Assembly (NCBI GenBank): GCA_937858705.1
Contig: CALLZM010000025.1
Location: forward strand, 1-47,218
Direction of reading: 5' to 3'
Source: an uncultured Candidatus Saccharibacteria bacterium
GTDB lineage: Bacteria > Patescibacteriota > Saccharimonadia > Saccharimonadales > Saccharimonadaceae
Length of the DNA: 47,218 nt
Shown: positions 1 to 47,218 of the stretch, in pieces
How the letters are laid out: each line of letters begins with the position of its first letter
Position numbering within the stretch: position 1 is the first letter of the stretch
Made by a program: the position numbers and the translations under genes
Notes under the pieces: model-generated
The model's input: only the letters and a program-made list of their open reading frames with translations
Databases searched by the model: none
Told to the model about the DNA's origin: nothing

Positions 1-519
1 GGTGATTTCAGTGCGGCTGACGCGATTCGCGCAGCAGATGACATCATCACCAAGGGCGGCGGACATAAATTGGCTGCTGGCGTAACACTACCAACGAAGA
101 ACATCCAAGCTTTCAGAGAACGAGTAAATGCATTTTATCGTGACCAGGAATTATCCAATCAACAGGCATTGTTGTTGCCAAAAGCCGATACGACCGCCGA
201 TTTTAGTGATATTACCGAAGAGCTTATCGAAAAAATCGCCACCCTCGAGCCATTTGGCAGTGGCAATCCGCAGCCTATCCTCACTAGTCAGCGGGTAACA
301 GTGGTGCACCGCCGTCGTATGGGTACCGATGCACAGCATGTCAAACTTGAGTTGCAAAATACCAGGGGCCAATCCATGAGTATGTTAGCGTTTTCAGCAC
401 CAGAGCACTTTTTCGTTCAGGTTGGTCAGATAGTCACCGTCTGGTATCAGCCAGATGTGAATGAATGGAATGGTAGGCGAACGATTGAGGGGCGACTGTT
501 GCATATTGAAATCTTGTAG
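1..519 (+). CDS. recJ: RecJ single-stranded-DNA exonuclease, C-terminal part (5' end outside window)
   Basis: The frame is open from base 1 and stops with TAG at 517-519, leaving the last 172 residues. RecJ is a cytoplasmic 5'-3' exonuclease on single-stranded DNA in recombination and repair. The DHHA1 motif GGHKLAAG is visible at about residues 20-27, and the RecJ-typical LEPFGSGNPQP segment at about residues 82-92, leading into the C-terminal OB-like domain. The catalytic DHH domain must lie upstream of the window. The next gene's promoter (-35 at 506) sits inside the 3' end of this gene. The identification is firm; the protein is incomplete only because of the window edge. Confidence 0.9.
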   Translation, partial: GDFSAADAIRAADDIITKGGGHKLAAGVTLPTKNIQAFRERVNAFYRDQELSNQQALLLPKADTTADFSDITEELIEKIATLEPFGSGNPQPILTSQRVTVVHRRRMGTDAQHVKLELQNTRGQSMSMLAFSAPEHFFVQVGQIVTVWYQPDVNEWNGRRTIEGRLLHIEIL

Positions 520-534
520 TTTTCATGCTATAAT
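506..534 (+). promoter_or_regulatory. sigma70-type promoter of the 541 gene, leaderless arrangement
   Basis: TTGAAA at 506-511, a 17-base spacer and TATAAT at 529-534 with an extended TGC just before it. The ATG at 541 starts 7 bases after the -10 box, so the transcript probably begins at or next to the start codon. Confidence 0.7.
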
Positions 535-540
535 AGAAGA

Positions 541-1332
541 ATGGACACTGAACCTACCGCATCCGACCATCACACTTTATCTTCTGGTGGCGACAACCCT
601 TGGGATTCAGTGATGCAAGCACTGCAAAAACCAGAAATAGTTGAAACAGATTTATTACCGCGTGAATCACTAAAGGCGAAACTATACCCTGCAGAGAAAG
701 AGACGGCAAAGAAAAGGCAACTGGCAGCGCTTTTCGAAGCATTTCCACTTGGTATCACTGAACAGTCAATCGTTTTGTATCCTGGCAGTGCCGCAGATGC
801 TACTTTTGCCGATGTCATTGGCGGCAGGCAAGTGATTCATATCGATCCGGACGAGGTATCGATACGCGAATTACAAACAGAAGGATATGTCGGTGTGCCA
901 ACGACGAAAGAGCAATATTATGCGGATAATCCAGGCCTAGTAGGTGCGGTGGATATGATCATTTCGTATAATGCAGGAAAAATTTCTGGCGAAGAGGTCA
1001 GCTTCATCCGTCCTGGCGGATATGTTTTGGCAAATAATTGGCATGATTCTGCTAATGCGATGGCTAGACGGGAAGATTTTGAACTTGTAGGTGCGGTTGA
1101 TCAGTTTGGAGTGGTACAAGATACAACTATTGCTACCGAAGCGCTTGGATATGAGCGAAGTGCCATGCTCCACGGAGGAGGAAATATGGTATTTGGCGCA
1201 GACGAGATAGCAAAACTTGAAAAGGGAACTTATGCCGAAACGACAGAATCACGCAATACCGAAACCATATGGCTCTTTCGCAAAAAAGATTCCGCTCCTC
1301 ACGATGAGCTTGACAAAGCAAAAGCACTATGA
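541..1332 (+). CDS. Unknown protein with a Rossmann/methyltransferase-like fold
   Basis: A 263-residue soluble protein. Residues about 75-105 read like a nucleotide-binding Rossmann core: a beta strand (IVLYPGS), a second strand ending in an acidic residue (VIHIDPDE), and later VDMIISYNAG and FIRPGGYVLAN, the order seen in SAM-dependent methyltransferases (motif I, acidic motif II, post-motif region). The classical GxGxG loop is replaced by YPGSAAD, so the assignment is by pattern only. No membrane segment or signal peptide is seen. It has its own leaderless promoter and is followed 41 bases later by a 29-residue peptide gene and then a terminator, so the two may form one transcript. The function is unknown. 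Confidence 0.6.
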   Translation: MDTEPTASDHHTLSSGGDNPWDSVMQALQKPEIVETDLLPRESLKAKLYPAEKETAKKRQLAALFEAFPLGITEQSIVLYPGSAADATFADVIGGRQVIHIDPDEVSIRELQTEGYVGVPTTKEQYYADNPGLVGAVDMIISYNAGKISGEEVSFIRPGGYVLANNWHDSANAMARREDFELVGAVDQFGVVQDTTIATEALGYERSAMLHGGGNMVFGADEIAKLEKGTYAETTESRNTETIWLFRKKDSAPHDELDKAKAL

Positions 1333-1373
1333 TACCTTAAAGTAAATAGAAGACAAAACCAAAAGGAACGCAT

Positions 1374-1463
1374 ATGCCAACACCAGAACAAGACACCAAA
1401 GCTATCACTGGCACGAACGGTGCTGATCTTGAGGACCTAGAATTTAGTGGTGATTGGGCCTAG
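1374..1463 (+). CDS. 29-residue acidic peptide
   Basis: ATG at 1374 is preceded by AAAGGA at 1362-1367 with good spacing, and the frame closes with TAG at 1461-1463. The peptide starts MPTPEQDTKAITG and ends LEFSGDWA; it is acidic and has no cysteine. A strong hairpin terminator follows 11 bases after the stop. A real ribosome site plus a terminator argue for expression. It sits behind a methyltransferase-like gene, so a modified-peptide precursor is one possibility, but no precursor family is recognised. Confidence 0.45.
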   Translation: MPTPEQDTKAITGTNGADLEDLEFSGDWA

Positions 1464-1473
1464 GCTCGGCCTC

Positions 1474-1500
1474 TGAGGTGAGCACCTCATTACTATATAT
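1474..1500 (+). terminator. Rho-independent terminator
   Basis: Perfect 6-bp stem TGAGGT (1474-1479) / ACCTCA (1484-1489) with a GAGC tetraloop, followed by an AT-rich stretch with a T run at about 1500-1505. Confidence 0.6.
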
Positions 1501-1540
1501 TTTTTGCATCATTTTTACCTCTGTTATTCTATGATGAATA

Positions 1541-1569
1541 TTGACAAAATAGCCAAGGTGTGCTTAAAT
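1541..1569 (+). promoter_or_regulatory. Promoter of the 1608 gene
   Basis: TTGACA 1541-1546, 17-base spacer, TTAAAT 1564-1569 preceded by TGC. The leader to ATG 1608 is about 32 bases and holds AAAAAGGA as ribosome site. Confidence 0.6.
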
Positions 1570-1607
1570 GGAATTGTAATAAATTGTTAACATAAAAAAG
1601 GAAAAAT

Positions 1608-2090
1608 ATGACAGAAGTCTCACTAGCACAAAAAGAACTCACTCCAGAACAACTCAAATGGCAGGCAAGAGAGAGAGCCGTTACAGAGCTCAGCGGCGCA
1701 TTTCAGGGAGATGAGGTTACTGCCAATTCTATAGTTAATGTGCTGTATTATGTTGGGGTGCCACAGCAGACACCGGAAGATAAGGACAATGAGCAATTTA
1801 ACGCAAAAGTGCGTGAAATCGCTGAGCTAGTACACGAAGATTACCGGGCCAGGAATCAGGAGACTAATGTCGACGATAATATGGCACCATTCGGAGCATT
1901 GGATGAAGGAATACAGGCGGGATATGTCGAGAAGGTGTTGGTTGCGATTGGATTGTCGGACGCTGACAGGGAAACCGCATGGTCAGAAGACAAAGGTACT
2001 TATGAGAGTGGTGAGTATGAGATATTTGGTTACAACAAATATGGTGCACAAGTATACTATGACACGCCCGATTATGAACACATTGGGTAA
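1608..2090 (+). CDS. Unknown 160-residue acidic protein
   Basis: ATG at 1608 follows a clear AAGGA ribosome site and a TTGACA promoter; the stop at 2088-2090 is followed by a strong terminator, so it is a single-gene unit. The protein is soluble and acidic, with helical segments in the first 120 residues and a tyrosine-rich tail (YESGEYEIFGYNKYGAQVYY, about residues 131-150). There is no cysteine, signal peptide or membrane segment. I do not recognise the family. Confidence 0.6.
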   Translation: MTEVSLAQKELTPEQLKWQARERAVTELSGAFQGDEVTANSIVNVLYYVGVPQQTPEDKDNEQFNAKVREIAELVHEDYRARNQETNVDDNMAPFGALDEGIQAGYVEKVLVAIGLSDADRETAWSEDKGTYESGEYEIFGYNKYGAQVYYDTPDYEHIG

Positions 2091-2112
2091 TATTTAGTAA
2101 GACTAGATCACA

Positions 2113-2145
2113 AAACCCCCGCCAAGTATTGCCTGGCGGGGGTTT
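2113..2145 (+). terminator. Strong hairpin terminator
   Basis: Perfect 12-bp inverted repeat AAACCCCCGCCA (2113-2124) / TGGCGGGGGTTT (2134-2145) with a 9-base loop. It ends the 1608 gene; the rpsU promoter (TACAAT 2152-2157) starts directly after it. Confidence 0.85.
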
Positions 2146-2167
2146 CTCTGTTACAATAGCCAGTGAT

Positions 2168-2383
2168 ATGGTACAAGTTACAAGAAAAGACGAGAAGGAA
2201 GCGAACGAAAATATCATTCGTCGCTTTAACCGCAAGGTGTTGCAGAGCGGCATCTTGGCGACCGTGAAGGGCAAGCAGCGCTTTGAAAAGCCAATTTCTA
2301 AGTCGGAACGACGCAAGAAGGCGATTATTCGCCGCGAACGAAAAGCCGACAAGATGGCCAAAATGCGACTAGGAGTCCGCTAG
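2168..2383 (+). CDS. rpsU: Small ribosomal subunit protein bS21
   Basis: A 71-residue basic protein of the 30S subunit. The N-terminal half (MVQVTRKDEKEANENIIRRF) and the arginine/lysine-rich tail (SKSERRKKAIIRRERKADK) are typical of bS21. A longer frame exists upstream, but it would begin inside the terminator hairpin and before the -10 box TACAAT at 2152-2157, so ATG 2168 is chosen; the leader is then only a few bases. yqeY follows 1 base after the stop, an rpsU-yqeY arrangement found in many bacteria. Confidence 0.9.
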   Translation: MVQVTRKDEKEANENIIRRFNRKVLQSGILATVKGKQRFEKPISKSERRKKAIIRRERKADKMAKMRLGVR

Positions 2384-2384
2384 A

Positions 2385-2840
2385 GTGGCCCTTGAGGCCC
2401 GTATACAAGACGATTTGAAAGCCGCTTTACTTAGCGGCAATCGTTTTGTTAGCGATACTTTGCGAGGCCTGAAAGCTGTTATTTTGGACGAAAAAGTAGC
2501 ACTTGGTAAGCGAGAAGATGGCTTAACTGATACTGAAATTGAAAAGCTTCTCGCTAAAGAGCTGAAAAAGCGCCGCGAGTCGGCTGCTATCTATCAGGAA
2601 AATGCTCGCGATGATTTGGCAGAAGCTGAAGCAGCTGAAGCAGAAATTATTGAAAACTATTTGCCGCAGCAGCTCTCTGAAGTAGAAATTACTGCTGTCG
2701 TAAAAGAACAAGTGCAAGCCATGAATGCGACTATGAAAGAAATGGGCCAAGTGATTGGCGCGGTGAAGAGCAAACTTGGCTCAAGTGCCGACGGCGCTGT
2801 CATTGCAAAGATAGTAAAACAAGAATTATCGTTATCGTAA
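2385..2840 (+). CDS. yqeY: YqeY/GatB-like domain protein
   Basis: A 151-residue helical protein of the YqeY family, related to the tRNA-binding C-terminal domain of the GatB amidotransferase subunit. Family features seen: ALEARIQDDLKAAL at the N-terminus, a charged middle helix, ENYLPQQLSEVEI at about residues 91-103, and MGQVIGAVKSKLG at about 120-132. The start is GTG at 2385, preceded by AGGAGTCC. Its direct role is not settled; the standalone family is thought to bind tRNA. It forms an operon with rpsU and probably adk. Confidence 0.88.
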   Translation: MALEARIQDDLKAALLSGNRFVSDTLRGLKAVILDEKVALGKREDGLTDTEIEKLLAKELKKRRESAAIYQENARDDLAEAEAAEAEIIENYLPQQLSEVEITAVVKEQVQAMNATMKEMGQVIGAVKSKLGSSADGAVIAKIVKQELSLS

Positions 2841-2859
2841 TAAAGAAGGGTAGAACACG

Positions 2860-3408
2860 ATGATATTATTATTTGGGCCCCCTGGTGCCGGTAAGAGTGT
2901 GCAAGGACAAATGCTGGCAGTGCGTATGGGTTGGAAGTGGCTCTCGACTGGTGAGATGTTTCGGGCAAGTAAAGATCCTGAAATTATCGAGATACTGAAG
3001 TCTGGACAATTGATCGATGATGAGCAGACCTACCAAGTATTCAATGCGGCTGTAGCGGAAGCAAAAGCGCAGCAGTATCCGCAAATTATCGTAGATGGGT
3101 TTCCGCGCACCAAAGATCAGGCTGAGTGGCTTGGCAAACATCTCAAAGAAACGGGCGATACTATAGATGTCGTCATCGCTCTTGAAGTGCCAGAAAGTGA
3201 AGTGGTGGAGCGCATGACCAAGCGAGGCCGCCTGGAAGATTCACCAGAAACTATCGCTACTCGTATGAATATCTATCGCCAAAAAATGTACCCGATTTTG
3301 GGTAATTTTGCCGAGCAAGGCATCAAAATTGTTCATCTCGATGGTACAGGCACTGCTGGCAGCGTGCATGACAAAATTTACGACGAAGTAGTGGGAGCGA
3401 TTGTTTAG
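2860..3408 (+). CDS. adk: Adenylate kinase (short form)
   Basis: A 182-residue nucleoside monophosphate kinase (ATP + AMP to 2 ADP). The P-loop GPPGAGKS is at residues 6-13, the AMP-site TGEMFR at about 31-36, and the Walker-B-like DGFPRT at about 87-92. The LID is short, with no inserted zinc-binding domain, so it is a short-type enzyme. Its stop codon shares one base with the GTG start of map. The adk-map pair is the classical order from the end of ribosomal operons, here without secY. Confidence 0.9.
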   Translation: MILLFGPPGAGKSVQGQMLAVRMGWKWLSTGEMFRASKDPEIIEILKSGQLIDDEQTYQVFNAAVAEAKAQQYPQIIVDGFPRTKDQAEWLGKHLKETGDTIDVVIALEVPESEVVERMTKRGRLEDSPETIATRMNIYRQKMYPILGNFAEQGIKIVHLDGTGTAGSVHDKIYDEVVGAIV

Positions 3409-4160
3409 TGCAGCCAACCAAAACACCAGCAGAAATAGAGGCGATGCGCCAGTGTGGCGCGATTTTGGCAACAATTTATAGAGATTTGCGAGATTTTGTA
3501 CGGCCGGGACTCAGCGAAAAAGACATTGACGCGTGGGTTGAGAGCGAGATACAACGACACGGCGCGGTCGCCACCTATAAAACAAGCGAAGTCAATTTTC
3601 CAGGGGTAATATGCATATCGGTTAATGATGAAATAGTGCATGGTGTGCCGACGGACTATGTTTTGGAGCGGGGTGATGTCGTTGGTTTTGACTTGGTAAT
3701 AGCATACAAAGGCATGAAAACTGACAGCGCGTTCACTATGGTAGTGGGCGAAAAGCCATCTGGGGCGGTGAAACATCTCCTTACCCATACCGAGAGAGCT
3801 CTTTACGCAGGCATTGATGCCATACAGGGGTCAGTACGAACGGGTGATATTGGCGCTGCGATAGAAGCGGTGTTGCGGCCCGCAGGCATTGGTATTGTGC
3901 GCGAGCTTGTAGGGCATGGCGTGGGGCACGAAATGCACCAAGCGCCAGAGGTGCCGAACTATGGGCGAAAAGGCACAGGCGTTTTATTGAGCCCAGGCGA
4001 TACCATTGCTATCGAGCCTATTACGACGCTTGGTAGTGAACGAATCAAGACCTTGAATGATGGCTGGACTATTTCGACCAAAGACGGCAGTTTGGCGGCT
4101 CAATTTGAGCATACAGTACTCATCACCGAGACGGGTGCTGAGATTTTGACGACTTTATAG
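3408..4160 (+). CDS. map: Methionine aminopeptidase, type I
   Basis: A 250-residue cytoplasmic metalloenzyme removing N-terminal methionine. The five metal ligands can be placed: the two Asp in VGFDLVIAYKGMKTDSAFT, His in GHGVGHEMHQAPEVPNYG, Glu in AIEP and Glu in QFEHTVLIT. The start GTG overlaps the adk stop by one base, so translation is coupled. It has no N-terminal zinc-finger extension. The identification is secure. Confidence 0.93.
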   Translation: MQPTKTPAEIEAMRQCGAILATIYRDLRDFVRPGLSEKDIDAWVESEIQRHGAVATYKTSEVNFPGVICISVNDEIVHGVPTDYVLERGDVVGFDLVIAYKGMKTDSAFTMVVGEKPSGAVKHLLTHTERALYAGIDAIQGSVRTGDIGAAIEAVLRPAGIGIVRELVGHGVGHEMHQAPEVPNYGRKGTGVLLSPGDTIAIEPITTLGSERIKTLNDGWTISTKDGSLAAQFEHTVLITETGAEILTTL

Positions 4161-4201
4161 CCGCTTGCAAAACACCAAGCATTACCTGTATACTATACAA
4201 T

Positions 4202-5443
4202 ATGCAACAATCTCAATATGCAGTTGGAATAGACATCGGCACAACGATGATCCGCTGCGTCGTCGGTCATATAGATAGTGATACTGGTAAGCCAACGGTG
4301 GTTGGTGTAGGCGTAGCACCGAATAGCGGTATGCGTAAAGGAGTGGTGGCGAATCTCGCTGGCCCTGCAAAGGTTATCGATGAAGTGCTTGGCGAAGCAG
4401 AGCGCATGAGCGGACAAGAAGTAGATGAGGCGACTATTAGTATCAATGGCTCGCACATTATTAGTTCGCGAGCCGATGGTATGATCGCTGCCGGCGGTGC
4501 TGACCATGAAATAAATGAAGAAGATTTACTGAGGGTTGAGGAAGTGGCGACCGTTGGTAAGATACCAGCAAATCGCGAAACCATAGAAATAGTACCGCAT
4601 AGCTACCGCCTGGATGGCCAAGATGGTATAAAAGATCCTATTGGCATGACTGGTACTCGGCTAGAAATTGACGCGGTCGTCGTGTCGGCACTGGTGCCGC
4701 ATGTTAACAATGTTAAAAAAGCCGCCGAGATGGCCACGGTGCAGCCGCATGGTATTGCCCCTTCTGTTTTGGCTGCCGCTAAAGCAGTATTGAATGAGAA
4801 ACAGATAGAAAGCGGCGTGGCGGTCATCGATATGGGCGGTGCGACAACCAGCGTGGCGGTGTTCGAAGAAGGTGATTTGCAATTTGTCGGTGTTGTGCCG
4901 ATTGGTGGCAATAATATCACCAATGATTTAGCTATTGGGCTTAAAACCAACCCTGAAGTGGCCGAACAGGTGAAACTCAAGCACGCTCGAGCCGTGGCAA
5001 GAGAAACTTCAGAGGCCGTTTCGGTCAAGCACGACAAGGAAACACTACAGTTTGAAACTGCAGATATCGATGAAATTGTCGAAGCTCGTCTTGAAGAAAT
5101 ATTTGAGGGCATTGAAAAAGAACTGAAGAAAGCCGGGCGATCTGGCAAGTTGCCAAGTGGCGTGGTGCTAGTGGGCGACGGTTCTCATTTGAACAAATTG
5201 AGCGATTTCGCTAAAGAAGCTTTGGGACTAGCGGTGACCATTGGTCGGCCAACTGGCTTTGCCGGAGTAAACGAAAAGGTAGAGCAGCCAGAGTTTGCTG
5301 CAGCCGTCGGTCTGATGCTGCTCGATGCCGATATGCTCACTACGGGACAAGTTGGACACAAAAAAGGCACTGATAGTGGACTGAGCGGTGGCTTGAAAGC
5401 TTCAAAAGGATTATTGGCGCGTATTTTTAAGAAATTTAAGTAG
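4202..5443 (+). CDS. ftsA: Cell division protein FtsA
   Basis: A 413-residue actin-fold ATPase that tethers FtsZ to the membrane. Phosphate-binding motifs are clear: YAVGIDIGTTMIRCVV at residues 6-21 and VAVIDMGGATTSVAVF at about 207-222, plus the adenosine motif VVLVGDGSHL at about 322-331. The C-terminal end (LLARIFKKFK) is the basic amphipathic membrane-targeting helix. The -10 box TATACT (4189-4194) ends 7 bases before the ATG, so the mRNA is probably leaderless. ftsZ follows after 75 bases with its own promoter elements. Confidence 0.95.
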   Translation: MQQSQYAVGIDIGTTMIRCVVGHIDSDTGKPTVVGVGVAPNSGMRKGVVANLAGPAKVIDEVLGEAERMSGQEVDEATISINGSHIISSRADGMIAAGGADHEINEEDLLRVEEVATVGKIPANRETIEIVPHSYRLDGQDGIKDPIGMTGTRLEIDAVVVSALVPHVNNVKKAAEMATVQPHGIAPSVLAAAKAVLNEKQIESGVAVIDMGGATTSVAVFEEGDLQFVGVVPIGGNNITNDLAIGLKTNPEVAEQVKLKHARAVARETSEAVSVKHDKETLQFETADIDEIVEARLEEIFEGIEKELKKAGRSGKLPSGVVLVGDGSHLNKLSDFAKEALGLAVTIGRPTGFAGVNEKVEQPEFAAAVGLMLLDADMLTTGQVGHKKGTDSGLSGGLKASKGLLARIFKKFK

Positions 5444-5518
5444 TAGTTGGTAGTCGAGATTGCAAAAACCGTGTATACTAACTACTAAAGATGAGCGAAT
5501 CGAGTAATAGGAGGGACT

Positions 5519-6709
5519 ATGCCTGAAGTAAAACCAAGTGACATTCAAACATTTGCCAGTATCAAAGTTGTAGGTGTTGGTGGCGCTGGTGGTAGCGCAG
5601 TCAACCGCATGAAGGATGCAGGACTCACTGGTGTGCAATTCATTGCCATGAACACTGATGCTCAGGCACTGCACAATTCGAAAGCAGATATTAAGATTCA
5701 CCTCGGTCACAGCACTACCAATGGACTAGGCGCAGGTGCTGATCCTGGTGTGGGTGAAGAAGCGGCGAGAGAGTCTGTCAATGAAATTCGCGATGCCCTT
5801 GATGGCGCAGACATGGTATTTGTTACCATTGGTGCTGGCGGTGGTACTGGTTCTGGTGCAGGTCATGTTGTGGCAGAAGTCGCAAGAGATATGGGTATAT
5901 TGGTGGTTGGTGTGGCCACTCGACCGTTTAGCTTTGAGGGCGAAAAACGCCGTCAAAATGCCGAAACAGCTATTATGAATCTTGGTCGACAGGTAGATAC
6001 ACTTATTACTATTCCAAATGATCGACTATTGCAGACGATCGATCGCCGTACGCCACTGCTCGAGACATTCAAGATAGCCGATGATGTATTGCGACAAGGC
6101 GTGCAGGGTATCTCAGAGCTCATCACCGAGCATGGTCTCATCAATCTCGACTTTGCTGATGTCAAGGCCATTATGAGCAATGCTGGCTCGGCTCTTATGG
6201 GGATTGGTCGAGCAAGCGGTGAAAATCGAGCGGTTGAGGCAGCTCAACAAGCAATTGAATCGCCACTTATTGAAGTATCGATTGATGGTGCAAAGGGCGT
6301 ATTGTTCAATGTAACTGGTGGCTACGACATGTCGATGGCGGAGATTCAAGAAGCAGCAGAAGTTATCACGAGCGCAGTGTCGCCAGATGCCAATATTATT
6401 TTTGGTGCAACACTAAAACCAGAACTGGAGAATGACATCATCATCACTGTCATTGGCACTGGGTTTGATAGCGCTTTTTTCCAACAAGCTACACCAGAGC
6501 AGGTGACTGAATCGAGCAATATTAACGAAGACATGGAACGAGCGGTTGAAGAAATCGATAGCAGCACCGACTCTAGTACGGTTGATGCAGCAGCTAGCTT
6601 TGCCGAAGAGAGCGCCAAAGACATTTGGGGACAGCCCGAAGAGCAAGAAGAAGATGATACGCCGGCCTTTTTGAGGCGGCGTAAAAAGAAGCAATCAAAG
6701 GAGTCTTAA
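5519..6709 (+). CDS. ftsZ: Cell division protein FtsZ
   Basis: A 396-residue tubulin-like GTPase that forms the division ring. VGVGGAGGSAVNRM at about residues 18-31 and the tubulin signature GAGGGTGSGAG at about 104-114 are intact; NPDRLL-like IPNDRLL and the T7 loop NLDFADVKAIM (about 209-219) are present. After a 60-residue acidic linker the protein ends in a basic RRRKKKQSKES tail; a C-terminal DTPAFLRR segment is the likely FtsA-binding peptide. The start has a strong GGAGG site at 5511-5515. An extended -10 (TATACT, 5474-5479) lies in the ftsA-ftsZ gap. Confidence 0.97.
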   Translation: MPEVKPSDIQTFASIKVVGVGGAGGSAVNRMKDAGLTGVQFIAMNTDAQALHNSKADIKIHLGHSTTNGLGAGADPGVGEEAARESVNEIRDALDGADMVFVTIGAGGGTGSGAGHVVAEVARDMGILVVGVATRPFSFEGEKRRQNAETAIMNLGRQVDTLITIPNDRLLQTIDRRTPLLETFKIADDVLRQGVQGISELITEHGLINLDFADVKAIMSNAGSALMGIGRASGENRAVEAAQQAIESPLIEVSIDGAKGVLFNVTGGYDMSMAEIQEAAEVITSAVSPDANIIFGATLKPELENDIIITVIGTGFDSAFFQQATPEQVTESSNINEDMERAVEEIDSSTDSSTVDAAASFAEESAKDIWGQPEEQEEDDTPAFLRRRKKKQSKES

Positions 6710-7161
6710 TGAAAGTCGTAGCAATAGGCGATAGTCGTGTTTTAGAGTCACGAGAATCTGCTGACGGCATGTCTATCCGTCGTCGTCGAGAAACGGCCGA
6801 TGGCAAGCGGTTTACTACTTATGAACGCATAGAGCGGCGAAATATTGCTGTAGTAAAACGAGATAGTGCAAGGGAGTTATTCGACCGGAACAAATTGGCA
6901 AATTCGATTCATCGCTCAGTGGCTAAATTCTTCAAGTCTGATATGGAAGTTGACTCACTCATAAATGATATAGAAGATGCTATATACGAATTGGGCGAAA
7001 ATGAAATTCCATCTCGGCAGATTGGTGAAATTGTCCTTGATAAATTAGCCAAGTCAAATGATGTCGCGTATGTACGGTTCGCGAGTGTATTTTATGATTT
7101 TCGTACTCTCGATGATTTTGTGCAAATCCTTGATCGCAAACGACAGGAAAAGGCGGAGTAA
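6709..7161 (+). CDS. NrdR-like ATP-cone regulator lacking all zinc-ribbon cysteines
   Basis: A 150-residue protein with the layout of NrdR, the nucleotide-sensing repressor of ribonucleotide reductase genes. SRVLESRESADG, SIRRRRE and GKRFTTYERIE match the N-terminal NrdR domain, and about residues 45-135 (VVKRDSARELFDRNKLANSI through YVRFASVFYDFRTLDDF) match the ATP-cone. The four zinc-binding cysteines of NrdR are all gone: the positions read MKVVAIGD and RRETADGKRF, and the whole protein contains no cysteine. The ATG overlaps the ftsZ stop by one base, so the gene is translationally coupled to cell division. It may be a zinc-free NrdR or a repurposed nucleotide sensor. Confidence 0.85.
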   Translation: MKVVAIGDSRVLESRESADGMSIRRRRETADGKRFTTYERIERRNIAVVKRDSARELFDRNKLANSIHRSVAKFFKSDMEVDSLINDIEDAIYELGENEIPSRQIGEIVLDKLAKSNDVAYVRFASVFYDFRTLDDFVQILDRKRQEKAE

Positions 7162-7164
7162 GAT

Positions 7165-7422
7165 ATGCGCGTCGTGATTGTCTACAAAGATGCGAGCGAT
7201 CATGCCAGGGAAGTCATCGACTATTTGCGCGACTTTTCTCGCCAAACAGGGCACGACCTCGAAACAGTCGATCCGGATACTGCCGATGGTTCGCAGTTTT
7301 GTCGAGTGTATGATATTGTCGAATACCCAACGGTTATTGCCCTAGGCGACGATGGACAAATGCAAAATGTGTGGCGTGGCCGACCACTACCAACCATAAG
7401 CGAGGTGAGCTTCTATGTTTAA
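7165..7422 (+). CDS. Small thioredoxin-fold-like protein without CxxC
   Basis: An 85-residue protein starting MRVVIVYKDASDHAR and holding YDIVEYPTVIALGDDGQ at about residues 50-66, which looks like the cis-proline half of a thioredoxin/glutaredoxin fold. There is one cysteine (about residue 48) and no CxxC active site. The end overlaps the start of the VKOR-like gene by 8 bases, so it may be a partner or structural remnant of a disulfide system. The start ATG is 3 bases after the NrdR-like stop. Confidence 0.55.
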   Translation: MRVVIVYKDASDHAREVIDYLRDFSRQTGHDLETVDPDTADGSQFCRVYDIVEYPTVIALGDDGQMQNVWRGRPLPTISEVSFYV

Positions 7423-8047
7423 GAAGATAAAAGAGTATTTCACGCACGAAGAAAAGAAGATTCGCGACAATCGTTGGATATTTGCGAGTATGCTTGTGGG
7501 GGCGATTCTCAGCCTCATCGCATCGTTTGTGCTGAGCATGGAAGCGGTGCAGCTGGCGGCCGACCCAGATGCGGTACTGAACTGCTCTATTAATGTCCTC
7601 ATCAACTGTGCAACGGTCGCACTTCATCCGTCGGCTAGCCTGTTCGGATTTCCAAATGCATTTTTGGGGTTGATGGCTGAGCCAGTCGTTATCACTGTGG
7701 CGATTGCCGGGCTTGCAGGGGTCAAATTTCCTCGGTTCTTCATGTTTGCGGCTCAGATAGGCTATACGCTTGGCTTCATCTTTGCCTACTGGCTACTCTA
7801 CACCAGTTATTTTGTCATCGGCGCGCTGTGTCCATGGTGTCTGCTAGTGACGCTGACAACGACGCTGGTGTGGTTTGCGATTACCCGCTACAATATTCGT
7901 GAAAACAATCTCTTTTTGCCGAAAAAGACACAAAAAGCGCTCGAGAAGTTCATTGCTAAAGATTATGACAAGCTGGTGATGGCAATTGTTATCACGGTCA
8001 TCGTCGCGGCACTCGTTCTTCGTTATGGCGACGGTTTGCTCTACTAA
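7415..8047 (+). CDS. Vitamin K epoxide reductase (VKOR) family membrane protein
   Basis: A 210-residue integral membrane protein with five likely membrane helices. The VKOR quinone-linked active site CPWC is at about residues 142-145, and an upstream pair of cysteines (LNCSINVLINC, about residues 55-65) fits the loop cysteines that pass electrons in VKOR. Bacterial VKOR homologues reoxidise the DsbA-type oxidant, replacing DsbB. The N-terminus starts with a charged cytoplasmic segment. It overlaps the thioredoxin-like gene, an arrangement suggesting a disulfide-forming pathway for exported proteins. Confidence 0.88.
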   Translation: MFKKIKEYFTHEEKKIRDNRWIFASMLVGAILSLIASFVLSMEAVQLAADPDAVLNCSINVLINCATVALHPSASLFGFPNAFLGLMAEPVVITVAIAGLAGVKFPRFFMFAAQIGYTLGFIFAYWLLYTSYFVIGALCPWCLLVTLTTTLVWFAITRYNIRENNLFLPKKTQKALEKFIAKDYDKLVMAIVITVIVAALVLRYGDGLLY

Positions 8048-8069
8048 CTGTGATATAATTTTAGGAGAT

Positions 8070-8144
8070 GCGGGTATCGTATAACGGCTATTATGCTACC
8101 TTCCCAAGGTAGAGACGAGGTTTCGACTACCTCTATCCGCACCA
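8070..8144 (+). tRNA. tRNA-Gly (anticodon CCC)
   Basis: The acceptor stem GCGGGTA (8070-8076) pairs with TATCCGC (8134-8140), with one G-T wobble. The anticodon stem CTACC/GGTAG encloses the loop TTCCCAA with anticodon CCC at 8103-8105; the T arm is GAGGT/ACCTC. The discriminator A and an encoded CCA end the gene at 8144. The promoter has TATAAT at 8054-8059 with an extended TGA. Confidence 0.93.
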
Positions 8145-8190
8145 AATCATTATTCCTGCATTGTTCAGGGATTTCTGTTATGATGGAGAC

Positions 8191-8994
8191 ATGAGCGTCA
8201 TCCGAACAACAAAATTAACCAAAACCTTTCAATCGGTGCGGGCAATTTCGGATGTTGATATCGATATTACGCCGGGAGCAATTACTGGTTTCTTGGGGCC
8301 CAACGGTGCGGGTAAGAGCACAACGATGAACATCCTCATGGGGTTCATCGCAGCGAGTTCGGGCGAAGCGTGGTTGTTTGATGAGAAGGTTTCGGTGGGC
8401 AATGCCGCGGCGCGGCGAGATGTCGGGTTTTTGTCGAACAGTACGGCGCTCGATAAATCACTCACGGCAGCACAAGAAATCGAATATTTTGGGCACTTGG
8501 CGGGTGGCTATGACAAAAAGTATGTTGCTGAGCTGACGAAGCGACTGGGGCTCGACGCGACACAAAAGATTGGCAAGCTCAGCACGGGAAATTACCAGAA
8601 AGTTGGCCTAGTGATTGCGCTGATGCATAAGCCAAAGCTGTTGGTGCTCGACGAGCCGACCAATGGGCTTGACCCGCTGGTGCAGGCCGAGTTTAACAAA
8701 ATTATCCTTGACCTCAAGGAGTCTGGTTCGACGATTTTTATCTCGTCGCATATTTTGAGCGAGGTGCAAGAGCTCTGTGATGAGTTCATCTTTATCAAGC
8801 GCGGCAAGATTGTGGCGCAGCTGACGAAGCGTGAGCTGCTGGCTCGTTCGCACGACAATTTAACAGTGCGGCCAAGTGCGAAGCAACGAGAAAAATTGCT
8901 CGCGTTTCTCAAGCAGCAGGGTATTGTCTACAAAATCGACCAAGTGGATTTGGAGGCGGAATTCATGAAATACTACGAGGACGACCATGCTTAA
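8191..8994 (+). CDS. ABC transporter ATP-binding protein
   Basis: A 267-residue ABC ATPase: Walker A GPNGAGKST near residue 38, signature LSTGNYQKVGL, Walker B LLVLDEPTNGLDP and the switch His in FISSHILSE. This is the form seen in ABC-2 exporters of antibiotics, lipids or polymers. A longer frame starts at 8161, but the -10 box (TGT-TATGAT, 8179-8184) lies inside it, so ATG 8191 is chosen and the mRNA is probably leaderless. The end overlaps the permease gene by 8 bases. Confidence 0.9.
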   Translation: MSVIRTTKLTKTFQSVRAISDVDIDITPGAITGFLGPNGAGKSTTMNILMGFIAASSGEAWLFDEKVSVGNAAARRDVGFLSNSTALDKSLTAAQEIEYFGHLAGGYDKKYVAELTKRLGLDATQKIGKLSTGNYQKVGLVIALMHKPKLLVLDEPTNGLDPLVQAEFNKIILDLKESGSTIFISSHILSEVQELCDEFIFIKRGKIVAQLTKRELLARSHDNLTVRPSAKQREKLLAFLKQQGIVYKIDQVDLEAEFMKYYEDDHA

Positions 8995-9778
8995 GACGAT
9001 TCTTACGAAGATGTTGTTCGAAAAACGCTGGACACTTGCGTTATGGTTTGTGGCGTCAACAGCGACAATCGTGGGTATCTCGATGATATTTCCGCCAATT
9101 CGCGACACCATGGGCCAGATGCTTGGTTCGGTGCCAGAAAGTATGAAAAATTGGTTTGGCTCGGCTGAAACTTGGCAGACATTTGCTGGGTTTGCCGGAC
9201 AAGAAATCTATACGCAGATGTCCATGCTTATCGTGGTGATGGCGATTGTGTTTGGCGCGGCATTTGCGGCTGGCGATGAGCACGACGGTACGCTACTGAT
9301 GGTGCTAGCGCGGCCGGTGCGGCGGAGTAGTTTGTTTGTGCAAAAGTATGCGGCGCTGTTTGTCATGGTGACGGTTGTGGCGTCGACTTATTTCTTTGGT
9401 GCGGTACTCGGCGGGTGGATACTGAGCGAGCCGGTACCGTACGCGGTATCTTTGCAGGCGAGTGTCATGGTGTGGTTGCTCGGACTAAGTCTCGCGACAG
9501 TCACCTATGCCATTGGTGCGGCGACTGGTCGAAAAGGACTTGCTGGGTTGGTGGTCGGATTTTATGCATTTGTGGCGTATTTCATCGCCTCGCTGTCAAC
9601 GGCAACGGATATTGTCGATAAGCTAAGCTATGGTTCGTTGTTTCGATATGTTGCTGCACCAGAGGTGATTGCGGGCGGGCTGAACGTCGGGCATGTTGCA
9701 GTATTTGTTGTAGTGATTATCGTCTCGCTCGTCGTGGCGCTGCCGATATTTGCACGGCGAGATTTGAAAACGCGCTAA
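8987..9778 (+). CDS. ABC-2 type permease
   Basis: A 263-residue membrane protein with about six hydrophobic segments: near residues 15-33, 78-98, 116-140, 155-170, 178-200 and 238-258. The cytoplasmic stretch with GDEHDGTLLMVLARPVRRS is the ABC-2 permease coupling region. The gene overlaps the ATPase by 8 bases, so the two form one exporter (two permeases and two ATPases per complex is usual). The substrate cannot be told from the sequence. Confidence 0.85.
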   Translation: MLKTILTKMLFEKRWTLALWFVASTATIVGISMIFPPIRDTMGQMLGSVPESMKNWFGSAETWQTFAGFAGQEIYTQMSMLIVVMAIVFGAAFAAGDEHDGTLLMVLARPVRRSSLFVQKYAALFVMVTVVASTYFFGAVLGGWILSEPVPYAVSLQASVMVWLLGLSLATVTYAIGAATGRKGLAGLVVGFYAFVAYFIASLSTATDIVDKLSYGSLFRYVAAPEVIAGGLNVGHVAVFVVVIIVSLVVALPIFARRDLKTR

Positions 9779-9806
9779 AGAGCTCTTTTGGTGGTACAAT
9801 GAAGCT

Positions 9807-10808
9807 ATGAAACATAAGCATATTTTTATCGTTGGTGGTGCAGGGTTTTTGGGGTATCACACAAGTTTAGAGCTCGCGGAGCGCGGGGCGGAAGTGACGG
9901 CGCTGGCGTTGCCAGATGAGGTGGTGGATGAAAGTTTGAGCAGCAAGGCGAACATTGCTCGGGCGAATATTGATGAGCTAAATGATGAGCAGCTCGGTGA
10001 ACTTTTGAGTGGGCATGATGCGCTGGTATACGCGGCTGGACCGGACGACAGAGTAGAGCTGGCGGCTGGTGTGAAGGCGAGTGAATTCTTCGAGACGCAG
10101 TTGGTGGCGCGAACGGAGCGGGTGCTTCGAGTGGCGAGAGAACAGGGCGCGCAAAAGGCGGTGGTGTTTGGTTCGTACTTTGCATATATCAACAACCGTG
10201 GGGAGTGCGGTATTGCGAAGGGTGAATTGGAAAGGCATCCATACATCAAAGCACGGGTTGAACAGACAAAACGAGCATTTGCGCTGGGTGACGACGGTTT
10301 CTCGGTAGCGGTACTCAACATTCCCTATGTGTTTGGAACGGCGCCAGACAAAGAGCCTATCTGGAAGCATGTATTTGTCGATAGATTCGGTCAATCGCCG
10401 AAGATTTACTATGGCAATGGTGGCACGACGGTTATTTCTGCCAAAAAAATTGCTGTCTGTACAGCGCAGGCGCTGGAGCTTGCGGAGCACGGCGACGAGC
10501 TGGCAGTTGGCTCACGAGATATGAAGTTTACACCGATGATTGAGCAGCTGCTGAAAGCTGCGAGTATCGAAAAGCCAGTCGGTTCGCTACCGAATTGGCT
10601 ACTGACAATGGCCATGAAGTCGCAGTGGAAAAAGGCTCAGAAAGAAAACTTGGACTCGGGACTCGACATGCGCTACCTGAACGACGACATACTCAAACGA
10701 GACTTCTTCGTCGACTTCGCTGCAACCGACGCGAAACTCCAAGTGAACTATGCGGACGATGTCGATGCAGCGATTCAGGAGACGGGCGAGCGCATGAAAC
10801 AGGGTTAG
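9807..10808 (+). CDS. NAD(P)-dependent epimerase/dehydratase-like protein
   Basis: A 333-residue short-chain-dehydrogenase-type protein (extended SDR). The dinucleotide loop GGAGFLGYH is at about residues 11-19 and the strand-4 motif LVYAAGPDD at about 72-80. The usual YxxxK is not clean: the region reads HPYIKARVEQTK, so catalysis is uncertain and a binding-only role is possible. The extended -10 TGG-TACAAT (9795-9800) ends 6 bases before the ATG, a leaderless arrangement. A 12-bp palindrome after the stop can terminate it. Confidence 0.72.
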   Translation: MKHKHIFIVGGAGFLGYHTSLELAERGAEVTALALPDEVVDESLSSKANIARANIDELNDEQLGELLSGHDALVYAAGPDDRVELAAGVKASEFFETQLVARTERVLRVAREQGAQKAVVFGSYFAYINNRGECGIAKGELERHPYIKARVEQTKRAFALGDDGFSVAVLNIPYVFGTAPDKEPIWKHVFVDRFGQSPKIYYGNGGTTVISAKKIAVCTAQALELAEHGDELAVGSRDMKFTPMIEQLLKAASIEKPVGSLPNWLLTMAMKSQWKKAQKENLDSGLDMRYLNDDILKRDFFVDFAATDAKLQVNYADDVDAAIQETGERMKQG

Positions 10809-10825
10809 CATGCTCGATAATATTT

Positions 10826-10853
10826 ACTTTTTGGGAACTGATTCCCAAAAAGT
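10826..10853. promoter_or_regulatory. Perfect 12-bp palindrome before the first ATPase promoter (operator and/or terminator)
   Basis: ACTTTTTGGGAA (10826-10837), loop CTGA, TTCCCAAAAAGT (10842-10853). It ends one base before the -35 box of the next gene. A very similar palindrome holds the same place before the second ATPase gene (13010-13035), which favours an operator over a simple terminator; it could be both. Confidence 0.65.
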
Positions 10854-10854
10854 A

Positions 10855-10883
10855 TTGACTTATAGGGAACCAAGGTGTATTAT
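10855..10883 (+). promoter_or_regulatory. Promoter of the first DUF4143-type ATPase
   Basis: TTGACT 10855-10860, 17-base spacer, TATTAT 10878-10883. The spacer holds AGGGAACC, a further copy of the GGGAA half-site of the adjoining palindrome. ATG 10890 begins 6 bases after the -10 box. Confidence 0.75.
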
Positions 10884-10889
10884 GTAGCT

Positions 10890-12029
10890 ATGCAGAATTA
10901 CCAACGAATCATCGAACCAGAGATAAAAAAGCGATTGTTTGAGACGGGTAAGGTGATAGTACTATATGGACCTCGGCAAGTAGGTAAAACAACACTAGCT
11001 AAAAAGATTTTGTGCGACTATGGGTCTGAGGCGGGATATTTTGACTGCGACATCTTGACCGTGCGTGAAGCATTGATGAGTAGTAACCCGGAGACGATGC
11101 ACGATGTTTTTGCCGGACATAAAGTGATAGTATTTGATGAAGCGCAAAAAATAGAGAATATCGGCGTTGCGCTAAAACTCCTCATCGATACCTACCCAGA
11201 TATGGCTATCATTGCCACTGGTAGCTCATCATTTGACCTCGCCAATCGTGTTGCTGAGCCGCTAACTGGCCGGCACTACGAGTTTTTCTTGTCTCAGATA
11301 GCGAGCGAAGAGATGCTGAAAAGTAACACAAAACTTGAGGTGCTTAACGATTTGCCAACTCGTCTCATATACGGCAATTATCCAGAAGTTATCAACGCAA
11401 AGAACAATAGCGAGGCTCGTGAAAAATTGGAACTGCTGGCGACAAGCTATCTCTACAAAGATGTCTTGCAGTTCAACACTATTCGCAACTCGGAGGTACT
11501 GATGAATATCTTGAAGGCATTGGCGCATCAGGTCGGTAGCGAGGTGTCGTACAACGAAATCGCCAATCTCGTCAGTATTGACCGCAAGACCGTTATGTCA
11601 TATATGTCGCTCTTGGAGCAGGCGTTTATCATATTCCGGCTGCTTCCATTGACTGCTAACAAGCGCAACGAGATTAAAAAGCTTCGCAAGGTGTACTTTT
11701 ATGACAACGGTATCGTGAGCGCACTAACACGCAATTTTAGTAGCGTGGAGTCTGGTCGCGATATGGGCGGTCTATGGGAAAATTATATGATGTCCGAGCG
11801 GCTAAAGTATCAGAGAAATCATCTATTGCGGTATGGAAATTATTATTGGCGGCGTAATCGTGGGGGTGAGGTAGACTACATAGAAGAGTATGATGGAGAG
11901 CTGTATCCATATGAGTTCAAATTCAAAAAAGGTAGTGCCAGCTCCGCGACTGCCGACTTCTACCGCTCATATAAAGCACCTAGGATTGAGGTCATACATA
12001 AGGAAAACTTTTTGAAGTTCGTCTTGTAG
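10890..12029 (+). CDS. AAA ATPase of the DUF4143 type
   Basis: A 379-residue ATPase. Walker A GPRQVGKTT lies near residue 27, Walker B KVIVFDEAQK near 82, and sensor-like AIIATGSSSFDL near 109. After a winged-helix-like middle part (EIANLVSIDRKTVMSYMSLLEQAFII) the C-terminal DUF4143-type domain has a PD-(D/E)XK-like core: GGEVDYIEEYDGELYPYEFKFKK, with D, E and K in nuclease-like order. GTG 10875 is rejected because it lies before the -10 box. Proteins of this type are common in bacteria and archaea, but their task is poorly known. It stands directly upstream of the DGR target gene. Confidence 0.85.
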   Translation: MQNYQRIIEPEIKKRLFETGKVIVLYGPRQVGKTTLAKKILCDYGSEAGYFDCDILTVREALMSSNPETMHDVFAGHKVIVFDEAQKIENIGVALKLLIDTYPDMAIIATGSSSFDLANRVAEPLTGRHYEFFLSQIASEEMLKSNTKLEVLNDLPTRLIYGNYPEVINAKNNSEAREKLELLATSYLYKDVLQFNTIRNSEVLMNILKALAHQVGSEVSYNEIANLVSIDRKTVMSYMSLLEQAFIIFRLLPLTANKRNEIKKLRKVYFYDNGIVSALTRNFSSVESGRDMGGLWENYMMSERLKYQRNHLLRYGNYYWRRNRGGEVDYIEEYDGELYPYEFKFKKGSASSATADFYRSYKAPRIEVIHKENFLKFVL

Positions 12030-12092
12030 CACAGCCGAACACACTTGTGCTACAATGTAATCAAGCAATACATCGGTATAATGGAGGGCAAG

Positions 12093-12923
12093 GTGAAGGG
12101 GATATTTCAAACAATAACAGAGGTAGTTAAGTCGCCAACGGTACTAACGCTGCTCGTCGGTGCGCTCATCGGTGGCGCGGTGGTTGGTGGTAGTATGATG
12201 GTCAGCGCCGAGAGTTTTCCGGGCGGCACGGATAACGGTAAAACTTCGCGGATAAAGCAGCTCACCGACGACCTTGCGGCGCTCAACTACGGTAGCCCAA
12301 GCAACACGCCCGACTGGGGTGCCAACTGGAACCGCATTGCTACTAGCGCTAAGTGGACACCAAACGGCGACACTACGCCAGCCGATGTCATGGTGGGCAA
12401 AACCTTCTATGGCAACAACCGCACCCAGCAAACCGGCACCAAGCCAGTGACGGGTATCTGTCCGACGCAAGCGTGGCATGACAGTGCCGCCGGTGCTAAC
12501 AAGCCCGACAGTTGCGTTTTTGACTGGGTGACGCCCACGCCTACGCTGCCGGGTGACGACAAAAAAGACCCGAACACTGGCTTGGTCTGGAGCAAATGTC
12601 TCCTCGGCACGGGCGGCGCAGTTGATTTCGCACCGTCGACTGCGTGTACGACATACTCCTGGGATAACACCCATGCTAACAACAGCGGCAAAACGGCTAT
12701 AGAGCTCTGCTCCGACAGAGGCAACGGCTGGCGCTTGCCCACCCAAAAAGAGCTCATGCAGGCCTATGTCGATGGCTCCAACTACAACTTAGTGACGCCT
12801 GCTGCCAGCCACTGGTCAGCGACCGAGCATTCTGCGGCGGTTGCTTGGTACACCAACTTGTCCTATGGCTACACTAACAACAACTCGAAGGCCAATGCGT
12901 ACCAGGTGCGGTGCCTCCGGTAA
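12093..12923 (+). CDS. DGR target: membrane-anchored variable protein with C-type-lectin-like DUF1566 domain
   Basis: A 276-residue exported protein. An N-terminal membrane anchor (about residues 14-36, rich in G, A, V and L) is followed by an outward region. The segment ADVMVGKTFYGNNRTQQTGT is of a kind seen in phage tail and surface proteins. The C-terminal DUF1566/C-type-lectin-like domain has GLVWSKC, CSDRGNGWRLPTQKEL and the closing YQVRCLR. The last 125 bases are the variable repeat, so the ligand face is what changes. GTG 12093 is chosen for its GGAGG site at 12083-12087; ATG 12081 is an alternative. Possible promoters are TGC-TACAAT (12051-12056) and TATAAT (12077-12082). The likely role is adhesion or recognition at the surface. 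Confidence 0.88.
   Translation: MKGIFQTITEVVKSPTVLTLLVGALIGGAVVGGSMMVSAESFPGGTDNGKTSRIKQLTDDLAALNYGSPSNTPDWGANWNRIATSAKWTPNGDTTPADVMVGKTFYGNNRTQQTGTKPVTGICPTQAWHDSAAGANKPDSCVFDWVTPTPTLPGDDKKDPNTGLVWSKCLLGTGGAVDFAPSTACTTYSWDNTHANNSGKTAIELCSDRGNGWRLPTQKELMQAYVDGSNYNLVTPAASHWSATEHSAAVAWYTNLSYGYTNNNSKANAYQVRCLR
12799..12923 (+). repeat. DGR variable repeat (VR)
   Basis: 125 bases that match 14828-14952 (offset 2029) except at seven positions: 12808, 12837, 12840 (A in the template to G), 12841, 12849, 12864 and 12870 (A in the template to T). All seven are A in the template. The last 53 bases are identical. Encoded changes are N to S, T to A, N to V, and N to Y three times. Confidence 0.97.
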
Positions 12924-12951
12924 TCTTTTCTTGGTGATTGTGTGATTTCGG

Positions 12952-12970
12952 CCCGCCCTCTCGGGGCGGG
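12952..12970 (+). other. GC-rich hairpin downstream of the VR
   Basis: Perfect 7-bp stem CCCGCCC (12952-12958) / GGGCGGG (12964-12970) with a 5-base loop, 28 bases after the VR end. No T run follows, so it is a poor terminator. Hairpins just downstream of the VR help target recognition in the well-studied phage DGR, so this may be the homing hairpin. Confidence 0.6.
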
Positions 12971-13009
12971 GCGAGTACGGGTCACTTCCAGAACTTAACG
13001 CAAACATAT

Positions 13010-13035
13010 AGTTTTGGAAATATACTTCCAAAACT
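13010..13035. promoter_or_regulatory. Palindromic operator before the second ATPase promoter
   Basis: AGTTTTGGAA (13010-13019), loop ATATAC, TTCCAAAACT (13026-13035), ending 2 bases before the -35 box. A near copy of one half-site (TTCCAGAACT, 12986-12995) lies 40 bases upstream. It resembles the palindrome at 10826-10853 in core (TTTGGRAA/TTCCAAA-like) and in placement. Confidence 0.7.
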
Positions 13036-13037
13036 TA

Positions 13038-13066
13038 TTGACATGATGTCGTAGAGGGACTATACT
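13038..13066 (+). promoter_or_regulatory. Promoter of the ATPase-avd-TR-RT unit
   Basis: TTGACA 13038-13043, 17-base spacer, TATACT 13061-13066. ATG 13074 begins 7 bases later, so the first message is probably leaderless. No other full promoter was seen before the reverse transcriptase. Confidence 0.75.
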
Positions 13067-13073
13067 ATAACGC

Positions 13074-14264
13074 ATGATAAATCGTACACTATATCTAAAT
13101 AAACTGCGCATGTACAAGGATAAACATCTTATAAAGGTCGTGTCTGGCATTCGTCGCGCTGGCAAATCGACTCTTTTGCAGATATTTAAGGGGGAGATAA
13201 TAGGTGCTGGGGTAGACGAGCGGCAAACGATTTCTCTCAACTTTGAGGACTTAGCATACCGGGACATATTGACGGCTGAGGCAGCCTATGACTACATACA
13301 GAGCCGGTTACTCTCGGACAGGATGAATTATATTTTTCTCGACGAAGTGCAAAATGTTGCTGAGTTTGAGAGGATGGTAGATAGTCTGTTCATAAAGGAA
13401 AATGTCGACCTGTATATCACTGGCTCCAATGCATATTTTTTGTCATCTGACCTTGCGACTGTTCTGACTGGCCGCTACATACAGATACACATGTTCCCAC
13501 TCTCGTTTGCAGAGTATGTCTCAGAGTTTGATGATACGACCAACCTAGCACAATTATATGCAAGCTATATCAACTATGGTTCGTTTCCGCAGGCACTGGA
13601 GCTATTTCTCGATAGTCCAGAGGCGGTGAAGCCATATATTCAGAGTATATACGATACTGTATTGTTCAAAGACATTGTGGCGAGGAAGTCTATCAGGCAA
13701 GAGGGTACTCTGCAGGATATTGCAAAGTTTGTATTTGACAACATCGGTAACCCTACCAATCCTCACAGAATAGCTACCTCGCTGACCGCTGCTGGTCGTA
13801 AAGTGAGCAATCATACAGTAGAGGACTACATGACAGCACTGACGGATAGCTTTGTCTTGTATCGTGCAGACCGCTACGATGTTAAGGGGAAGCATATTTT
13901 GCAAACACAGCAGAAATACTATTGCGTTGACTTGGCGTTTCGACAGTTGCTTTCCAAAACTCTACCGACAGACTACGGGCGTATGCTCGAGAATGTTGTA
14001 TTTTTGGAGTTACTGCGGCGCTATGACAAAGTGATGGTCGGTAAGTTTGGCGTGAAAGAGATTGATTTTGTGGCTGTGCTTGATGATGAGGTGCACTACT
14101 ATCAGATAGCCCTTTCGGTGCGCGAAGATGCTACTAGAGAGCGTGAGCTGGCGGCTTTTCCTCAAGACCATCATGCGAAGTTTTTGCTCACGCTTGACCC
14201 AGAAGAAGGAAATATACACGGTATCAAACAGCTGAACGCTTTGAATTGGCTGGTGAAGCAATAG
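13074..14264 (+). CDS. Second AAA ATPase of the DUF4143 type, inside the DGR
   Basis: A 396-residue ATPase. Walker A SGIRRAGKST is at about residues 24-33, Walker B MNYIFLDEVQN at about 82-92, then YITGSNAYFLSS. The C-terminal part holds the DUF4143 nuclease-like fold (VKEIDFVAVLDDEVHYYQIALS) with Q in place of the catalytic Lys, so cleavage is doubtful. It differs strongly from the ATPase at 10890, so the two are not recent duplicates. It lies between the DGR target and avd, with avd starting 4 bases after its stop, so all DGR machinery genes may be driven by its operator-controlled promoter. Confidence 0.85.
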   Translation: MINRTLYLNKLRMYKDKHLIKVVSGIRRAGKSTLLQIFKGEIIGAGVDERQTISLNFEDLAYRDILTAEAAYDYIQSRLLSDRMNYIFLDEVQNVAEFERMVDSLFIKENVDLYITGSNAYFLSSDLATVLTGRYIQIHMFPLSFAEYVSEFDDTTNLAQLYASYINYGSFPQALELFLDSPEAVKPYIQSIYDTVLFKDIVARKSIRQEGTLQDIAKFVFDNIGNPTNPHRIATSLTAAGRKVSNHTVEDYMTALTDSFVLYRADRYDVKGKHILQTQQKYYCVDLAFRQLLSKTLPTDYGRMLENVVFLELLRRYDKVMVGKFGVKEIDFVAVLDDEVHYYQIALSVREDATRERELAAFPQDHHAKFLLTLDPEEGNIHGIKQLNALNWLVKQ

Positions 14265-14268
14265 GCCT

Positions 14269-14640
14269 ATGGCTCGCTACGAACACCTACCTGTCTACAA
14301 GGCGGCATACGACTTGAACTTGTATTTTTTCAAGTTGTCGCACAGTTTTCCGAAAGATTTTAAATATGGGCTAGGGCAAGAGGTGAGGGCGCTACTGACG
14401 GAACTGCTCGACCTCATCATCATCGCCAATAACAGCCAGGATAAACGGTCGGCGCTGCAAAAAGCTACCTTGACTATCGAACGAGTGAAGTTCAAAGCGC
14501 GGTTGCTGCACGACCTGAAAGTCATAAAAACCACTAGCTCAAAACACTTTTTTGTGCAACTAGTGGAGATATCGCAGCAACTGAAGAAGTGGTATGATTA
14601 CTGTGGGGGCCTGAGTGGCTCTCAGGAAAAGAAAGGGTAG
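14269..14640 (+). CDS. avd: Avd, DGR accessory variability determinant
   Basis: A 123-residue helical protein with the features of Avd: PVYKAAYDLNLYFFKLSHSF at the N-terminus, FKYGLGQEVR at about residues 29-38, ANNSQDKRSAL near 54 and a closing amphipathic helix with QLKKWYDYCGG. Avd forms a pentameric four-helix barrel that binds the RT and the template RNA and is needed for mutagenic cDNA synthesis. It starts 4 bases after the ATPase stop and is followed by the structured leader and TR, the standard avd-TR-RT order. Confidence 0.9.
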   Translation: MARYEHLPVYKAAYDLNLYFFKLSHSFPKDFKYGLGQEVRALLTELLDLIIIANNSQDKRSALQKATLTIERVKFKARLLHDLKVIKTTSSKHFFVQLVEISQQLKKWYDYCGGLSGSQEKKG

Positions 14641-14827
14641 TACAGAGCTGAGCGCAGTCTCGCTATGAGTGCGAGTTGGGCTCGGGACTATTTCCCCATT
14701 ACGGTCACCACTCCAGACTGCGGTCTGGGATAAGAGACAGAGTGCTGCTACGCAGCGTGTTTGCGATGTGGTATTTCACTTGAGGCTAAGTTGGTGACAT
14801 TTGCGCTCGGGTTCTCGTTGCCTTTCT
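14641..14827 (+). ncRNA. Structured non-coding stretch between avd and the TR
   Basis: No plausible gene. Three perfect small hairpins lie in a row: CTCGC/GCGAG (14659-14663 with 14671-14675), CCAGAC/GTCTGG (14713-14718 with 14723-14728, TGCG loop) and GCTGC/GCAGC (14744-14748 with 14752-14756). In DGRs the RNA flanking the template binds Avd and RT, so this is the likely 5' part of the template RNA. A 63-codon frame (14761-14952) runs through it but has no ribosome site and covers the TR. Confidence 0.55.
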
Positions 14828-14952
14828 CTGCTGCCAACCACTGGTCAGCGACCGAGCATTCTGCGACGAATGCTTGGAACACCAACTTGTCCAATGGCAA
14901 CACTAACAACAACTCGAAGGCCAATGCGTACCAGGTGCGGTGCCTCCGGTAA
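14828..14952 (+). repeat. DGR template repeat (TR)
   Basis: 125 bases donating sequence to the VR at 12799-12923. Read in the target frame it is rich in AAC and AAT codons (ANHWSATEHSATNAWNTN and NGNTNNNSKAN), the usual design for A-directed mutagenesis. It ends at the same TAA as the VR, and similarity stops right after it. The RT gene starts 28 bases downstream. Confidence 0.97.
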
Positions 14953-14980
14953 CGGGGAACTTTCTTTTTACGAGACATAG

Positions 14981-16021
14981 ATGAACACTTATTTCACTTA
15001 CGAAAACCTACTCAAGGCCTATCATACATGCAGAAAGAACAAGACTACTAGTCAAGAATGCATGGAGTTTACCTGCAATCTTGAGGAAAATCTATTGGCA
15101 CTGGAGCAAGAGTTACAAACAAGGAGCTATCGACCGGGTCGGGCAGTGGCGTTTGTGGTGACCAAGCCGAAACTGCGCGAAGTGTTTGCGGCACGGTTTC
15201 GCGACAGAGTGGTGCATCATCTGCTGTACAATTATCTCGCGCCGATATATGAACCGAGGTTCATCTACGACTCGTGGGCATGTCGAGTAGGCAAAGGTAC
15301 GCATGGGGCGATGCAGCGGTTGCAGGACTTTGCGTGGCAGGCGAGTGAAGGCGGACGAAATCGCGAGTGTTACTATTTGCAGATGGATATCAAAAGTTTT
15401 TTTACTTCAATCGACAAGCAATGTTTGTATGATATATTTGCCAGAAACATCAAACGCGAAGAGATATTGTGGCTGACAAGAGTGATTATTTTTCATGACC
15501 CAGCGCGCGATATACCACCACAGCTGAATAGTCCGCCAAAACTGTTTCGGCAACTGCCGAGAGATAAGTCGTTGTTTACGGTTGAGAAAGGCCGTGGTCT
15601 GCCCATTGGCAATCTGACTTCGCAGTTTTTCGCTAATGTTTATTTGAATGAGCTGGACTGTTTTGTGAAACATGTATTGAAAGCGAAGAGGTATGTACGG
15701 TATGTTGACGACTGGGTGATTGTTGCTGGGAGTATGGCTGAGCTGAGGGCGTACGAGAGGGAGATTACTGCATTTACAGAGTCAGCACTGGAGTTGACGA
15801 TTCAGGCAAAAAAGACGGTGGTTGGGCGAGTGAGCGATGGTATTGACTTTGTGGGGTATATCGTGCGGCCACACTATGTGTTGGTGCGGCGCAGAGTGGT
15901 GTGGCAGTACCGGCGAGCACTCGAGCATGCGTTTGATGAACGGGCTCGAAAAAAGGTCGTGACAGCGTACAAAGGGCATATGCTGAAGGCGAATAGTTAC
16001 GCGCTCTGCGGTGTTTCATGA
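14981..16021 (+). CDS. DGR-type reverse transcriptase
   Basis: A 346-residue RT copying the template RNA with errors at A. RT motifs in order: YYLQMDIKSFFTSID (first catalytic Asp D136), the DGR-type GLPIGNLTSQ at 206-215 in place of the group II intron sequence, catalytic YVDD at 241-244, LTIQAKKTV and GIDFVGYIV. There is no maturase or endonuclease domain, which separates it from group II intron proteins, and the length is normal for the family. The catalytic residues are intact, so it should be active. The start ATG lacks a clear ribosome site; translation may be coupled or use a downstream start. It ends with TGA at 16019-16021. Confidence 0.95.
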   Translation: MNTYFTYENLLKAYHTCRKNKTTSQECMEFTCNLEENLLALEQELQTRSYRPGRAVAFVVTKPKLREVFAARFRDRVVHHLLYNYLAPIYEPRFIYDSWACRVGKGTHGAMQRLQDFAWQASEGGRNRECYYLQMDIKSFFTSIDKQCLYDIFARNIKREEILWLTRVIIFHDPARDIPPQLNSPPKLFRQLPRDKSLFTVEKGRGLPIGNLTSQFFANVYLNELDCFVKHVLKAKRYVRYVDDWVIVAGSMAELRAYEREITAFTESALELTIQAKKTVVGRVSDGIDFVGYIVRPHYVLVRRRVVWQYRRALEHAFDERARKKVVTAYKGHMLKANSYALCGVS

Positions 16022-16090
16022 AAAAAGCCGAGAGTGTAGGCGGTGAATGGCGCTTATGATATACTGTTTGGTAAGGGGTATGCATCGCAC

Positions 16091-19000
16091 ATGAAGATAC
16101 GCGCTAATACGCTAAAATTACCTGTAGCATTGAGTAGGTTTGCTTTGTCAAAAAAGCAGGTATTTGTTAGTGGTGGCGTGCTGATGGGTGTGGTGGTCGG
16201 TGGTTTGTTGTACAATTCACTGCAAGTTGAGGCGACCAGTACGGTGCCAGTGACTGGCTATGCAACAGTGCTGTCGACTGGTGAGCGGTTGGAGTTTGAC
16301 GCGTCTCATGGAGCTACGGTGACGATAGATAACTACACACGCCAGATGGATGGATATGCGTGGAGCGAAGATATTGGCTGGGTCGGTTTCGGCGAAACTG
16401 ACAACCCGAGCGGCTCTGTCACGGCTGCACCCGACGGTAGTTTGGGCGCTGGTGCACAGGCACTCAACCTCGGGCAGATAGATTTTGGCGGGAGTGGTTC
16501 TACGGCAAGCGTGTCAAGCGACTCATTTCACGGCTATGCATGGAGCGAGGACTTAGGGTGGATTGATTTTAGCGAGGTCAAAGCAATTGGCTACGACCCC
16601 GACCTCACGGCACCGACCAATGCTAGTGCTATCGCCCTGAAAAAATCGAGCAGCGGGGCGAGTGTAGCGGAGGGTGATTGGACGAACACGAACGGGTATT
16701 TTTCATGGCAGGCGGGCGAGGACAACACAAATGGTTCAGGTGTGCTGGGATATTGCTTGTATGTCGGACCCGACCAGTCGGGCGACCCAAGAACAACTAA
16801 GGGCTTGCTTGGTACTTCGCCAGTCGATATCGGCGGAGCCTGCCAATATGCGGTGTCGGGTGAGCATGTCGATTTGACCATCGGTGGTGCGCTAGCGACA
16901 GCGATGACTACTTCCGACGACCCGTATTATCTCAATATCCGAGCGATTGACCACTCGAAAAATGTGTATGACGGCGCGCTCGAAAGCTTCAGTTTCCGCT
17001 ATGACGATACGCCACCAACCAACCCGAGCTTCATCAACGCACCGTCGCAATTTTTGGCCAGCAAAACCGTGACCATGCTGTGGCCAGCGACAGGGAGCGA
17101 TGCTGCTCAAGACGGCAACTCTGGCGTGAAAGGTTTGCAGTACAAGATAAGTAACGGCCCGTGGTATGGTGCTGGTCATAGTGGCACACAAGATATCACC
17201 GACTTACTGGACAACAATGGCACCTACACTACGGTTGACCCGTATGACTTTGACCAGCTACAAGAAGGTAACAATATCATCAGCTTCCGAACTTATGACG
17301 AAGCAGGCAATATTTCGAACGACATCATCACAACGGTTATCAAAATCAACACCGACGCACCGTCCTCGCCGCAAAATCTCAGCGCTACGCCGTCGAGTTC
17401 AACGCAAAACAACTTTGCCTTTAGTTGGCAAGTCCCCGCCGTCTACAAAGGCACGGCTAGCTCGCTGGTATACTGCTATACGGTCAATGTTGTACCAACT
17501 GCCAGCAATTGTACTTTTACGGCACCAGGTGTGACCAGTCTTGCGGCTGGAGCATTTGCAACGCAGCCGGGCGAAAACACTTTGTATGTTGTGGCGCGCG
17601 ACGAGGCAGGGAACATCAACTATGAGGTGGCCACGAGCGTGAAGTTTACCGCCAACACTGCCGCCCCGGGTATGCCGCTCAACCTCGATATCGCAGATAT
17701 TAGCGTCAAAGCAAGTGCTAGTTGGAAGCTGGCGCTATCGTGGGATGTTCCAGCAAGTGTTGGTTCGGGCGTAGCAAAATACAAGATACTTCGTTCGCTT
17801 GACGGCGTGGCATTTAGTGAAGTTGCCTCGACGAGTGGTACGAGTTATGTCGATGGTGAACTGAGCCAGCAGGAGTATTTTTACAGGGTGCAGGCGTGTG
17901 ATAGTGCGAATAACTGTGGTGTTCAAAGTGGCGCAGTAAGTAAAGTGCCAACTGGACGCTTTACTACACCGGCAAGCTTGGTGGCTAGTCCATCGGTGAC
18001 GGTTAAAACGCGCTCAGCGACCATCGTTTGGACGACCGACAGAGATAGCGATAGCCGCATTCAATTTGGCACGACAAGCGGTCAGTATTTTGCTGCTGAA
18101 GCTGCTCAGTCAGCTCAGGTCAAGAATCATAGCATCGAGCTCAATAACCTCCAGCCAGACACGGTGTACTACTACAAAGCGCGCTGGACAGACGGCGACG
18201 GCAATACTGGTAGCACCAGCGAGATGATGTTCAAAACCTTGCCAGCGCCGTCGGTCAAAAATGTCTCAGTCGGACGAGTCAATTTATCGTCGGCAACTGT
18301 TAGTCTCACTTCAAAGCAGGCAGCCAAAGTGAAGATTTACTATGGTTTGAGTGAAGGATTTGGTGGTGTAGAACAGATAAACACTTCAACGGCAGAGTCG
18401 AGCTACATGGTAGAACTTACTGGTTTGAGTGACGGCTCAACCTACTACTACAAAGTAAACACAGTCGATGCGGAAGGGTACGAGTACGATAGCGGGCGGA
18501 TTGATACTTTTACAACACCAGCCAGACCGCGTATCAGCAATGTTCAGTTCCAGCCAGTTGACGGAAAACCAACGAGCACCCAGAAAATTACTTGGCAGAC
18601 CAATGTGCCGGCAACCTCACTGTTAAACTACCGCACCAATGGCCAGCCGATGAGAGAAATGAGCGACTCAAAAATGACCACCGAACATAGCATGACAGTC
18701 GAGGGGCTATACGATGATAGTGTGTACACGGTTGTCGTGCAGTCGCGTGATGGTTTTGGTAATGTCGCAGTATCAGACGAGCACAATTTCAAGACCGCAC
18801 TCGACACGCGGCCACCAGAGATTTCAAAACTACGAGTTGAAGTAAGTATTCGCGGTGTTGGCAATGAAGCTCGCGGGCAGATGATTGTCTCGTGGACGAC
18901 CGACGAGCCATCGACTAGTCAAGTATCGTATAGCAAGGGAACTTCTGGTAGTCACTATGCTTCCAGTACGGCAGAAGACAATGCTTTGACAACCGAGCAC

Positions 19001-19174
19001 ACCGTTGTCATATCCGACCTCGACACTTCGCAGGCCTACCGACTCAAAGCGGTATCTCGCGACAAAGCTCGAAACACTGGTGAGAGCGGCGACCGCAGTG
19101 CGATAATCGGACAGCCGAGCGACAGTGTCATCGACATAATACTAGGAACTCTGGAAAAAATATTTGGTTTATGA
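16091..19174 (+). CDS. Large surface protein with fibronectin type III repeats
   Basis: A 1027-residue exported protein. It has a signal anchor at about residues 25-45 (FVSGGVLMGVVVGGLLYNSL), then two copies of a GYAWSEDIGWVGF/GYAWSEDLGWIDF motif, then several Ig/fibronectin-III-like domains: YKILRSLDGVAFSEVAS is a classic Fn3 strand pair, followed by at least three domains with TVYYYKARW- or STYYYKVNT-type strands. The tail DIILGTLEKIFGL is a short amphipathic helix. The frame opens at 16043, but the extended -10 TGA-TATACT (16060-16065) lies inside that part, so ATG 16091 is chosen. It overlaps the ABC transporter gene by 4 bases. It probably acts as an adhesin or stalk. Confidence 0.82.
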   Translation: MKIRANTLKLPVALSRFALSKKQVFVSGGVLMGVVVGGLLYNSLQVEATSTVPVTGYATVLSTGERLEFDASHGATVTIDNYTRQMDGYAWSEDIGWVGFGETDNPSGSVTAAPDGSLGAGAQALNLGQIDFGGSGSTASVSSDSFHGYAWSEDLGWIDFSEVKAIGYDPDLTAPTNASAIALKKSSSGASVAEGDWTNTNGYFSWQAGEDNTNGSGVLGYCLYVGPDQSGDPRTTKGLLGTSPVDIGGACQYAVSGEHVDLTIGGALATAMTTSDDPYYLNIRAIDHSKNVYDGALESFSFRYDDTPPTNPSFINAPSQFLASKTVTMLWPATGSDAAQDGNSGVKGLQYKISNGPWYGAGHSGTQDITDLLDNNGTYTTVDPYDFDQLQEGNNIISFRTYDEAGNISNDIITTVIKINTDAPSSPQNLSATPSSSTQNNFAFSWQVPAVYKGTASSLVYCYTVNVVPTASNCTFTAPGVTSLAAGAFATQPGENTLYVVARDEAGNINYEVATSVKFTANTAAPGMPLNLDIADISVKASASWKLALSWDVPASVGSGVAKYKILRSLDGVAFSEVASTSGTSYVDGELSQQEYFYRVQACDSANNCGVQSGAVSKVPTGRFTTPASLVASPSVTVKTRSATIVWTTDRDSDSRIQFGTTSGQYFAAEAAQSAQVKNHSIELNNLQPDTVYYYKARWTDGDGNTGSTSEMMFKTLPAPSVKNVSVGRVNLSSATVSLTSKQAAKVKIYYGLSEGFGGVEQINTSTAESSYMVELTGLSDGSTYYYKVNTVDAEGYEYDSGRIDTFTTPARPRISNVQFQPVDGKPTSTQKITWQTNVPATSLLNYRTNGQPMREMSDSKMTTEHSMTVEGLYDDSVYTVVVQSRDGFGNVAVSDEHNFKTALDTRPPEISKLRVEVSIRGVGNEARGQMIVSWTTDEPSTSQVSYSKGTSGSHYASSTAEDNALTTEHTVVISDLDTSQAYRLKAVSRDKARNTGESGDRSAIIGQPSDSVIDIILGTLEKIFGL

Positions 19175-21120
19175 ATGACATAGCAAGACAAAAGTTGTTG
19201 ATTGAAGCGCGTGGGATTGTCAAGAATTTTCATTTGGGTGAACGGACGGTGGCTGGCACGAAACAGGCGAGTTTCAGCATACCAGATGGTAGTTTTACAG
19301 TAATTCATGGCCCGTCTGGCAGTGGTAAAACGACGCTGCTCAATGTTCTGACTGGGCTTGATGAGCCGTCAGAAGGGACCGTACTGTATCAGGGAACAAA
19401 TTTGTATGATTTGCCCGAATCGGAGCTAGCACATTTTCGGGCGCGGACGATGGGGATTGTCTACCAAACCAGCTACTGGGTGAAGTCGCTCAATGTCCTC
19501 GAGAATGTGGCATTGCCACTGCACTTTCTGGGGTATAACAAGGCCGATGCCGAGCGAGAGGCGCGAGAATCACTGCGACGAGTTGGTATGGAAGTGCACG
19601 CCGAGACATTGCCGAGCCTGCTGTCTGGTGGCGAGCAACAGCGAGTTGCTATGGCACGGGCGCTGGTGAGCAATCCAGACTACATCGTGGCGGACGAACC
19701 AACGGGCAATCTCGACAGTGAAAATAGCGAGCATATCATGAATTTATTGGACTATTTCCGTAAAGAGCTCCGCCGAACTATCATCCTCGTGACGCATAAT
19801 GAAGAGTACTTGCGGTATGCCACGCACACTATGTATATCAAGGACGGTGTAGTGAAGCAGGCGAGTGGGCAACAAGAACAAACCCTGCCAGACATGACGA
19901 GACAAGCGGCTTTTGCCCAGATGGACGAACGGCTGCGGCCGATTCGACTGTCGATGTTGCTTCGTATGGCATTTGCCAACATTCAGAGCAAGAAGTTTCG
20001 CAATAACCTGACGATGCTTGGGGTGGCTATCGGCATCAGCTCGATATTCTTGCTTCTGTCATTTGGGTTGGGTCTACAAAATCTCGTACAGAAAGAAATC
20101 ATCGGTACCGACTCGGTACGAGTTATCAATGTCACGAGCGTCAATTCTGATGTGCTAAAGCTGGACAGTGTTGCTGTCGAGAGAATGAGTAAGATTAGTG
20201 GCGTGGAAAAAATCGGCAAGCAAAATACTGCGGCGGCAGACTTTCAGCTGGGTTCTGCAAAGGCAGATAGTGTAGTGTATGGGGTTGATAAGGAATATTT
20301 GTCGCTCAACAATTTCACAATGGTGGCGGGTGATAAGATCCAGCCGGATAACCTCGATGAACTGATGGTGAGCGAGTCGCTGCTCAAAACGCTGGGGTAC
20401 GGCGACTTGTCGACTGCTCTTGGCAAAAAAGTATCGCTGACTTTGCGGCTCGATGAAGGCGAAAAGGTACTTGATAGTCCGCTAAAAATTGTTGGTGTCG
20501 TCAAGGCTGAGAGTGGTTCAGCGATGTATGTCTCTCAGGAGTTGTATCGGCAACTTGGTGAGAACAATCTCAAGCAGCTCAAAGTAGTCTCGACCGATGA
20601 TATCAATGTCGCGGCGATTCGCCAGCAAATCGAAACGATGGGTTATCAGACATCATCGCCACTCGATACCATCGACCAAGTCAATCGATTCTTCAAGTTT
20701 TTCAATATACTGTTGGTTGGGTTTGGCGGAATCGGCATGTTGATTGCCGTGATAGGCATGCTCAATACTTTGACGGTGGCGTTGCTAGAGCGAACCAAAG
20801 AAGTAGGGTTGATGATTGCACTAGGGGCAAGGCGCAGAGATATGCGCCGGTTGTTTGTCACGGAATCGATGCTATTGACGATGATCGGTGGTGTAGCGGG
20901 AATAGTCTTGTCTCTCGGGGCAGAGTTTATTGTTAACCTCGCAGCAAATCAAGCTGCATCTTCGCGAGGTGTTGATGATGCATTTTCGCTGTTTGCGGTG
21001 CCGGTTTGGCTTGTGTTGGTAACCGTCTTATTCATGTGCTTTATTGGATACATTGTGTCGTTGTTGCCGGCCAGACGAGCTGGTCGCATATCACCGGTAG
21101 AGGCGTTGCGGCGCGAGTAG
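19171..21120 (+). CDS. MacB-like ABC transporter, ATPase fused to permease
   Basis: A 649-residue fusion. The N-terminal ATPase has Walker A GPSGSGKTT near residue 50, signature LSGGEQQRVAMARAL near 151 and Walker B YIVADEPTGNLDS. The permease follows: a first membrane helix near residue 285, a large extracytoplasmic domain (about 310-500), then three helices around 515-545, 565-590 and 610-635, ending SLLPARRAGRISPVEALRRE. This is the MacB/FtsX fold, which couples ATP use to mechanical work outside the membrane. ATG 19171 overlaps the stop of the Fn3 protein, so the two are co-translated and may work together. Confidence 0.92.
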   Translation: MNDIARQKLLIEARGIVKNFHLGERTVAGTKQASFSIPDGSFTVIHGPSGSGKTTLLNVLTGLDEPSEGTVLYQGTNLYDLPESELAHFRARTMGIVYQTSYWVKSLNVLENVALPLHFLGYNKADAEREARESLRRVGMEVHAETLPSLLSGGEQQRVAMARALVSNPDYIVADEPTGNLDSENSEHIMNLLDYFRKELRRTIILVTHNEEYLRYATHTMYIKDGVVKQASGQQEQTLPDMTRQAAFAQMDERLRPIRLSMLLRMAFANIQSKKFRNNLTMLGVAIGISSIFLLLSFGLGLQNLVQKEIIGTDSVRVINVTSVNSDVLKLDSVAVERMSKISGVEKIGKQNTAAADFQLGSAKADSVVYGVDKEYLSLNNFTMVAGDKIQPDNLDELMVSESLLKTLGYGDLSTALGKKVSLTLRLDEGEKVLDSPLKIVGVVKAESGSAMYVSQELYRQLGENNLKQLKVVSTDDINVAAIRQQIETMGYQTSSPLDTIDQVNRFFKFFNILLVGFGGIGMLIAVIGMLNTLTVALLERTKEVGLMIALGARRRDMRRLFVTESMLLTMIGGVAGIVLSLGAEFIVNLAANQAASSRGVDDAFSLFAVPVWLVLVTVLFMCFIGYIVSLLPARRAGRISPVEALRRE

Positions 21121-21127
21121 CAAAATA

Positions 21128-21150
21128 ATTACCCGGATATACCGGGTAAT
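21128..21150. terminator. Hairpin terminator between convergent genes
   Basis: Perfect 9-bp stem ATTACCCGG (21128-21136) / CCGGGTAAT (21142-21150) with an ATATA loop. It lies between the ends of the MacB-like gene (+) and the YggT gene (-); no long T run follows. Confidence 0.6.
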
Positions 21151-21180
21151 GTATGAGGAAGCAACTAGTGCATCGGTTGG

Positions 21181-21615
21181 TTACTCTTCGTCTGCTTCTT
21201 CTTGCTGCAAATAGTGCAATCGTCGTCGCTGTTCTTGGTCGTTTTGGTCGATTTTGCCTTGGACAAAAGCGATGAGTGCGCCTGTGAGCCAGCCAAGTAT
21301 CAGGTAGATACAGATGGCAAAGAGTGCGGCAACATCGAAGTAACCTGTTTCGCTCAGCTGGCGAGCTGGAAAGATGCCGGCAAACGGACGGAGGTAGTCG
21401 TCAGAAGTACGAAGTACAAAATTGACAAATGGGGCGCTGGCATTTGCTGAAAATATGAGCAAAAATACTCGAAGCGACAAGACAACAACGCCAAACATGA
21501 CCCAAGCGTACATGATATAGCTGATAAGCTTACTCATGCGTAGCTGTACTGGCGGAGTAATCTCGATGAGTTCGGCCGGCAACTTGCTGTTTGTTGTGTT
21601 TTCTTGTTTAGACAT
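21181..21615 (-). CDS. YggT family membrane protein
   Basis: A 144-residue protein with membrane segments at about residues 29-55 and 95-120. The stretch FVNFVLRTSDDYLRPFAGIFP followed by GYFDVAALFAICIYLI matches the YggT family, small membrane proteins often near cell-division genes with no settled task. The N-terminus is polar and cytoplasmic and the C-terminus is acidic. The start ATG has AAGGAGAA upstream. It is transcribed away from the variable surface gene at 21838. Confidence 0.75.
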   Translation of the reverse strand: MSKQENTTNSKLPAELIEITPPVQLRMSKLISYIMYAWVMFGVVVLSLRVFLLIFSANASAPFVNFVLRTSDDYLRPFAGIFPARQLSETGYFDVAALFAICIYLILGWLTGALIAFVQGKIDQNDQEQRRRLHYLQQEEADEE

Positions 21616-21718
21616 AGTATATTCTCCTTATTTCGGCGGTAAAACCAGCCATAATAGTGATATCTTTAGTGTACCACGAGCCTGTTGCGGATTGCTAGAC
21701 GGTACATAGGGATTGTTG

Positions 21719-21749
21719 TTTACTCAGGGGGGGGGGTCTATGCTACAAT
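21719..21749 (+). promoter_or_regulatory. Promoter with a G10 tract in its spacer (likely phase-variable)
   Basis: Extended -10 TGC-TACAAT (21744-21749) with -35-like TTTACT at 21719-21724. The 19-base spacer holds ten G at 21727-21736. Loss of two G would give the 17-base spacing used by the other promoters here. A second -10-like TATAAT (21801-21806) without a clear -35 lies nearer the gene. Confidence 0.65.
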
Positions 21750-21837
21750 ACCTATAAACCACAACCTCTTTCCAAAAGAGTCACATGTGCATTAAATAGG
21801 TATAATGTAACACATCAAAAGGAGCATACAACTCACC

Positions 21838-23256
21838 ATGCAATCCCAAACCCTCACCCAAACCATCACCCTCCTTGTGGGTGACACCACCGCAGGTGGG
21901 GGCACCCTTGCCTCCACTGGCATCAGCTCCACTGTCTTCATCGCCATAGCTTTTACGCTCATCCTCTCTGCCATTCTCCTCTATCGCTTTGCCACTCGTC
22001 GTGGCATTCTTCGTTCTATCTCTTCCTTTCGCAACCTTGGTATCTTCGCTTTTCTCGCTCTTGGTATCATCAGCCTTGCTCTAAACCTCTCCACTGTCTC
22101 TGCCGCTCCAACACTCATTCTTGCCGCTAACCAATCCAACCTCGAAATAACCATCCCCAAAAACGGCGGCACAGCAACCACTACCACCACCATGACCACC
22201 TCCACCGCCAACGCCACTGGCTATACACTCACTGCTAGCCTTGAAGCCGAAGAGCCAGGCATAGGTATTGCGCTCAAGGGCGGTGATGTTACGACAAATA
22301 CAGCATTGGCGGCAGGAGAAACACCACTCACTTTGAAGAGTACGAACACCGCAAATACTGGTGACGCTACTGACACCACTGCAGTCGAACTGTCGTTCAC
22401 CATCGACAGCACTGTCACCGAAGGCACCAAAGAGCTCAAGCTCACCTACAAAGCCACCGACAATGAATCAGCAGGCCCAGTTACTCCGCCAACCCCAACC
22501 ACCATGCAGTCCCTCACCCAAGACTACTGCACCAACCACATGACCATCTACAACGGCACGAATGAAGACGCCATCCTCACCCTCCAAGACAACCGCGGCG
22601 CCACTCCAGCAGACTACCGAACCTACCAAGTGGCTAAGCTAGCAGACAACAAGTGTTGGATGCTGGATAACCTCAAGCTTGGCTCGACTACAGGCACCAC
22701 CACGCTCACCTCGGCAGACAGCAACGTAGCAAGTAACTTCACACTGCCACAAGTAGGCGGCAACAACACACTCGACTACGACAATCCTCGAGCCTACGGT
22801 CCTGTCCCTGGCGACACGGGCAATGGTGCGACGAACTATGGCTACTTGTACAACTGGTCAGCGGCCACGGCAGGAGAAACACAAGCCTCAATAACTTCAG
22901 GCAACGCAGCGCACAGCATTTGTGCAAGAGGTTGGCGACTGCCAACCGGAGGAACAGGTGGCGACTTTGCCCAACTCGACCAAGCATTCGGTGGCTCGGG
23001 TACCGGCTCGTGGAGCGGTGAAGCAAACATCGCCCAGTGGCAACATAACGGCCTATTTAAAGGGGTCTTCGCCGGCAGCTGGTGGGAGGGCTTCCTCGAC
23101 CAGGGTGACTGGGGCTACTTGTGGCCCAGTTCGGCCGCCGTCCTGGGCTGGTCGGGCGGCGCATTCAACGCGAACTTCAATGCTGGCGGCGTCGACCCGG
23201 GCAATAGCGGCGGCCTCCGCGGCAGCGGGTTTGGGGTTCGCTGTCTCTTAAATTAG
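21838..23256 (+). CDS. Second variable-type surface protein (Fib_succ_major/C-type-lectin-like)
   Basis: A 472-residue exported protein. It has two membrane segments (about residues 29-48 and 66-86), a Thr-rich beta domain (about 90-215), a PTPPTPTT linker, then a C-terminal domain with YQVAKLADNKCWMLDNLKLG, CARGWRLPTGG and the closing GFGVRCLLN, as in Fibrobacter-type major paralogous domains and DGR targets. The motif LASTG (24-28) before the first hydrophobic segment and RR after it mimics a sortase signal, though at the wrong end. The ribosome site AAAAGGAG (21817-21824) is 13 bases from the ATG. The gene is C-rich at its 5' end and very G/C-rich at its 3' end, unlike its neighbours. It is probably a surface ligand-binding protein. 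Confidence 0.8.
   Translation: MQSQTLTQTITLLVGDTTAGGGTLASTGISSTVFIAIAFTLILSAILLYRFATRRGILRSISSFRNLGIFAFLALGIISLALNLSTVSAAPTLILAANQSNLEITIPKNGGTATTTTTMTTSTANATGYTLTASLEAEEPGIGIALKGGDVTTNTALAAGETPLTLKSTNTANTGDATDTTAVELSFTIDSTVTEGTKELKLTYKATDNESAGPVTPPTPTTMQSLTQDYCTNHMTIYNGTNEDAILTLQDNRGATPADYRTYQVAKLADNKCWMLDNLKLGSTTGTTTLTSADSNVASNFTLPQVGGNNTLDYDNPRAYGPVPGDTGNGATNYGYLYNWSAATAGETQASITSGNAAHSICARGWRLPTGGTGGDFAQLDQAFGGSGTGSWSGEANIAQWQHNGLFKGVFAGSWWEGFLDQGDWGYLWPSSAAVLGWSGGAFNANFNAGGVDPGNSGGLRGSGFGVRCLLN
23065..23253 (+). other. Candidate second DGR variable region (template not in window)
   Basis: Of the 54 codons from residue 410 to 463, 40 end in C or T, many of them GGC, GAC, GCC, GTC, TTC or AAC. 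That is expected when AAC/AAT codons are mutated at their A bases. It sits at the end of a lectin-like domain just before the GVRCL motif, the usual VR position. It does not match the local TR, so a distant template would be needed. Confidence 0.5.
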
Positions 23257-23349
23257 CTTTAGCTAACCAGAAGGTCTACTCGATATAAAGATTTGAATAC
23301 AGAGCTTCTGATTATTGAGGGAGTAGCACTGTTCTGTTATACTACTATC

Positions 23350-23580
23350 AAGGCGTTCTTTTCCGTAGGATTACCACTGGGAGAGATGAGCGGTTATCAC
23401 CCGCGAATGCCAGCAGGAAGAAAGGACTTGCGGTCCGACTAGAACCTGTCGAAACTGACGCGATAGATCAGGTAAATGAAGTGCGATGAAGGATAACTCC
23501 CTTTTTCGAAACTGGATGGTACCACCCTGTGTATGCGGGGCTCCAGTGGCGAATAAGGGAGTTGTTTAATTTTGAGGAGA
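23350..23580 (+). promoter_or_regulatory. T-box riboswitch (isoleucine) of the ileS operon
   Basis: The promoter has TGT-TATACT at 23338-23343. The T-box core is GGATGGTACCACC at 23514-23526: UGGU in the bulge can pair with the ACCA end of uncharged tRNA-Ile, and the antiterminator arms CTGGA (23512-23516) / TCCAG (23542-23546) are present. A short stem I (GGCGTT 23352-23357 / AATGCC 23406-23411) is capped by hairpin GCGG/CCGC, whose loop holds ATC (23396-23398), the likely isoleucine specifier. AACTCCCTT (23495-23503) can pair with AAGGGAGTT (23555-23563), followed by a T-rich stretch. Low charged tRNA-Ile should raise expression; transcriptional or translational action cannot be decided. 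Confidence 0.85.
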
Positions 23581-23584
23581 TAAT

Positions 23585-23788
23585 ATGAATGGACGAAACA
23601 TAGACGCAGCAGCAACCGAAGCTTTATGGAGGGGGAGAAGTGTACCTGATGGATACTATGGTAATCTGGAAGGGAAAACTATCGAGGAGATTTTAGGTAT
23701 GGCGTGGACGGTTGCTGCTTTTCTTGATGATAGTCCTGAGGGGATTATTGTGTGGACTGGCGATAAAGAGCAGGGCGATATGTCATGA
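23585..23788 (+). CDS. Unknown 67-residue protein, first gene of the T-box operon
   Basis: ATG at 23585 follows GAGGAGA and directly follows the T-box. The stop overlaps the next start (ATGA), so it is translated with the ArsC-like gene and ileS. The protein is small, soluble and acidic (GYYGNLEGKTIEEILGMAWT in the middle). No family is recognised. The T-box control suggests a role tied to isoleucine supply or translation. Confidence 0.6.
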   Translation: MNGRNIDAAATEALWRGRSVPDGYYGNLEGKTIEEILGMAWTVAAFLDDSPEGIIVWTGDKEQGDMS

Positions 23789-24150
23789 AAATGTATTGCT
23801 ACAAAAAGTGTTCAACCTGCAAAAAGGCGGCAGCGTTTTTGCGTGAGCGTGGTAGTTCGTTTGAGGAGATTGACTATACTGAGCAGCCGCTGTCTATAGA
23901 ACAACTTCGTGCGTACTGGCAGACTTCAGGCTTGCCGTTGAAGAAATTCTTCAATACGAGCGGTATATTGTACCGAGAAATGGGTATCAAAGAGAGGTTA
24001 CTCAAGATGACCGAAGACGAACAGTTAGAATTATTGTCGCAGTATCCGATGCTCGTGAAGCGGCCGATTTTAGTGATGAAGAGCGCGGCCTTAGTAGGAT
24101 TTGATGAAACGAGGTGGATTGAACAGTTAAACAAGGAGGATGGGTTATGA
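23785..24150 (+). CDS. ArsC/Spx family thioredoxin-fold protein
   Basis: A 121-residue protein of the arsenate reductase-like family. The motif YKKCSTCKKA at residues 5-14 gives a CxxC pair, and KRPILVMKS at about 91-99 carries the conserved Arg-cis-Pro of the family. Members include ArsC and the RNA-polymerase-binding regulator Spx; CSTCKK is the YffB/Spx-type form, while classical ArsC has one cysteine. It overlaps its neighbours by 4 bases on both sides, inside a T-box-controlled operon. Which activity it has cannot be told from sequence alone. Confidence 0.82.
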   Translation: MKMYCYKKCSTCKKAAAFLRERGSSFEEIDYTEQPLSIEQLRAYWQTSGLPLKKFFNTSGILYREMGIKERLLKMTEDEQLELLSQYPMLVKRPILVMKSAALVGFDETRWIEQLNKEDGL

Positions 24151-27098
24151 AATTCAAACACGGTACAAGACGGCGAGCACTGGAATACGAAAAAGACTGG
24201 GTGCAGCGCTGGAAGCAGGACGGCACATTTGAGAAATCGGTCGAGCAGCGACCGAAAGACGATGCATATGTGTTTTATGACGGGCCTCCGTTCATTACCG
24301 GCAATCCGCATCATGGGACGCTGCTCAGCAGTATTGTTAAAGACGCAGTGCCGCGCTATTGGACGATGAAAGGCAAGCGTGTCGAGCGAGTCTGGGGGTG
24401 GGATTGCCATGGCTTGCCGGCTGAGAACTTTGTGGAAAAGCAGCTGAATATCACCGACCGTCGGCAGATTGTAACCAGCCCTGAAGGCAAGGCTCCTCTG
24501 GACAAAGACGGTAATGAGCTGCCGACCGTTACGCTCGAGCATTACATTACCAAGGCTCGCGAGTCGATGGTAGCAAATAGTGCCACATGGGAAGACACAA
24601 TTGACCGCATCGGCCGTTGGGTGGACTTCAAGGGTGCCTATAAAACCATGGACAAAAACTTCATGGAAAGTGTTTGGTGGGCGTTCAAAGAGCTCTATGA
24701 CAAGGGCAAAATCTACGAGGGCGAAAAGGTGCTGATGTACGACACGCGCTTTGCCACGCCGGTGAGTAAAAATGAAGTCACTATGGACAATGACGCTTAC
24801 CAGATCGTGACTGACCCGAGTGTGTTTGTGAAGTTTAAGCTGGAGGATGGCAGTACGCTGCTGGCCTGGACGACCACGCCATGGACGCTGCCGGGTAATT
24901 TGATGTTGGCGGTGAGTCCGGAGCTTACCTATTGCGAAGTCGAAGTGGGTGGCGAGAAGTTGGTTATCGCTGAGGAGGCACTGGAGCGGGTGCTGAAGGA
25001 TGAGAAAAATCAGTCGCTGGAATACAAAGTTGTGCGGAAGTTTCCGGGTAGCGAATTGGTCAGCAAGAGCTACCAGCCGCTCGATACTGGCTCGACTTGG
25101 CCGGAGAGTGGGGCAATTCACAAAGTCTACGCCGCTGACTTCGTGTCACATGAGTCTGGCTCGGGTATTGTTCACATTGCACCAGCGTATGGCGAGGACG
25201 ACTTTGAGCTGGCAAAAAGTCACGGCGTGGGGGCGTTTCATGTTATCGACGACAATGGATACTATACCGATACGAATTACAAGGGTTTGGAAGTTTGGGA
25301 TAACAATAAATTTATCGCTAAAGATTTGAAAGAAAAGGGTATCGTCTGGAAAGTCGAATACATCCGCCACGAATATCCGTTCAATCCGCGCAGCAAACAG
25401 CGCATCATGTACCGCGCTATCCCGAGCTGGTTTTTCGATATTCAAGGTTCTAAACCGCTGATGCTAGAGCAGAACGAGAACATCAACTGGTTCCCGGAGC
25501 ACTTGAAATACGGTCGTTTTGCTAAAAATATCGAGCAAGCGCCAGACTGGAACCTCAGCCGCGACCGCTTCTGGGCGACGGCAATGCCAGTATGGAAAGG
25601 CGACAAAGGCACAGTGAAAGTAATTGGTAGCTACGCCGAGCTGAAAGAGCTGAGCGGCGTGGAGCTAGAAGATTACCACCGTCCATGGGTAGACGACATT
25701 ACCTTTGAAATCAACGGCGAAATATTCACGCGTATTGACAAGGTGCTTGACTGTTGGTTTGAAAGTGGCAGTATGCCATTTGCTCAGCTACATTATCCTT
25801 TTGAGAACAAAGAAAAATTTGAAGCGAATTATCCAGCCGATTTCATCGTCGAATATGTCGGCCAGGTGCGCGCGTGGTTTTACTATGTGCACGCGGTCAA
25901 CACGGCACTGTTTGGCGACCATGCGTTCAACAATGTCATCACCACTGGCGTTGTCGCCGGCAATGACGGCCGCAAGGTGAGTAAAAGTCTCGGTAATTTC
26001 ACCGACCCGAACGAGCTGATGGATAAGTTTAGCGCTGATAGTTTGCGCTTCTTGCTACTCAGCAGTCCGCTCCTCAATGGCGAGGACTTTAGCGTGCAAG
26101 ACAAAGATGTCGGCGATGTTGCCCGCAAACTCAGCATGGTCTGGAACATGTACGACTTCTTCACGATGTACGCCGAAGTTGATGGTTGGGAATACGGCGG
26201 CGAATTGAAGGACCCACTGGAGAGCCTGACGAATCCGCTCGATATTTGGATTGTCAGCCGCCTGCATGAACTAGTTGTCGAAGTTGAAAAAAATATGGAC
26301 GCCTATAATATCCCCGATGCGCTTAGTCCGATATTGCCGTTCCTTGATGATGCATCCAACTGGTTCGTTCGCCGCTCACGCCGCCGTTTCTGGAAGAGTG
26401 AAGATGATGGCGATAAGAATGACGCCTACAAAACGCTGCACTATGTGTTGGTGCGACTGAGCTATATTTTGGCGCCATTCACACCGTTCCTTGCCGAAGA
26501 GTTGTATCACAATCTAACGGGTGATGACGAGTCGATTCATTTGAAAAATTGGTGGTCTGCTGGACGAGTGGACGATATAGTGACGGGGCAAATGGAGAGT
26601 GTGCGAATAGTTGTGAATATTGGTTTGGCGCAGCGTGCCAAAGCTGGAATAAAAGTTCGACAGCCTTTGACCCTCATTACACTATATGGTGAAGAATTTG
26701 ACTTTTTGGGTGAATCGGATCGTGTATTTGACTACATCGGACTAATTAAAGAAGAATTAAATGTTCATCAAGTTAAACTAGTGCTGCAGCCTATGAAGAG
26801 TGGGGATGAAAAAGTGAAATTTGATCTTCAGATTACTCCCGAACTCAAACGCGAAGGCTTATCGCGCGAAGTGATTCGCTTTGTGCAGAGCACGCGAAAG
26901 AACGCTGGGCTGAATGTCGATGACCGGATTCACCTCAGCTTGCTGGCGGAGGACGAGGAGCTATCAGGAGCCATCGCCGAACATCACGATGAGATTTACG
27001 CCGAAACACTCGCAGTAAGCGACACAGTCGAAGCAGCAGAAGCAGAAATAGTGAAAATCGACGGCATCGAACTGAAGATTGCCCTGGAAAAAGCGTAA
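24147..27098 (+). CDS. ileS: Isoleucyl-tRNA synthetase
   Basis: A 983-residue class I synthetase charging tRNA-Ile. The Rossmann core starts PPFITGNPHHGTLLS (HIGH-motif position, here HHGT), then GWDCHGLPAENFVEK; the editing domain shows AWTTTPWTLPGN at about residues 233-244 and the KMSKS loop is GRKVSKSLGN at about 610-619. The anticodon-binding part follows at about 690-850. The layout is of the eukaryote-like IleRS class, without a C-terminal zinc finger. The last His of HIGH is Thr, which is unusual. The T-box upstream agrees with the identification. Confidence 0.95.
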   Translation: MKFKHGTRRRALEYEKDWVQRWKQDGTFEKSVEQRPKDDAYVFYDGPPFITGNPHHGTLLSSIVKDAVPRYWTMKGKRVERVWGWDCHGLPAENFVEKQLNITDRRQIVTSPEGKAPLDKDGNELPTVTLEHYITKARESMVANSATWEDTIDRIGRWVDFKGAYKTMDKNFMESVWWAFKELYDKGKIYEGEKVLMYDTRFATPVSKNEVTMDNDAYQIVTDPSVFVKFKLEDGSTLLAWTTTPWTLPGNLMLAVSPELTYCEVEVGGEKLVIAEEALERVLKDEKNQSLEYKVVRKFPGSELVSKSYQPLDTGSTWPESGAIHKVYAADFVSHESGSGIVHIAPAYGEDDFELAKSHGVGAFHVIDDNGYYTDTNYKGLEVWDNNKFIAKDLKEKGIVWKVEYIRHEYPFNPRSKQRIMYRAIPSWFFDIQGSKPLMLEQNENINWFPEHLKYGRFAKNIEQAPDWNLSRDRFWATAMPVWKGDKGTVKVIGSYAELKELSGVELEDYHRPWVDDITFEINGEIFTRIDKVLDCWFESGSMPFAQLHYPFENKEKFEANYPADFIVEYVGQVRAWFYYVHAVNTALFGDHAFNNVITTGVVAGNDGRKVSKSLGNFTDPNELMDKFSADSLRFLLLSSPLLNGEDFSVQDKDVGDVARKLSMVWNMYDFFTMYAEVDGWEYGGELKDPLESLTNPLDIWIVSRLHELVVEVEKNMDAYNIPDALSPILPFLDDASNWFVRRSRRRFWKSEDDGDKNDAYKTLHYVLVRLSYILAPFTPFLAEELYHNLTGDDESIHLKNWWSAGRVDDIVTGQMESVRIVVNIGLAQRAKAGIKVRQPLTLITLYGEEFDFLGESDRVFDYIGLIKEELNVHQVKLVLQPMKSGDEKVKFDLQITPELKREGLSREVIRFVQSTRKNAGLNVDDRIHLSLLAEDEELSGAIAEHHDEIYAETLAVSDTVEAAEAEIVKIDGIELKIALEKA

Positions 27099-27110
27099 TC
27101 CATAATACTA

Positions 27111-27139
27111 TTGACTTTCTATAAAGCTTGTGCTATTAT
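27111..27139 (+). promoter_or_regulatory. Promoter of the 27170 gene
   Basis: TTGACT 27111-27116, 17-base spacer, TATTAT 27134-27139. It rules out the upstream in-frame ATG at 27128, which lies in the spacer. Confidence 0.75.
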
Positions 27140-27169
27140 GGTAGTATAAACCTCATTGGTTATACAAAC

Positions 27170-27358
27170 ATGAAACACACATTTTTTACAAAAAAACTTG
27201 CATTTCAGCCCGTTGACCCTTTGGACGATGGGCTGAGAGACATGATTTTAGAGGAGCAGCGAGAACATGCTATTGATTTATATGGCGATGATGCTTCGGC
27301 CGGTGATATTTGGCATGCTATGGACCAAGATAACGACCGGCTGGCATTTGACGATTAG
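27170..27358 (+). CDS. Unknown 62-residue protein
   Basis: ATG 27170 is about 25 bases after the expected transcription start; no clear ribosome site is seen. The protein starts MKHTFFTKKLAFQPVDP and is acidic after residue 15, with a tail DQDNDRLAFDD. Its stop overlaps the end of the convergent P-type ATPase gene by 4 bases. The family is unknown; the strong promoter is the main support. Confidence 0.55.
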   Translation: MKHTFFTKKLAFQPVDPLDDGLRDMILEEQREHAIDLYGDDASAGDIWHAMDQDNDRLAFDD

Positions 27359-29172
27359 CGCAGTGCTCGTAGGGCGTTGATGATAACCACTACATCGACC
27401 ACTTCTTGAAGGAGCGCGCCAACAACGGCCGGAATGTAGCCAAAAGCAGCAATGATCATCAGTGCGACACTGATGGCGATACCAATCATGATGCTTTGTG
27501 TGGCGATTTTTAGCGTGCGCTTTGAGATAGAGAGTGTCTCGCTGACTCTGGAGATATCGTCGAGCATAATGACAACATCGGCAGTTTCCGAAGCAGCGGT
27601 CGAACCTTTTGCTCCCATAGCCACCCCTACGGAGGCAGTTGCCAGTACGGGGGCATCGTTTACGCCGTCGCCGACCATCATGTTGGGGGTTTCAAGTTCT
27701 TTTTTGATGATTCGCACCTTATCAGCAGGCAAGCATTCGGCAAAAAAACGGTCGATGTTTAGTTTTTTGGCGATTGCTTTGGCCGTTTTTTCGTTATCGC
27801 CAGTCAACATGATGATGTCGGAAATACCTTGGCGGTGAATGCTTGCGAGGGTTGATTCTGCATTGTCTCGCACGGTATCGGTAAGTTCAATGGTGCCCAG
27901 AAAAACACCATCTTTGGCAACAAAAATAACGGTACCGTTAAGGTTGCCTGGTGTCTTGCTCGGCACATTCTTCACCTTTTTTGACTGCAAAAAGTCGAGC
28001 TTACCAACTAGCAGGCGTTGATTTCCGGCTATTGCTTCAACGCCAAACGCTGAAGTATCGGTCGTTTTTTTGATGTGAGGCAGGTGTACTTTTTGTGCGG
28101 CAGCAGCTGTAGTAATCGCCTTGGCGATGATGTGCGATGATTGTTGTTCGGCTGTAGCTGCTGCCAGGAACAGCTCTTGTTTAGTAACACCTTTGACGGG
28201 CAGAAGCTGGCTTATCTCAAGCGTGCCATGGGTGAGTGTACCAGTTTTATCAAATGCGATGGATTTGATACGAGAGAGCTTTTCGATGACGGCTCCTGAC
28301 TTGATGATGATGCCTCGTTTGGCGGCCTGGCTCATGCCTGAAACCAGTGCGATGGGCGCTGCCAAAATAAGTGGGCAGGGAGTAGCAACAACGAGTACTT
28401 GTGCGAACCGTAAGGCGTCACCAGAAATGTACCAAGCGAGCCCGGCAATACCGAAGGCAATAATGGTAAATGGCACGGCATAGCGGTCTGCCAGACGAAC
28501 AAAAGGTGACTTTTCGACAGAGCTGGCCGCTTCCACCAGTTGAATAATTTTTTGGTATTCACTTTTTGCGGCAGTTTGAGTGGCGACGATGACGATAGCG
28601 CTGTCGCCATTGATGCTACCGCTGAGGAGAGCATCTGACTCGGCATATTCTACTGGCCGACTTTCGCCTGTAAGGGAAGATTCATCCACCAAGGCATGTT
28701 TGCTCGCCAATGTTGCATCGACTGGGATAATCTCTTGCGGCTTGACGAGCAAGCGGTCGCCAATCTTTACTGCATGGATAGGAATTGTTTTGCCCTGTTC
28801 GAGATGGGCGACTTTTGGCGCCATGTCAAGAAGGTGCGACAGCTCTCGTTTGGCGCGTTTGGCCGCGTAGGCTTCGAGTGCTTCGCCGCCAGTGAGCATG
28901 AGTACGATGATCATACTCGCCCAATGCTCACTAACGGCAAGAGTACTGATGATGGCGACAACAGCCAGCAGATCGATGCCATAGCTCCCCTCGCGCAAGG
29001 TTTCGATCATCTCTCGGCCGAGTTTTAGGACGACAACGATACCCCATATAGTAAAGAGTAATTGTGTTGTAGATGGCTGCCCAAATATACTGAATGCACC
29101 ACCAGCTATGAGCACTACTATGGTGGCAAAAAAGAGTGGATATTCTTTGAGGATTGGATATATTTTTTTCAT
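27355..29172 (-). CDS. Heavy-metal P1B-type ATPase
   Basis: A 605-residue metal-exporting ATPase. The membrane metal site is ATPCPLILAAP, a CPL variant rather than CPC. Further motifs are the phosphorylation site DKTGTLTHG, the actuator loop SLTGESRPV, the nucleotide hinge MLTGDNEKTA and the hinge GDGVNDAPVLA. There is no N-terminal metal-binding domain. Eight membrane helices are expected. The frame extends further upstream, but the -10 TACAAT (29181-29186 on the minus strand) lies inside that part, so the start at 29172 is chosen, 8 bases from the -10 box. The metal could be Zn, Cd, Co or similar. Confidence 0.88.
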   Translation of the reverse strand: MKKIYPILKEYPLFFATIVVLIAGGAFSIFGQPSTTQLLFTIWGIVVVLKLGREMIETLREGSYGIDLLAVVAIISTLAVSEHWASMIIVLMLTGGEALEAYAAKRAKRELSHLLDMAPKVAHLEQGKTIPIHAVKIGDRLLVKPQEIIPVDATLASKHALVDESSLTGESRPVEYAESDALLSGSINGDSAIVIVATQTAAKSEYQKIIQLVEAASSVEKSPFVRLADRYAVPFTIIAFGIAGLAWYISGDALRFAQVLVVATPCPLILAAPIALVSGMSQAAKRGIIIKSGAVIEKLSRIKSIAFDKTGTLTHGTLEISQLLPVKGVTKQELFLAAATAEQQSSHIIAKAITTAAAAQKVHLPHIKKTTDTSAFGVEAIAGNQRLLVGKLDFLQSKKVKNVPSKTPGNLNGTVIFVAKDGVFLGTIELTDTVRDNAESTLASIHRQGISDIIMLTGDNEKTAKAIAKKLNIDRFFAECLPADKVRIIKKELETPNMMVGDGVNDAPVLATASVGVAMGAKGSTAASETADVVIMLDDISRVSETLSISKRTLKIATQSIMIGIAISVALMIIAAFGYIPAVVGALLQEVVDVVVIINALRALR

Positions 29173-29180
29173 AACTCTCT

Positions 29181-29202
29181 CTATTGTATCGCAGATGGTA
29201 CA
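29181..29202. promoter_or_regulatory. Divergent -10 elements for the P-type ATPase and galU
   Basis: On the minus strand TACAAT occupies 29181-29186; on the plus strand the extended TGG-TACAAT occupies 29197-29202. The two promoters lie back to back within 22 bases, so they are likely to compete. Confidence 0.55.
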
Positions 29203-29233
29203 ATAGGGGATAGTAAAATAAAGGAGTAAGATT

Positions 29234-30049
29234 ATGAACATTACGAAGGCTATCATACCGGTAGCAGGCTGGGGTTCTCGCTGGCTACCGCTGACAAAAG
29301 CTATTGAAAAGTGTATGTTGCCAATTGGTAATCGTCCGCTTATCGACTTTGTGGTGCAAGATTGCATGGCGGCTGGTATATCGGAATTTATATTTGTTGT
29401 GAGCGAGCAGAGTACTCAGCTAGAGGCGTATTATCGTAGCAATCTTCATCTTAATAACTATCTGAGGCGAGCTGGCAAGGAAAACTTACTGCCGAGCGTG
29501 GCGGCTATTGATGCTAAACTATATTTTATTACTCAGCCAAGTTATGGTAAATATGGTACGGCGGTGCCAGTGAGTTTGGCGGCAGATTATTTGGAAGATG
29601 GCGAATCGGCTGTAGTGTTGATGGGCGATGACTTTATGTATAATGCCGATGGTTCGAGTGAAGTTGCGCGACTGATAGCAGCTACGCCAGAAGGGCAGTG
29701 CGGACTGATGGCGAAGCGAGTTGGCGCCGATGAAATATCGAAATACGGCGTGATTCGCATGGATGAGCAGGGGAATTACCAGGAAATTGTCGAAAAACCA
29801 GCGCCAGAAGACGCACCGAGTGACATGGCGAGCATCGGCAAATATGTCATGACCAAAGAAGTGATAGAAATGTGTGCGGCCGTCGAGAGGTCACCACGGG
29901 GTGAGTACGAGCTGCCAGACGCTATCAATCTACTGGTAGCCAAAGGTGGTGTAGTAAAAGTCGTACCAGCTGTTGGCCAGCACCTCGACGGTGGTACGCC
30001 AGAGAGCTGGCTACACGCGAATAATGTAGTGAGCGGATATATAAAATAA
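29234..30049 (+). CDS. galU: UTP-glucose-1-phosphate uridylyltransferase-like nucleotidyltransferase
   Basis: A 271-residue nucleotidyltransferase making UDP-glucose (or a related NDP-sugar) for envelope glycans. The nucleotide loop is PVAGWGSRWLPLTKAIEKCMLPIGNRP (about residues 8-34), where the usual KEML is KCML; VVLMGDDFMYN at about 128-138 holds the metal-binding Asp, EIVEKPAPEDAP at about 190-201 and GGTPESWLHAN near the end are typical of GalU. The ribosome site AAGGAG is at 29221-29226. Exact sugar use is inferred from family likeness. Confidence 0.85.
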   Translation: MNITKAIIPVAGWGSRWLPLTKAIEKCMLPIGNRPLIDFVVQDCMAAGISEFIFVVSEQSTQLEAYYRSNLHLNNYLRRAGKENLLPSVAAIDAKLYFITQPSYGKYGTAVPVSLAADYLEDGESAVVLMGDDFMYNADGSSEVARLIAATPEGQCGLMAKRVGADEISKYGVIRMDEQGNYQEIVEKPAPEDAPSDMASIGKYVMTKEVIEMCAAVERSPRGEYELPDAINLLVAKGGVVKVVPAVGQHLDGGTPESWLHANNVVSGYIK

Positions 30050-30051
30050 TA

Positions 30052-30080
30052 TTGACAAAATATACATAATTTGCTATAAT
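30052..30080 (+). promoter_or_regulatory. Consensus promoter of the 30087 gene
   Basis: TTGACA 30052-30057, 17-base spacer, TATAAT 30075-30080: a perfect consensus. ATG follows 6 bases later. Confidence 0.85.
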
Positions 30081-30086
30081 AAAACT

Positions 30087-30302
30087 ATGGCGCGACCTCA
30101 TGCATTTGCTGTTGACCCTGATAAACCACTGTATCGTGGAGACGGTACTCCTTTAAGGACAGCCGTGTTAGAGATACCTCCAGATATAGGTCCGAGCCGC
30201 GATGGACTTGAACACTCACGAGAGGTGAGCGCAACGATAGGGCTACAAGTTGTGCATTCAGCTGAATTGTTAGGCTCTAGACGATATAGAGATACCTGCT
30301 AG
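30087..30302 (+). CDS. Unknown 71-residue protein, leaderless and strongly promoted
   Basis: ATG 30087 lies 6 bases after a perfect consensus -10 box, so the message should start at the initiation codon. The protein begins MARPHAFAVDPDKPLYRGDG and ends RRYRDTC; it has no membrane segment. No family is recognised. The stop TAG is at 30300-30302, followed by the rplU promoter. Confidence 0.55.
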   Translation: MARPHAFAVDPDKPLYRGDGTPLRTAVLEIPPDIGPSRDGLEHSREVSATIGLQVVHSAELLGSRRYRDTC

Positions 30303-30323
30303 CAAAAAAGACTATTCGGCTGC

Positions 30324-30352
30324 TTGAAAATATCCCTACTCTCTGATACAAT
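30324..30352 (+). promoter_or_regulatory. rplU promoter
   Basis: TTGAAA 30324-30329, 17-base spacer, TACAAT 30347-30352 with extended TGA. The leader is about 28 bases and holds AAAGGA. Confidence 0.7.
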
Positions 30353-30386
30353 AACTCCTAGTCAAAATTAATTTTAAAGGAACAAG

Positions 30387-30698
30387 ATGAAAGCAGTCGT
30401 AAAAATCTCTGGCAAACAATACATTGTCAGTGAAAAAGAGACCCTCCTGGTGGACCTCCTCCCGGAAGGAACGAAAGAGCTCACCCTCGACGCGCTTTTG
30501 GTTGTAGACGGTGACAAAACCACTGTCGGCACGCCAACTGTCAAAGGTGTAGTAGTAAAAGCGAAGGTTGTTGACGACCTCGTAAAGGGCGATAAAGTTC
30601 GCGTCATCCGCTATAAAGCGAAAAAGCGAGTCCATAAAGAAATGGGTCATCGCCAAAAATACACCAAGATTGAAATTGCTTCGATCGGCAAAAAATAG
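30387..30698 (+). CDS. rplU: Large ribosomal subunit protein bL21
   Basis: A 103-residue 50S protein. It starts MKAVVKISGKQYIVSEKETL, and KVRVIRYKAKKRVHKEMGHRQ at about residues 70-90 is the bL21 signature before KYTKIEI. It stands alone: the usual rpmA (bL27) partner is not downstream; a strong terminator and the parA unit follow instead. Confidence 0.95.
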   Translation: MKAVVKISGKQYIVSEKETLLVDLLPEGTKELTLDALLVVDGDKTTVGTPTVKGVVVKAKVVDDLVKGDKVRVIRYKAKKRVHKEMGHRQKYTKIEIASIGKK

Positions 30699-30714
30699 TC
30701 TTCGATTATCTACG

Positions 30715-30751
30715 AAAATCGCCGCCACATCAACAAGGCGGCGATTTTTTT
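30715..30751 (+). terminator. Rho-independent terminator of rplU
   Basis: A 12-bp stem AAAATCGCCGCC (30715-30726) / GGCGGCGATTTT (30737-30748) with a 10-base loop and a T7 tail. Confidence 0.92.
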
Positions 30752-30803
30752 ATGGAGCCCGCTTATGGTATACTGAGTGGAGTAATAGAAAGGGTAGACT
30801 CTG

Positions 30804-31568
30804 GTGGCAATTACGATTGCAGTGACAAATCAAAAAGGTGGAGTGGGCAAAACAACAACAGCGGTGAACTTGGCGTATTTTTTGTCGAAACTTGGCAAAC
30901 GCACACTGCTTATTGATTTCGATCCGCAGGGGAATGCCTCGAGTGGTTTGGGTATCGATAAACAAACAACACCTATCACTGTGTCGGAGGTGGTTTCTGG
31001 CCGATCGAGTATGGGCAGCGCGATTTATGCAACAGAATACAAAGATCTGTCGCTGATTGTCTCGACACCGCACCTAGCGAATACAGAAGTTGAACTGATG
31101 CAAGCGGACAACAAGTTTATTCGCTTAAGGCAAGCGATAAAAAGCGTGGAGGATGGGTTTGATTTCATCATTATTGATTGTCCACCATCGCTCAGCCTTC
31201 TGACGGTCAACGGTCTTGTTGCGGCGAATTTTGTATTGCTGCCGGTACAGGCGGAGTTTTATGCGCTTGAAGGCCTTGGCCAGTTACTAGAAACCATGAA
31301 GTTGATTCGCAAGGGTATGAATACGCAACTGCAATTGCTGGGTGTGCTGCCGACTATGATGGACTCGCGTACGACGCTATCGGGCCAGGTCCTCGAAGAA
31401 ATCCGAAAACATTTTCCGGAAAAAATATTTGAAACCACCATTCCTCGCAATATTCGTCTCGCTGAAGCACCAAGCCATGGCGTGCCGATAGGGGTCTATG
31501 ATAGGTTTTCGAAAGGAGCAAGGGCATATAAGGCATTGGCCAAGGAGGTGATAGAGCGTGTCGGCTAA
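30804..31568 (+). CDS. parA: ParA chromosome-partitioning ATPase
   Basis: A 254-residue deviant-Walker ATPase that moves ParB-bound origins. The motif KGGVGKTTTAVNLA at about residues 10-23 has the signature Lys; DFDPQGNASSGLG at about 39-51 and FIIIDCPPSLSLLT near 120 complete the site. The start is GTG 30804; the -10 TATACT (30769-30774) lies upstream. The last 11 bases overlap parB. Confidence 0.93.
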   Translation: MAITIAVTNQKGGVGKTTTAVNLAYFLSKLGKRTLLIDFDPQGNASSGLGIDKQTTPITVSEVVSGRSSMGSAIYATEYKDLSLIVSTPHLANTEVELMQADNKFIRLRQAIKSVEDGFDFIIIDCPPSLSLLTVNGLVAANFVLLPVQAEFYALEGLGQLLETMKLIRKGMNTQLQLLGVLPTMMDSRTTLSGQVLEEIRKHFPEKIFETTIPRNIRLAEAPSHGVPIGVYDRFSKGARAYKALAKEVIERVG

Positions 31569-32433
31569 AAGAGGATTAGGGCGAGGATTCAGTTCGTTGA
31601 TACCAGATAATTTGCTGGACGAGACATTTGACCCAACGGCTCAGCAAGATACAAAAATGAGTGACTTTCGTCAGGTGGCGATCGATGATATAACGCCCGA
31701 CGACACACAGCCGAGGAAATACTTTGAAGAAGATTCCTTGGCTGAACTTGCCGAATCGATCAAAGAGCACGGAGTACTACAGCCGGTTATTCTTATGCCA
31801 AAGAAGCCAAGCGGCTATATTATCGTGGCGGGCGAGCGGCGATTTCGAGCGGCAAAATTGGCGGGCCTCACGACTATACCGAGCTTAGTGCGGACGCTGA
31901 CTGCCCAACACAAGCTCGAGCTCTCTCTTATTGAAAATATTCAGCGGCAAGATCTCAATGTATTAGAGACGGCGACTGCGTATCTCAAGCTTCGCGACCA
32001 GTTCAATATGAAGCTTGAAGAGATTGGTGCGAGAGTAAGTAAATCAGCGAGTGCCATTAGCAATACTATGCGATTGCTCAAATTGCCGAAAATAGTTCAG
32101 GAAGCGGTCTTTGCTGGCCGTATGAGTGAAGGCCAGGCACGACCTTTGATTGGTGTTCGCGAAGAAGCGGTGGAAGAAATATTAGAGCAGGCTATAAAGG
32201 AAAATTGGACCGCTCGCAAGTTTGAGCAATGGGCAAATAACCAAAAAGCTGGCAAGCAAAGTGTTGTCAAAAAGCTTTCCATGCCGCAATACGATGAGGC
32301 AGAAAAAGCTCTCACTACGAAGCTGCGGACACCTACAAAAATTAGTACCAACAGCCGTGGTGCTGGCAAAATCGTTATTTCATTCAAGAATAAGCTTGAT
32401 TTTGATCGTATTCAGAGGCACATCGAAGGCTGA
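31558..32433 (+). CDS. parB: ParB chromosome-partitioning protein
   Basis: A 291-residue centromere-binding CTPase. GLGRGFSSLIP is the N-terminal ParA-stimulating region; QPRKYFEEDSLAELAESIKEHG and GERRFRAAKLAGLTTIP (about residues 88-104) form the CTP/ParB core; the helix-turn-helix is at about 145-170 (ARVSKSASAISNTMRLLKLP). The start is GTG inside parA. No clear parS site was found nearby. The stop is TGA. Confidence 0.93.
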   Translation: MSAKRGLGRGFSSLIPDNLLDETFDPTAQQDTKMSDFRQVAIDDITPDDTQPRKYFEEDSLAELAESIKEHGVLQPVILMPKKPSGYIIVAGERRFRAAKLAGLTTIPSLVRTLTAQHKLELSLIENIQRQDLNVLETATAYLKLRDQFNMKLEEIGARVSKSASAISNTMRLLKLPKIVQEAVFAGRMSEGQARPLIGVREEAVEEILEQAIKENWTARKFEQWANNQKAGKQSVVKKLSMPQYDEAEKALTTKLRTPTKISTNSRGAGKIVISFKNKLDFDRIQRHIEG

Positions 32434-32458
32434 CAGCTACCCCATTATTAGAATGCTA

Positions 32459-32487
32459 TTGACTTTTTTACTATAGTATGATAATAT
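32459..32487 (+). promoter_or_regulatory. Promoter of the lipoprotein gene
   Basis: TTGACT 32459-32464, 17-base spacer, TAATAT 32482-32487. ATG 32495 lies 7 bases downstream. Confidence 0.65.
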
Positions 32488-32494
32488 TGTTACT

Positions 32495-33109
32495 ATGAAG
32501 AATTTTGAATCGAACCGCACAGGAACAAGAGAACATATTAAAAAAGGAGTATTAGCGCTAGGGGGGGGGGCAGCGTTACTCACGCTGAATGCATGTGCTG
32601 AAGAATCGGTACCTACGAGCAATCACTATGGCGTAGAAGCTTTATGCCTCCAAGACGGTGCTATTGCTCGTGATGCTCCAAAAAAGGGTGACGATGATGC
32701 TATATTCTTTCCTGGATCTGGCAAGCAAGCTGCAGAGCTCGATCTGAATAATAAGAGGGGAGATCACGGAGATGATGCCTGGGAATATGTTTGTTATAAG
32801 CCAGAAGCAGGTATTGTCCAATCTGCTGATGGCTCTGGTGTGGACCCGAAGTATACGGATTGGCACAACGGTGCTTACGATCTAGTAGACGGCTCTCGCA
32901 TTCTTCAGGCTATTGAGGAAGGGAAGCTTTTAGACGGATATGGAAATCCAGCTACTCAGTTGGCGATTGAGTCTACTAAAAAGTTTGCTAAAAAAATTGC
33001 TGGAAAGGACGCCTGGGTTAATTGGCAACGAACATGGACGGTAAATGAAGAACCTCATGATCTAGGGGGCAAACCCTTTGGTGATACTTTTCCTCTTGAG
33101 GAACGATAA
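32495..33109 (+). CDS. Predicted phase-variable lipoprotein
   Basis: A 204-residue protein with a lipoprotein signal: KK at residues 16-17, a hydrophobic stretch to about 30 and lipobox LNAC with Cys34. The mature part is acidic and soluble, with no known domain (CYKPEAGIVQ, YDLVDGSRILQ, VNWQRTWTVNEE). A run of ten G at 32561-32570 encodes three Gly inside the signal. Loss of one G reaches TGA after five further codons, and gain of one G ends at TGA soon after the lipobox position, so export and synthesis can switch off. At present the frame is open. The promoter is leaderless-like. Confidence 0.78.
   Translation: MKNFESNRTGTREHIKKGVLALGGGAALLTLNACAEESVPTSNHYGVEALCLQDGAIARDAPKKGDDDAIFFPGSGKQAAELDLNNKRGDHGDDAWEYVCYKPEAGIVQSADGSGVDPKYTDWHNGAYDLVDGSRILQAIEEGKLLDGYGNPATQLAIESTKKFAKKIAGKDAWVNWQRTWTVNEEPHDLGGKPFGDTFPLEER
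32561..32570 (+). repeat. G10 homopolymer in the lipoprotein signal sequence
   Basis: Ten G, codons 23-25 plus the first base of codon 26. It is a contingency-locus-like tract. Confidence 0.9.
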
Positions 33110-33119
33110 GAGCTGAAAG

Positions 33120-33725
33120 TTACTTTACGCCACCAAGCTGGTTGATTGGCCAAATACGGAAGCTGGCAGGACCAACGATATCGTAGAATGGAATGGTGCC
33201 GAGGCCGCTTCGGGAATCCCACGAATAATCGCCTTCGCGGTGGTCGCCGGCGACATAGAGCTCATTGTCTGGCACTATCAGTGTAGAATCACCACTTGAA
33301 TATGATCCTGGTGTGCCGCCGCTCGGGAGTTCGTCTGGGTTGAAACCTTCGGGGTGGGCATTGTTATATACGGTTAGCTTGCCACTTCTGACGGTGACTT
33401 TTTCGCCAGGGAAGGCGATGACTCGCTTGATGATAAACTCATCTTTATTCCCCATAGTAAAGCGGGGGTTTTTGAATACAATAATCTGTCCGCGCTCTGG
33501 CACATACGACTTATTTTGGATATTTGCCATAGTGACTGGCAGGCGGTTGATGATAAGTCGATCGCCAGTATGGAGCGTATTTTCCATGCTTTGTCCTACC
33601 ACATTGAAGCTGCGGAATACGAAGCTGTTGATGAAGAGAGTGCCAACGAGCACCAATACAACAAACCCTACAAAACCGAGTGCATCACGCAAACCAGGGT
33701 GACGAGTGAGAAAACTTGCTTCCAT
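33120..33725 (-). CDS. lepB: Signal peptidase I
   Basis: A 201-residue membrane protease that removes signal peptides. One N-terminal membrane helix (about residues 13-33) is followed by the catalytic Ser in VGQSMENTL (about residue 41) and the catalytic Lys in DEFIIKRVIAFPGEKV (about 97). GDHREGDYSWDSRSGLG near the end is the conserved box E. The minus-strand -10 TGC-TACAAT ends 7 bases before the ATG. It ends 11 bases from the convergent lipoprotein gene. Confidence 0.93.
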   Translation of the reverse strand: MEASFLTRHPGLRDALGFVGFVVLVLVGTLFINSFVFRSFNVVGQSMENTLHTGDRLIINRLPVTMANIQNKSYVPERGQIIVFKNPRFTMGNKDEFIIKRVIAFPGEKVTVRSGKLTVYNNAHPEGFNPDELPSGGTPGSYSSGDSTLIVPDNELYVAGDHREGDYSWDSRSGLGTIPFYDIVGPASFRIWPINQLGGVK

Positions 33726-33814
33726 CGCTCCTTATTGTAGCACACATAAGCTCTAAGTTTCTAACCATAAAAAGTATAAACTTAGTGAGGGGAAATATGG
33801 TACAATAAGAAAAC

Positions 33815-35458
33815 ATGAGAAATAGTAGTATTGATGGTTTTGTTCGTCGGCGTTCGAGCCATGGCATGTCAGATATATCAAATACGGGCGGGTTGCAGCC
33901 TTCCTCCGAGAATAGGCGATTATCGACAGCATCCCATAGAATTGTAGAAGATCATGAGCCAGTTCCTATTCAGCCAACTGCCGAAAGCGGCTTGAGCCGT
34001 TCCGAAATTGACGATTCACTTAATTCTCTTGATACGACAGCGGAGCCACCAAAAAGAGGTCGACGGAAAAAGCAGCTAAAAGACAGAGCCAAGCGAAAGA
34101 AACGCATAAAATGGATTGTTATTGCTGTTGTTACTGTTTTATTAGGACTGGGTCTCTATGTCGGTATTAAAGCATTTATTGCCAGTGGTAAAGTGTTTGA
34201 TGGTAGTATTTTTGGCCTTATCCAAAATCAACCATTGAAAAAAGATACCAATGGCCGTAGCAATATCTTAGTATTTGGTACCTCTGAAGATGATTATGAG
34301 GGAGGTGTGCAACATGCAGGTGCACTTCTGACAGATTCGATGATGGTAATGAGTATCGACCAAGAGAAACACAATGCGTTTACCTTTAGTATACCGAGAG
34401 ACCTTTGGGTAAAGTACGACAGGGCTTGCTTTAGTGAATACGAAGGTAAAATCAACGCATTTTATCAATGTATAGCGGGTGATAAAAATGATAGCCCTGA
34501 AGGAGCCAATGCGCTTCGTAAGAAGGTTGGTGAAGTGACGGGGCTCGATATACAGTACTATACCCATGTTAATTATTCGGTGGTGAAAGATGCTGTCGAT
34601 GCTGTGGGCGGCATAGAAGTAGATATCAAAGGCTATGGTGCTGTACCGTACGGTGTGAAACCAGGCAGTATTTTAGACCGAAACTTCGATTGGAAGTGCA
34701 ACTATCAATGCTATTTCGTTAAGTACGAGCCAGGTGTGCACAAAATGGACGGTGAGCATGCGCTGGCGCTCGCGAGAGCTCGAGGAGCGAACGGCGGGTA
34801 CGGCTTACAGCGAAGCAACTTTGATCGTGAGATAAATCAGCAAAAGATTGCTATGGCTTTGGTGAAAAAAGCAGCCGATGCCGGTACGCTGACCAACCTT
34901 GGCAAGGTAACAGGCCTTATCGATGCCATGGGCGACAATTTTCGCACAAATTTTGAAACGAGTGAAATCCGCACGCTTATGGATATTGGCTCAAAATTAG
35001 CCCAAGAAAGTAAAAGTATGACCTCAATTTCACTTATCGATGCCGAGCCAGCAATTTTAACGACTACAAACAGTACTGTTCAACCAGTGCTTGGCCTGTA
35101 CGATTTTTCTGGTGTTCAAGCGTTCTTAAAGCAGCAATTGTCAAACAATCCAATTGTTCGAGAAGGGGCGAAAATAGGAGTCTACAATGGCAGTGGACAA
35201 GCCGGAGTGGCTCGTAAAGCAGCAGATACGCTCGAAGAATCCAAGATGACTATTACGGTTGTTGCCGATGCTCCGGCTGGGGCATATGCCCCTTATACCG
35301 TCTATGTGTTAAATGATACTATGACTGCCACAAAAGCAAAATTGGAAAAGCTGTATGGCGTAACTGCTACGACTGGTCAGCCACCGATAAATGCCACTGG
35401 TCTTGATTTCGTTGTTATTGTTGGTAAGGCGCCAGAGGAAAATCAGCAGCAAAGATAA
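33815..35458 (+). CDS. LytR-CpsA-Psr (LCP) family glycopolymer ligase
   Basis: A 547-residue membrane protein. A polar N-terminus with a basic RGRRKKQLKDRAKRKKRIKW run leads to one membrane helix (about residues 108-130). The LCP domain follows: LLTDSMMVMSI with the catalytic Asp, FSIPRDLWVKY with the conserved Arg, and KINAFYQCIAG, then VGGIEVDIKG. A C-terminal LytR_C domain (IGVYNGSGQAGVARKAADTL) is present. LCP enzymes attach glycopolymers to peptidoglycan. The -10 TGG-TACAAT (33801-33806) ends 8 bases before the ATG. Confidence 0.92.
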   Translation: MRNSSIDGFVRRRSSHGMSDISNTGGLQPSSENRRLSTASHRIVEDHEPVPIQPTAESGLSRSEIDDSLNSLDTTAEPPKRGRRKKQLKDRAKRKKRIKWIVIAVVTVLLGLGLYVGIKAFIASGKVFDGSIFGLIQNQPLKKDTNGRSNILVFGTSEDDYEGGVQHAGALLTDSMMVMSIDQEKHNAFTFSIPRDLWVKYDRACFSEYEGKINAFYQCIAGDKNDSPEGANALRKKVGEVTGLDIQYYTHVNYSVVKDAVDAVGGIEVDIKGYGAVPYGVKPGSILDRNFDWKCNYQCYFVKYEPGVHKMDGEHALALARARGANGGYGLQRSNFDREINQQKIAMALVKKAADAGTLTNLGKVTGLIDAMGDNFRTNFETSEIRTLMDIGSKLAQESKSMTSISLIDAEPAILTTTNSTVQPVLGLYDFSGVQAFLKQQLSNNPIVREGAKIGVYNGSGQAGVARKAADTLEESKMTITVVADAPAGAYAPYTVYVLNDTMTATKAKLEKLYGVTATTGQPPINATGLDFVVIVGKAPEENQQQR

Positions 35459-35487
35459 GCTGACTGTGCTATAATTGATACTTAGTT

Positions 35488-36267
35488 ATGGAGTTTATCA
35501 AGGCTTCTCGTCGCAAATCGCAACTAAGTGAGTTCGCTTACATCGCTTTGAATGTGGGTCTCGCAGTGACGCTGCTACTAATGGTGCTATTTATTGAGAA
35601 TGTATGGCTCCCTATCATCGTTGTCCTCATCAGTAAATGGCGGATTTTTGCTGTTCGTCCGCGCTTTTGGACCATTAATATTGTGGCGAATATGGTCGAT
35701 ATTATTGTCGGCGTGGGTCATGTGGTGCTGTTGTTGGCGGCTCATTCGGCGGTATGGGTACAGATATTGTTGACCATTGGTTTTGTTGTGTGGCTGTTAC
35801 TAGTGAAGCCGCAATCAAAACGCATGTATATTGTAGCGCAAGCGCTCGCGGCAGTGTTTGTTGGTACGACGGCATTGGCTATGGTGGCATATAGTATCAA
35901 TCCAATAGTGATGGTATTTGGCATGTGGGTCATTGGCTATAGTGCTGCGCGGCACATTCTTTCTAGCTACGACGAGCCGTATACGAAGCTTTACAGCTTA
36001 GTCTGGGCACTACTGATAGCGGAGCTGGGCTGGCTCGGGTATCACTGGTTGTTTGTCTATAGCTTACCGGGCGCAGGCAATCTAAAATTGGTGCAGCTGG
36101 CATTTATTACCACGCTCCTCAGTTTCATCACAGAACAGTGCTACGCGAGCTATCACAAGTACAAGAAACTGAAGACGAACGATATACTGATGCCGATATT
36201 GTTCTCAGCAGGATTAGTATTGGTATTGTTGCTATTTTTCAACCGAATAAGTGCCGGTCTTGTGTAA
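35488..36267 (+). CDS. Unknown polytopic membrane protein
   Basis: A 259-residue protein with about eight hydrophobic helices from residue 17 to the C-terminus and a short basic N-terminus (KASRRKSQL). No signature residues of a known transporter were noticed. The -10 TATAAT (35470-35475) lies 12 bases before the ATG. It sits between an LCP ligase and an HtrA protease, so an envelope role is likely. Confidence 0.6.
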   Translation: MEFIKASRRKSQLSEFAYIALNVGLAVTLLLMVLFIENVWLPIIVVLISKWRIFAVRPRFWTINIVANMVDIIVGVGHVVLLLAAHSAVWVQILLTIGFVVWLLLVKPQSKRMYIVAQALAAVFVGTTALAMVAYSINPIVMVFGMWVIGYSAARHILSSYDEPYTKLYSLVWALLIAELGWLGYHWLFVYSLPGAGNLKLVQLAFITTLLSFITEQCYASYHKYKKLKTNDILMPILFSAGLVLVLLLFFNRISAGLV

Positions 36268-36289
36268 TAGAGTGAAAAGGAGGGTCAAC

Positions 36290-37504
36290 ATGAATATGGA
36301 ACAACAAAAAAAACAGGGGGCAAAGAGTCAAGGTCACACAACGCCTGCTCATGCTCAGGTTTCACCAAAGCAGCTGCCAAAGTCGCAATCTTCTATGAAA
36401 TGGGCTATTTTTGCGGTCATTTCTGTTTTGGTGGTTGCTTGGGGTGTGTCTGGTGCCGTCATTTTGTATCAGAAAATGAATGAAAACAACCAAGTGACCG
36501 AACGGCCATTGATTGAGGGTGACGGCAATAAAATGGTGAGCTCTGAAGAAACAACCATTGCGGCAGTAGCGAAAAAAGTGTCGCCAAGTGTAGTATCTAT
36601 CGTCACAGAAAAGTCGAGTACGAGTATTTGGGGTGAGACAACGCAATCTGGTGCTGGCTCTGGATTTATTGTTGGCTCCGACGGATATATCTTGACCAAT
36701 CGTCATGTAGTGTCGGGAGCCAATCAATTTGAAGTGGTACTGTCGGATGGACGGACCTACGATTCTGTAAAGTTGGTTGCGACCGACCCCCTCAACGACA
36801 TTGCTTTTTTGAAAATAGATGATGCTAAAGATTTGCCAGTTGTTGAACTCGGCGATTCGACGACAGTACAGGTGGGACAGCGAGCAATTGCTATCGGCAA
36901 CTCGCTAGGGCAGTATCAAAATACGGTCACGAGCGGTATTATATCTGGCACGGGACGACCAATTGCTGCCTCGGATGGTCAAAGAGTTGAGCAATTGACA
37001 GACCTTCTACAGACCGATGCAGCTATCAATCCTGGTAATTCTGGCGGTCCGTTACTCAATTCGGCTGGTCAGGTAATCGGTATCAACACTGCGATTGTTG
37101 AGAACGCGCAGAGTCTTGGCTTTGCTATCCCTATAAATGCCACAAAAGGAATGCTCAAGCAAGTCCTTGCTGGCACTCGTCCAGTGCAACGAGCGTATAT
37201 AGGTGTTGCGTATACCCCTGTCAACGCACAAGTAGCGAAAGAGCATTCATTGCCAGTATCGCAGGGTGCTTTTGTATATTCTGAGTCGCGTCGTGCGGCG
37301 GTAGAGTCTGGCGGTCCAGCCGATGCTGCGGGTGTTCAACCTGGTGATGTCATCACTAAAGTAAATGCTGTTGAATTAGGGGCAAAAGGAAGCTTACTCA
37401 GTCTTATCTCTGAATATGCGCCTGGTGATACCGTTCGCCTCACCATCAATCGCAAGGGCGAAACCAAAGAATTGACAGTAAAACTAGGCGCTTACTCGTC
37501 TTAA
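36290..37504 (+). CDS. htrA: HtrA/DegP-type serine protease with one PDZ domain
   Basis: A 404-residue membrane-anchored quality-control protease. An N-terminal cytoplasmic tail and one membrane helix (about residues 38-60) precede a trypsin-like domain: His in LTNRHVVSG, Asp in DPLNDIAFLK and Ser in NPGNSGGPLLN, a complete triad. One PDZ domain follows (VESGGPADAAGVQPGDVITKVNAVELG). The frame opens at 36251, but the strong AAGGAGGG site and ATG at 36290 fix the start. Its end overlaps the convergent prmC by 21 bases. Confidence 0.93.
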   Translation: MNMEQQKKQGAKSQGHTTPAHAQVSPKQLPKSQSSMKWAIFAVISVLVVAWGVSGAVILYQKMNENNQVTERPLIEGDGNKMVSSEETTIAAVAKKVSPSVVSIVTEKSSTSIWGETTQSGAGSGFIVGSDGYILTNRHVVSGANQFEVVLSDGRTYDSVKLVATDPLNDIAFLKIDDAKDLPVVELGDSTTVQVGQRAIAIGNSLGQYQNTVTSGIISGTGRPIAASDGQRVEQLTDLLQTDAAINPGNSGGPLLNSAGQVIGINTAIVENAQSLGFAIPINATKGMLKQVLAGTRPVQRAYIGVAYTPVNAQVAKEHSLPVSQGAFVYSESRRAAVESGGPADAAGVQPGDVITKVNAVELGAKGSLLSLISEYAPGDTVRLTINRKGETKELTVKLGAYSS

Positions 37505-38302
37505 CGACACGATATAGCCGCTTAGCGACCCTAGTTCCAGCGAATATCTCTCGGCATGTTCGATAATCGCTGTATGCTGCTCTGGATCAGCTTCAAGCAG
37601 TAGATACCCATTCGGTCGAAGATACTCTGTTGTTTGTTTTAGTAGATCAGTTATGAGAGCCAAGCCATTGCTATCGGCATACAGTGCGCTACTAGGCTCG
37701 TACTGAACCTCTGGTGAAGTTTCCCAGGCCCTATCGACATACGGAAGGTTTGCCAGTATATAATCGAGCGGTTCGATATGTCCGTATAGGAGATCTTGCT
37801 TTCGGAGGCGTACTTCAGCGCCAAGGTTTTGAGCGTTTTCTTCAGCTACTTGGAGTGCTGCATCACTAATGTCGGTGAGAAGTACCTGGAGTGAAGGTCG
37901 TTCGAGCTTGGCGGTGATTCCTAGGCAGCCGCTCCCAGTGCCGATATCGATGAGATTTTTCGATGAAATATCGCTGCTAGTCAGCCGCAACAGTTCGGTT
38001 ATCATATCTTCTGATTCGGGGCGGGGAACCAGTGTTGCTGGTGTTACCTTAAATTTGCGTCCGTAAAACTCTTTATAGCCAAGAATATAGGCCAGAGGCA
38101 CCCGTTCACAGCGGAGCTGAAGTCGAGCATTGGCAATATCCACTCTACGAGAGTCGATGACTTCATCGAGATGAGCATGCAAATAAGTACGATTTTTCCG
38201 CAAAGTATTCGCAAGTATCAATTCGGCATCGAGCCGTGGCGAAAGTATACCGATGTGTTTAAGCTGTTTCGTGGCGTCGATTAGCCAGGTAGATATGTCC
38301 AT
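37484..38302 (-). CDS. prmC: Release factor glutamine methyltransferase
   Basis: A 272-residue SAM-dependent enzyme that methylates the GGQ glutamine of release factors. The SAM loop DIGTGSGCLGI is at about residues 121-131 and the catalytic NLPYVDR (NPPY-type) at about 185-191; the N-terminal helical domain carries RLDAELILANTL. It follows prfA in the same direction, the usual substrate-enzyme gene order. Confidence 0.93.
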   Translation of the reverse strand: MDISTWLIDATKQLKHIGILSPRLDAELILANTLRKNRTYLHAHLDEVIDSRRVDIANARLQLRCERVPLAYILGYKEFYGRKFKVTPATLVPRPESEDMITELLRLTSSDISSKNLIDIGTGSGCLGITAKLERPSLQVLLTDISDAALQVAEENAQNLGAEVRLRKQDLLYGHIEPLDYILANLPYVDRAWETSPEVQYEPSSALYADSNGLALITDLLKQTTEYLRPNGYLLLEADPEQHTAIIEHAERYSLELGSLSGYIVSLRRVSA

Positions 38303-38359
38303 GTTGTTACATTATACCAAACACAGCCCTTTGTGCCTCTGTGCTTGTATGCCCAGGCA

Positions 38360-39430
38360 TTATGCTTCGGCGTTCTGTGCCTTGAGCTCACGCTCGTACT
38401 TCTGGAGGTTTTCGATGAGGTCGTCGATGTCGCCGTTCATTGCCGCAGGGATGTTACTACGCGAGTGGTGGATGCGGTGGTCGGTGATGCGGTCTTGCGG
38501 GAAGTTGTAGGTGCGGATTTTTTCGGAGCGGTCGCCAGTGCCAACGAGACTGCGGCGCTCAGCTGTCAGTTTGGCGTTTTCTTCGTCGATTTTCAGTTGA
38601 AGCAGGCGTGAACGAAGCACGCTCATGGCCTTCTCGCGGTTTTTTATTTGTGATTTTTCATCTTGGTTGGTTACGACCATACCAGTCGGCAGGTGAGTGA
38701 TACGAACGGCAGAGTCGGTGGTATTGACGCTTTGCCCACCATGCCCGCCCGAACGAAATACATCGACACGGAGGTCATTTGCATGAATCTCAATGTCGGC
38801 TTCTTCGGCTTCTGGCAGTACTGCCACGGTGGCGGTTGAAGTATGAACGCGACCTTGCGACTCTGTCACAGGAATGCGTTGAACGCGATGAACACCACCT
38901 TCGAATTTCAATTGTGCATACGGTGCATCGCCTTTCACTTCAAATACTACTTCTTTATAGCCGCCGCTGTCGTTCGCTGACTCGCTCATGAGTTCAGTTC
39001 TGAAGCCGTGTGTTTCGCACCACCGCAAATACATGCGGTAAAGCTCGGCCGCAAACAAACTAGCCTCGTCGCCACCCGCACCAGCACGAATTTCTATGAT
39101 GACATTTTTTTCGTCGTTGGGATCTTTCGGGGTAAGTAGGATGAATAATTCTTCTTCCAGCTGCTTTAATTGTTGTTCGATCTCCGTTATTTCTGCTTTG
39201 GCAAGCTCTGCCAGCTCATCGCCGCCAGTAGCAAGTTCTTTTGCCTCTGCGAGGTTTTGCGTCAATTGCTCGCGTTCTTTGGCTTTAGCGATGAGCGTTT
39301 CTAGCTCTGAAAATCGCTTATTTTTCGCACTAAAATCGGGAGTATTGTACGAATCGGGGCGCGCCAAAAACTCACCGAGACTTGTGTGTTCGGCTTCGAG
39401 GTCGGAAAGATTGAGGGAAATTTGCGCCAT
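38360..39430 (-). CDS. prfA: Peptide chain release factor 1
   Basis: A 356-residue factor reading UAA and UAG. The codon-recognition tripeptide PVT is in [18 protein letters not shown], and the catalytic GGQ in [19 protein letters not shown]. The -10 TATAAT with extended TGC lies 10 bases before the ATG on the minus strand. prmC follows 57 bases later. UGA needs release factor 2, not seen in this window. Confidence 0.96.
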
Positions 39431-39459
39431 ATCTCTAGAAATTATAGCAGAGAATGGGG

Positions 39460-39720
39460 CTATCTGTATACTACGCTACGATGACCAACGCGCACAACAT
39501 ACACGGTGATCGACGAATCATTCACTTGGTAGAGGATGCGATAGTTTCCTTGGCGTATGCGGCGTACGGTACTGCCAGTGAGCTGGATAGAGTCAGTAGG
39601 GTACGGATTGAGGCTGAGTTGGTCAATTTTTGTTAAAATCTTTTTGCGGTCTTTTGCTGGGATGGGCGGGAGGTCTTTTTTGAGGACCCGCTTATCGAAA
39701 ATGAGGCTATATGAGGCCAT
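39460..39720 (-). CDS. RelE/ParE-type toxin
   Basis: An 86-residue protein. [20 protein letters not shown] followed by [15 protein letters not shown] is the RelE/ParE fold core, a ribosome-dependent mRNA nuclease or gyrase poison. A longer frame runs upstream through the antitoxin gene, but ATG at 39720 overlapping the antitoxin end by 14 bases is the standard arrangement. The catalytic class cannot be fixed by sequence alone. Confidence 0.82.
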
Positions 39721-39937
39721 CGCGTTTGAGCCCTGCGCGAAATTCTTCATATGTTTCGGTTGGACCGCCTGCGCGTTCTTCGAAGGCTTCGATATCGGCG
39801 AGGTCTTCGGCAATAGCATCGGCAATAGCGCGCTGAATGTACGCTGAAATAGTCTGGTCGGACTCGAGGGCACGGCGTTTCAATGCTTTCTGAAGCATAG
39901 GCGTGTTATAGAAAGTGGTTTTAATAACTGTACTCAT
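39707..39937 (-). CDS. RelB/DinJ-like antitoxin
   Basis: A 76-residue acidic protein: a ribbon-helix-helix start (STVIKTTFYNTPMLQKALKRRA, then DQTISAYIQRAIADAI) followed by an acidic toxin-binding tail. A longer in-frame ATG at 39988 is rejected because the promoter lies between. It starts 6 bases after its -10 box and is the first gene of the toxin-antitoxin operon. Confidence 0.8.
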   Translation of the reverse strand: MSTVIKTTFYNTPMLQKALKRRALESDQTISAYIQRAIADAIAEDLADIEAFEERAGGPTETYEEFRAGLKRDGLI

Positions 39938-39943
39938 GGTGAC

Positions 39944-39972
39944 AGTATAGCAGCATGCTGGCATGCTGTCAA
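39944..39972 (-). promoter_or_regulatory. Toxin-antitoxin promoter with operator in the spacer
   Basis: On the minus strand TTGACA (39967-39972), 17-base spacer, TATACT (39944-39949). The spacer carries two GCATGC palindromes (39954-39959 and 39961-39966 on the plus strand), a likely ribbon-helix-helix operator for autoregulation. Confidence 0.75.
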
Positions 39973-40012
39973 TATATGCCAGCGACACCGTACACCAGTG
40001 TAGCTTCTATCC

Positions 40013-40058
40013 AATTAGTAACAAATTTGTGACGGCCGTTCACTATTTGTTACTAATT
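40013..40058. repeat. 46-base extended palindrome
   Basis: A perfect 14-bp inverted repeat AATTAGTAACAAAT (40013-40026) / ATTTGTTACTAATT (40045-40058). The 18-base centre contains a further stem (GTGACGG / CCGTTCAC with one bulged T). It lies between the toxin-antitoxin promoter and the PRTase-like gene. The role is unknown: operator, cruciform or mobile-element end. Confidence 0.75.
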
Positions 40059-40149
40059 TTATAGAGATAGAGCTGTTTTTTTGGAAGGGGAGTGGTGTAT
40101 GGAATTCGTTAAAGTCCACCAAAGAATGGCGAAAAATGGTACGGTAAAA

Positions 40150-40178
40150 TTGCTTTTTTATCCATTTTATGCTAAAAT
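40150..40178 (+). promoter_or_regulatory. Promoter of the PRTase-like gene
   Basis: TTGCTT 40150-40155, 17-base spacer, TAAAAT 40173-40178 with extended TGC. It decides for ATG 40192 over the upstream in-frame starts. Confidence 0.6.
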
Positions 40179-40191
40179 AAAAAGACAAACT

Positions 40192-41388
40192 ATGGCAAGA
40201 CACATCAACGAACAGAATGAGCGCAAGCTACAACAGCCTGAATTATGCCCAGCAGATATAGCGTACCGATTTGAAGTGTTTGGAGCAGTGAAGCAGGCTC
40301 CGCTATTTGACGAGCAGATACAAGAAACAGATAGAACAAATGAGATCGTCTATATTCCTCACAAGCGCGCTCTCGGTGTTGGCACTAGCAACGATAGGTA
40401 CAGGTCGCGGCGTAAGATTACTACAGAGCATGTTGCCCTGAAGGCCCTGTCTACTTTCTTGGAAAGAGCCGCAAGATCATTGCAGGATAACTATGAGGAG
40501 CGGATGAGTGCTCACAGTATACAAGCGAATCTATCATTTATCGGCAAAAAAGAATTCGAAGAGGCGACTGCAGGGATTGCTGATTACTGGAAATGGCTTC
40601 TCGATGGCGATGAAACACTACAGATAGGTATTGTGACTGGAGCGCTCCCATATGTCGACTCTTCATATCGCGATAAAGATGGTCAGCACCAAATCAAAAG
40701 TGACGAGTTCGTACTCGATAGCATCTTAGCACACTTCTCTGATGAGGAACTTTACAGATATAGCGAGAGACTTCATATTGACTATGAAGATATCGTACAG
40801 AAAGCCACTGAGGCTGAAGATGCGGATCACTTTAAAATTGTATTGCTTGACGACTGGATGATTTCTGGTACTCAGTTAAGAGATGTGAGAGACAAAATAT
40901 ACTGGGAATTTCCTCGCCTGAATAAGTCGATTAGTATACAACTCATCGCAGCAAGTGGAGAATCTATCAGGGATGGACTTGTGATGCATGATTATTTTGG
41001 TGGTCGCAGGGGGGTTACGCCAATTCGAGCATACTATATAGCCCGAGAAGCACCTTTGAGCAAGGCTGATAACCATGCTCATATTACGGGCTACCATTCA
41101 TCTGTTGACTATGGTTTTGAGAAACTGATTAATCAAATGACGCATGTTATATTCGTAGACGGCGGAGAATTGGAAGAGATGCCACCTCTGACAAACATCG
41201 TAAGGCCTTACAGGCAAGGAGAAAAGTATCTTGCTCATTGCGCACGAGTTTTGATTGCGTCTGCGCAAAAGATAGGGGGGGGGATAGTCATGGTAGCTAG
41301 AGCACACGGACTACGCTGCCACGAGCTATTATTGACATTTTCACGAATCTATGCTAGTATGATAGATAAGGTACAGTTAGTATTGTAA
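40192..41388 (+). CDS. Phosphoribosyltransferase-like protein with a G9 tract
   Basis: A 398-residue soluble protein. KIVLLDDWMISGTQLRDV (about residues 217-234) matches the PRPP-binding loop of type I phosphoribosyltransferases (hydrophobic strand, DD, then SGT); no substrate family is recognised. Nine G (41275-41283) encode Gly362-364. In the present frame 34 more residues follow and run through the promoter of the next gene. With one G fewer a TAG comes directly after the Gly codons, and with one more, TAG comes six codons later, so the tract toggles the C-terminal tail. The short form may be the normal end. It forms a unit with the peptidase-like gene 12 bases downstream. Confidence 0.65.
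   Translation: MARHINEQNERKLQQPELCPADIAYRFEVFGAVKQAPLFDEQIQETDRTNEIVYIPHKRALGVGTSNDRYRSRRKITTEHVALKALSTFLERAARSLQDNYEERMSAHSIQANLSFIGKKEFEEATAGIADYWKWLLDGDETLQIGIVTGALPYVDSSYRDKDGQHQIKSDEFVLDSILAHFSDEELYRYSERLHIDYEDIVQKATEAEDADHFKIVLLDDWMISGTQLRDVRDKIYWEFPRLNKSISIQLIAASGESIRDGLVMHDYFGGRRGVTPIRAYYIAREAPLSKADNHAHITGYHSSVDYGFEKLINQMTHVIFVDGGELEEMPPLTNIVRPYRQGEKYLAHCARVLIASAQKIGGGIVMVARAHGLRCHELLLTFSRIYASMIDKVQLVL
41275..41283 (+). repeat. G9 homopolymer in the PRTase-like gene
   Basis: Nine G, codons 362-364. Slippage moves the stop codon to just behind the tract. Confidence 0.9.
41332..41360 (+). promoter_or_regulatory. Promoter of the clan CD peptidase-like gene
   Basis: TTGACA 41332-41337, 17-base spacer, TAGTAT 41355-41360, inside the last codons of the PRTase-like frame. 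The leader to ATG 41401 is about 33 bases. Confidence 0.72.
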
Positions 41389-41400
41389 ATAATAAAAACC

Positions 41401-43080
41401 ATGACAATTGAAACTTTTAAAAAAAATATCACCCCGGAAATAATACAGCCCAAAGTGCAAGTCGGGCTAGGCGAAGCATCGCCAACTGAAGTGTTAGCAG
41501 ATGATGCCGCGGAGCATACGAAAATTTTTACAGAAGCGACAACTTGTATTGACAACAGTATAGTGGCAGGAGAGGCTCAATCTGGTGCCGACATGTATCG
41601 GGAGCTGAACGATCAGATGCACGACACTATGGACTATATAGCAAATAGTAAAACTATGTCACACAAAGATACGGCAAGAGCACTAAATGATATATGGGCA
41701 TTTTGTCTCAGTGGAGTGAAAGCTCGCAATGTTGTTATCGGCTCTCCCGAGTCTGACTCACTAGCGGACGATGCAGTTGCAGAGATGATGTATTGTTTGC
41801 CGGATATGTCTGCCGAACGCATGAAAGCGCTCCTTGGCCTACCCGAAGCAGAGCGGGGCAAGCTGGACGATATAGTGATGGCGGCGATCGGGATATTTCA
41901 TAGAGAGGCCGACAAAGCCAGTGATATGCATGGGCGGCTATACTTTTTGCGGCAGGCAGCAAACATGCAGGGATATGCAAGACTCACGGAAAAACGATGG
42001 GCAATTGCTAGAGGAGAAATAGCGGACGATGGGCTTAAGAAGTCCGATGTGATACTGGATGAATGGGGCGATACTCCGCTGATGGATACGCAAAAAATAT
42101 GGACAGTGCTGGAAGATATTGGCGTGCCATCGCCAGAGGAAGCAATAACTGCTATGTATGAACGGTTAAAAAATCCGGCTGAGGGTAGTGGCGATTCTCC
42201 GGATTGTCTCGATGCAAAGAAAACCAAAGCCTGGTTGATGGGCTTGGCGAGTAAAATGATGCATATTGGCCCTGAAAATGCCAAATTGTTGAGAGAAAAG
42301 TGCGGCTTTGTGAACTTTGCTGATATGCCGAACGAACTATTGGATAGAATGGTGCGGTTTGCCAAGGGCGATGAAGCATTGATGGAATATTTGCATAGTA
42401 AAGAGGTGGCGGTGGTCATAAAAGATGCGAGCAATGACTATAACGGTGCTTTTAGGAACATTTATGACAAGTATGAGACGACAGATGGCGCTACTTTGGT
42501 GTTTGAAGTTCCTGCAGTGCACGATACCCTGCCAGCTCATCGACAAGTAGCAAATACTATTTTTGATATGTACTATTTGCTAAGACAATACGATATAGAT
42601 CCTTCGTTGCTAGTGGTGGCTGGTCATGGGCAAGTGGGATCGATTGATATGGGTGGTGCTGAAATTGGTACAGGGGGGGGGCTTCCGCTGAGAGAGTCTG
42701 GGCTGTTGCCGATTATGCAGCACATGAAGCCGGATAGAGATGGTAACTGTAGCATTGTGTTTGATTCATGTTCTCAAGATGCTCCAGGCGATGGCGGTGA
42801 GGATGATACGACACTTACACAAACAGCTATTGATATACAGAATACTTTGGAAGAAGCCGGAGCATCTCCTCTAGGGACTTATCAAGTGTATGGAGTGAAT
42901 ATGCCGTATCAGTCACGCTTGTTTGAGGGTGGTGTTATGGTGGCCATGGCATCCGATGATAGCGTGAGGGTTGGGAGAGTGATTGTAACGAGATCGGGTA
43001 AGATATTGCGTCACTTAAGGGATGAAAATGATAGAGATACAATATTGCTACCGATGCTGTTGAGAAATGGGCGAGAATAG
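41401..43080 (+). CDS. Predicted clan CD (caspase-like) cysteine peptidase with a G9 tract
   Basis: A 559-residue protein. A long helical N-terminal region (about residues 1-340) precedes a domain where a hydrophobic strand ends in His-Gly (LLVVAGHGQ, His409) and the next hydrophobic strand ends in Asp-Ser-Cys (SIVFDSCSQ, Cys457). That is the block order of clan CD peptidases (caspases, gingipains, clostripain, CHAT). Nine G (42673-42681, Gly425-427) lie between the two catalytic residues: loss or gain of one G gives a stop before Cys457. In the present frame the gene is on. No signal peptide is seen. It has its own promoter inside the end of the PRTase-like gene. The fold is inferred by motif only. 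Confidence 0.62.
   Translation: MTIETFKKNITPEIIQPKVQVGLGEASPTEVLADDAAEHTKIFTEATTCIDNSIVAGEAQSGADMYRELNDQMHDTMDYIANSKTMSHKDTARALNDIWAFCLSGVKARNVVIGSPESDSLADDAVAEMMYCLPDMSAERMKALLGLPEAERGKLDDIVMAAIGIFHREADKASDMHGRLYFLRQAANMQGYARLTEKRWAIARGEIADDGLKKSDVILDEWGDTPLMDTQKIWTVLEDIGVPSPEEAITAMYERLKNPAEGSGDSPDCLDAKKTKAWLMGLASKMMHIGPENAKLLREKCGFVNFADMPNELLDRMVRFAKGDEALMEYLHSKEVAVVIKDASNDYNGAFRNIYDKYETTDGATLVFEVPAVHDTLPAHRQVANTIFDMYYLLRQYDIDPSLLVVAGHGQVGSIDMGGAEIGTGGGLPLRESGLLPIMQHMKPDRDGNCSIVFDSCSQDAPGDGGEDDTTLTQTAIDIQNTLEEAGASPLGTYQVYGVNMPYQSRLFEGGVMVAMASDDSVRVGRVIVTRSGKILRHLRDENDRDTILLPMLLRNGRE
42673..42681 (+). repeat. G9 homopolymer between the predicted His and Cys of the peptidase
   Basis: Nine G, codons 425-427. 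With eight G the frame ends at TGA three codons later; with ten it ends at TAG about 20 codons later. Confidence 0.9.
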
Positions 43081-43114
43081 CTCGTCCTGGCTTGCTATCT
43101 CGGGTGTAATTTGT

Positions 43115-43193
43115 TATACTACCTCTTGTAATAATTTTAATGACACAATCTACGCTACTCCAATAGGCGTAGGTGAGGAAAAAGGAGAATAGC
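43115..43193 (+). promoter_or_regulatory. rpsB promoter and leader with a hairpin
   Basis: Extended -10 TGT-TATACT at 43115-43120. The leader holds a 6-bp stem CTACGC (43150-43155) / GCGTAG (43167-43172), then AAAAAGGAG. It may be an autoregulatory ribosomal-protein leader. Confidence 0.5.
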
Positions 43194-43919
43194 ATGTCTG
43201 TAACAGTAGACATTAAGGCTTTGTATGAAGCTGGTGTTCATTTTGGACACAAAACGAGCCGTTGGCACCCGAAGATGGCGCCCTATATTCACAGTAAGCG
43301 GCAAGAGAGCCACATTATCAACCTCGAAAAGACGGTTGAGGCACTGAATGTGGCATTGCCAGAGCTGACGAAAATTGCGGCAAGTGGTAAAAAGATATTA
43401 TTTGTTGGTACGAAAAAGCAAGCCAAAGAGTTGGTGCGCGAAGCGGCCGAAAAGGTGAACCAGCCGTTCGTCACCGAGCGATGGATTGGCGGTATGCTGA
43501 CAAATGTCGAGACGGTCACTAAGCAAATTCGCAAACTGCGCGACCTCGAAAAACGAATGGCCAGTGGTGACCTGGAAAAACGCTACAATAAGCTAGAGGT
43601 ACAGCGTTTCCAAGAAGAAATCGATGCGCTGAACCTAAAATATGGTGGTATCAAGGAGCTAAATGGCAAGCCAGGCGCGGTTGTTGTGACCGATATCTTG
43701 GCTGATGTAAATGCCGTAAAAGAAGCTCAGACGCTTGGCGTGCCAGTATTTGCGCTCGTAGATACCAATGCCAACCCAACAGGTATCGACTTTGTTATTC
43801 CAGCAAATGACGATGCTAAAAAAGGCCTCGAGCTATTGGTTGATTATTTTGCGCAGGCAGTAGCAGAAGGAGCTGGCGCGGTCAAAGCAACAGATAAACC
43901 TGTAAAAAAGGAGCAATAA
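43194..43919 (+). CDS. rpsB: Small ribosomal subunit protein uS2
   Basis: A 241-residue 30S protein: LYEAGVHFGHKTSRWHPKM at the N-terminus, ILFVGTKKQAKELV, RWIGGMLTN and GVPVFALVDTNANP are all uS2 signatures. The frame opens at 43173, but the strong AAAAAGGAGAA site places the start at ATG 43194. tsf follows one base after the stop, the universal rpsB-tsf pair. Confidence 0.95.
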   Translation: MSVTVDIKALYEAGVHFGHKTSRWHPKMAPYIHSKRQESHIINLEKTVEALNVALPELTKIAASGKKILFVGTKKQAKELVREAAEKVNQPFVTERWIGGMLTNVETVTKQIRKLRDLEKRMASGDLEKRYNKLEVQRFQEEIDALNLKYGGIKELNGKPGAVVVTDILADVNAVKEAQTLGVPVFALVDTNANPTGIDFVIPANDDAKKGLELLVDYFAQAVAEGAGAVKATDKPVKKEQ

Positions 43920-43920
43920 A

Positions 43921-44517
43921 GTGGGCGTAACTATTGATGACATTAAGAAATTAAAAGAACTCACTGGTGTTGGTTTGACTGATGCCAAGCATGCGCTTGT
44001 TGAAGCTGAGGGCGATTTCGATAAGGCGCTCGAAGCTATGCGAAAGAAGGGCCTAACCAAGGCTGAAAAGAAGGGCGATCGTGAGGCTCGTGCAGGGGTA
44101 ATTGATAGCTATGTGCATGATGGTCGCATTGGTGTGGTGGTAGAGGTAAACTGCGAGACTGATTTTGTGGCGCGGCTTGATGATTTCAAGCGCTTGGCAC
44201 ACGAAGTAGCTATGCAAATTGCTGCTATGAGCCCAGCGTTTGTATCGGAAGAAGATATTCCAGCCGAAGAAGTAGAACGGGTGAAGCAAGAGCTTCTCGC
44301 CAGTGAAGATTTAGCGAAAAAACCTGCTGAGATGCGTGAAAAAATTGTTGAAGGTCAGGTAAAGAAGCACTTTGCCGACAAGGTGTTATTGAGCCAAGCG
44401 TTCATCTTGGACGATAGTAAAACGGTTGAAGGCCATGTGAAAGAAGCCATCGCGAAGGCTGGTGAGAATATTGTTATTCGCCAGTTTAAACGAATTGAGC
44501 TTGGTGTTACTGAATAA
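43921..44517 (+). CDS. tsf: Elongation factor Ts
   Basis: A 198-residue nucleotide exchange factor for EF-Tu. IKKLKELTGVGLTDAKHAL (UBA-like N-terminal domain) and VVEVNCETDFVARLDDF are its signatures. At 198 residues it is near the short end of the family. The start is GTG at 43921, 1 base after rpsB, with AAAAAGGAG inside the rpsB end. A strong terminator follows. Confidence 0.95.
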   Translation: MGVTIDDIKKLKELTGVGLTDAKHALVEAEGDFDKALEAMRKKGLTKAEKKGDREARAGVIDSYVHDGRIGVVVEVNCETDFVARLDDFKRLAHEVAMQIAAMSPAFVSEEDIPAEEVERVKQELLASEDLAKKPAEMREKIVEGQVKKHFADKVLLSQAFILDDSKTVEGHVKEAIAKAGENIVIRQFKRIELGVTE

Positions 44518-44536
44518 ATAATGTATTCAAACACTA

Positions 44537-44570
44537 AAATAACCCCTTTATGAAAGAGGGGTTATTTTTT
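44537..44570 (+). terminator. Rho-independent terminator of rpsB-tsf
   Basis: Stem AAATAACCCC (44537-44546) / GGGGTTATTT (44558-44567), with further pairing inside and a T run. It touches the end of the convergent M15 gene. Confidence 0.9.
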
Positions 44571-45270
44571 ATCGAGGAGAGCTACTGCTGAATCGCCAAT
44601 GCCATGGTTCAAAGTCGATTCCCTGTGGGTTGCCTTCCGGAAATGATAGGGAGAAGCCAAACTTTGCGGCATGTTTACCGAGCCATGGGTATAGGTGACT
44701 CATCTCAAAATCGTTATCATCGCCGTAGATATCGGGGCGCATAAAATCGACTGCGAGGTTAACGCAGTCGCCGTGCTCACTTCGGTTGGGAGGAGCAACT
44801 CTTTTGACAGTTTCAGACAAGTTTCCACTATTTTTGAGAAGGAGTCTCAAAAAGGTAATTGCCTGGTAAGTCGGCGAGCGAAAGCCGGACTGAACTAGTA
44901 AAGGCGTACCGCCTTCGCTTAGGAGTGCACTATTCATTTCATGGAGATTATTGGCTAGTTCGAGCGGGACATACTGAGTTCCCAATATCTTGGGCTGACC
45001 GTCGTGAGTATAGCGTTGTCCCTCGAGAGCTACAAGCCTTTTGGCGGTGTCATTGTTGAAAACACTGGGTACCATGGGGTGGCTAACGCCATATTCTGCT
45101 GAGTCAATACGGTAGGTAAGTTCAATCAGCTTTGCAGCATTTTCGCTGAGACTTCGTATGGTCTCAGGTGTGGCGAGGCGTAAATCTGGATGATCGCCTT
45201 GTAGCTCATAGAATTCATGGGTCGCTTCAGCTAGCCTACTTGTATCAATCCAATTATTTTTCGTCAACAT
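44569..45270 (-). CDS. Peptidase M15 (VanY/LdcB-type) domain protein
   Basis: A 233-residue protein. QSGFRSPTYQ at about residues 139-148, RSEHGDCVNLAVDF at about 172-185 and FEPWHWRF near the end match the SGFRS, SxHxxGxAxD and ExWH zinc-site blocks of D,D/L,D-carboxypeptidases that trim peptidoglycan stems. The SxH block is two residues longer than usual. No signal peptide or membrane helix is visible, odd for a wall enzyme. The minus-strand promoter TTGACT-17-TACAAT ends 8 bases before the ATG. Confidence 0.75.
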   Translation of the reverse strand: MLTKNNWIDTSRLAEATHEFYELQGDHPDLRLATPETIRSLSENAAKLIELTYRIDSAEYGVSHPMVPSVFNNDTAKRLVALEGQRYTHDGQPKILGTQYVPLELANNLHEMNSALLSEGGTPLLVQSGFRSPTYQAITFLRLLLKNSGNLSETVKRVAPPNRSEHGDCVNLAVDFMRPDIYGDDNDFEMSHLYPWLGKHAAKFGFSLSFPEGNPQGIDFEPWHWRFSSSSPR

Positions 45271-45278
45271 TATCCTTC

Positions 45279-45307
45279 ATTGTAACATAAAGTATATACT
45301 TAGTCAA
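45279..45307 (-). promoter_or_regulatory. Promoter of the M15 peptidase gene
   Basis: Minus strand: TTGACT (45302-45307), 17-base spacer, TACAAT (45279-45284) with extended TGT; ATG 8 bases later. Confidence 0.75.
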
Positions 45308-45357
45308 TTTGAAAAAAGCAGAGGCTGGATGATATAGGGCAATCGATGGCGAATTAG

Positions 45358-46650
<1,293 letters not shown>

Positions 46651-46698
46651 ATCTAGCTCATTTTTTAGAGGATAAAGTCTCCGCCTTTTCGATCATTA

Positions 46699-46780
46699 TG
46701 AACATAAGAGTGCGTTACACGCCTAACGCCGCCCTACGGGGTCTTATAGGGTTGCACTACGCTTGACCCTCTTATGTTCA
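46699..46780. repeat. Long inverted repeat in the eno-rpmE gap
   Basis: TGAACATAAGAG (46699-46710) pairs perfectly with CTCTTATGTTCA (46769-46780) across 58 bases that include CCCTA/TAGGG. No gene is seen. It could be a structured RNA, a small mobile repeat or part of the eno 3' region. Confidence 0.6.
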
Positions 46781-46832
46781 CAATATCGAGCGGCGGGATT
46801 CCCATTCCGGAGGTTTGTATATTATCTAAAAT

Positions 46833-46871
46833 AAAAAACCCGCCCGATTCGAGAGAAAAGGGCGGTTTTTT
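46833..46871. terminator. Bidirectional terminator between eno and rpmE
   Basis: AAAAAACCCGCCC (46833-46845) pairs with GGGCGGTTTTTT (46860-46871) with one bulged C; A and T runs on each side suit both convergent genes. Confidence 0.85.
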
Positions 46872-46889
46872 CGTTGCAATAGACTACAA

Positions 46890-47216
46890 TTAGTCTTTTT
46901 TCGCTGTTTTAGCAGCTTTGCGAGCGTTGGCTTTCTTGGCTTTGTTTGCCAGTTCTGCTTTGCGTGCTTCGGCGGCTGCGAATTTTGCCTTAAAGCGGTC
47001 GACACGACCTTCGGTGTCGATAATCTTCTCTTCACCAGTAAAGAACGGGTGAGAGGCACTTGATATATGGATTTTTACGAGTGGGTAGGTGTTGCCATCT
47101 TCCCATTTAATCGTATCATCCGTCTGCGCTGTGCTCTGGGTGAGGAACGCAAAGCCCGCTGTATCGTCGCTAAATACGACCGGGCGATAGTTTTGTGGGT
47201 GAATACTGCTTTTCAT
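46890..47216 (-). CDS. rpmE2: Large ribosomal subunit protein bL31, type B
   Basis: A 108-residue 50S protein. [21 protein letters not shown] and [24 protein letters not shown] are typical of bL31; the zinc-binding cysteines of type A are absent, so it is the zinc-free type B form. A basic Ala/Lys-rich tail of about 30 residues extends it past the usual length. The start ATG is at 47214-47216, at the window edge; its promoter is outside. Confidence 0.92.
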
Positions 47217-47218
47217 AC

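Follow-up and report, generated by a model that had tools for sequence, protein, structure and literature searches.

Architecture of the locus

The window, i.e. the whole 47,218-nt stretch of contig CALLZM010000025.1 from an uncultured Candidatus Saccharibacteria bacterium that was analysed here, harbors a diversity-generating retroelement (DGR). Its target gene (Lcl_C) ends in the variable repeat (VR) and is followed by a GC hairpin, an AAA_14/DUF4143 ATPase gene, the accessory variability determinant gene (avd), the template repeat (TR), the reverse transcriptase (RT) gene and the gene of a large fn3 surface protein. The individual features are as follows:

12093-12923, forward strand: DGR target gene, with an N-terminal hydrophobic helix and a C-terminal Lcl_C domain (PF07603, E = 1.3e-13)
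12799-12923, forward strand: VR, the last 125 nt of the target gene including its stop codon, 94% identical to the TR
12952-12970, forward strand: GC-rich hairpin CCCGCCC-TCTCG-GGGCGGG, 28 nt 3' of the VR
13010-13035, no strand: palindrome AGTTTTGGAA-ATATAC-TTCCAAAACT, preceding the ATPase gene, read from the sequence
13074-14264, forward strand: AAA_14/DUF4143 ATPase gene (Pfam), between target and avd
14269-14640, forward strand: avd, intact (PF22296, E = 3e-12; NF033474, E = 9e-16; phrog_3206)
14828-14952, forward strand: TR, between avd and the RT gene, 28 nt before the latter
14981-16021, forward strand: DGR-type RT gene, intact (RVT_1; GNLTSQ and YVDD motifs; phrog_1423, E = 9e-105)
16043-19174, forward strand: gene of a large fn3-repeat surface protein (Pfam fn3), adjoining the RT gene

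The motifs [I/L]GNxTSQ and YxDD, which mark DGR-type RTs, are both found in the window RT, whose best solved relative is 8ub7 (E = 2e-41). The Avd protein scored 58 bits against NF033474, under the model cut-off of 80 bits. The intactness of both genes agrees with the earlier note, which had described an intact DGR-type RT and Avd beside the repeats. In a survey of simple-sequence tracts, with thresholds set by the authors (G or C runs of ≥9, dinucleotide tracts of ≥16 nt, tetramers of ≥4 units and pentamers of ≥3), none was detected in the window RT, avd or first target. An Rfam search gave no match.

The nearest cassettes, G109 (L047) and L033-L035 together with L040 (Berkelbacteria and other Patescibacteria), have all kept target, avd, TR and RT. 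A neighbour with fn3 repeats follows the RT in L034 (7160-9235), L035 (7075-10659) and L047 (7433-9517), and the corresponding protein of the window may have a role in the display or anchoring of the diversified lectin. The slot between target and avd holds GIY-YIG and Bro-N genes in L033, a GIY-YIG gene in L040 (the GIY-YIG label being named from sequence in both) and nothing in L034, L035 and L047; the window ATPase gene occupies what is in relatives a variable cargo position, and probably lies outside the DGR mechanism. Another AAA_14/DUF4143 ATPase gene is located at 10875-12029, the two lying on either side of the target gene. The palindrome at 13010-13035 is a possible operator. The 80 nt downstream of the VR fold at -33.2 kcal/mol, and hairpins at a similar distance past the VR are present in L034 (GCCACC-GAA-GGTGGC) and L035 (CCGCC-GAA-GGCGG), with no clear counterpart in L033 and L040. 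The DGR of Bordetella phage BPP-1 has a target-recognition GC hairpin near the end of its VR, and by analogy the window hairpin is a candidate for the same function, or possibly a terminator. The BPP-1 system also provides the closest solved RTs by sequence (8ub7 and following) and shares the same parts list, whereas the window DGR is cellular, its target is not a tail fibre, and an ATPase gene lies within the cassette.

The target gene likely starts at the GTG at about 12093, chosen by the spacing of an upstream GGAGG; the reading frame is open from a TTG at 12045, which was set aside in favour of this start. The N-terminal hydrophobic helix would serve as an anchor or as a signal peptide, and because a plausible signal-peptidase site (VSA/ES) comes after it, membrane anchoring is only possible. 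The lectin-like nature of the target, proposed in the earlier note, was borne out by the PF07603 match and by the modelled C-terminal domain, which adopts a C-type-lectin fold and matches the C-terminal domain of Legionella Lcl in Foldseek (8q4e, E = 1.8e-5). The mean pLDDT of the model is 54 overall, which is low, with blocks of the C-terminal domain mostly at 61-87. In this model the variable residues, approximately 239-260 as numbered from GTG 12093, are placed on and between strands of the lectin-fold domain, and they may form the ligand face of the protein.

The template and variable repeats

Re-alignment of the 125-nt TR and VR reproduced exactly what had been noted before: an ungapped alignment with seven mismatches, all at positions that are A in the TR (14837, 14866, 14869, 14870, 14878, 14893 and 14899), comprising three A>G and four A>T substitutions, and no mismatch at any other template base. 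The TR contains 34 adenines in 125 nt, and the hypergeometric probability that all seven mismatches fall on A is P = 6.7e-5. These mismatches affect six codons and are all non-synonymous (N>S, T>A, N>V with two hits, and N>Y three times). The homology between TR and VR has sharp boundaries at both ends, the 3' boundary being the shared stop codon. Related cassettes show this A-directed pattern as well, which sustains the reading of the repeats as a signature of A-specific mutagenic homing. Among 128 non-redundant RT loci, mostly from Patescibacteria, 108 possess a TR/VR pair in which template adenines account for at least 75% of the mismatches, and within these 108 pairs 1772 of 1839 mismatches are at TR adenines, a figure inflated by the 75% filter itself. 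That the two repeats are a recent gene-conversion duplicate, with an A bias due to chance, would fit the small number of mismatches; given the P value for the window alone, the same bias in the 108 related loci and the avd and DGR-type RT genes adjoining the repeats, the probability of this explanation is negligible.

By its anatomy and its A-only mismatches the window locus is a complete canonical DGR, for which the retrohoming reaction is expected from its family. RT and Avd would copy the TR transcript, miscopying template adenines, and the resulting cDNA would replace the VR, so that exposed residues of the lectin-fold surface protein are rewritten and the TR stays fixed. It is an unremarkable DGR that appears to be constitutively ON: since its RT has no tract, it should be constitutive at the level of the reading frame and, having no sequence switch, would be ON whenever expressed. 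Only 7 of the 34 TR adenines differ in the VR, and most relatives carry 8-32 substitutions; the window DGR may therefore be little used. The same paucity would suit a fossil, i.e. an element formerly active and now silent, with its seven differences as a frozen record. This is improbable for a locus that has kept its RT, Avd, target and TR intact and has accumulated no non-A mismatch over 125 nt, and a functional, constitutive element is the preferred reading.

In the classification of Roux et al. 2021 (PMC8144416), the DGRs of Patescibacteria, or CPR, are DGR clade 2, and several DGRs occur per CPR genome (PMC10907252). The window DGR resembles them in its RT, its Avd, the A-directed TR/VR pair, the C-terminal C-type-lectin fold of its target and the presence of several DGRs in a small genome. 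Clade 2 targets are usually without a recognisable domain (Roux et al. 2021, PMC8144416), whereas the window target matches a Pfam domain (Lcl_C) and carries a hydrophobic segment at its N-terminus. By itself, the window DGR would be a routine entry in a large catalogue.

Other DGRs of the genome and a second target

The 0.91-Mb genome encodes four DGR-type RTs, the other three being located on contigs C2, C6 and C27. The window TR and VR are the only two copies of this repeat in the genome, with no further VR, and the window RT is absent from the two other genomes of the genus. Mismatches in the own TR/VR pairs of the C2 and C6 DGRs are likewise A-directed (22 of 23 and 15 of 16, respectively). 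In the C6 DGR (L046, G000:C6), the RT frame (about 6471-7447) is broken at a G13 run (6913-6925), from which we infer that this DGR is switched off by a tract in its RT.

Downstream in the window, two further features were recognised:

21727-21736, forward strand: G10 run between a putative -35 (TTTACT) and a putative -10 (TACAAT), upstream of the second target, read from the sequence
21838-23256, forward strand: second DGR-type target (Fib_succ_major-like), VR at about 23061-23250, paralogous to the target gene that adjoins the C27 DGR

The second target shares 80% DNA identity with C27:13038-13515. Its VR differs from the C27 VR at 18 of 37 positions that are adenines in the C27 TR and at 8 of 147 other positions (P = 3e-9), and because the two VRs differ mainly at C27-TR adenines, the gene at 21838-23256 either still is or once was a DGR target of the remote type, diversified from elsewhere in the genome. 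The present C27 TR was considered as its direct template and rejected: non-A differences from this TR number 31 of 147 in the C27 VR and 36 of 147 in the window VR. With so many in both, the C27 TR has probably decayed or is not the direct template. The C27 TR (about 8929-9112; L044, G000:C27) also has an in-frame TGA relative to its VR, and looks decayed; a G11 run (8697-8707) lies in the last codons of the C27 RT. The G10 run at 21727-21736, one of about 19 runs of G10 or more in the genome, may act as a promoter-spacer switch that varies expression of the second target. The first part of a lipoprotein-like gene (32495-33109) contains another G10 run (32561-32570).

Simple-sequence tracts in related cassettes

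In the RTs nearest that of the window, one site of the reading frame is occupied by a (GA)n tract of 21-37 nt, which is out of frame in L034 and L035. The RT clade of the window comprises eight RTs (SH-aLRT 98), five with a tract and three without (window, G109 and G548). In a phylum-wide sample of one genome per species, retrieved with the RT of L033, itself tract-bearing, a tract is present in 54 of 93 DGR cores outside the window's family and in one of 34 within it, the single case being the C6 DGR of the window genome. Among 80 viral DGRs, a set found with an RT alignment and including near copies, one has a tract; a search of viral contigs with the window RT alone gave no match. The repeated units are (GA)n, poly-G, GT, CT, and 4- and 5-mers, located in the RT at about residue 130, 155 or 180-200, rarely at the RT start, or, in loci with divergent avd and RT genes, a few codons past the start of avd; one tract is found within avd itself. 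The poly-G of the avd/RT junction was considered as part of the TR and ruled out, the TR being located elsewhere.

Tract density is 0.42 per kb in DGR cores versus 0.016 per kb in their flanks. Across 50 whole genomes, 16 of 21 (GA)8+ tracts are at DGR RT or Avd genes: 13 at known RTs and three at further DGR RTs found from their surroundings; two more are directly upstream of DGR targets. About 21 of approximately 87 G9+ runs in the same genomes are at DGR RT or Avd genes, as assigned by coordinates and by eye. The share of RT genes in the sequence is estimated at 0.2-0.25%. In the 128-locus set, 11 of 30 tract-bearing RTs are frame-split, compared with none of 98 tract-free RTs (P = 2e-8), and in all 11 the break is at the tract. 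Metagenome assemblies can miscount tract length, and the frame call for an individual MAG locus with a long tract is uncertain. The 20 RT-core tracts are divided into 11 out of frame and nine in frame, and for 11 of 35 avd-start tracts a start codon in frame lies close by (by the authors' own reading), the proportion that random phase predicts.

Ten of the loci with a split RT still possess A-directed TR/VR pairs, which argues that these RTs were functional until recently. The A-purity of their pairs is slightly reduced (139 of 153 mismatches versus 1633 of 1686 elsewhere), which fits spells of inactivity. The units differ at the same Avd site among related RTs, being C9 and GA in L124 and L148, CT and C9 in L100 and L169, and C9, C10 and a tetramer in L126, L130 and L134, and on the RT tree the tract classes must have changed 26 times or more; it is thus the repetitiveness, and not the sequence, that is kept.

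Tract enrichment, together with RTs split at tracts, predicts phase-variable hypermutation. The window would be read, with a probability of roughly 85%, as a complete DGR without a switch, most of whose relatives outside its family have a tract in the RT or avd frame; in these, slipped-strand changes of tract length would switch mutagenesis between active and silent states, randomly and heritably. The switch part of this reading comes from the relatives and the C6 DGR, since the window RT and avd are without a tract. It is also quite probable, from these sequence patterns, that the DGR core genes (RT and avd) of Patescibacteria are contingency loci that arose repeatedly, the window DGR being tract-free and locked on and the C6 DGR switched off. 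An unlikely alternative is that the window holds an ordinary DGR and that the tracts of its relatives have no regulatory meaning, being assembly errors or neutral low-complexity inserts at sites that tolerate them. The tracts do lie in variable RT stretches or at gene starts, repeats can be miscounted in MAG assemblies, and we infer switching from tract and frame. However, few such tracts occur in viral DGRs or in the rest of these genomes, errors may alter the length of a tract and cannot create one, and unrelated units recur at the same site, with RT and avd both affected, so that tract-switched mutagenesis is the favoured explanation.

Simple-sequence phase variation is well described for the contingency loci of Neisseria, Haemophilus and Campylobacter (PMC5084427, PMC2651432, PMC6321876). 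Like these loci, the relatives' DGRs have tracts of homopolymers or short units within coding sequence or promoter spacers, with the frame on or off in about random phase; unlike them, their predicted switched product is a targeted mutator and not a surface structure, and the reversibility of the switching is conjectural. Amino-acid turnover was reported to be slower and more episodic in cellular DGRs, in a study that did not settle whether a stricter control of RT activity is the cause (Roux et al. 2021, PMC8144416). A slippage switch in RT or avd would be a concrete and readable means to restrain a permanently carried mutator and, if the reading is true, tract length in reads shows which cells can mutate. 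Pipelines requiring an RT of 250-550 aa, the length required by Roux et al. 2021 (PMC8144416), may miss switched-off DGRs. Mention of RT or avd tracts, which most of the relatives have, was not found in the account of clade 2 (PMC8144416, PMC10907252). What appears new here is the slippery repeat in the relatives' DGR machinery, with no earlier description found among open-licence papers; these yielded co-mentions only for phase-variable DGRs, and papers pairing CPR with phase variation had subjects other than DGRs.

The few (GA)n tracts away from DGR RT and Avd genes, such as L035 4089-4112 and L040 3025-3054, mostly precede DGR targets or fall at the beginning of large proteins that probably belong to the cell surface. 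The L256 tract at 2453 is 99 nt before the gene of an fn3-type protein, and the L254 tract at 2545 is at the start of an 829-aa ORF. Finally, G467 has several DGRs (L109, L110 and L111), with GT tracts of 25, 18 and 21 nt, respectively, at their avd starts.

Follow-up and report, generated by a model that had tools for sequence, protein, structure and literature searches.

A putative clan CD cysteine peptidase gene in a Saccharimonadaceae bacterium carries a G9 tract between its predicted catalytic residues

A gene for a clan CD peptidase-like protein was identified in the window, the whole 47,218-nucleotide stretch of Saccharibacteria DNA analysed here, and it carries a run of nine Gs (G9) between the codons for the two putative catalytic residues. 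On balance, we think it probable that the G9 is a slipped-strand switch and that the protein serves a conflict or effector role together with a phosphoribosyltransferase (PRTase)-like protein encoded at the same cargo site. The gene has the following features.

41401..43080, + strand: open reading frame (ORF) for a putative cysteine peptidase of 559 aa with a caspase-like (clan CD) fold
41401..42399, + strand: N-terminal region, residues 1-333, mostly helical, poorly conserved, low model confidence
42400..43077, + strand: C-terminal clan-CD-like domain, from predicted model and alignment
42625..42627, + strand: His409, putative catalytic, invariant in a 12-domain alignment, context VVAGHGQVG
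42673..42681, + strand: G9 tract, coding for Gly425-427 of a variable loop that lies between the putative catalytic residues
42769..42771, + strand: Cys457, putative catalytic, invariant in the 12-domain alignment, context IVFDSCSQ

The G9 starts at a codon boundary and is read in frame as GGG GGG GGG, and with nine Gs, the state found in the assembly, the full protein is encoded (ON). Computed slips give products of 429 (-1), 445 (+1), 444 (-2) and 430 (+2) residues, all four of which stop before Cys457; the cysteine is kept only with changes of -3 or +3. The original prediction had placed the ORF, His409 (within AGHG), Cys457 (within FDSCS) and the G9 at Gly425-427 exactly where we find them, and its claim that a single-base slip removes the Cys agrees with the ends of the -1 and +1 products upstream of that residue. 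The N-terminal half of the protein is helical and fast-evolving, and no signal peptide or membrane helix was apparent from hydropathy.

Structures were predicted with input alignments of four sequences. In the model of the window protein, which is of low confidence (pTM 0.47), residues 331-527 align with caspase-3 (Z about 6). Its C-terminal half runs through β1 (335-342), α1 (347-358), β2 (363-370), α2 (379-396) and β3 (403-409), which ends at His409, to β4 (449-456), directly followed by Cys457, and this order of strands and helices is that of clan CD. The AlphaFold model of a homologue (L058) reached a pTM of 0.73, again with one strand leading to a His (His273) and one to a Cys (Cys355). 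Residues 209-436 of that model superpose on Tce1 with Z 12.3 and rmsd 3.1 over 168 aligned residues (VIA-align), followed by SAVED-CHAT (Z 9.9), C80-type peptidase domains (9.0), C11 (8.4), gingipain (7.8) and caspases and MALT1 (7-7.8), with a metacaspase also listed; the list is dominated by clan CD. Foldseek alone gave Tce1 at E 0.0033 with mostly noise beneath it, and its matches were sorted with VIA-align. The caspase-haemoglobinase fold anticipated from the sequence is thus seen in both predicted structures.

Across 12 aligned domains, which share 17-29% identity with that of the window, the His and the Cys are the sole invariant residues, and both are also kept in four homologues outside the alignment (L129, L130, L133 and L134). 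The original prediction had staked the dyad on its retention among homologues, and these do keep residues equivalent to His409 and Cys457. The two are 48 residues apart in the window protein; spacings of 45 and 54 have been described for two known proteins related in fold (PMC13323088). In the models and the alignment the protein thus shows structural marks of clan CD, namely an α/β fold, a His after one core strand, a Cys after the next and conservation of this dyad in the family. Relationship to a named family at the sequence level (C11, C14, C25, C80 or CHAT) was rejected: the window peptidase matched no Pfam profile at E up to 10, those of C14, C11, C25, C80 and CHAT included, no family of NCBIfam or PADLOC and, in a profile search, no sequence of the PDB, so that the resemblance is structural and the proposed profile check against C11, C14, C25 and CHAT came back empty. 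The homologues had no Pfam match either. The protein very likely has the clan CD fold and is likely to have peptidase activity. Because no named family matches, the dyad is invariant and the models match clan CD, these proteins would constitute a new clan CD family.

A single-sequence search found peptidase homologues in 6 of 151 family genomes, the window's own included, and a profile search in ten, a count that excludes weak matches resembling trigger factor and a more distant relative (L047). With a domain profile, further genomes with homologues were found across the order Saccharimonadales, in a patchy and lineage-restricted distribution. Weak matches to the full-length profile A1 (3e-6 to 7e-4) in eight genomes were discarded, as the four that were read all proved to be trigger factors, helix look-alikes. 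Viral contigs held no relative of the peptidase, and a viral fold library gave low-quality matches only. One homologue (L032/L112, genome G043) is broken by a single TAG just ahead of the stretch of the domain with His and Cys. None of 16 homologues has a G tract in its gene, and the switch would therefore be particular to the species of the window.

Directly 3′ of seven homologues lies a small ORF, in most cases overlapping the peptidase gene by 1-8 nt.

L059, 7242-7649: small partner ORF
L060, 7275-7700: small partner ORF
L105, 3278-3700: small partner ORF
L106, 4671-5108: small partner ORF
L108, 2612-2995: small partner ORF
L109, 3067-3489: small partner ORF
L112, 1908-2345: small partner ORF

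The products have 127-145 residues and are acidic in six of the seven (pI 4.1-5.0; the seventh has pI 6.2). Three are detectably related to one another, and none of the four that were scanned had a significant family match. Such a partner, which the peptidase gene of the window lacks, could be an immunity protein or a chaperone.

The surroundings of the peptidase gene are as follows.

38360..39430, - strand: prfA (peptide chain release factor 1), one conserved flank
39460-39873, - strand: RelE/ParE-like toxin ORF beside prfA, recognised by eye
40081..41388, + strand: PRTase-like protein (PRTase-CE-like), ending 12 nt before the peptidase start
41275..41283, + strand: G9 tract of the PRTase-like gene, in the part encoding the C-terminal tail
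43173..43919, + strand: rpsB (ribosomal protein S2), the other conserved flank, called from GTG 43173, probable ATG at 43194

The PRTase-like gene is the probable operon partner of the peptidase gene. Its product matches PRTase-CE (PF24390) at E 0.0088 and 16.4 bits and PADLOC PRTase_III-A at E 0.0037 and 14.9 bits; the best relative, a homologue in L102, reaches E 6e-06 and 26.8 bits against PF24390, and every copy tested scores below the curated cut-off of 27. By computation, slips at 41275-41283 alter the last 37 residues or remove them. The original prediction for the peptidase had noted neither this second coding G9 nor the set of tracts across the genome. This tract lies beyond the conserved domain, and a slip therefore probably alters only the tail. 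Fusion of the two proteins by slipping was considered, as the genes share a frame, and rejected, since the stop at 41386-41388 lies between them and slips at 41275 end the PRTase-like protein at once.

The site between prfA and rpsB differs from genome to genome. In two congeners (G057 and G088) the gene order there is prfA, rpmE, a gene for a small membrane protein and rpsB, and both the PRTase and the peptidase gene are missing. Homologues of the peptidase adjoin rpsB in G154, G048, G015, G116 and G043 and lie beside prfA or rpmE in L059 and G165, and the PRTase is not their constant neighbour. In G058 a PRTase-like gene at the same site is followed by a gene whose 536-aa product shows an ART-like motif by eye but matches nothing in Pfam, and in G138 the site holds seven tandem PRTase-like copies. 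These seven genes beside rpsB (L098, G138:C14, 1044-12899) vary in their N-termini, and one has internal stops within its match. Because its contents (peptidase, PRTase, small partners) are swapped among relatives, the site resembles a cargo site, with proteins that diverge fast and probably relate to conflict.

Most likely, then, the peptidase would act as an intracellular or injected conflict or effector protein. The position of the gene, the small acidic partners of its relatives and the apparent lack of a secretion signal fit a protease that acts in conflicts inside the cell as well as an effector directed at the host. We put a host-directed effector at a little short of an even chance. 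Saccharimonadia have a type IV secretion system, which has been reported as essential for their epibiotic growth (PMC12102498) and would offer a possible delivery route. The label ‘death-type’, which the original prediction had attached to the peptidase, found no support beyond the analogy of fold.

Defence is the strongest competitor to a host-directed role, though we consider it somewhat unlikely. The peptidase and the PRTase-like protein would then work inside the cell against phage or by abortive infection, and phase variation would keep down the cost of self-toxicity. Clan CD domains are known from defence systems, and SAVED-CHAT ranks second among the structural matches; the weak PRTase-CE and PRTase_III-A-like scores of the upstream protein, the apparent lack of a signal peptide or membrane helix in the peptidase and the exchange at the cargo site with a possible ART-like partner all point the same way. 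However, neither protein passes the curated cut-off of a defence family, the peptidase having no PADLOC match at all, the operon showed no further gene of a defence kind such as a sensor or nuclease, peptidase homologues do not always have the PRTase as a neighbour, and many other putatively phase-variable genes of the genome look like surface genes. Defence is about as economical an explanation as a host-directed effector.

The case for a switch draws on the distribution of G tracts. Besides the two listed above, the window holds two others.

21727..21736, + strand: G10 tract upstream of a surface-protein-like ORF (21838-23256)
32561..32570, + strand: G10 tract within a lipoprotein-like gene (32495-33109), in its signal region

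These four tracts of at least nine Gs compare with 0.09 expected under a first-order model. The spectrum of G-run lengths (14 G5, one G6, two G9 and two G10) has a gap at G7-G8, and GGGGGGGG is matched 10 times in the window against 0.63 ± 1.08 in dinucleotide shuffles. Three of the tracts are coding, compared with 0.034 expected and a maximum of one in 1999 shuffles of synonymous codons, and long ORFs are kept open across all three. The peptidase gene thus shares with contingency genes an over-long repeat tract whose change in length would alter the product. Also in the window, recognised by eye, is a diversity-generating retroelement-like region (12045-16021) with a C-type-lectin-like target candidate (12045-12923), a four-helix accessory-like ORF (14269-14640) and a reverse transcriptase (14981-16021); the surface-protein-like ORF at 21838-23256, preceded by the G10 tract, appears by eye to be a second target-like protein.

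The genome of the window (0.91 Mb, draft, 31 contigs) contains 35 distinct tracts of at least nine Gs against about 2 expected, the latter being our scaling of the Markov estimate for the window to the genome. Neither congener (G057, G088) has any, and at least one G10 is present in 44 of 198 family genomes. Of 34 tracts, 12 are flanked by a TTGACA-like and a TATAAT-like hexamer with a combined score of at least 9 out of 12, an arrangement found at 2.6% of random sites. In this genome (G000), spacer tracts of 9-12 Gs are seen in L061, L066, L070, L074, L075, L078, L080, L083, L084 and L085, flanked by TTGACA-like and TATACT/TATAAT hexamers with a spacer of 18-20 where both are in view. The genes downstream mostly start 12-65 nt on and include collagen-like proteins and prepilins with an N-terminal methylation motif; several of the type IV prepilin genes start 12-14 nt after the tract and are possibly leaderless. 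Among the genes with coding tracts are those for a glycosyltransferase, a GDSL lipase, a helicase and reverse transcriptases. Some of these genes have lost their frame in the assembly, for instance those of a reverse transcriptase (G13, L064) and a PKD-domain protein (G14, L072) and a possible split gene pair at a G9 (L066). In L062 (1750-3752) a gene for an autoinducer-synthase-like protein (PF00765, E 6.7e-08) has a G9 near the C-terminus and adjoins that of a ThiF-like protein.

MutS (PF00488, domain V) had no match in the genome of the window or in 28 of 29 relatives, both congeners included, that is, in 29 of 30 Saccharimonadaceae genomes with and without G tracts; the same profile matched in 11 of 14 control genomes. 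MutS-dependent mismatch repair therefore seems to be absent from the family, and its loss predicts high slip rates. Since MutS is also missing in relatives that have no G10, its absence explains mutability, not the tract set. For the set, slipped-strand phase variation appears to be the best reading of the sequences, and the tracts across the genome, those in promoter spacers and the undetected MutS together strengthen the case for a phase switch.

It seems to us quite unlikely that the effector or conflict protein does not phase-vary, with a G9 that arose by chance or neutrally after loss of mismatch repair and is held in frame by selection. The undetected MutS, the homologues that do without a tract and the position of the tract in a variable loop, where three glycines would be tolerated, are all consistent with this explanation. 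However, the congeners are equally without detectable MutS and yet have no tract of at least nine Gs, G7-G8 runs are missing from the window while G9-G10 runs are present, and neither the 12 of 34 tracts in promoter spacers nor the tract genes out of frame in the assembly are as it would predict.

That the protein has the clan CD fold without being a peptidase, as a scaffold or pseudo-enzyme, is in our judgement improbable: the invariants are limited to two residues, as this would allow, but those two are a His and a Cys in a very divergent family, and invariance confined to such a pair is what a catalytic dyad would be expected to look like. Finally, an artefact of sequencing or assembly in the run or its length is highly improbable, for although this is a draft of 31 contigs, three of which start or end at a G tract, errors do not make ordered TTGACA-spacer-G tract-TATACT contexts, the three coding tracts of the window leave long ORFs open, and the C26 and C28 contig breaks lie within a repeated pilin-gene start.

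Our preferred model for the peptidase is accordingly phrased as a switch. Where MutS is not detected, long G tracts would mutate fast and selection would keep them in contingency genes. Gain or loss of one or two Gs from the G9 may then replace the full protein with one of 429-445 residues that has no Cys457. The peptidase would be made jointly with the PRTase-like protein, the pair being exchanged at the prfA-rpsB site, and active enzyme might be present in only part of the population when it meets a host bacterium or a phage. More tentatively, and at well under an even chance, the long G tracts could together form a contingency system spanning the genome, in a lineage that lacks MutS, with type IV pilins and collagen-like proteins controlled through promoter spacers and a new family of clan CD peptidase effectors with their PRTase through coding tracts; if so, the means of dealing with host bacteria would differ from cell to cell.

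Saccharibacteria grow on other bacteria, and phase variation is a basic means of hedging for host-associated bacteria. Should it be at work in this epibiont lineage, the adaptation of ultrasmall symbionts to their host bacteria could be tested from tract lengths in existing reads. The peptidase family is a clean target, with a conserved dyad, a known fold class and no annotated function, and the overlapping small acidic partner in many relatives adds to its appeal. Among the databases and open-access papers searched, neither the family nor a switch between dyad residues was found, nor any report of genome-wide G-tract contingency or phase variation in Saccharibacteria.

The fold class and phase variation are themselves of known kinds. 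The upstream protein is a distant relative of PRTase-CE (PF24390), every tested copy lying below the cut-off. With C80, C11, C14 and C25 the peptidase shares the clan CD fold and a His before the Cys after consecutive core strands, but it differs in that no profile matches it up to E 10 and in belonging to a lineage-restricted family. The clan CD fold is likewise shared with CHAT proteins, as seen in matches to a SAVED-CHAT filament (PDB 8tl0, Z 9.9) and a CRISPR-effector caspase-like regulator (PDB 7zoq, Z 6.4), although no SAVED or CRISPR partner was identified at the locus and CHAT is not matched in Pfam. The best fold match, Tce1, is a putative cysteine protease effector from Pseudomonas aeruginosa that is bound to Hcp3 (PDB 9qpe; PMC13323088). 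It aligns with the L058 homologue over 168 of 178 residues and has a His-Cys dyad of similar spacing and an N-terminal extension ahead of the peptidase domain; on the other hand, identity is about 9% and no relationship was detected from sequence, the peptidase described here has no known type VI partner and no G tract is known in Tce1. The contingency loci of Neisseria and Bordetella have homopolymeric tracts (e.g. PMC5084427, PMC1891110), and as in the present genome these are long, lie in ORFs and promoter regions and affect surface genes prominently, whereas here the bearer is a Patescibacterium with no detectable MutS and a caspase-like peptidase gene is among the targets.
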